Shown piece by piece: positions 1 to 32,715 of a stretch of 32,715 nucleotides of DNA (the first letter of the stretch is position 1; the number at the start of each line of letters is the position of its first letter). Below the pieces are notes generated by a model. That model was not told where the DNA came from. It made no database searches and worked only from the letters and a program-made list of their open reading frames with translations. The translations under genes and the position numbers were made by a program. Where the stretch lies: positions 1-32,715 of the forward strand of contig JALTLF010000232.1 in NCBI GenBank assembly GCA_027005735.1, written 5' to 3'. The stretch is from Chromatiales bacterium. Lineage in GTDB: Bacteria > Pseudomonadota > Gammaproteobacteria > CAMYNG01.

Positions 1-30
1 GTGGTGTGGTGGATCATCATTAAGAAGTAA
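1..30 (+). CDS. Possible C-terminal tail of an upstream gene (partial)
   Basis: Frame 1 is open from the window edge to a TAA at 28-30 and encodes a short hydrophobic tail ending in two lysines (VVWWIIIKK). Such a tail would fit the last membrane segment of a polysaccharide-locus membrane protein, which is plausible just upstream of asnB. Only nine codons are visible, so this could be chance. Confidence 0.3.
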   Translation: MVWWIIIKK

Positions 31-87
31 CCTCACTGACGAAATGCTAAATGTTGTAGTGTATTTTTCTGTGCAGGGATCGGCCTG

Positions 88-1953
88 ATGTGCGGCATCG
101 TTGGGCTCGTCCAACGCGAAACGGCCTTGCCCGAATTACTAGATGAGGCAGCACGGCAATTGTGGCGGCGGGGACCCGACGACGCTGGTGTGTGGTGTGA
201 AAACGGGGCCGGGCTGGGCCATCGGCGCCTGTCGGTCATTGATCCGTCGTCTGCTGGTCATCAGCCGATGGTGTCGCCAGATGGAAGATATGTGATTGTA
301 TTCAATGGGGAAATATACAATCACATGGAAGTTCGAGAAGAGCTGGGGAATGATGGGTGGAAGGGCCATAGCGATACCGAAACTGTATTAATCGCTTTTG
401 CCCGTTGGGGAAGCAACTGCCTTGGCAAATTCCACGGCATGTTCGCTTTCGCAATCTGGGACAGGCGGGAGAAGCAGCTTTTCGCAGCCCGGGATCGCAT
501 GGGGGAGAAGCCATTCTATTATCACCATGCCCCAGGTGTCTTTGCATTTGCTTCACGACCGCGTGCCCTGTTCCGCATTTTGCCCGGTCTGTCAGGCGAA
601 TATAGTACTCAAGGTCTGCGATATTACCTGCAAAGTGGCTATTTCCCGGCTCCACTGTCCGTGTACGAGGCAGTTAACAAGTTGCCGCCGGGACATTTCC
701 TGTGGTTAAAGGAAGGTGTGCTCGACATAAGCGCTTATTGGAGTTTTCAGGAAATTGAACCCTGTGCCGAGTGGCGTGAGCGTAGTGAAGAGGATCTCCT
801 CGATGAACTTGATGAAATTCTGTCAAATAGTGTCAGGTCTCGCCTGATTTCTGATGTTCCGCTTGGTGCCTTTCTTTCGGGGGGGATCGACAGCTCCCTG
901 ATAGTTGCAATGATGCAGCGACATACCACGCAGGCGGTCAGAACATTTACTATCGGATTCGATCTTCAGGAATATGATGAGAGCAGAGATGCAAAGGAGG
1001 TCGCAGATTATCTCGGCACTGACCATCGCTGTGAAAGGTTGCGCACAGACGATCTGCTCGATCTATTACCGCTCTTCTCTGAAGAGTACGACGAGCCGTT
1101 CTTTGATAGCTCCTGTTTTCCTGCTATGGCGGTATCTAGACTGGCGCGCCAGGACGTGACAGTTGCATTGGGAGGTGATGGCGGTGATGAACTCTTTGGG
1201 GGCTACCATTACTACAGAATAGCCAAAGCCTTGCGACCTTTCTTTCTCATGCCGGCGTTGATTCGTCGGGGCGTCTCTGCTCTGGTTGGCCAGATGCCAG
1301 GGCATCGCATGAAGCTTCTTGCTGGTGCGTTGCGTGAAAACACGATAGACAACGCCTTTGCGTTTTCTCGCAGTATTTCCAAGGATTTTGATGGGCTCAT
1401 GCTGGCGTGGGCAGTTGATGGTACGGCGGACATGCGTGAACTGTTTGCACAAGCGGGTGAGATGTTCCCGAGTTCCCTGGCCATGGCTGAGCGGGGTATG
1501 CGGCTGGACGCCATGTTCACATTGCCCGATGATTACCTTCAGAAGATAGATCTTGCCAGCATGGCATTTTCTCTTGAGGTGCGAGAGCCGATGCTTGATC
1601 AGGATGTTGTTGAATGGGCCATGCGCCTGCCGGTGCCCTGGAAGTTAAAAGGGAAAATGAACAAGTATTTGTTGCGCAGGCTTGCATATCGCTACATTCC
1701 TGAAAATATTCTCAACCGTCCAAAGCGTGGCTTTGGTGTGCCAATTGACCACTGGTTGCGGGGTCCGCTCTGCGAGTGGGCTTCATCGGTGTTGAACGAT
1801 AAAAGCCTGTTTGAGGGTTTGCCCGTTTCACAGTCGGGCGCACAGAGACTGTTTACGCTACACAAGTCCGGTGCGCGTAATGTATCTGCCCTGCTCTGGG
1901 CAATACTAATGTTGCTAAATTTTGTTTCTGGACGGGATATGGTCCGGGCCTGA
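88..1953 (+). CDS. asnB: Asparagine synthetase-type glutamine amidotransferase in the O-antigen locus
   Basis: The protein (621 aa) has the complete two-domain layout of glutamine-hydrolysing AsnB. The N-terminal Ntn amidotransferase domain starts MCGIVG with the nucleophile Cys2 and contains the NGEIYN motif near residue 73. The C-terminal ATP-pyrophosphatase domain has the SGGIDSS PP-loop at about 264-270 and GGDGGDELFGGY further on. Known family members turn aspartate into asparagine with glutamine as nitrogen donor. Relatives inside O-antigen loci, such as WbpS of Pseudomonas aeruginosa O6, are thought to amidate uronic-acid sugars. Its place two bases upstream of a glycosyltransferase suggests the second role here, but that is inference. 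A start at the second codon-proof position is fixed because Cys2 must be exposed after Met removal. Confidence 0.9.
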   Translation: MCGIVGLVQRETALPELLDEAARQLWRRGPDDAGVWCENGAGLGHRRLSVIDPSSAGHQPMVSPDGRYVIVFNGEIYNHMEVREELGNDGWKGHSDTETVLIAFARWGSNCLGKFHGMFAFAIWDRREKQLFAARDRMGEKPFYYHHAPGVFAFASRPRALFRILPGLSGEYSTQGLRYYLQSGYFPAPLSVYEAVNKLPPGHFLWLKEGVLDISAYWSFQEIEPCAEWRERSEEDLLDELDEILSNSVRSRLISDVPLGAFLSGGIDSSLIVAMMQRHTTQAVRTFTIGFDLQEYDESRDAKEVADYLGTDHRCERLRTDDLLDLLPLFSEEYDEPFFDSSCFPAMAVSRLARQDVTVALGGDGGDELFGGYHYYRIAKALRPFFLMPALIRRGVSALVGQMPGHRMKLLAGALRENTIDNAFAFSRSISKDFDGLMLAWAVDGTADMRELFAQAGEMFPSSLAMAERGMRLDAMFTLPDDYLQKIDLASMAFSLEVREPMLDQDVVEWAMRLPVPWKLKGKMNKYLLRRLAYRYIPENILNRPKRGFGVPIDHWLRGPLCEWASSVLNDKSLFEGLPVSQSGAQRLFTLHKSGARNVSALLWAILMLLNFVSGRDMVRA

Positions 1954-1955
1954 GT

Positions 1956-3143
1956 ATGCATATATTCATCAATGCGCTCAATGCCCGCCTTGGTGGGGGG
2001 CAGACTTATATCAGCAACCTGCTCAAACATTTGCCGGAAACATCCTCAGTCAGGATCTCGATGTTGGCGTCTCCCTCTCAGGGGCTGAGTGGAATTCCAG
2101 AAGGTGTAAATATCATGAGGAGCGGAAAATGGCTACAAAGACCCGTGGTTAGGGCTATCTGGGAGAGACTGTTTCTTCCTGGGGTGCTGAGGCGGGAAAA
2201 GGCCGATGTCCTCTTTTGTCCCGGCGGGGTGGTTTTGACCAGTCCCCCCCGGGGTTGTCGTTTAGTGACCATGTTCCGCAACATGATCCCTTTTGATATC
2301 AAACAACGCAAACGGTATGCCTGGGGATACAAACGCATTCGGAACTGGTTGCTCGAGAGAATCATGGCGTCCAGCATGAGCAAGGCGGACCTGGTGATTT
2401 TTGTTTCCGACTACGCCAGGAATGTAATCGAGGATCATCCGAAGGTAACTGTAAAAAAGAGTGTTGTAATTCCACACGGCATCAGTGATCGATTTCTGGT
2501 GTCGGCCCGGATAGAAGAAACTCGAACGCTTACCCACGAAGGCGACTATCTTTTGTATGTTTCATCTGTAGATGTTTACAAGATGCAGATAGAGGTCATA
2601 AGGGCATTTTCCCGTCTTGAACCTGCCACGAGAGGGTTGACGCTGGTGCTGGCAGGGCCCGAGATCAACAGGGAATATGCCGCCAGAGTCAGAGCGGAAG
2701 TCAAACGCTTGGGCCTGGAAGAAGCCGTCAAGATGGTTGGCTCTATACCTTACGACGAGCTTCCATTCTGGTATCAGAATGCAAAAATTAATATTTTCGC
2801 CTCCGAGAGTGAAAATTGCCCAAATATCCTGCTTGAGATGATGGCAAGTGGTAAGCCGGTGGCATGCTCCAGTTATCCGCCGATGCCGGAGTTTGGGAGG
2901 GATGCTGTTATTTATTTCGATCCTGAGGCTCCTGATACATTGGCTAACGTGTTAAAAGAACTATTAGGGAACCGTAGCCTATGTGAAAAACTATCGTCGA
3001 GATCGGTGGAGATTGCCAAGGGTTATCAGTGGAGAGACGCTGCAAGTCAGACATGGGATGAAATCTATAGTTTGTTAGTAAATCATAAACAGTCGCCGGC
3101 TCTGGTCAGCGAAGACAGCAGGGGTGAGTCGAGTGCTGGCTGA
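1956..3143 (+). CDS. Glycosyltransferase family 4 (GT-B fold)
   Basis: A 395-aa GT-B glycosyltransferase. The N-terminal half has a glycine-rich acceptor-side loop (NARLGGGQTY, about residues 9-18). The C-terminal half carries the sugar-nucleotide site with the EX7E pattern of retaining GT4 enzymes, seen in SESENCPNILLEMMASGKP. No transmembrane helix is evident, so it should work at the cytoplasmic membrane face, adding a sugar to the undecaprenyl-linked repeat unit. It starts 2 bases after the asnB stop and is surely cotranscribed. Donor and acceptor cannot be read from the sequence. A 100-bp gap with a small hairpin (3168-3186) separates it from the next gene. Confidence 0.85.
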   Translation: MHIFINALNARLGGGQTYISNLLKHLPETSSVRISMLASPSQGLSGIPEGVNIMRSGKWLQRPVVRAIWERLFLPGVLRREKADVLFCPGGVVLTSPPRGCRLVTMFRNMIPFDIKQRKRYAWGYKRIRNWLLERIMASSMSKADLVIFVSDYARNVIEDHPKVTVKKSVVIPHGISDRFLVSARIEETRTLTHEGDYLLYVSSVDVYKMQIEVIRAFSRLEPATRGLTLVLAGPEINREYAARVRAEVKRLGLEEAVKMVGSIPYDELPFWYQNAKINIFASESENCPNILLEMMASGKPVACSSYPPMPEFGRDAVIYFDPEAPDTLANVLKELLGNRSLCEKLSSRSVEIAKGYQWRDAASQTWDEIYSLLVNHKQSPALVSEDSRGESSAG

Positions 3144-3243
3144 GTGCGAGAGATTGTTTGCCCTGAAGCTCCCGTAAAAGGGGAGCAGTAGTCAGCATGG
3201 ATGGTTAGAGATGTATGGGGTGGCCTGTCTGTAGAATCACGGA

Positions 3244-5661
3244 GTGGGAATATTCAGTGGGTTATTCGAATTGATGCAAAGACTTATTTTTCCTGCTGCC
3301 ATTTCACTTAATATGTTTTCAACAACCGCTTTGCTGGTTGTTCTTGGGATATTTTGGAAGCCGGAAATGGCAGCTGAGGTGGGGGTTGTGCATGGGGCGA
3401 CTTTGGCTACGTTTCTCGTATTTTCTGCTAACGCACGGAATCTGATCCTGGGTAGCAACTCTGATGTTCTCCTGCAGCACTTATTCCTTTTCCGCGCAAT
3501 TTTGTTACTACCGCTTTCTGTTGTAGCTTACTTGTTGAGCAAGGGGATAATCGATAGTTTTGGCGTTATTACGGTTTTTCTTATTCTTCGTCGATGCATG
3601 GAATGGCTTGCGGAATTGCATATCACAAAGATGGAGAAAGAGGAGAATATCAAGTTTGCATATATCTTTGTCTTTATTCAGTGCGCCTCCTTTATATTGC
3701 TCGTGATTTCTCTTTGGGGGGGCGATGAGAAGCTGTTTTACATTGCTCTCACTGTTTGGGCCGTTTCTCCCATAGTTACCGGCGCAAGGTTTGTGTTGCG
3801 CATGCTTGTGACAAAGCCAGGGAAACGAGATGTGTTTGTAAGTCTGGCGCCGCATATTGGATCAACTTGGATTATTGGAGTTTCTACATATCTGTTTCGC
3901 GTAGTAATTATTCTCGTGGCCGGTGAACGCGTTGGGGGACTTTTGTTCTCGGCTTATGCTATAGGAGGAATGCTTAATTCGATTTATACCTACGCGCTTG
4001 GCCCGAGTCTTGCTTTACATAATGAGAAGGCCGGCGTGGAACGTGGGGCTGGATTTCGAAATCACGTCGTCGCTGGACTCTGTATTTTGGGAGCAGCAAT
4101 ACTGGCCTTTATTGAGGTGTCGGAAAATCTCGGTGATACGCTTTTATTCAGGGCTATAGGGTTTTCTCTAATTGGTGGAGGGATAATGATCCTTGCGCAG
4201 CACAGAAGGATCATGATCCTGCAGATCGAGAAAAGTTCGGTATTTGTTCAGGATGTTTTTGCCAATATACTCATTGTGGCGACGGTTCCTTTTGTATTTT
4301 ATCTGTTTGGCCAGGATGTCCTTTCTGGACTGTTTCTCTGGAGTGCCATATTGACCTATGGAGTTTATGTGTTTCCCGGTATTGTTAAACTTCGCCAAGA
4401 AGTAAACCGAACGGAAAAAGACAAACGGCATGTGTTTCCACGTATTAGCCGATCAGTGATACAGGCCTGGGTAATATTTTTTCTGTCGTTTCCCCTGTTT
4501 TTTCAATTGGATGGAGGGATTTTTTCATCGCCCGACCTGTTTTTTGATTCCAGAAGGTTGCTAACCAGAGTTCCATTGCCGGTGTCTGTTATTGCATGTT
4601 TTTCGGGAATAGCGTTGTTTGTTTCTTATAAAAGAGCAAACCTTTCCGCTAGTATTTTGTTTTTTCTATTTATGTCTATGGCTATTTCAGTGTTTGTTGT
4701 GTCTGCGGGTAGTGATGAAGATAAATCCTCAAAACTGATATTTATGATGCAGTTCGTGCTGCCAGTCTTCGCATTGCTTCTGGGGCAGATTTATGCGCAG
4801 CCAGAAAACTACAGGTTGCGCTATGAATCTGTATTTTTATATGTTCTTATGTTTATCCTTCCGGCCGAGGTATTAGCAACAATCTTTCAAAATACCCCAA
4901 TTCTCACGCCATACCTTTATCTCTTTAGCATATATCAGCATGTACAATATGTTCCGATGATTCTTGTGGGAATGTATACAATCGCAGCCGTAACACTGTC
5001 ACGATATAGCGGAATGCGTCTGCTGCTCCTAGTGCTCGCTCCCCTGCTTGGGGCGTATGTGGCATCATCTCTGTCAATCCTCGCATTGGTCATGACTGCA
5101 TTGGGTGTATTGCTTATTGTCTATGCCGATCTTAAAAGAGGGTCGCGAGGTTTTTCGATATTCGTTTGTATGTTGGTTATCGTGGGCATGGGCTGGTACT
5201 GGCTTGTTCATCCGCAAATCCTTAATGGCTTTGCTCAAACGGGTTTCACGTCTCATCTGATGATTAATGGTAATACGGCGAATGATTATTTAACCGGCAT
5301 TAATATCTATTTGAAAGGCATCACTGAAAGCCCTGTTGCGTTGATCTTTGGGCATGGTCAGCGCATGGAAGAGCGTTTATTGCCGGGGGTCCATAACTAT
5401 TACCTGGATCTTATCTATAATTATGGATTGATAGCTGCGGTGCCATTTCTATATTTGGTGGGATATACAGGCCGTCGTCTGGTGCGCACATGGAAGACGG
5501 GGATGCTCACATCCGACAGGCTTTGTCTGGCGACGATAGTGCTGTTCTACGTGTTGGTCGCAAACTCGTTTAGCGTTTCACTCAGACAGCCATATCCAGG
5601 GATTGTTGAATTTTTTCTATGGGGGATTCTGTTGAACGAGTTGTCCACGTCCTCGTCATGA
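3244..5661 (+). CDS. Putative fused flippase (Wzx-like) and O-antigen polymerase/ligase (Wzy_C/WaaL-like) membrane protein
   Basis: An 805-aa polytopic protein with about 24 hydrophobic segments. Residues 1-380 hold about 12 segments laid out like a polysaccharide flippase of the Wzx/PST type. Residues 381-403 form a charged hydrophilic linker. Residues 404-800 hold about 12 more, with a large loop at about 655-717 followed by HNYYLDLIYNYG (717-728). That HN-x-x-L pattern before a glycine is typical of the Wzy_C region of O-antigen polymerases and WaaL ligases. Wzx and Wzy/WaaL are normally separate genes, so a single reading frame covering both is unusual. The GTG start at 3244 has GGAG touching it, so ATG 3274 is an alternative. 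The gene is much more AT-rich than the rest of the window. The flippase assignment rests on topology and context, the C-terminal one also on a motif. Confidence 0.65.
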   Translation: MGIFSGLFELMQRLIFPAAISLNMFSTTALLVVLGIFWKPEMAAEVGVVHGATLATFLVFSANARNLILGSNSDVLLQHLFLFRAILLLPLSVVAYLLSKGIIDSFGVITVFLILRRCMEWLAELHITKMEKEENIKFAYIFVFIQCASFILLVISLWGGDEKLFYIALTVWAVSPIVTGARFVLRMLVTKPGKRDVFVSLAPHIGSTWIIGVSTYLFRVVIILVAGERVGGLLFSAYAIGGMLNSIYTYALGPSLALHNEKAGVERGAGFRNHVVAGLCILGAAILAFIEVSENLGDTLLFRAIGFSLIGGGIMILAQHRRIMILQIEKSSVFVQDVFANILIVATVPFVFYLFGQDVLSGLFLWSAILTYGVYVFPGIVKLRQEVNRTEKDKRHVFPRISRSVIQAWVIFFLSFPLFFQLDGGIFSSPDLFFDSRRLLTRVPLPVSVIACFSGIALFVSYKRANLSASILFFLFMSMAISVFVVSAGSDEDKSSKLIFMMQFVLPVFALLLGQIYAQPENYRLRYESVFLYVLMFILPAEVLATIFQNTPILTPYLYLFSIYQHVQYVPMILVGMYTIAAVTLSRYSGMRLLLLVLAPLLGAYVASSLSILALVMTALGVLLIVYADLKRGSRGFSIFVCMLVIVGMGWYWLVHPQILNGFAQTGFTSHLMINGNTANDYLTGINIYLKGITESPVALIFGHGQRMEERLLPGVHNYYLDLIYNYGLIAAVPFLYLVGYTGRRLVRTWKTGMLTSDRLCLATIVLFYVLVANSFSVSLRQPYPGIVEFFLWGILLNELSTSSS

Positions 5662-7133
5662 AGACTAAAACGAAAAGCGGAACTTACTGTATGATTTCCC
5701 GGGATGTTAGGCTGATTTCGCCAAGGTGCACACGAGCGGCGTTGTATGTGGTAGCACTGTTTATTGCTACGCTAACGGCTGCTGCACTTGTGAGGTATCC
5801 CGGAAAAGGGTATGTCTATCTGGTTTTTACGGCGATCTCCGCGTCTTTTTTATACTTCGGGTTCCGAAAAAGAGCAATCTTCTTTGATGCGTTTATAGGG
5901 GGGTTTTTGTGGCTTGGATTCTGGCTGAAGTTGACAGTCACAGTTGTGTTTGCGAATGGTCAGTTTCGCCACCCAGTTGGTGCATTTGATGGTTCTCCGG
6001 AGGCATACGATAAGGCCCTCCTCGTGGCAACCACCGGCATGTTGGGGTTTCTCGCGGCCAGCCTAATCAGAGAAAAATTTATCTTCAATTACCCGAATGA
6101 AATTGACAGGACTCCGTTTCGGGGCTGGTTGACGCTGTACAAGCATAATAGAGCAATAGTTTTATGGGGTTTTGTTGCGTTGGTGATGGTCGTGGCGGTC
6201 ACGAATGCCTATTTTGGTATTTACCAGAGGGGGGCGGTCCCATCTACGGTTTTGCCGTATGGGCTTAGTGGCATATATAAGTGGCTGTTGTTGTTCGGTT
6301 TGGCGACATTCTCATCGGTAATTCTATACTGCGAGTTTATTCAGCAACGAAAGGCGACCTACACTGCGACTTTTGTAAGTTTGCTTGAAACCTTCTTAAG
6401 TAATGTGTCGCTTTTGAGTCGTGGGATGATCCTAAATGCAGGTGCGCTACTTTATGGTATCTATAGGTTCTGCTCAATTCTTTCGTTAAGAATTAATAAG
6501 CGCTATGTGCTTATTACTATCGCAACGTTCAGCGCGCTTTTTGTCGTCTCGGTGATATTGGTAAATTTATTGAGGCTCCTGATATATAACGATCCATCTC
6601 CCTATGGACACCTTGCCAAAGAAGCGTGGTCATCGACAATGGCGCTTTTTGTCGGTCGGTGGGTCGGCATTGAAGGCGTGATGGCAGTGAGCAGTTATTC
6701 GGAGTTGGGCATGGATTTGTGGGGTGATGCGTGGGGGGAAAGGTTTTCGTACGATAGCCTGAGTTTTTATGATTCCACAATCATAGAATCTCCTTACGTT
6801 AATTCGGATCTATCAAAGACCCATTTTGTTTCATTGCCGGGAGTCATCGCGTTTTCGTTTTATTCTGGTTCATTTTTGATTCTATTTTTGACTGTGTTTG
6901 TCTTTGGTCTTTTCGCGGCCGTTCTTGAGAGGTTTGTTTTTAAGCTCGGAGGGGAAAATATTATTTTATGTTCCCTTTTGGGGCAGGTTATCGCATACCG
7001 ATATGCGCATTTTGGCTATGTTCCACAGCAAAGTTATCTGCTGTTTGGTTCGATTATTCTCAATGTGATTTTGTTTTATGTTGCCAACCGGGCTTTATCG
7101 TTATGGTATGTTAAAAGAGGCATCTTACAGTAG
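5658..7133 (+). CDS. Probable O-antigen/oligosaccharide repeat-unit polymerase (Wzy-like)
   Basis: A polytopic protein of 491 aa from the ATG at 5658, which overlaps the previous stop as ATGA; the in-frame ATG at 5619 is less likely because it would overlap 43 bases. About 11 hydrophobic segments are visible. A conserved-looking SRGMILN lies in the middle, and a large periplasmic-type loop (GRWVGIEGVMAVSSY and following) comes before the last helices. This layout fits the diverse Wzy-like family of oligosaccharide repeat-unit polymerases, which join undecaprenyl-linked units in the periplasm. Sequence similarity in this family is weak, so the call rests on topology and position. If correct, the locus has two polymerase/ligase-like modules in adjacent genes. 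Base composition is AT-rich like its upstream neighbour, suggesting joint acquisition. Confidence 0.55.
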   Translation: MKTKTKSGTYCMISRDVRLISPRCTRAALYVVALFIATLTAAALVRYPGKGYVYLVFTAISASFLYFGFRKRAIFFDAFIGGFLWLGFWLKLTVTVVFANGQFRHPVGAFDGSPEAYDKALLVATTGMLGFLAASLIREKFIFNYPNEIDRTPFRGWLTLYKHNRAIVLWGFVALVMVVAVTNAYFGIYQRGAVPSTVLPYGLSGIYKWLLLFGLATFSSVILYCEFIQQRKATYTATFVSLLETFLSNVSLLSRGMILNAGALLYGIYRFCSILSLRINKRYVLITIATFSALFVVSVILVNLLRLLIYNDPSPYGHLAKEAWSSTMALFVGRWVGIEGVMAVSSYSELGMDLWGDAWGERFSYDSLSFYDSTIIESPYVNSDLSKTHFVSLPGVIAFSFYSGSFLILFLTVFVFGLFAAVLERFVFKLGGENIILCSLLGQVIAYRYAHFGYVPQQSYLLFGSIILNVILFYVANRALSLWYVKRGILQ

Positions 7134-8398
7134 TGGCGAAAGGTCGAATTGTTGCGGGCGGCAAGAAGAATATATTGGTTGTTTCTCAGTATTTATGGCC
7201 GGAAAACTTTCGTATAAATGACCTCGTTCAGGAGCTGGATTCCCGTGGTCACGCTGTCACGGTGTTAACAGGGATCCCCAACTATCCAGGTGGGAGATGG
7301 TTCGAGGGGTATGGTCTCTCCTCCTGCGGTCGGGAGACCTGGAATAATGTCAATGTAGTTCGCGTGCCGATGATTCGCCGCATGTCAGGACGGGGCTGGC
7401 AACTGGTGCTGAATTACCTGAGTTATGCGGTGGCGGCAAGCGTGCTTGGACCACTCTTATGCCGAGGGCACTACGACGTAGTATTCGTCTATGAACCTTC
7501 TCCTTTCACGGTGGGGATCCCGGCATTGGTAATGCGGTGGCTAAAACGCGCACCGATGTTGTTCTGGGTGCAGGATCTGTGGCCGGAGAGTCTGAGCGCG
7601 ACAGGTGCGGTAAGGTCGAAAATGGCGCTATCGCTCGTGGCCAAGATGGTGCGGGCGATCTATCGGCGTTGTGATCGGGTACTGGTACAGTCCGAGGGAT
7701 TTATCGCGCCGGCGATCGCGGCCGGTGCCGATCCCGCAAGTGTCCGCTATTTTCCAAACTGGGCGGAGGATTTCTATGCGCCCGTTGAAGTGGCGGAAGG
7801 GGCCGCAGAACGCGCAGAGCTCCCCGATGGTTTTCGGCTCGTATTCGGGGGCAACATGGGCGCCGCGCAATCACTGGAGACTATCCTCGAGGCAGCCGAA
7901 ATTCTGAAGGATGAGCAGGATATCAAATGGGTTATGATAGGTGATGGCAGAAGAAAAGCCTGGATGGAGGAGGAAGCTCGGAAACGCGGCCTGAGTAACG
8001 TGCAATTCTTCGGTCGCAAGCCGGTGGAACAGATGCCACGGTACTTTGCGCTTGCGGACGTATTGCTGGCCACCCTGAGACCCGATCCTGTGTTCGCGCA
8101 GACGGTACCCAGCAAGGTACAGTCTTACCTGGCCTGTGGCCGGCCGGTGGTCGCGGCACTGGACGGCGAGGGCGCACGCCTCGTCAGGGAGGCCGGAGCG
8201 GGTCTGGCGGTAGCCGCCGGTGATGCCACCGCGCTCGCGGAGGCCGTCCGCCACCTGTACCAGATGGAACCCCACCAGCGCGCTGAGATGGGCAGGGCAG
8301 GCCGGGCTTACTACGAAACTCATTTCCTGCGTAAACGTCTGGTGGACCGACTGGAAGGCTGGATGCGGGAACTGGTAGAACCAGGCGAGTCCCGATAA
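7133..8398 (+). CDS. GT4 glycosyltransferase, WbuB-like (amino-deoxy-L-sugar transferase)
   Basis: A 421-aa GT-B enzyme resembling WbuB/WbjE-type transferases. Visible marks are the N-terminal VVSQYLWPENFRINDL, FWVQDLWPES near residue 145, GGNMGAAQSLETILEA in the C-terminal domain, and VPSKVQSYLACGRPVV where classical GT4 enzymes have an EX7E motif. That substitution is usual in WbuB relatives. Known relatives add N-acetyl-L-fucosamine or similar sugars, which fits the UDP-amino-L-sugar genes directly downstream. The GTG start overlaps the upstream TAG by one base (TAGTG), so translation is probably coupled. The gene spans the step from AT-rich to GC-rich composition: the first third is mixed, the end is GC-rich. 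Confidence 0.82.
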   Translation: MAKGRIVAGGKKNILVVSQYLWPENFRINDLVQELDSRGHAVTVLTGIPNYPGGRWFEGYGLSSCGRETWNNVNVVRVPMIRRMSGRGWQLVLNYLSYAVAASVLGPLLCRGHYDVVFVYEPSPFTVGIPALVMRWLKRAPMLFWVQDLWPESLSATGAVRSKMALSLVAKMVRAIYRRCDRVLVQSEGFIAPAIAAGADPASVRYFPNWAEDFYAPVEVAEGAAERAELPDGFRLVFGGNMGAAQSLETILEAAEILKDEQDIKWVMIGDGRRKAWMEEEARKRGLSNVQFFGRKPVEQMPRYFALADVLLATLRPDPVFAQTVPSKVQSYLACGRPVVAALDGEGARLVREAGAGLAVAAGDATALAEAVRHLYQMEPHQRAEMGRAGRAYYETHFLRKRLVDRLEGWMRELVEPGESR

Positions 8399-8435
8399 GG
8401 GTTGTCGTTCGTGGGCTACGGTCAGGAACAATGAG

Positions 8436-9320
8436 ATGAAAATACTCGTTCTCGGTGCATCCGGCATGCTGGGGAATGCCATGTTCCGGTTTTTGGCAGA
8501 GCACGGGCAGTTCGACGTGACCGGAACACTGCGTAGCACCGCAATGCGCCGCTATCTTCCGGAAAGCCTGCATGATCGACTGAAGACGGGTATCGATGTA
8601 TTGTCTCAGGATCATCTGATGTCGTTGTTCGATGACGTGCGCCCGGATGTCGTGATAAATTGTATCGGGCTGGTGAAACAGCTTGGCAGCGCCTCGGATC
8701 CCCTTAGTGCCCTGCCGGTCAATTCGCTCCTTCCTCATCGACTGGATCGGCTGTGTGGCCTGGCCGGAGCGCGGTTGGTACATTTCAGCACCGATTGCGT
8801 GTTCACCGGAGACAGGGGAATGTACAAGGAGGAAGATACCGCCGATGCGAGGGATTTGTATGGCCTGTCCAAGTACCTTGGCGAGGTAAGGGATTCCTCC
8901 CATGCCATCACGCTGCGCACGTCCATCATCGGGCACGAGCTGGGAAGAAAGCTCTCCTTGATTGGCTGGTTTCTGTCGCAGGAGGGTAAGGTGCCGGGAT
9001 ACTCGCAGGCGATATTCTCGGGCCTGCCGACGGTGGAGATGGCACGGATCGTAATGGAGTATGTGCTGCCGAAACCGGAGCTGAGTGGTCTCTACCATGT
9101 CTCCGCCGCGGCCATTGACAAGAAATCCCTTCTTGAACTGGTTGCCGAGGTTTACGGAATGAACGTCGAGATTTTCGAGGACGTTTCCGTGCGAATCGAT
9201 CGTTCGCTGGATTCAACGCAATTCCGGAAGGCAACAGGTTACGTGCCACCGACATGGCCCGAGCTGGTAGAGTCCATGAAATCATATCACGAGCAGTGGA
9301 ACATGGGAGACGAGGTATAA
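8436..9320 (+). CDS. RmlD-like SDR reductase, WbvR-type, for a UDP-2-acetamido-2,6-dideoxy-L-hexose
   Basis: A 294-aa short-chain dehydrogenase of the RmlD family. The NAD(P) site GASGMLG is at residues 7-13 and the catalytic YGLSK (YxxxK) follows DLYGLSKYLGE. It sits directly before WbjB/FnlA-like and WbjD/FnlC-like genes, so it should reduce the 4-keto intermediate made by the former. The corresponding enzyme of the UDP-L-FucNAc pathway (WbjC, FnlB, Cap5F) is about 370 aa with a C-terminal cupin-like domain. This protein stops at 294 aa and lacks it. The WbvR enzyme of Vibrio cholerae O37, which leads to UDP-L-quinovosamine, is short and RmlD-like in the same way. The product is therefore more likely L-RhaNAc then L-QuiNAc, but this is inference. 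AGGA precedes the ATG at a suitable distance. Confidence 0.8.
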   Translation: MKILVLGASGMLGNAMFRFLAEHGQFDVTGTLRSTAMRRYLPESLHDRLKTGIDVLSQDHLMSLFDDVRPDVVINCIGLVKQLGSASDPLSALPVNSLLPHRLDRLCGLAGARLVHFSTDCVFTGDRGMYKEEDTADARDLYGLSKYLGEVRDSSHAITLRTSIIGHELGRKLSLIGWFLSQEGKVPGYSQAIFSGLPTVEMARIVMEYVLPKPELSGLYHVSAAAIDKKSLLELVAEVYGMNVEIFEDVSVRIDRSLDSTQFRKATGYVPPTWPELVESMKSYHEQWNMGDEV

Positions 9321-9321
9321 G

Positions 9322-10332
9322 GTGTTCGACGACAGGACTTTGATGATAACAGGCGGGACAGGCTCCTTCGGGCGCACCGTCCTGCAGCGCTTCCTGAAAA
9401 CGGATGTCAGGGAGATCCGCATCTTCAGCCGTGACGAAAAGAAGCAGGAAGAAATGCGCATCGCCCTGAATAACGACAAGGTCAAGTTCTACATTGGCGA
9501 TGTGCGCGACTACGACAGCCTGTTGCAGGCCATGGTGGGGGTGGACTATGTCTTTCATGCAGCGGCCCTGAAGCAGGTTCCCTCCTGTGAGTTCTATCCC
9601 ATGGAGGCGGTGCGGACCAATATCGTTGGAACCGACAACATGCTCAGCGCAGCCATCGCCACGGGGGTGAAGCGCGTGGTGGTGCTGAGTACCGACAAGG
9701 CGGTGTATCCCATCAATGCCATGGGTATGTCCAAGGCCATGGCGGAAAAGATCATGGTGGCGCGCTCGCGTACCGTGGACGGAGACGGTCCCGTGATGTG
9801 CGCCACACGCTACGGCAATGTCATGGCCTCGCGGGGCTCGGTGATCCCCCTGTTCGTCGATCAGATCAGGGCCGGCGGGCCGCTGACGGTGACCGATCCC
9901 GATATGACCCGTTTTCTCATGTCGCTGGAGGATTCGGTGGATCTCGTTTTACATGCCTTCGAGCACGCCACGCCGGGCGACATCTTTGTGCAGAAGGCGC
10001 CCGCCTCGACCATTGCCGATCTGGTCGCTGCCATGCAGCAGGTGTTCGGCACGAACCTGCCGGTGAAGACTATCGGTACCCGCCATGGGGAAAAACTCTA
10101 TGAATCGCTGGTTTCCCGCGAGGAGATGGCACGCGCCGAGGACATGGGTCGCTACTTCCGTATTCCGGCGGATACGCGGGATCTCAACTACAACAAGTAC
10201 TTCGTCGAGGGCGAGGAGAACATCTCGCATCTCGAAGATTACACCTCCCACAACACCCAACGGCTGGACGTTGATGGCGTGCGGAAGGTGCTGCTGGAGT
10301 TGGACTATATAAAAGAGGCGCTTAATGCCTAA
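9322..10332 (+). CDS. wbjB: UDP-GlcNAc 4,6-dehydratase/5-epimerase (WbjB/WbvB/FnlA/Cap5E family)
   Basis: A 336-aa extended SDR that converts UDP-GlcNAc to the 4-keto-6-deoxy L-sugar nucleotide, the first step to UDP-L-FucNAc or UDP-L-QuiNAc. The nucleotide-binding loop TGGTGSFG lies at about residues 10-17, with STDKAVYPINAMGMSKAMAEK around 130-150. In this family the usual catalytic Tyr of YxxxK is replaced by Met, and MGMSK here fits. CATRYGNVMASRGSVIP is also characteristic. The GTG start is one base after the preceding stop, with a GGAGACGAGG-like ribosome site inside the end of that gene. Its stop overlaps the next start by 8 bases. Enzyme class is secure; the final sugar depends on the reductase and epimerase. 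Confidence 0.9.
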   Translation: MFDDRTLMITGGTGSFGRTVLQRFLKTDVREIRIFSRDEKKQEEMRIALNNDKVKFYIGDVRDYDSLLQAMVGVDYVFHAAALKQVPSCEFYPMEAVRTNIVGTDNMLSAAIATGVKRVVVLSTDKAVYPINAMGMSKAMAEKIMVARSRTVDGDGPVMCATRYGNVMASRGSVIPLFVDQIRAGGPLTVTDPDMTRFLMSLEDSVDLVLHAFEHATPGDIFVQKAPASTIADLVAAMQQVFGTNLPVKTIGTRHGEKLYESLVSREEMARAEDMGRYFRIPADTRDLNYNKYFVEGEENISHLEDYTSHNTQRLDVDGVRKVLLELDYIKEALNA

Positions 10333-11443
10333 GGTCATGACCATCGTGGGCACGCGTCCCGAGATCATCAAGATGAGCCGCGTGATCGCCACCTTCGACG
10401 CCCATGTCAATCACGTGCTGGTGCATACCGGGCAGAATCACGACTATGAACTCAACGAGGTCTTCTTCGAGGACCTCGAGATCCGCAAGCCTGATCATTT
10501 CCTCGGCGTTGCCGGTGGCACGACGGCAGAGGTCATCGCAGCTGTCATCGAGCGGTCGGATGCGGTGTTCGAAAAGGAACGCCCGGATGCCCTGATGCTC
10601 TATGGCGATACCAACAGTTGCCTGGCGGTGATCGCGGCCAAGCGGCGCAAGATCCCGGTGTTTCACATGGAGGCGGGCAATCGCTGTTTCGACCAGCGTG
10701 TCCCGGAAGAACTCAACCGCAAGATCGTCGATCATCTCAGCGATATCAACTTGGTGTTGACCGAGCACGCCCGTCGCTATCTGCTGGCCGAAGGGATCCG
10801 CCCCGAGACCATCATCAAGACCGGCTCGCACATGCGCGAGGTGCTGGATTACTATCGGCCAAAGATCGAAGCATCCGGCGTGCTCGCGCGCGAGGGACTC
10901 GAGGCCGGCAAGTATTTCCTTGTCAGCGCCCACCGCGAAGAGAACGTCGATGACGAGGACAATCTGCGCGATCTGCTCGATGCCCTGGTGGGACTGGCGG
11001 AAAGCCATGCCTTTCCCGTCATGGTCTCCACCCATCCCCGCACGCGCAAGCGTCTCGATGCCATGGAGGGTGCGGCCACCCATCCGCTGGTGAAGTTCGT
11101 CAAGCCTTACGGGTTCACCGATTACGTTGCGTTGATGCAGAGTGCGGCCTGCGTGCTCTCGGACAGCGGTACCATCACCGAGGAGGCCGCCTTGCTCTCC
11201 ATCCCGGCGGTCACCATTCGCAACACGCATGAACGCCCGGAAGGTAACGATGCCGGCGTGCTCATCATGTGCGGCCTGCGCCGGGAAGCCGTGCTGGATG
11301 CAGTGCGTGTCGTCATGGCTGGTTCTCCCGGCCCGGTTGGTGTCGTGGACGACTACGCTGCCGAAGTGGTGTCGGAAAAGGTTCTGCGCACGGTGCTGGG
11401 TTACACCGACTACGTCAACCGCACGGTCTGGCACAAGACCTGA
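10325..11443 (+). CDS. wbjD: UDP-sugar 2-epimerase (WbjD/WbvD/FnlC/Cap5G family)
   Basis: A 372-aa member of the non-hydrolysing UDP-GlcNAc 2-epimerase family. It shows GTRPEIIKMS at the N terminus, HTGQNHDYE near residue 38, HMEAGNRCFDQRVPEE in the centre and SDSGTITEEA before the C-terminal end. In the three-enzyme pathway this class performs the last C2 epimerisation: L-talo to L-FucNAc, or L-RhaNAc to L-QuiNAc. The ATG overlaps the previous gene by 8 bases and is preceded by AGAGG, so translation is coupled. General WecB-type UDP-GlcNAc 2-epimerases are related, but the EAGNRCFDQRVPEE form and the context point to the WbjD group. Confidence 0.9.
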   Translation: MPKVMTIVGTRPEIIKMSRVIATFDAHVNHVLVHTGQNHDYELNEVFFEDLEIRKPDHFLGVAGGTTAEVIAAVIERSDAVFEKERPDALMLYGDTNSCLAVIAAKRRKIPVFHMEAGNRCFDQRVPEELNRKIVDHLSDINLVLTEHARRYLLAEGIRPETIIKTGSHMREVLDYYRPKIEASGVLAREGLEAGKYFLVSAHREENVDDEDNLRDLLDALVGLAESHAFPVMVSTHPRTRKRLDAMEGAATHPLVKFVKPYGFTDYVALMQSAACVLSDSGTITEEAALLSIPAVTIRNTHERPEGNDAGVLIMCGLRREAVLDAVRVVMAGSPGPVGVVDDYAAEVVSEKVLRTVLGYTDYVNRTVWHKT

Positions 11444-11456
11444 GCGGGAGACACGC

Positions 11457-12413
11457 GTGCGGATCCTGGTTACAGGCGGGAGCGGTTTTGTCGGCGGCCA
11501 TCTGCTGGCGCAGCTGCAGGCGCAGGGTCACGAACTCCACGTTGCCACGCGGCGCGAGGTGTTGCTCCCGGGCGGCGTTACCGCCGTCAGGGTCGGCGAT
11601 ATCGGCCCCGACACGGACTGGAGCGGCGCGCTCGACGGGATCGACGCGGTAGTGCATCTTGCCGCGCGCGTACACGTGATGCGCGACTCGGCCGCCGATC
11701 CCCTTGCCCTCTACCGCCACACCAACGTGGAAGGCACCCTGCGGCTGGCGCGCCAGGCGGCGAGCGCCGGCGTGCGGCGGCTGGTCTATCTCAGCTCCAT
11801 CAAGGTCAACGGCGAGGCCACCACGCCGGGCCGGCCGTTTACCTCCACCGACGCGCCCGCCCCGGGGGATCCCTACGGGATCTCCAAGTACGAGGCCGAG
11901 CAGGGGCTGTTGACGATCGCCGCCGAGACGGATCTCGAAGTGGCCATCATTCGTCCCCCGTTGATCTACGGCCCCGGCGTCAGGGCCAACTTCCTTCGCC
12001 TCATGCGTCTTCTCCAGCGCCAGCTGCCGTTGCCCTTTGGCCGTATCCGCAACCGGCGCAGTCTGCTGGCGGTGGGCAATCTTGTCGATCTTGTGACGTG
12101 CTGCCTCACGCATCCCGGCGCGCGCAACCGTATCTTTCTCGCCGCCGATGGGGAGAGCCTCTCCACCCCCGAGTTGCTGCGGCGCCTCGCCGCCGCGCTG
12201 GGGGTACGCGCGCGGCTGGTGCCGGTGCCCCATGCCCTTGTCGATGGCGGCCTGCGCCTGCTGGGCAGGGGTGCGCTGGCGCAGCGCCTGTGCGGATCGC
12301 TGGAGGTCGATATCCGGGACACCTGCCAGCGGCTGGACTGGTCGCCGCCGGTGTCGGTGGACGCGGGCCTGAAGGCGGCGGCGGATCACTATCTGCGGGA
12401 AGGAGCGCGGTGA
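11457..12413 (+). CDS. NAD-dependent epimerase/reductase, WbpV-like (UDP-D-QuiNAc synthesis)
   Basis: A 318-aa extended SDR from the GTG at 11457, with GGGAG seven bases upstream; a longer frame reaching back into the previous gene is only read-through. It has TGGSGFVG at residues 6-13, SSIKVNGE near 117 and the catalytic DPYGISKYE (YxxxK). RPPLIYGPGVRANF and NRRSLLAV follow. These marks resemble WbpV of Pseudomonas and WreQ of Rhizobium. Those reduce UDP-4-keto-6-deoxy-GlcNAc to UDP-D-QuiNAc and sit next to the initiating transferase, as here. They need a WbpM-type 4,6-dehydratase, which is not in this window. A UDP-GlcNAc 4-epimerase role remains possible. Its end overlaps the next gene (GTGA). 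Confidence 0.78.
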   Translation: MRILVTGGSGFVGGHLLAQLQAQGHELHVATRREVLLPGGVTAVRVGDIGPDTDWSGALDGIDAVVHLAARVHVMRDSAADPLALYRHTNVEGTLRLARQAASAGVRRLVYLSSIKVNGEATTPGRPFTSTDAPAPGDPYGISKYEAEQGLLTIAAETDLEVAIIRPPLIYGPGVRANFLRLMRLLQRQLPLPFGRIRNRRSLLAVGNLVDLVTCCLTHPGARNRIFLAADGESLSTPELLRRLAAALGVRARLVPVPHALVDGGLRLLGRGALAQRLCGSLEVDIRDTCQRLDWSPPVSVDAGLKAAADHYLREGAR

Positions 12414-13426
12414 TCGCGGCCACCCTGCTGATCGCCGTTGCCCTGGCCAGTTTTCTCCTCGCCGGGCTGGTGCGGCGCTATGCCCTGGCGCGGGGCGCGC
12501 TGGACCGTCCCAACGAACGCAGTTCCCACGCCATCCCCACGCCGCGTGGCGGCGGTCTGGCTTTTGTCACCACCTTCCTCGTCGGGCTGGGTGTGGCGGC
12601 AGTCCTCTTTCCACTGGAGCGGAGCCTTGTGCTCGCGCTATGCGTTTCCGGCCTGCTGGTGGGTTTTACGGGCATGCGGGACGACTTCCACGGGCTTGGC
12701 GTGGGGGCGCGCCTCCTGGCGCAGTTTACCGCCGCCGTGGCCGCGTTCTGGGTGCTCTCGGGCGGGGAGCCCGCCAGCCTCTTTGGTACATCCGCGGGCG
12801 CGGCATGGCTGTTTGTCGCCGCAGGGGTATTCCTGCTCGTCTGGCTGGTGAACCTCTACAACTTCATGGACGGCATCGATGGCATCGCCGCCATCGAGGC
12901 CATCACGGTGGGTCTCGGCATGACGCTGGTGTACCTGCTCGACCCACGGACGGGGGAAGCGTGGCTGATTCCGGCCCTGCTGGCTGCCGGTGTGTCGGGT
13001 TTTCTGCCGTGGAACTTCCCCGGCGCACGACTGTTCATGGGGGATGTCGGCAGCGGTTTTCTCGGTATGTCGCTCGGCATCATGGCGCTGCAGGGCTGGA
13101 AGCTCGATGTCTCCCTGCTCTGGGCCTGGCTGATCCTGCTGGGGGTGTTCATCGTCGATGCCAGCCTGACCCTTTTTCGCCGGTTACTGGCCGGCGAAAA
13201 CGTGTTTCGTGCCCACCGCGGCCATGCTTACCAGGTCGCCGCGCGGCGTTATGGAGCGCATGCCCCGGTGTCGCTGGCGGTGGGGGCCATCAACCTGCTG
13301 TGGCTCTTGCCCCTTGCCATCTGGGTGGCGCGCGGCGGACTGGCCGGGCCGGTGGGCCTCCTCATTGCCTGGACGCCGCTGGTGGCGCTGGCAGTCTGTT
13401 TTCGCGCGGACCGGGTACAGGCCTGA
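12410..13426 (+). CDS. wbpL: Initiating glycosyltransferase, WbpL/WecA family (undecaprenyl-phosphate sugar-1-phosphate transferase)
   Basis: A 338-aa integral membrane enzyme from GTG 12410, overlapping the previous stop as GTGA with GGAAGGAG just upstream. It transfers an acylamino-sugar phosphate from a UDP-sugar to undecaprenyl phosphate, starting O-unit assembly at the cytoplasmic face. About 10-11 hydrophobic helices are visible. Conserved family motifs are present: RGGG near the N terminus, the acidic pair in GMRDDFHGLG, NLYNFMDGIDGIA, NFPGARLFMGDVGSGF and AHRGHAYQ. Pairing with a WbpV-like reductase suggests QuiNAc (or FucNAc/GlcNAc) as the first sugar, as in Pseudomonas B-band loci. 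It ends the polysaccharide operon; no intrinsic terminator is evident before the tRNA-Val promoter. Confidence 0.88.
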   Translation: MIAATLLIAVALASFLLAGLVRRYALARGALDRPNERSSHAIPTPRGGGLAFVTTFLVGLGVAAVLFPLERSLVLALCVSGLLVGFTGMRDDFHGLGVGARLLAQFTAAVAAFWVLSGGEPASLFGTSAGAAWLFVAAGVFLLVWLVNLYNFMDGIDGIAAIEAITVGLGMTLVYLLDPRTGEAWLIPALLAAGVSGFLPWNFPGARLFMGDVGSGFLGMSLGIMALQGWKLDVSLLWAWLILLGVFIVDASLTLFRRLLAGENVFRAHRGHAYQVAARRYGAHAPVSLAVGAINLLWLLPLAIWVARGGLAGPVGLLIAWTPLVALAVCFRADRVQA

Positions 13427-13462
13427 GGCGCCCTGGCCGTGAGGCGTCGGAGCCGATTTTGC

Positions 13463-13491
13463 TTGAGTTTTCAGGGGCGTTTCGGTAAATT
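13463..13491 (+). promoter_or_regulatory. Sigma70-type promoter of tRNA-Val
   Basis: TTGAGT at 13463-13468 and TAAATT at 13486-13491 are separated by exactly 17 bases. A GC-rich stretch (TCGCTGCC) follows before the tRNA, as is common for stringently controlled stable-RNA promoters. The predicted transcription start is near 13498, about nine bases before the mature tRNA 5' end. Confidence 0.6.
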
Positions 13492-13506
13492 TCGCTGCCT
13501 GATTGC

Positions 13507-13583
13507 AGTCGCGTAGCTCAGTTGGTTAGAGCACTACCTTGACATGGTAGGGGTCGGTGGTTCGAATCCACTCGCGACTACCA
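13507..13583 (+). tRNA. tRNA-Val (anticodon GAC)
   Basis: A full cloverleaf is readable in 77 nt with an encoded CCA. The acceptor stem AGTCGCG pairs with CGCGACT. The D arm is TAGCTCAGTTGGTTAGAGC. The anticodon stem CTACC/GGTAG encloses loop TTGACAT (anticodon GAC, codons GUC/GUU). The T arm is GGTGG-TTCGAAT-CCACT. It lies between the O-antigen operon and thrS, a place where tRNA genes often mark the edge of variable regions. Confidence 0.97.
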
Positions 13584-13588
13584 GATCC

Positions 13589-13607
13589 GGTCATTTGCAA
13601 GATGACC
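13589..13607 (+). other. Hairpin directly downstream of tRNA-Val
   Basis: GGTCAT (13589-13594) pairs with ATGACC (13602-13607) around a 7-base loop. There is no T tract, so it is not a classical intrinsic terminator. It may act in 3' processing or termination together with the adjacent REP pair. The function is inferred only. Confidence 0.3.
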
Positions 13608-13682
13608 TGTAGGAGCGCCGCCCTCGGCGTGATTTTCACCATGGTGTGACAAACCCATCGCGCCGGGGGCGGCGCTCCTACG
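13608..13682. repeat. REP-type inverted pair (REPIN-like), copy 1
   Basis: GTAGGAGCGCCGCCCTCGGC... at 13609-13632 is followed 25 bases later by its near-perfect reverse complement at 13658-13681. A second copy lies at 17141-17216 with the same arms but an unrelated centre, which marks this as a dispersed repeat and not a gene-specific terminator. The core GTAGGAGCG resembles REP sequences of Pseudomonas and Xanthomonas, which are spread by RAYT transposases. No RAYT gene is in the window. Confidence 0.8.
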
Positions 13683-13834
13683 TGTACCGGCTGCTGGCAG
13701 CCGGTATTCTGTTCCAGTTTCCAGACAGTCCCGCGACTCTCTGAACAGGAAGGTGACGGCCCGTTGGTAGGGGTCGCGCCCGGTTTAACAAGCGGCCCTT
13801 CGTACCGGTCGCCACTGCACCAAGAGGTTCAGAC

Positions 13835-15760
13835 ATGCCCGTCATCACCCTGCCGGATGGCAGCAAACGCGAATACCCCCAGGCCCTGACCGTGGCCGAG
13901 GTGGCCGCCGACATCGGCGCCGGGCTGGCCAAGGCCGCGCTGGCCGGCCGCATCGACGGCAAGCTGGTGGACACCTCGGCGCTCATCGACCACGATGCCG
14001 AGGTGGCCATCATCACCGACCGCGACCCGGAGGGGCTGGAGATCATCCGTCACTCCACCGCTCACCTGCTGGCCCAGGCGGTGAAGGAACTCTTCCCCGA
14101 GGCCCAGGTCACCATCGGCCCCGTCATCGAGGACGGCTTCTACTACGACTTCGCCTACGAGAACGGCTTCTCCGAGGAGGACCTGGCGCGTATCGAAAAA
14201 AAGATGGCGGAGCTGGCGAAGCAGGATTTCCCCATCACCCGCACGGTGATGGATCGCGACGAGGCCATCAGGTTCTTCCGCGACATGGGCGAGGAGTACA
14301 AGGCGGAGATCATCGCCTCCATCCCCGAGGGCGAGGAAATCGGCCTCTATAAACAGGGCGATTTCATCGATCTTTGCCGCGGACCCCACGTACCGTCCAC
14401 CGGCAAGCTCAAGGCCTTCAAGCTCATGAAGCTGGCCGGCGCCTACTGGCGCGGCGACTCCGACAACGAGATGCTGCAACGCATCTACGGCACCGCCTGG
14501 CAGGACAAGAAGCACCTCAAGGCCTACCTGCACCGCCTCGAGGAGGCCGAAAAACGTGACCATCGCAAGCTGGGCCGGCGGCTGGATCTCTTCCACACCC
14601 AGGAAGAGGCGCCGGGCATGGTCTTCTGGCACGACCGCGGCTGGACCATCTACAAGCAGGTGGAGCAGTACATCCGCGAGCGCCTGCGCGAGCACGACTA
14701 CCAGGAGGTCAACACGCCCAACCTGGTGGACCGGGTGCTGTGGGAGAAGTCCGGCCACTGGGCCAAGTTCCGCGACGACATGTTCACCACCCACTCGGAG
14801 AACCGCGAGTACGCCGTCAAGCCCATGAACTGCCCCTGCCACGTGCAGATCTTCAACCAGGGCCTGCGCAGCTACCGCGATCTGCCCCTGCGCATGGCGG
14901 AATTCGGCTCCTGCCACCGCAACGAGCCCTCCGGCACCCTGCACGGGCTCATGCGCGTGCGCGCCTTCACCCAGGACGACGCCCACATCTTCTGCAGCGA
15001 GGATCAGATCCAGGACGAGGTGGCGGCCTTCATCGAGCTGCTCTACCAGGTGTATGCCGATTTCGGCTTCGACGACGTGCTGGTCAAGCTCTCCACCCGC
15101 CCCGAGCAGCGCGTGGGCGCCGACGAGGTGTGGGACAAGGCCGAGGCGGCCCTGCAGCAGGCCCTCGACGCCAGGGGCCTGGACTGGGAACTGCAGCCGG
15201 GGGAGGGGGCCTTCTACGGGCCCAAGATCGAGTTCTCCCTGCGCGACTGCCTCGGCCGGGTGTGGCAGTGCGGCACCATCCAGGTGGATTTCTCCATGCC
15301 GGGGCGCCTCGGGGCCGAATACGTCGCCGAGGACGGCGCCCGCCACACCCCGGTGATGCTCCACCGCGCCATTCTGGGCTCCATGGAGCGTTTTCTGGGC
15401 ATCCTCATCGAGCATTACGCCGGCAATTTCCCCGCCTGGCTGGCGCCGGTGCAGGCGGTTTTGCTCAATATTACCGATCACCAGGCCGAATATGCCGAAA
15501 ATGCGGCCAAGGCCCTGAAAAATCATGGATTCCGGGTGATTACGGACTTGAGAAACGAGAAGATCGGCTTTAAGATCCGCGAGCACACATTACAGAAGGT
15601 TCCGTATCTCCTCGTCGTGGGGGACAAGGAACTGGAGAATGGCACGGTGGCCGTGCGCACGCGAAGTGGTGAGGACCTGGGGGCCATGTCCCTGGAGGCA
15701 TTTGCCGAGCACCTCAGCAGGGATATCGCGCGCCGCGGCCGCGCTGTTTTGGAGGAATAA
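13835..15760 (+). CDS. thrS: Threonyl-tRNA synthetase
   Basis: A 641-aa protein of normal length for bacterial ThrRS, which charges tRNA-Thr and edits mischarged seryl-tRNA. The TGS domain covers residues 1-62. The editing domain has the HSTAH pair (His73, His77) and CRGPH further on. The class II catalytic core has the zinc-ligand motif [22 protein letters not shown], and [12 protein letters not shown]. The C-terminal anticodon-binding domain runs from about residue 535. AAGAGG precedes the ATG by about 9 bases. The thrS-infC-rpmI-rplT order is the conserved bacterial one. Bases from about 15460 to 15620, in the anticodon-binding domain, are noticeably less GC-rich than the preceding kilobase. 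The E. coli thrS operator was not recognisable in the leader. Confidence 0.98.
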
Positions 15761-15764
15761 CCGT

Positions 15765-16283
15765 ATCGCAACAGTAAAGAAGACGCGCATCAACGACGAC
15801 ATTACCGCGCCGGAAGTCCGGCTCATCGGCGCCGACGGCGCCCAGATTGGCATCAGGTCGCTCGAGGATGCGAAGCAGCTGGCGGAAGACGCCGAACTGG
15901 ACCTGGTCGAGATCTCGCCCGATGCCGAGCCGCCGGTCTGCCGCCTCATGGACTACGGCAAGTACCAGTTCGAGCAGAACAAGAAACGCCATGCGGCGCG
16001 AAAGAAGCAGAAACAGATCCATATCAAGGAAGTGAAATTCCGTCCCGGGACGGAAGAGGGCGACTACCAGGTCAAACTACGCAACCTGGTGCGTTTCCTC
16101 AGCAACGGAGACAAGGCCAAGGTAACCCTCAGGTTCCGTGGCCGGGAAATGGCCCACCAGGAACTGGGCGCTCAGTTGCTAAAGCGCGTGGAAGAAGACC
16201 TTGCCGAAATCGGCACCGTCGAGCAGTACCCCCGCATGGAGGGACGCCAGATGGTCATGGTCATCGCACCGCGCAAAAAGTAG
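15765..16283 (+). CDS. infC: Translation initiation factor IF-3, starting at a rare ATC codon
   Basis: A 172-aa IF-3 that binds the 30S subunit, prevents 70S association and proofreads start codons. The N domain begins [20 protein letters not shown] and the linker contains [12 protein letters not shown]. The C domain carries [17 protein letters not shown] and ends RKK. No ATG, GTG or TTG occurs in frame near the expected N terminus. The longer frame beginning at 15639 reads back through the end of thrS. The codon ATC at 15765 lies 8 bases after a perfect GGAGGA (15751-15756), exactly where IF-3 should start. Non-AUG starts (AUU in E. coli) are a known basis of IF-3 autoregulation because IF-3 rejects them. 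The start is therefore inferred with good support, only four bases after the thrS stop. Confidence 0.93.
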
Positions 16284-16369
16284 CGTGCTGCTGTCCGCCG
16301 GGTGTGGCAACCCAGGTTGGCAGTCGTAAATGTACGCAGTGTCAAACATCAATCAATGCGAGTATTGAA

Positions 16370-16567
16370 ATGCCAAAGATGAAAACCAATCGCGGCGCTG
16401 CAAAGCGTTTCCGCAAAACCGGCAGTGGTTCGTTCAAGCGTAACCAGTCACACCGCCGTCACATCCTCACCAAGAAGAGCACCAAGCGTAAGCGCCACCT
16501 GCGCACGCCGGAGCACGTCTGTGAGGCAGATGTGAAGGCCGTGAAGAAAATGATGCCCTACGCCTGA
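16370..16567 (+). CDS. rpmI: 50S ribosomal protein L35
   Basis: The ATG at 16370 gives the standard 65-aa bL35, starting [20 protein letters not shown] and very rich in Lys and Arg. The frame stays open upstream to 16304 but that extension lacks L35 character. The ribosome-binding site is weak (GCGAG), fitting the known control of rpmI translation by L20 in E. coli. An equivalent pseudoknot cannot be confirmed by eye in the 86-base infC-rpmI gap. Confidence 0.95.
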
Positions 16568-16588
16568 ATCTGAGAGAGGAGACGAATC

Positions 16589-16948
16589 ATGCCAAGAGTC
16601 AAACGCGGCGTTACCGCTAACGCCAGGCACAAGAAAGTCATCAAGAAGGCCAAGGGTTACTACGGCCGTCGCAAGAACGTCTTTCGCGTCGCAAAGCAGG
16701 CCGTCACCAAGGCTGGCCAGTATGCCTACCGCGATCGTCGTCAGCGCAAGCGCCAGTTCCGTGCCCTGTGGATCGCCCGCATCAATGCCGCCGCGCGGGA
16801 ATGCGGCCTGTCCTACAGCCGCTTTATCGATGGGCTCAACAAGGCCAACATCGAAGTGGATCGCAAGGTGCTGGCCGACCTGGCCGTGCACGACATGGTT
16901 GCCTTTAGCGCGCTTGCCGAGCAAGCCAAGGCCAACCTGTCCGGCTAA
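16589..16948 (+). CDS. rplT: 50S ribosomal protein L20
   Basis: A 119-aa bL20 of normal length, starting [24 protein letters not shown] with the basic RNA-binding N-terminal extension. The globular C-terminal part contains [19 protein letters not shown]. It binds 23S rRNA early in 50S assembly and, in E. coli, represses its own operon. A strong GAGAGGAG ribosome site lies upstream. The gap to rpmI is 21 bases. An intrinsic terminator follows 44 bases after the stop, ending the thrS-rplT unit. Confidence 0.97.
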
Positions 16949-16991
16949 GCACCGCCGGCACCGCGATGGCGGTGCCATGACAAACGGACAC

Positions 16992-17024
16992 GAAGAGGGA
17001 AGGCCTGGTTGCCTTCCCTTTTTC
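16992..17024 (+). terminator. Intrinsic terminator after rplT
   Basis: GGGAAGGC (16997-17004) pairs perfectly with GCCTTCCC (17011-17018) around a 6-base loop. Five Ts follow (17019-17023), and a purine-rich CGAAGA precedes the stem. This separates thrS-infC-rpmI-rplT from pheS-pheT. Confidence 0.85.
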
Positions 17025-17269
17025 GTCTGTAGAAAAAGAAAACGATGTTGTGGTGTTGGTATTCGAGCGCGCGCGAAACCATTGAAACATTTTGCCGGCG
17101 TGGCATTGTCGGTCCATGACAAATCTGTAGACAGAGAATTCTGCAGGAGCGCCGCCTTCGGCGCGATTGTATGAATTGTTTGTTCGGGTATCGCGCCGAG
17201 GGCGGCGCTCCTACAGGTAATATTTCAAGCTTGCCTGGTTTTTTAACCTGCTGCTTAACAAGAAAATAG
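17025..17269. other. rplT-pheS intergenic region
   Basis: It holds the REP-type pair at 17141-17216 and otherwise nothing firmly assignable. Weak promoter-like boxes occur (TTGTCG near 17109 and TAGACA 16 bases later). No Phe-rich leader peptide like E. coli pheM was seen, so classical attenuation of pheST is not supported here. Confidence 0.4.
17141..17216. repeat. REP-type inverted pair (REPIN-like), copy 2
   Basis: The arms TGCAGGAGCGCCGCCTTCGG... (17142-17166) and its inverse (17191-17215) match copy 1 at 13608-13682, while the 24-base centre differs. Pairing of the two arms would give a long GC-rich hairpin in the pheS 5' region. Confidence 0.82.
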
Positions 17270-18292
<1,023 letters not shown>

Positions 18293-18304
18293 GTTTTTTA
18301 TAAA

Positions 18305-18612
18305 AGATATTTACCACGGGGAACACGGGGAACACGGGGCACACGGGGAAAATTTTTTTAATGGGTTAGAAAGCCATGGCGCGATCCCGGCAAGGGCGAG
18401 GCCATGGAATGATATGAATGAAAAGACATTTACCACGGGGAACACCGGGGACAAGCCGCCGTCATTCCGGGCGACGCCATGTTGCACATGGCGGAGACCC
18501 GGAATCCAGCCGGCCTGGCTTGCCTCGACACGTGGATTCCCGCTTACGCGGGAATGACGTCGGGTTTTTTCTTGTTGATTTTCCCCGTGTGCCCCGTGCT
18601 CCCCGTGGTTAA
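18305..18612. repeat. Composite palindromic repeat inserted between pheS and pheT
   Basis: The left end (18311-18352) is a run of ACGGGGAACAC-type units. The right end (18580-18612) is its inverse (TTTCCCCGTGTGCCCCGTG...). An extra direct copy of the left end (AGAYATTTACCACGGGGAAC) recurs at 18305 and 18424. Such CCACGGGGAACACGGGG repeats resemble intergenic repeats found in many bacterial genomes and give spurious GEHGEHG peptides. The 338-base gap contains no credible gene. Confidence 0.75.
18461..18558. repeat. Nested dRS3-like short palindromic element
   Basis: A 98-bp unit bounded by GTCATTCC and GGAATGAC lies inside the larger repeat. Its right end is ATTCCC-8 bases-GGGAAT (18536-18555), the exact layout of the dRS3 repeats known from Neisseria. 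An internal hairpin CGCCATG/CATGGCG lies near 18474-18493. No transposase is encoded. Confidence 0.65.
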
Positions 18613-18630
18613 CTTTACGAGACTTGATAC

Positions 18631-21006
18631 ATGAAATTCAGCGAACAATGGTTACGGGAGTGGGTCGATCCACCGGTGTCCACCGAGGAACTGGCGCACC
18701 AGCTCACCATGGCGGGCCTCGAGGTGGATGCCATCGAGCCCGTGGCGGGGGAGTTCAGCAAGGTGGTGGTGGCCGAGGTGAAGTCGGTCGAGGCCCATCC
18801 CGATGCCGACAGGCTGCGGGTCTGCCAGGTGGAGGCCGGGCAGGGCGAGCCCCTGCAGATCGTCTGCGGCGCGGCCAACGTGCGCGCCGGCCTGAAGGTG
18901 CCCTGCGCGCTGGTGGGCGCGAAACTGCCGGGCGATTTTCGCATCAAGAAATCCAGACTGCGCGGCGTGGCGTCCCACGGCATGCTGTGCTCCGAGCAGG
19001 AACTGGGGCTGGCGGAGAGCGCCGAGGGCCTCATGGAACTGCCGGCGGACGCGCCGGTGGGCGAGGACATTCGTGCTTATCTCGGCCTCGACGATCACGC
19101 CATCGAGCTGGGCCTCACCCCCAACCGCGGTGACTGCCTGAGCATCGCCGGCATCGCCCGCGAGACCGCCGTCCTCAATCGCCTCACCGCCCGGGGCCCG
19201 GACCTGGCGCCGGTGCCGCCGCGCCACGACGACACCCTGCGCGTCACCCTCAGCGCCGCCGAGGCCTGTCCCCACTACGCCGGGCGCATCGTGCGCAATG
19301 TCGACGTCGCCGCGCCCACGCCCCTGTGGATGGTGGAGCGCCTGCGCCGCAGCGGGATCCGCAGCCTCGGTCCGGTGGTGGACGTGACCAACTACGTGTT
19401 GCTGGAGCTGGGCCAGCCCATGCACGCCTTCGATCTGGACAAGCTGGAGGGCGACATCGACGTGCGCTTCGCCGATGCGGGCGAGGTACTCACCCTGCTG
19501 GACGGCCAGACCGTGAGTCTGGATGCCGATTCCCTGGTCATCGCCGACGCGGGCCGCGCCGTCGCCCTGGCGGGCATCATGGGCGGCGCCGGGACCGCCG
19601 TGGGCGACGATACCCGCGACATCTTCCTCGAGAGCGCCTTTTTCACCCCCGCGGCCATGGCCGGCAAGGCCCGCCGCGTCGGCTTGCACACGGATTCCTC
19701 CCACCGTTTCGAGCGCGGCGTCGCCCCGGATCTGCAGGTGGTGGCGCTGGAGCGCGCCACGGCCCTGCTGCTGGACATTTGCGGCGGCGAGCCGGGGCCC
19801 GTGGTGGAGGTGGGCGATGCCGCTGCACTGGCCACACGCGCCGCCGTGCCCCTGCGCCAGGAGCGTATCGCCCGCGTCCTCGGCCACGCGGTGCCCGACA
19901 AGGACGTGGAGGACATCCTGGGCCTGCTGGGCATGCGCCTCGAGGCGGCGAAGGACGGCTGGCAGGTGACGCCGCCGGCCTTCCGCTTCGATATCGCGCT
20001 GGAGGCGGATCTCATCGAGGAAGTGGGGCGGATCCGGGGCTACGATCGCCTGCCGGCCACGCGCCCGGTGGGCACCCTCGCCATGGCCCCGCGCACCGAG
20101 ACCCGCGTGACGCGCCGCGCCATGGCACAGGCCCTCGTGGCGCGGGGTTACCAGGAGGCCATCACCTACAGTTTCGTCGATCCCGGCCTGCGCGAGCTGC
20201 TGGATCCGGACGCCACGCCAGTGCCGCTGGCCAACCCCATTGCCAGCGACATGAGCGTCATGCGCACCAGCCTGTGGCCCGGCCTGGTGGCGGCGGCGCA
20301 ATATAACTTGCACCGCCAGCAGGAACGGCTAAAATTGTTCGAGTATGGCCTGAAGTTTATTTCACAAGATTCTGAAATTCTTCAAGATTACGTGATTTCC
20401 GGTGTCGTCACGGGCCGCCGCCTCCCGGAACAGTGGGGCGCGGGGCGCGAGATGGCGGACTTCTACGACATCAAGGGTGACGTGGAGGCCCTGCTGGCGC
20501 TGGGGCGGCACACGGACGTGGAATTCGAGGCGGCCGGCCACCCGGCGTTGCACCCCGGCCAGAGCGCCCGTCTGCGCTTCGGCGGCCAGGCGGGGGGCTG
20601 GATCGGCCGGCTGCATCCGGCACTGGAGAAAAAGCTCGATCTGCCGCTAAAGCTGTACGTGTTTGAAATTTCAGCGGAATACCTGTCCAGGGCGCAGGTT
20701 CCGGCGTTTCAGCCCCTGTCGCGCTACCCCGCCATCCGGCGCGACATAGCGCTGGAAGTGGACGAGACGGTCTCCTACGGCGCCCTGGCGCGGTGTATCC
20801 GCGAGGCCGGCCCGGAATGGCTGCGCAAAGTTGAAATTTTCGACGAGTATAGGGGCGAAGGTATTGATTCTGGACGAAAAAGTGTCGCGATAGGCTTGAC
20901 CTTACAGGATCTTTCGCGCACTCTTACAGAGGATGTTGTGAGCCAGGCCATGAACGAAATTCTGGCAAAAGTACAAGAACAGTTTGGGGCTACTCTGAGA
21001 GACTAA
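18631..21006 (+). CDS. pheT: Phenylalanyl-tRNA synthetase beta subunit
   Basis: A 791-aa beta subunit of normal bacterial length. The N-terminal EMAP-like OB tRNA-binding domain lies at about 40-150 ([23 protein letters not shown]). The B3/B4 editing domain and B5 domain follow in the middle, with [23 protein letters not shown] and the SSHRFERGV motif. The C-terminal anticodon-binding FDX-ACB fold starts at about 698 ([17 protein letters not shown]). The ATG is not preceded by a strong ribosome site; TTTACGAGAC is the best match. Two internal patches, about 20300-20405 and 20830-21000, are strikingly AT-richer than the rest although the frame is intact. Confidence 0.97.
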
Positions 21007-21010
21007 TCAC

Positions 21011-21313
21011 ATGGCGCTGACGAAGGCCGACATGGCAGAACGCCTGTTCGAGGAACTGGGGCTGAACAAGCGGGAAGCCAAGGAACTGGTAGAAATGTTC
21101 TTCGAGGAAGTTCGCCACGCCCTGGAAACGGGCCGCCAGGTGAAGCTTTCCGGCTTTGGAAACTTCGATTTGCGGGACAAGAAGCAACGCCCCGGGAGAA
21201 ACCCTAAAACCGGTGAGGAAATACCCATTACCGCGCGTCGCGTGGTGACCTTTCGCCCGGGACAGAAACTCAAGGCGCGCGTAGAAGCCTATGCTGGAAC
21301 CATCGAACAATAA
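21011..21313 (+). CDS. ihfA: Integration host factor alpha subunit
   Basis: A 100-aa DNA-bending protein of the HU/IHF family, forming a heterodimer with IhfB. It starts [20 protein letters not shown] and has [26 protein letters not shown], where the beta arm with its intercalating proline lies, then [13 protein letters not shown]. It begins four bases after the pheT stop, as in other gammaproteobacteria (pheST-ihfA), so it is probably cotranscribed with pheT. Alpha is preferred over beta by this context and by [13 protein letters not shown]. Confidence 0.96.
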
Positions 21314-21647
21314 CGAACTACCACCGATACCCGGCAAGCGCTACTTCACCATCGGTGAGGTCAGCGAGCTGTGCGACGTCAAGCCGCACGTGCTGCGCTA
21401 CTGGGAACAGGAATTTCCCCAGCTCAAGCCGGTCAAGCGCCGCGGCAACCGCCGTTACTACCAGCGCCAGGACGTCATCATGATCCGCCAGATCCGCAGC
21501 CTGCTCTACGAGCAGGGCTACACCATCGGTGGCGCCCGCCTGCAACTCACCGAGTCCGGCGCCCGCGGTAACGGCAAGATCGACATGACCGTCATCCGCG
21601 AACTGCGCAGTGAGCTGGAAGACATCCTCAAGCTGCTGGACACCTGA
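21291..21647 (+). CDS. MerR-family transcriptional regulator downstream of ihfA
   Basis: A 118-aa protein with an N-terminal MerR winged helix-turn-helix: [22 protein letters not shown] at about 18-39, then [14 protein letters not shown] short C-terminal coiled coil ([15 protein letters not shown]) would dimerise it. There is no ligand-binding domain and no metal-binding cysteine pattern. The start overlaps the end of ihfA by 23 bases, so translation is probably coupled. A small MerR-like gene at this position is conserved in many proteobacteria and its target is not generally known. No clear intrinsic terminator was found after it. Confidence 0.88.
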
Positions 21648-21707
21648 TCCGGCCTGCTGCGGGCCAAAATCCGTCCCCCGACGTTTCGTTTTCCCGCCGT
21701 GGTGCGG

Positions 21708-21713
21708 TATGAT
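21708..21713 (+). promoter_or_regulatory. Possible -10 element of tRNA-Pro promoter
   Basis: TATGAT at 21708-21713 is followed by AGCGCCCGCC, a GC-rich discriminator typical of stringently controlled stable-RNA promoters. It lies 41 bases before the tRNA. No good -35 box is present at the normal distance, so confidence is limited. Confidence 0.4.
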
Positions 21714-21754
21714 AGCGCCCGCCCCGCGGGGCACCCAATCAGTTCCATCCTTTT

Positions 21755-21833
<79 letters not shown>

Positions 21834-21943
21834 CTCCGTGATTTCGGTTCCCGCCTACGTCCCTGTAGGTCAGGCCAGCCGGGCATCCCTGCCCGGCGTT
21901 CCTCGGGCTGCGAAAGTCCACTGGACTTTCGGTCCCTCGTCAC

Positions 21944-21960
21944 CCTCTCGCCCCGACCAA
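21944..21960 (+). repeat. Copy of the tRNA-Pro 3' end (1)
   Basis: These 17 bases are identical to the end of the tRNA-Pro gene (21816-21832), including the CCA and one base beyond. The rest of the tRNA is absent, so it is not a gene. It may be an att-like remnant or a repeat seeded by the tRNA end. Confidence 0.75.
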
Positions 21961-22093
21961 CAAAACCAGTAACGAGTTGCGAGGGTCGAGGATTTTGATC
22001 CCCGCCCCCTGTCCCCCGCCCTGAGGGCGGGGGGACCCGGATACCTGTATCCAGGCAGCCAGAAACGCCACTGGACTTTCGGTCCCTCGTCAC

Positions 22094-22110
22094 CCTCTCG
22101 CCCCGACCAA
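22094..22110 (+). repeat. Copy of the tRNA-Pro 3' end (2)
   Basis: Identical 17-base match to the tRNA-Pro 3' end, in the second tandem unit after the tRNA. Confidence 0.75.
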
Positions 22111-22342
22111 CAAAACCAGTAACGAGTTGCAAGGGTCGAGGATTTTAATCCCCGTCCCCTCTCCCCCGCCCTGAGGGCGGGGGTACGGCTGTTTCGGGAT
22201 CCGTGCCGTCAATCCCGCGCAGCTGGCTAAATGTTGGTTCCCTCTCTCTTCGAAACCTCGATGCCCTGCCGGGATGGGAAGGTATAACGGGGCCTGGTAA
22301 AACGGTTCCCTCTCCCTTTGGGAGAGGGACAGGGTGAGGGGA

Positions 22343-22900
22343 TCAAAATCCTCGAACCTGTGACTCCGGCACCCGCAGGGTGAGGGTATTGCCGCGCTGG
22401 GTGAATTCCAGGTGCTTGAGGAAGCTCATGCCGAGCAGGACTTCGTCGCCCTCGACGTTGGGATTGATGGAGGCGTCGATGTCGCGCAGTTCGATGGCGC
22501 CGAGGCGGATGCTGTCGATGCGCGTGCGATAACCGGAGGCAGTGCCGTTGGCGGTCTGGAAGAAGACCACCGGGCCCTTTTCCAGCCCCAGGCGGGTGGC
22601 AAGGGCCAGCGGCACCGAGACGTCGCTGGCGCCGGTGTCGAGCAGGAAGGTGACGTCCTTGCCGTTGATGCTGCCGGTGGCCACGTAATGGCCGTAGCGG
22701 TTGCGCTGCAATACGACCTCGCGCGCGCCGTCGGCGGCGAGCTGGCTCGCCACGCGCGGGTTGGGGTTGTACTGGCGCTCGAGGATGTTGCCGAACAGCA
22801 GGGTCAGCAGGCCAAGGCCGAGGATCCACATGGCGTAGTACATGCCCGCGCCCATGCGGCGGTTGGCCTTGTCATCCTCCGGGTTTTGATCGTTCATCAT
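22343..22900 (-). CDS. Membrane-anchored retropepsin-like aspartic protease (clan AA)
   Basis: A 185-aa protein from ATG 22900, chosen because CGGAG lies about 8 bases upstream; a longer frame to 22927 lacks this. An N-terminal membrane helix (about residues 20-38) anchors it. A single retropepsin-type domain follows with the catalytic FLLDTGASDV (Asp88) and LLGMSFL near 155. Such proteins are expected to act as homodimers, each supplying one Asp, on the periplasmic side. They belong to a family common in proteobacteria (TIGR02281-like). The substrate is unknown. The last residues (RGF) and the stop lie inside the neighbouring repeat block, so its 3' end was probably rebuilt when the repeat inserted. 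Confidence 0.85.
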   Translation of the reverse strand: MMNDQNPEDDKANRRMGAGMYYAMWILGLGLLTLLFGNILERQYNPNPRVASQLAADGAREVVLQRNRYGHYVATGSINGKDVTFLLDTGASDVSVPLALATRLGLEKGPVVFFQTANGTASGYRTRIDSIRLGAIELRDIDASINPNVEGDEVLLGMSFLKHLEFTQRGNTLTLRVPESQVRGF

Positions 22901-23153
22901 GGTGTTTCTCCGATCTCCTGCCGGCATCCTCCCATACTTCCCTTCGGCCCGGCAACGGCATCCTGCGACTGTGACGGGCCTGTCATTTTGCCTGTGACCG
23001 ACGTCGGGTTTCCGACGCCGGTGGCGATATGCGGTTTAAGCCGCTGATTTGCAAGGCCCGCGGGATGGCGGTGAAATTTTCCTTAACTCATTGAAAAACA
23101 AGACGCTAATTAGCCTGAGACTTCAAGACGGATGAACGGAGAAGGACAGGCCA
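22901..23153. other. Divergent intergenic region between the retropepsin-like and PagP-like genes
   Basis: About 250 bases with no gene. A small hairpin CGTCGG-GTTT-CCGACG is at 23002-23017. The AT-richer part around 23080-23115 probably holds the promoter of the downstream + strand gene, but no box pair is convincing. Confidence 0.35.
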
Positions 23154-23651
23154 ATGGGTGGACGACATCTCACAGGGATCCTGGTGGCAATGCTCCTGCT
23201 GGGTGCCGTGCCGGCATGGGGCTCGGAGCAGTTGCATCTCATTGTCAGCGGCAGGACCTACCATTTCGAGGACCGCAACTTCAACGAGTCCAACTGGGGC
23301 CTGGGCCTGGAATACCAGTTCGCGCGTCGCGAGCAATGGATCCCCTTCATGACCGCCACGGCCTTTCTCGACAGCAACAAGCAGTGGTCGAAGTACGTCG
23401 GCGGCGGCGGCCGTTACCGCTTTGAACTGGGCGAGGAGGGCGTCTTTACCTGGTTTGACGTGGGCGTCATCGGTTTTTTCATGACCCGCAAGGACTATCG
23501 CGACAACGAGCCCTTCGTGGGGGTGTTGCCCTTCGTCTCCGCGGGCAACGACTTCATGTCGGTGAACGCCACCTACATTCCGCGCGTCACGCCCAAGTCC
23601 GTGCCGCTGGTGTACGTGCAGGTGATGTTCCGCCTGGCGGAGTTCGACTGA
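23154..23651 (+). CDS. PagP-like outer-membrane beta-barrel (possible lipid A acyltransferase)
   Basis: A 165-aa protein with a clear signal peptide (about 1-24, cleavage after AWG-S). The mature part is about 141 aa, close to PagP in size. By-eye comparison with E. coli PagP aligns its catalytic Asp-Ser (FKDSWNKW) with FLDSNKQW (Asp73, Ser74). The catalytic His may match His28 with a 2-residue gap. LPFVSAG...NATYIP near 125-143 matches PagP LPLASVG...MTYIP. PagP moves palmitate from phospholipid to lipid A in the outer membrane. The alternating hydrophobic pattern suits a small barrel. Similarity is distant and activity is inferred. Upstream GGAGAAGGAC gives a good ribosome site. The gene lies between two direct-repeat blocks. 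Confidence 0.6.
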   Translation: MGGRHLTGILVAMLLLGAVPAWGSEQLHLIVSGRTYHFEDRNFNESNWGLGLEYQFARREQWIPFMTATAFLDSNKQWSKYVGGGGRYRFELGEEGVFTWFDVGVIGFFMTRKDYRDNEPFVGVLPFVSAGNDFMSVNATYIPRVTPKSVPLVYVQVMFRLAEFD

Positions 23652-24028
23652 CGGATCGGCATCACGGCGTTCGGCCCGGCGGGCAGTCAGCCGGGAATGT
23701 TTCCAAAACAGTAGCGAGTTGCGAGTGGTGAGGGCTAAGGATCTGATCCCCGCCCCCTGTCCCCCGCCCTGAGGGCGGGGGGACCCAGATACCTGTATCC
23801 AGGCAGCCAGAAACGCCGCTGGACTTTCGGTTCCTCGTCACCCTCTCGCCCCGACCAACAAAATCAGTAACGAGTTGCAAGGGCCGAGGATTTGATCCCC
23901 GCCCTGAGGGCGGGGGTACGGCTGTTTCGGGATCCGTGCCGTCAGTCCCGCGCAGTTGGCTAAATGTCGGTTCCCTCTCCCTTTGGGAGAGGGTCAGGGT
24001 GAGGGGATCAGATCCTCGCTCCTCACCT
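23652..24028. repeat. Repeat-rich intergenic region with direct-repeat block 2
   Basis: Bases 23706-24018 repeat 21968-22354 in the same orientation. They include the 33-base spacer with one mismatch (23783-23815), the GGGCGGGGG hairpin, the tRNA-Pro tail, and the end TCCCTTTGGGAGAGGG...GATCCTCG. Block 1 carries about 60 extra bases between two GGTTCCCTCTC copies, consistent with a deletion in block 2. No gene is present. Confidence 0.8.
23842..23858 (+). repeat. Copy of the tRNA-Pro 3' end (3)
   Basis: Identical 17-base match to the tRNA-Pro 3' end, about 2 kb from the tRNA and inside direct-repeat block 2. Confidence 0.75.
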
Positions 24029-24937
24029 TCACTTCTCGTCCGCCGTCCCATCCCGGTAGCGCAACAGCAGATCCTCGTAGGCGTCGATGCGCCGATCGCG
24101 CAGGAAGGGCCAGATCCGCCGCACGGCCTCGCTGCGCGCCATGTCGATGTCGCAGCTGAGTACCGTGGTCCGGGGCGCGTCGTCGGCGCGCGCCAGGACT
24201 TCACCCTGCGGGCCACAGGCGAAGCTGTTGCCCCAGAAGGCAATGCCCGCGGCATCGTCACCGGGACGGGCTTCGAAACCGCAGCGGTTGCAGGCGAGCA
24301 GGGGCAGGGCATTGGCCACCGCGTGGCCGCGTTGCACGGTCACCCAGGCCTCCAGCTGGCGGGCCTTCTCGTCCGCGTCGTCGGCCGGGTCCCAGCCGAT
24401 GGCGGTGGGGTAGAGCAGCAGTTGCGCGCCGGCGAGGCTCATGAGGCGCGCGGCCTCCGGGAACCACTGGTCCCAGCACACCAGCACGCCGAGGCGACCC
24501 ACCGAGGTATCGACGGGGGCGAAACCGAGATCCCCCGGCGTGAAATAGAACTTCTCGTGGTAGCCCGGATCGTCGGGGATGTGCATCTTGCGGTAGCGGC
24601 CCGCGAGGCGCCCGTGATCCAGGACCACGGTGGTGTTGTGGTAGAGGCCTGCGTCGCGTCGTTCGAACAGCGAGCCGACGATGACCAGTTTCAGTTCCGC
24701 GGCCAGTTCCGCGAGCCAGTCGGTGGTGGGGCCGGGAACGGGCTCGGCGAGATCGAAGTTGGCGGTGTCTTCCACCTGGCAGAAGTAGGGCGTGGCGTGC
24801 AGTTCCTGCAACAGCACCAGCTGCGCGCCCCGCGAGGCAGCCTTGCGGATGGCGTCGGCGGTGGTGGCCCGGTTGGCCGCAGGATCCGCTTCGCAGGGGT
24901 GCTGAATGAGGGCAGTGTGCAGGATCGCGGGTTTCAC
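24029..24937 (-). CDS. aguB: N-carbamoylputrescine amidohydrolase
   Basis: A 302-aa nitrilase-superfamily enzyme that hydrolyses N-carbamoylputrescine to putrescine, CO2 and ammonia, the last step of the agmatine route. The catalytic triad is visible as Glu45 (LQELHATPYF), Lys117 (YRKMHIPDDPGYHEKFYF) and Cys154 (VCWDQWFPEAAR). The PDDPGYHEKFYF stretch is characteristic of AguB. The start is GTG at 24937, with GAGG upstream. The partner aguA is on the same strand but separated by an oppositely oriented lipoprotein gene, so the two are not a simple operon. The 3' end abuts repeat block 2. Confidence 0.94.
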   Translation of the reverse strand: MKPAILHTALIQHPCEADPAANRATTADAIRKAASRGAQLVLLQELHATPYFCQVEDTANFDLAEPVPGPTTDWLAELAAELKLVIVGSLFERRDAGLYHNTTVVLDHGRLAGRYRKMHIPDDPGYHEKFYFTPGDLGFAPVDTSVGRLGVLVCWDQWFPEAARLMSLAGAQLLLYPTAIGWDPADDADEKARQLEAWVTVQRGHAVANALPLLACNRCGFEARPGDDAAGIAFWGNSFACGPQGEVLARADDAPRTTVLSCDIDMARSEAVRRIWPFLRDRRIDAYEDLLLRYRDGTADEK

Positions 24938-25091
24938 GCCGGGCCTCGGATCAATACGCAGAAGGCGGGATTATAGCCCCGCCACCCTGTCCTGTCCCCG
25001 CCCGCCTGCGTGCTGGCCCGATGCCACGGGCTTTGTTATCGTTGTGCCTGTTTGCAAGCCACGGGAACAAGAAGGGACCAGAGGACCACGC

Positions 25092-25487
25092 ATGCGCATA
25101 TTGCTGATCGTACTTCTCACCGGGATGCTGGGTATCACGGCCTGTTCCACCACGGATCCCGGCAAGACCGTGGGCGTTGCCACGCGCGCCTATGAACGCG
25201 CCATCCGCTGGGGCAACATCGAGGCTGCCGAGCGTTTCCGGCGCGAGCCGGATCCCCGCTGGACGCCCGAGGTACGCAAGCGCCTGGAAACCATCCGCGT
25301 GACCAGCTACCAGGTGCTGTTTTCCACCATCGAGCCGGACGAACAGCACATGAGCCAGACCGTGCGCATCAAGTACTACGTGGATGCCGACATCGTGGAG
25401 CGCACCCTGCGCGACCAGCAGCGCTGGGAGTACGATCCTGAGGTCAAGCAGTGGTACATCGTCAGCGATCTTCCCCTGTTCCCCTGA
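25092..25487 (+). CDS. Small lipoprotein of unknown function
   Basis: A 131-aa protein from ATG 25092; the open frame further upstream overlaps the aguB promoter region and is not protein-like. It has a lipoprotein signal peptide with lipobox ITAC (Cys at about residue 19), so it should be lipidated and carried to the outer membrane, for which LolC/LolD are also encoded in this window. The mature part contains AYERAIRWGNIEAAERFRR and a C-terminal alpha/beta pattern ending WYIVSDLPLFP. I recognise it only as similar to hypothetical lipoproteins of gammaproteobacteria, perhaps with an NTF2-like fold. It is transcribed divergently from aguB and convergently with aguA. Confidence 0.8.
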   Translation: MRILLIVLLTGMLGITACSTTDPGKTVGVATRAYERAIRWGNIEAAERFRREPDPRWTPEVRKRLETIRVTSYQVLFSTIEPDEQHMSQTVRIKYYVDADIVERTLRDQQRWEYDPEVKQWYIVSDLPLFP

Positions 25488-25552
25488 CAGCTTCGTTACC
25501 CGTCACCCGTCACCTGGCAGGGTTTCCCGGGCCGTGCTCGTCCCCGTGACTC

Positions 25553-26620
25553 TCACTCATCAGGATTCGTCTTCAGCACGCCGCGTCCCAGCTGCAGGGT
25601 GGCGCAGTGGATGCTGCCGGACTGGGTGATGAGGGGGCGCGCATCCACGCCAAGGATGCTGCGCGAGGGGAACACCTGCTTGAGGCGTCGGCGCGCCGTG
25701 GCATCGGCGGGATCGCCGTACTGCGGCACGATCACCGCGTCGTTGATGATGAGAAAGTTGGCGTAGCTGGCGGGCAGGGGGCGGCCCGCCTCGTCGCAGA
25801 TAGCCGCCGGCAGCGGCAGGTGCACGTGCCGGTACGTATCGGGGGGGAAGACGGCTTCCACTTCCGCGCGCAGGGCGGCCAGCTCGGCGTAATTGGTGTC
25901 CCCGGGATCCTCGCAGGTGGCCAGGGCCAGGCTGCGTGGCCCGCAGAAGCGCACCAGCATGTCGATGTGCCCATCGGTGTCGTCCCCGGCGAGGCGCGTG
26001 TGGCTGAACCACACCACCCGTTTCATGCCCAGTTCGTGTTTCAGGCGTTGCTCGATGAGGCCCTTGTCCGCGTCGGGGTGGCGCCCCGGGTGAAGCAGGC
26101 ACTGGCGCGAAGTGATGAGGGTGCCGGCGCCGTCGGTGTCGATGCTGCCGCCTTCGAGGACGAAGTCGATCTCGCGCAGGGGCGCGCGGAACAGATCCTG
26201 CCGGGCGAGGCGGCCGGCGGCGGCATCGTCGAGGTCGGCCTCGTACTTGCCGCCCCAGCCGTTGAAGGTGAATTTGGCCAGTAGCGCCTGACCGCCGCTC
26301 GCCAGGCTCAGGGGGCCGTAGTCGCGGATCCAGGTGTCGTTGGTGGGGATCTCCACGAGCCTGACGCCCGGCGGGATGTCCGCGGCCGCGAGTTGGCCGG
26401 CCACATGCCCGCGGTGCTCGGCGTCGTAGCACAGGATGATCACCGGCTCATGCGCGCAGATGGCGCGGGTCAGGTGGAGGTAGGTGGTCTCGATGGCCTC
26501 GAGCTGATCGGCCCAGTCGGACCGGGGATGGGGCCAGGTGAGCAGCACCGCGTCCTGGCGCGCCCACTCGGGCTCGAGGGCGTGCCCCCGGAGACGGCTC
26601 ACGCGCGGCGAGGGCGGCAC
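25553..26620 (-). CDS. aguA: Agmatine deiminase
   Basis: A 355-aa member of the peptidylarginine-deiminase-like agmatine deiminase family. It converts agmatine to N-carbamoylputrescine and ammonia, the substrate for AguB. Visible motifs are WPHPRSDW near the N terminus, NDTWIRDYGP (guanidine binding), FNGWGGKY, EGGSIDTDGAG, DGHIDMLVRF and the catalytic GSIHCATLQL (Cys about 339). The GTG start at 26620 is four bases after the stop of the upstream small gene, suggesting coupled translation from the promoter at 27048-27076. Length is typical. Confidence 0.94.
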   Translation of the reverse strand: MPPSPRVSRLRGHALEPEWARQDAVLLTWPHPRSDWADQLEAIETTYLHLTRAICAHEPVIILCYDAEHRGHVAGQLAAADIPPGVRLVEIPTNDTWIRDYGPLSLASGGQALLAKFTFNGWGGKYEADLDDAAAGRLARQDLFRAPLREIDFVLEGGSIDTDGAGTLITSRQCLLHPGRHPDADKGLIEQRLKHELGMKRVVWFSHTRLAGDDTDGHIDMLVRFCGPRSLALATCEDPGDTNYAELAALRAEVEAVFPPDTYRHVHLPLPAAICDEAGRPLPASYANFLIINDAVIVPQYGDPADATARRRLKQVFPSRSILGVDARPLITQSGSIHCATLQLGRGVLKTNPDE

Positions 26621-26624
26621 GGGC

Positions 26625-27008
26625 TCAGCGCGGCTGGGGCTGGCCCCGGGTGAGAACGGAATTGATGACCCACTGGTGCTCGAAGACCACCACGAAGTCG
26701 GGATAGATCCAGCGGGTGATGGGCGGATCGCCCACCGGGGGTTGGCGTTCCAGCGGGGCGCCGAAGAGATCCTCGACCTTCTCCATGGTCATGCCGCGGG
26801 CGGGCATCTCCACGGTAAAGGCGGCTTCCGGCGCGCTGCCGGCGGCGGGCGCCGGGGTGGCATGATCGGCGTGGTGGTCCATGGGTACGGCGGGGTCGGC
26901 GTGCTCGGGCGCCGCCTGGGGCGGCAGGGCCAGGGTGTCCGCCAGCAGGGGGGCCGCCGGGGCCGTGAGGGCGAGAAGCAACAGGCTGGTGCGAATTTGT
27001 GATTTCAT
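26625..27008 (-). CDS. Small exported protein of unknown function, cotranscribed with aguA
   Basis: A 127-aa protein from ATG 27008, where a signal peptide begins (MKSQIRTSLLLLALTAPAAPLLA). The longer frame to 27062 runs through the promoter. The middle is low-complexity, rich in Ala, Pro, His and Asp, with HHADHATP-type sequence that might bind a metal. The C-terminal part, ARGMTMEKVEDLFGAP...WIYPDFVVVFEHQWVINSVL, looks like an SmpA/BamE-type small domain. Function is unknown. It lies four bases before aguA. Confidence 0.75.
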   Translation of the reverse strand: MKSQIRTSLLLLALTAPAAPLLADTLALPPQAAPEHADPAVPMDHHADHATPAPAAGSAPEAAFTVEMPARGMTMEKVEDLFGAPLERQPPVGDPPITRWIYPDFVVVFEHQWVINSVLTRGQPQPR

Positions 27009-27047
27009 GCAGCGGCTCCGTGAACCATTGAGCTGGAAGCTGTATAA

Positions 27048-27076
27048 ACTATACTTCATCAATAGGTTACAGGCAA
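27048..27076 (-). promoter_or_regulatory. Sigma70 promoter for the small exported protein-aguA operon
   Basis: Read on the minus strand, TTGCCT (27076-27071) and TATAGT (27053-27048) are separated by exactly 17 bases. The predicted start near 27041 leaves a leader of about 33 bases before the ATG at 27008. The local sequence is AT-rich against a GC-rich background. Confidence 0.65.
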
Positions 27077-27208
27077 AATTTAATGCACATTGTGGTCAGG
27101 GGTATGCATCCCCATATTACCCGCATGCCACAGGCAACAACGGTGGTGGCCGTCCGGCAGGGTCAGGGAACGCAGGCGCGGGCGGTCCGCCCGTACTGAA
27201 TTTCGCAC

Positions 27209-29428
27209 ATGGTATACCCAGGATCACAGGATACCGGGGAGCAATCCCCGGCGCGGCACGAGCTTGCGCCCGCCAGCGAGTGGGGCGGGAGCCTGCTGGC
27301 TGCCTGTGAACCGGCGGCGGTGGAAGCCCTGCGCCGCGCCATCGAACTGGCCGAAAAGGCCCATGCCGGGCAGACCCGCGCCTCGGGCGAGCCCTACATC
27401 AGCCATACCGTGGCGGTGGCGGAGATCCTCGCCGGCCTGCGGCTGGACAGCGAGACTCTCATCGCCGCCATCCTCCATGACACGGTGGAAGACACCGCGC
27501 TGACCCTCGAGGAGATCGAGGCGGCCTTCGGCGCCGGCGTGGCACGGCTGGTCAACGGCGTCACCAAGATGAACGTCATCGACCAGCAGGCCCTCGACGG
27601 CGAGGGCGTGCGCGAGCAACTGCACAGCGAGAGCCTGCGCAAGATGCTGCTGGCCATGGCCGAGGACGTGCGCGTGGTGCTCATCAAGCTCGCCGATCGC
27701 CTGCACAACATGCGCACGCTCAAGTACCTCCCCGAGGCCAAGCAGCGGCGCATCGCCCGCGAAACGCTGGACATCTACGCGCCGCTGGCCAACCGCCTGG
27801 GGATCTGGCAACTCAAGTGGGAGCTGGAGGATCTCGCCTTCCGCTTCCTCGACCCGGAAGCCTATCACGGCATTGCGCGCCAGCTCGACGAGCGCCGCGC
27901 CGATCGCGAACGCTACATCGAGGAGGTCATCGCAACCCTGGAGACGCAGCTCGACAAGCAGGGGATCCGCGCCGAGATCACCGGACGGCCGAAGCACATC
28001 TACAGCATCTGGCGCAAGATGCGCAACAAGGGCGTGGGCCTGCAGGATCTCTACGACGTGCGCGCGGTGCGCATCATCGTCGAGGACGTGACCCAGTGTT
28101 ACGCCGCGCTCGGCGTGGTGCACACCCTGTGGGGTCACATCCCGCGCGAGTTCGACGACTACATCGCCACGCCCAAGGAAAACAACTACCAGTCCATTCA
28201 CACGGCGGTCATCGGGCCGGGGGGCAGGACGCTGGAAGTGCAGATCCGTACCCGCGAGATGCATGAACACGCCGAGCTGGGTGTGGCGGCCCACTGGCGT
28301 TACAAGGAGGGCGGGCGCGGACACGATGCCGGCTACGAGCAGAAGATCCGCTGGTTGCGCCAGTTGCTGGAGTGGAAGGAGGAATCCACCGACGCCGGTG
28401 ACTTCATCGACCGCTTCAAGTCCGAAGTCTTCCAGGATCGCGTCTACGTGCTGACTCCCGAGGGCGATGTGCGCGACCTGCCGCAGGGCGCCACGCCGCT
28501 GGACTTTGCCTATTACATCCACACCGAGGTGGGCAACCGCTGTCGGGGCGCCAGGGTGGACGGCCGCATCGTACCGCTTACCTACCAGCTCAGGAGCGGC
28601 CAGCAGGTGGAGGTGCTCACCGCGCGCCAGGGCGGCCCCAGCCGCGACTGGCTCAACCGCAACCTCGGCTACCTCAACACCTCGCGCGCCCGCGCCAAGG
28701 TTCGCCACTGGTTCAAGTTACAGGACCATGAAAAGAATGTCAGCGAAGGACGCGGTATCCTCGATCGCGAGCTGCAGCGCCTCGCCATCCACAGTCTGTC
28801 CCATGCCGACCTGGCGGAGAAGCTGAAAATGAAGAGCGTGGAGGATCTCTATGCCGCCATCGGCCGTGGCGATCTCAGCTCGGCGCAGATCAGCAATGCC
28901 GCCGCAAGCCTGCTGCGCCCGGAAGCCAGAAGTGCGCCCGTGACGACAGCACGGCGTCGCCGGCACGCGCGGGCCGAGGAGGCGGTGTCCATCCACGGCG
29001 TGGGCAACCTCATGACGCGCATGGCGCGCTGCTGCAAGCCCACCCAGGGCGATCCCATCGTCGGTTACATCACCCAGGGCCACGGCGTCACCGTGCACCG
29101 CCGCGACTGCCGCAACATCCTCGCCCTCGACGAGCGCAAGCAGATGCGCCTCATCGCCGTGGACTGGGAACGGGAGCAACGCAGCTGTTTCCCGGTGGAC
29201 ATCCGCATCGAGGCCATCGACCGCCAGGGCCTGTTGCGCGACGTGACCAACGTGCTCGCCAACGAACACATCAACGTGCTGGCCGTCACCACGCGCTCGG
29301 AACCGCGCAACAGCCGCGCGCGCATGGACCTCACCCTCGAGGTGGCCGACATCAGCGAACTGAGCCGCGTGCTCGATCTCGTCGGCCAGCTGCGCAACGT
29401 CTATGACGTGCGCCGCCTGAGCCACTGA
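27209..29428 (+). CDS. relA: (p)ppGpp synthetase RelA, with hydrolase-type HD residues retained
   Basis: A 739-aa long RSH protein. The HD domain (about 30-190) keeps Arg57, His66, His90-Asp91, Glu94-Asp95 (HDTVED), Asp163 and Asn167, which are hydrolase residues in bifunctional Rel/SpoT. The synthetase domain has GRPKHIYSIWRKM, REFDDYIATPKENNYQSIHT (Glu314-Asp317) and EVQIRT. The ExDD form of that loop is the hallmark of RelA synthetases, not RxKD as in SpoT. A TGS domain (about 405-465), the CC...HRRDC zinc-finger motif and a C-terminal ACT domain follow for ribosome sensing. Overall sequence tracks E. coli RelA. The ATG at 27209 has no good ribosome site and is the first possible start after a TGA. 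Confidence 0.93.
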   Translation: MVYPGSQDTGEQSPARHELAPASEWGGSLLAACEPAAVEALRRAIELAEKAHAGQTRASGEPYISHTVAVAEILAGLRLDSETLIAAILHDTVEDTALTLEEIEAAFGAGVARLVNGVTKMNVIDQQALDGEGVREQLHSESLRKMLLAMAEDVRVVLIKLADRLHNMRTLKYLPEAKQRRIARETLDIYAPLANRLGIWQLKWELEDLAFRFLDPEAYHGIARQLDERRADRERYIEEVIATLETQLDKQGIRAEITGRPKHIYSIWRKMRNKGVGLQDLYDVRAVRIIVEDVTQCYAALGVVHTLWGHIPREFDDYIATPKENNYQSIHTAVIGPGGRTLEVQIRTREMHEHAELGVAAHWRYKEGGRGHDAGYEQKIRWLRQLLEWKEESTDAGDFIDRFKSEVFQDRVYVLTPEGDVRDLPQGATPLDFAYYIHTEVGNRCRGARVDGRIVPLTYQLRSGQQVEVLTARQGGPSRDWLNRNLGYLNTSRARAKVRHWFKLQDHEKNVSEGRGILDRELQRLAIHSLSHADLAEKLKMKSVEDLYAAIGRGDLSSAQISNAAASLLRPEARSAPVTTARRRRHARAEEAVSIHGVGNLMTRMARCCKPTQGDPIVGYITQGHGVTVHRRDCRNILALDERKQMRLIAVDWEREQRSCFPVDIRIEAIDRQGLLRDVTNVLANEHINVLAVTTRSEPRNSRARMDLTLEVADISELSRVLDLVGQLRNVYDVRRLSH

Positions 29429-29456
29429 GGCCCACGCCGCGGCCCGCGGCGGCTTC

Positions 29457-29465
29457 TGGCATAAT
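29457..29465 (+). promoter_or_regulatory. Extended -10 promoter directly before sfsA
   Basis: TGG-CATAAT (29457-29465) forms an extended -10 element (TGn plus hexamer), which explains the lack of a -35 box. The expected transcription start, about 7 bases further, falls on the A of the sfsA ATG at 29472, and no ribosome-binding site is present between. This suggests a leaderless transcript. Confidence 0.5.
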
Positions 29466-29471
29466 GGGCGC

Positions 29472-30221
29472 ATGCAGTTCGACCCGCCCCTTATTCCCGC
29501 CCGGCTCCTGCGCCGCTACAAGCGTTTCCTCGCCGACGTGGAATTCCCGGACGGCACGCACGCCACCGTGCATACGCCCAACACCGGCAGCATGCGCGGC
29601 TGCGCCGAGCCCGGCATGCGGATCTGGTTGCGCGATGCCACCGCCGGCCAGGAAGGGAGCGGGCGCAAGTACCGCTACAGCTGGGATGTCTCCGAGACCG
29701 CCGGGGGCGTGCTCGTGGGCGTCAATACCCTGCTGGCCAACCGTCTCGTGGAAGAGGCGATTGATGCCGGTGTCATCACTGAGCTTGGCGGCTACCGCCA
29801 GCGGCGCCGCGAGGTGCCCTGTGGCGATCCCGATGCCCGCCCGCGCAGCCGCATCGATCTCCTGCTCGAAGACGAAGCCGGTCGCTGTTTCGTCGAGGTC
29901 AAGAACGTCACCGCCATGGCGCCGAATGGACGCGCCATCTTTCCCGACGCGGCGACCGCGCGCGGGCGGCGTCATCTCCACGAACTCGCCGCCCAGGCGG
30001 CACAGGGGCACCGCGCGGTGATGCTGTTCTGCGTCCCGCGCAGCGATGCCGCCGGTTTCGCGCCGGCCTGGGACATCGATCCCGCCTACGCGGAAACATT
30101 GCACGCGGTGGCGCAACAGGGGGTGGAGATTTACGCCTATAAAGGCGAAACTACGCCCCGGGGATCGCAACTCACCGTGCCGTTGCCGGTGGATCTGGCA
30201 GCCCCCGCTGCACGGCAGTGA
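29472..30221 (+). CDS. sfsA: SfsA family DNA-binding/nuclease-like protein
   Basis: A 249-aa protein aligning with E. coli SfsA from its first residues (MQFDPPL...RRYKRFLADV). It contains HTPNTGSMRGCAEPG, VNTLLANRLVEEA, RSRIDLLLE and FVEVKNVT, an E-x-K site like that of restriction-endonuclease folds. It continues with IFPDAATARGRRHLHEL. SfsA was described in E. coli as a regulator of maltose genes that binds DNA, while its fold suggests a nuclease; the real role is unsettled. It follows relA by 43 bases and lies 19 bases before lolC. Confidence 0.93.
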   Translation: MQFDPPLIPARLLRRYKRFLADVEFPDGTHATVHTPNTGSMRGCAEPGMRIWLRDATAGQEGSGRKYRYSWDVSETAGGVLVGVNTLLANRLVEEAIDAGVITELGGYRQRRREVPCGDPDARPRSRIDLLLEDEAGRCFVEVKNVTAMAPNGRAIFPDAATARGRRHLHELAAQAAQGHRAVMLFCVPRSDAAGFAPAWDIDPAYAETLHAVAQQGVEIYAYKGETTPRGSQLTVPLPVDLAAPAARQ

Positions 30222-30240
30222 CACATACACAAGGACAAGA

Positions 30241-31488
30241 ATGTTTCGACCCCTCACCGTCTTTATCGGCCTGCGTTATACCCGCGCCAGGAAGCACCGT
30301 TTCCTGTTCTCCTTTATCTCCGCGGCGGCTATGCTGGGCATCGCACTGGGCGTGACCGCCATCATCACCGTGCTGTCGGTGATGAACGGCTTCCAGAAGG
30401 AAGTGCGTGATCGCATGCTGGACATGATCGCCCATGTCACGGTGAGCGAGTTCAACGGCCGCCTCAGCGAGTGGCAGCCACTGGCGGAAAGGATCGCGGC
30501 GGTTCCGGAGGTGCGCGCCGTGGCGCCCTATATCCGTGCCGAGGGCATGCTGATGAATCGCGGCGAAGTGCGCGGCGTACTCATCCGCGGCGTGGCGCCG
30601 GAGCGCGAGAAGGCCGTCTCGAAGATCGAGGCCCACATGCAGGAAGGCAGCCTGTCGGATCTGCAGGCGGGCGAGTTCAATATCGTGCTGGGGCGCGACC
30701 TCGCCGCGCGCCTCGGTCTGCGCGTGGGGGATCGCGTCACGCTGGTGACGCCCGCGGCCAACGTCACGGTGGCGGGTTTTGCGCCGCGCCTGAAACGCTT
30801 CCGCGTCAGCGGGATTTTCTTTGCCGGCCACAGTACCTACGACAACGGCCTCGCGCTCATCAATCTCACCGACGCGCAGAAACTCTTTCGCATGAAGGGC
30901 GAGGTCTCCGGCCTGCGCCTGCGCCTGAAGGACTACGACCAGGCGGTCAACCTGCGCGTGACGCTGAGCCGCGACCTGCTGGCCGGTTACTGGGTGCAGG
31001 ACTGGAGCATGGTGCATCGCAACTGGTTCCGCGCCGTGCAGATCGAAAAGCGCATGATGTTCTTTCTGTTGTTCATCATCTTCGTCGTCGTCGCCACCAA
31101 CATCGTCTCCATGCTGGTCAAGGTGGTCAAGGACAAGGAAAGCGACATCGCCATCCTGCGCACCCTGGGCGCCAGTCCGCGCACCATTCGGCGCATCTTC
31201 CTCATGCAGGGCACCTTGCTCGGCCTGTTCGGCACCTTGCTGGGGATCGCCGGGGGCGTCGCGCTCGGCCTCAACGTGGACTCGGTGGTGACCTTCATCG
31301 AAGGCCTGTTCGGGATCAAGTTCCTCGACCCGTCGGTGTACTACGTTTCGGAACTGCCCACCGATCTGCAATGGCCCGACGTGTGGGTCACCGCCGGCGC
31401 TGCCTTTGCCATCAGCGTGCTGGCGACGCTCTATCCTTCGTGGCGCGCCTCGCGCGTCCAGCCGGTGGAGGCCCTGCGCTATGAGTAG
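30241..31488 (+). CDS. lolC: Lipoprotein-releasing ABC transporter permease (LolC/LolF type)
   Basis: A 415-aa permease from ATG 30241 (AAGGAC upstream); the longer frame overlaps sfsA. It has one N-terminal helix (about 20-45), a large periplasmic domain, then three helices starting [20 protein letters not shown] and ending [18 protein letters not shown]. With LolD it extracts mature lipoproteins from the inner membrane and hands them to LolA. Only one permease accompanies lolD here; no lolE follows. That fits the LolF-type homodimeric arrangement of many gammaproteobacteria, though a lolE elsewhere is not excluded. It overlaps lolD by 8 bases. Confidence 0.92.
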
Positions 31489-32185
31489 TCCCCAAGCCGT
31501 GACCGGCGGCGAGATGGTCATCGCCTGTCATGATCTGAGGAAGTCCTTCGTGCAGGGCGACGAGATCATCGAGGTCCTGCGCGGCGTCGAGCTGCAGGTC
31601 CGCGCCGGCGAACAGGTGGCCATCATGGGCGTATCGGGTTCGGGCAAGAGCACGCTGCTGCACCTGCTGGGGGGGCTGGATACCCCCGACGCGGGCGTCG
31701 TCCTCGTGGACGGCCAGAACATGGCGGAGCTCGACGCCACCGCGCGCGGCCGCCTGCGCAACCGTTCGCTGGGCTTCGTCTACCAGTTTCATCACCTGTT
31801 GCCCGAGTTCACCGCGCTGGAGAACGTCGCCATGCCGCTGCTGCTCGGCAAGGTCGGCATCGCCGAGGCACAGGAGCGCGCACGCGCCATCCTCGAGCGC
31901 GTCGGCCTGGGTCACCGCCTGCGCCACAAGCCCGGCGAACTCTCCGGCGGCGAGCGCCAGCGCGCCGCCATCGCCCGCGCGCTGGTGACCCGGCCCCGGT
32001 GCGTGCTCGCCGACGAGCCCACCGGTAACCTCGACCGCCACACCGCCGCCGGCGTCCATGCCCTCATGCAGGAAGTGGATCAGGAATTCGGCACCGCCTT
32101 CATCGTCGTCACCCACGACATGGAAATCGCCGAGCGCATGGACCGTCGCCTGCGCCTGGTGGAAGGCGTGTTGCAACCGGCCTGA
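31481..32185 (+). CDS. lolD: Lipoprotein-releasing ABC transporter ATPase LolD
   Basis: A 234-aa ABC ATPase from ATG 31481, which lies inside the end of lolC; the open frame further upstream belongs to lolC sequence. It shows Walker [12 protein letters not shown], the Lol-type [21 protein letters not shown], signature LSGGERQR, Walker [12 protein letters not shown] and the H-loop VVTHD. It powers lipoprotein release by the adjacent permease at the inner membrane. Length equals E. coli LolD. The stop is followed directly by a repeat-rich intergenic region. Confidence 0.96.
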
Positions 32186-32582
32186 GAGCAGGGGCGGGGG
32201 GCGAGGGGTAGGATCCGATCCTCAGCCCTCGCCACTCGCACCTTGTGTCTTTTCTGGTGGGGATCAAAATTTTCGAGCTACAGAAGTAATCAATGGAGAA
32301 CGCCAGCATCTGATCTCCTCTCCCTGTCCCTCCCCCTGCGGGGGAGGGAACCGTTTTATCAGGCCCGGTATATCTCCTTATCCCCGCAGGGGTAGAGGAG
32401 ACGGTTGTTTCGGGATTCGTCCATGAATCCTTGCCTCGGTGGATTTTTCACCCCGACCCTGTATCTGTAACACGGTGCCGGCATAACCGTCCCCCCGCCC
32501 TCAGGGCGGGGGACAGGGGACGGGGATCAGATCCTGCCCCTCGTCCCTCGACCCTCGAAACTGAAATCCGGAGCAAGGATTT
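32186..32582. repeat. Repeat-rich intergenic region after lolD (inverted relative of the tRNA-Pro repeats)
   Basis: It contains hairpins CCCTCCCC-C-TGCG-GGGGAGGG (32328-32348) and CCCCCCGCCCTCAGGGCGGGGG (32491-32512). The segment GGGAACCGTTTTATCAGGCCC... near 32346 matches the reverse complement of about 22240-22325 (GGGCCTGGTAAAACGGTTCCC). The blocks are therefore one dispersed family in both orientations. The GC hairpins could also end transcription of lolD and of the convergent gene. No credible gene is present. Confidence 0.7.
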
Positions 32583-32715
32583 TTACTCCCCCGACGCCGC
32601 CTTGCGCTGGCGCTCGGCGCGCTCCAGTTTCTTGCGCCTGACGAAGCGCACGATGTGCACACGCCACAGCAGGCGCACGGTGGCGTAGCCCAGCAGGGCG
32701 GAGACGATGGCGACG
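32583..32715 (-). CDS. C-terminal part of a DUF2062-like membrane protein (partial)
   Basis: The minus-strand frame is open from the window edge to a TAA at 32585-32583 and gives 43 residues. A hydrophobic helix, VAIVSALLGYATVRLLWRVH, is followed by a very basic tail (VRRKKLERAERQRK). The helix-then-LLWR-H-basic-tail ending resembles DUF2062 inner-membrane proteins, which often neighbour lolCD and comEC in gammaproteobacteria. It is convergent with lolD. The N terminus is outside the window. Confidence 0.6.
   Translation of the reverse strand, partial: VAIVSALLGYATVRLLWRVHIVRFVRRKKLERAERQRKAASGE

Follow-up and report, generated by a model that had tools for sequence, protein, structure and literature searches.

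We find that positions 3244–5661 on the forward strand of the window, the whole 32,715-nucleotide stretch of DNA analysed here, encode one real two-module membrane protein and not an assembly join. The architecture points to a natural fusion of a Wzx-like flippase (residues ~11–388) with a glycan transferase of the Wzy_C/WaaL superfamily (residues ~403–805), serving an L-FucNAc-containing O-antigen-type polysaccharide. The reading that we favour, somewhat more probable in our judgement than all its competitors together, is that this protein would both flip and polymerise the O-unit.

The frame runs uninterrupted for 805 codons and yields an 805-amino-acid fusion protein. Its candidate starts are GTG at 3244 and an in-frame ATG at 3274, with homology beginning at about residue 9–16. 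A sequence-only reading had proposed two 12-segment membrane modules joined by a charged linker, and AlphaFold2 agrees: the model, built on a 28-sequence alignment (mean pLDDT 84.9, pTM 0.88), has 12 long helices in residues 15–390 and about 12 in residues 403–801. Between them lies a K/R-rich linker (residues 389–402; positions 4408–4449, forward strand) with low pLDDT at residues 393–399. It is predicted to be cytoplasmic, and its basic character fits the expectation for a cytoplasmic connector.

A search for homologues with the same two-module architecture returned about 30 proteins (31–39% identity), with the full-length layout in a single uninterrupted frame. In unrelated genomes, single frames of 790–840 aa align with residues 9–805, linker included, so that the frame is believable without read mapping. 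The only circumstance that could favour an error of sequencing or assembly having merged two adjacent genes at the linker is the window's origin in a 241-contig draft genome. Against this stand about 28 independent assemblies, isolates among them, with a continuous frame through the linker, and a tree of the halves that fits one old fusion. We thus rejected an artefact at the linker, which the family as a whole refutes and which we consider vanishingly improbable; the uninterrupted frame of the earlier reading is borne out.

The homologues are found in Pseudomonas, Burkholderiales, Methylophilaceae, Deltaproteobacteria, Verrucomicrobia, Planctomycetes and Elusimicrobia, and two genomes from the same class as the window carry full-length matches at 38% and 35% identity. 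Querying GTDB genomes with the alignment yielded 31 loci, about 28 of them with one continuous frame, mostly of 790–840 aa, whereas a single-sequence scan of genome contigs gave no match. In samples of the phylum and the class (399 and 369 genomes) the frequency of the fusion was about 1%, and no free-standing N-module occurred in either. Close relatives of the window's own genome lack the fusion gene, which makes the locus variable or exchanged and not a clade marker. A search of plasmids detected no relative.

Several loci show variations on this layout. An Elusimicrobiales locus (L030:9914–13540) encodes a 1208-aa triple fusion of flippase-like, Wzy_C-like and C-terminal GT4 glycosyltransferase domains. 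Pseudomonas mosselii has fusion genes in tandem (L024:8704–11174 and L024:12557–15232); a frameshift splits one of the pair into 670 + 168 aa (L024), whereas the other is intact at 891 aa (L028). At L005:1330–1692 (genome G366), a short remnant of the fusion's C-terminal end is flanked by a glycosyltransferase gene and a WbuB-like one and represents a decayed version of this cassette.

The distance matrices of the N- and C-halves correlate closely (Mantel r 0.81; permutation maximum 0.36), indicating that both halves have been inherited together. Mean identity is 43% in the N-half against 39% in the C-half, with 28 and 20 invariant columns respectively. Free-standing C-modules occur at L032 and as additional 428–434-aa proteins at L021 and L034. 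In a FastTree tree of C-modules they nest within the fusions, although the placement of L021 and L034 is weakly supported, and they thus seem to have lost the N-module secondarily.

The evidence is strong that the N-module (residues 11–388; positions 3274–4407, forward strand) has a 12-helix Wzx-like flippase fold of the MOP superfamily, and translocation is, with moderate confidence, its probable activity. The MOP fold comprises 12–14 transmembrane segments in two 6-helix bundles. When the fusion model was compared with the PDB by Foldseek, the best match was inward-facing WzxE (9g9n; probability 1.00, TM score 0.66 by target length), followed by MATE and MurJ transporters with probabilities of ~1, as expected from the earlier suggestion that the first half is flippase-like. 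The E-values of the Foldseek matches to the fusion are modest (0.014–0.3, with 0.014 and 0.16 among them), and the output carries no query-half coverage; the MOP matches were assigned to the N-half, and those to WaaL to the C-half, via profile comparisons. The N-half scored 28.6 against a MOP profile, compared with 20.4 ± 3.0 (maximum 26.8) for block-shuffled controls, and gave no signal against a WaaL-type profile (13.4). Global alignment placed the module co-linearly with the entire WzxE.

Neither the Polysacc_synt group of Pfam (PF01943/PF13440) nor NCBIfam matched the N-half of the window protein or of any of the 28 family members, and we therefore term the module Wzx-like by fold and not a Pfam-defined member. 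Searching the PDB with the fusion protein by phmmer and hmmsearch returned nothing, even at E 10. At the residue level, Arg219 (positions 3898–3900, forward strand) is invariant in 28/28 sequences and aligns with Arg239 of WzxE, which forms a periplasmic arginine pair with R44 (PMC11706664). Within the cationic-lumen set of WzxE (R44, R239 and D262), R44 and D262 find no equivalent in our alignment. The invariant charged residues of the N-module are R65, R84, R116, E120, E124, E131, R219, R322 and D337, many of them in predicted helices. With 28 invariant columns, many of them charged, the N-half does not look like a relic.

The other flippases of fusion-carrying genomes bear on this assignment. 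In the window's own genome (draft, 241 contigs, 98.7% complete), the single other non-MurJ PST flippase lies inside an unrelated XrtA-type exopolysaccharide cluster. This XrtA/PEP-CTERM-type cluster (L040; G000:C12:8000–27000) contains its own flippase, a chain-length determinant, a tyrosine kinase and a ligase-like protein. Seven of 26 fusion-carrying genomes have no PST flippase beyond MurJ-like matches, where partial coverage together with frame length is the basis of the MurJ-like label. Among the loci examined, two (L008 and L029) encode, apart from the fusion, nothing with at least seven predicted TM segments within 15–20 kb, and at L010 the only further such proteins are WbpL- and WaaL-like. 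At least eight loci encode a canonical Wzx in the same cluster (L007, L009, L012, L015, L019, L024, L026 and L031), and the N-module is thus not always the sole flippase; at these loci either two products are made or the module has a narrower or regulatory role. The contig begins at an asnB-like gene, and a wzx further upstream could therefore sit beyond the window.

Such clusters raise the alternative that the N-module is a flippase-derived scaffold that docks on or gates a separate Wzx, leaving only the C-module catalytic. The unconserved R44 and D262 of WzxE would agree with this, as would the free-standing C-modules of L021, L034 and L032, whose nesting inside the fusion tree indicates that the N-half can be lost. 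However, the N-half is the more conserved of the two and retains many charged residues, and several genomes offer no other candidate PST flippase. We regard a mere scaffold as unlikely and retain the N-module as the putative flippase.

For the C-module (residues 403–805; positions 4450–5658, forward strand), a 12-helix fold of the Wzy_C/WaaL superfamily is likewise strongly supported, and a role in glycan transfer is, at moderate confidence, its probable function. The earlier reading had described the second half as Wzy_C/WaaL-like with a large loop, and three lines of evidence now agree with it. Foldseek matched the fusion model to the O-antigen ligase WaaL (7tpg, probability 1.00). The C-half profile matched WaaL-type proteins at 93.7%, nearer to these than to WzyE/WbbH profiles, and scored 62.6 against the WaaL profile compared with 25.1 ± 6.8 for block-shuffled controls. 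Pfam Wzy_C, finally, was reached by 3/28 homologues in a direct scan (best 3.5e-8). Fusion frames in seven genomes match Wzy_C weakly, below the cut-off; the C-half of the window protein itself is unmatched by PF04932 (Wzy_C) and by NCBIfam.

In the AlphaFold2 model a large loop (residues 656–718; positions 5209–5397, forward strand) separates TM9 from TM10 in the second module. By parity, each 12-helix module has both ends in the cytoplasm, which puts this loop in the periplasm. It ends in ..PGVHNYYLD, with HN at 717–718. The HN-x-x-L...G motif, at first taken as typical, is indeed present in the window protein, but its histidine is not universal in the family: 4/28 members lack it, with L at L015, L020 and L027 and Q at L021. 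The loop usually carries an ER..W motif in this family; the window protein has neither its Arg nor its Trp, and the Arg is also lost at L033. Further downstream, a K/S-V-x-x-R-Q-P-Y-P-G signature (residues 777–786; positions 5572–5601, forward strand) contains R781, P783 and G786, all invariant in 28/28 sequences. Given the absence of ER..W in the window protein and of the HN histidine in four homologues, polymerisation is a less secure assignment than flipping.

The Wzy_C family includes polymerases as well as ligases. A Wzy_C protein adjoining heptosyltransferase genes in the window's own genome is a good WaaL candidate, and on this ground we favour a Wzy role over a WaaL role for the C-module and rate a WaaL-only role lower.

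A second membrane protein has to be considered alongside the fusion. Directly downstream lies a gene for a multi-pass protein of ~480 aa (positions 5658–7133, forward strand), whose likely ATG at 5658 shares bases with the fusion's TGA stop codon (ATGA), as is also the case at L007 and L033. Family, fold (PDB and viral) and phage searches gave this protein no identity, phmmer and hmmsearch against the PDB returned nothing, and among the top 50 Foldseek matches none exceeded probability 0.15. One weak relative, annotated as hypothetical, is encoded on a Rhizobium plasmid. A 20-member alignment of the family (A3) is highly conserved, with 43–51% identity to the window member and the motifs SRGM, DRWVGxEG, HFxSLPG and RYxxFGYVPxQS. 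The gene occurs in 17/27 homologous loci (about 60%), usually as the next gene, and distances among its copies correlate with those among the fusions (r 0.78 for the N-half, 0.55 for the C-half). At L034:4383–9922 and L021:5972–8781 a free-standing C-module gene adjoins a ~480-aa gene while a complete fusion is present in the same cluster, which suggests that the two form a unit. We consider the ~480-aa family a candidate new Wzy-type polymerase or partner.

If this neighbour were the true Wzy, the N-module would flip the O-unit and the WaaL-like C-module would ligate, cap or decorate the chain. The frequent adjacency and occasional ATGA overlap of the two genes, their correlated distances, the nearness of the C-half to WaaL-type profiles and the second ~480-aa gene beside a free-standing C-module at L034 all speak for such a division of labour. 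Yet ten loci keep the fusion without the ~480-aa gene, and this family has no recognised relationship to Wzy. Moreover, separate Wzy_C proteins able to serve as WaaL occur in the window's own genome and in most of the others, and Wzy_C membership fits a polymerase as readily as a ligase. This division of labour therefore seems doubtful to us, if less so than the scaffold, and we continue with the C-module as the probable polymerase.

The genetic context connects the fusion to L-FucNAc. In the window, an asparagine-synthase-like amidotransferase gene (asnB-like; 88–1953; Pfam PF00733, NCBIfam) and a GT4 glycosyltransferase gene directly upstream of the fusion (1956–3143; Pfam PF00534, 1.4e-23) are followed, beyond the ~480-aa gene, by a WbuB/WcaI-type glycosyltransferase, a probable L-FucNAc transferase (7133–8398; NF007640, 9.4e-51). 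Next come FnlB-like (RmlD-like reductase; 8436–9320; NCBIfam), FnlA (UDP-GlcNAc 4,6-dehydratase/5-epimerase; 9322–10332; TIGR04130, 2.5e-168, under the model's own 730-bit cut-off) and a FnlC-like 2-epimerase assigned from gene order (10325–11443). An NAD-dependent sugar epimerase (11440–12413) and a WbpL-like initiating sugar-phosphate transferase (12400–13426), both with approximate starts, complete the cassette. All these genes are on the forward strand, and conservation of the cassette supports the assignments from WbuB onwards. Among the 27 loci with useful flanks, 26 contain fnl genes, L022 alone being without any, and most also hold WbuB, the NAD-dependent epimerase and WbpL. The GC content is 42–47% over the fusion and its partner versus about 64% in the housekeeping genes that follow, a drop typical of exchanged glycan genes. 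Dispersed GC-rich repeats lie between housekeeping genes at 21846–24010 and 32311–32535; their families of 157, 87 and 43 nt are up to 95–98% identical, and some copies are inverted.

From this architecture, its conservation and the cassette, which the data establish, we infer four catalytic steps. WbpL would initiate the L-FucNAc-containing polysaccharide, and WbuB together with further transferases would lengthen it. The N-module would then flip the repeat unit, on its undecaprenyl-PP carrier, into the periplasmic leaflet, where it would be released beside the C-module, whose large loop is predicted on that same face. The C-module would transfer the growing chain onto incoming units in the manner of Wzy, perhaps alone in some clusters and here probably with the ~480-aa partner. 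A separate WaaL would finally attach the finished chain. Coupling of flipping with polymerisation or ligation in one polypeptide, as first envisaged from the letters alone, is thus a plausible prediction. We see an even chance that these proteins form an undescribed bifunctional Wzx-Wzy class that flips and polymerises L-FucNAc O-units, takes the place of distinct wzx and wzy genes in certain clusters and is GT4-fused in the 1208-aa protein of L030.

To our knowledge, it is largely unsettled whether Wzx, Wzy, Wzz and WaaL act as a complex that hands O-units from flippase to polymerase. If our interpretation is correct, one protein does a step of surface-glycan assembly normally split between two, and a natural covalent flippase-polymerase would keep the two partners at a strict 1:1 ratio and lend itself to cleavage, module exchange and structure determination, making substrate hand-off directly testable. 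An N-half that escapes both Pfam and NCBIfam could also explain clusters annotated without wzx.

We know of no Wzx protein that is not a separate polypeptide. A review of Wzy polymerases (PMC12004945) and the WzxE structure paper (PMC11706664) both handle Wzx and Wzy as separate proteins, and full-text searches of open-access papers turned up no account of Wzx fused to Wzy or to WaaL. The two-module arrangement of known parts is real and conserved; it is apparently undescribed, and its novelty, judged on open-access papers, is provisional.

Compared with WzxE and other Wzx proteins of the MOP superfamily (PST family), the N-module shares the 12-helix fold, aligns co-linearly and has the invariant R219 at the position of WzxE R239. 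It differs in escaping the Pfam Polysacc_synt and NCBIfam models, in showing no aligned conservation of R44 and D262 and in being fused to a second enzyme. With WaaL/Wzy_C proteins (PF04932) the C-module has in common 12 helices, a large TM9–TM10 loop in the periplasm and, in the window protein and most homologues, the HN motif. However, it sits behind a flippase and carries signatures of its own, YQ[HN]xQYV and KVxxRQPYxG; some members of the fusion family lack the HN histidine, and the window protein is without ER..W. At the level of the gene cluster, the fusion is surrounded by the same sugar-nucleotide and transferase genes as O-antigen clusters with FnlABC, WbuB and WbpL, such as the P. 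aeruginosa O11 type. Those clusters presumably have separate wzx and wzy genes, whereas here the two modules are joined in one frame.
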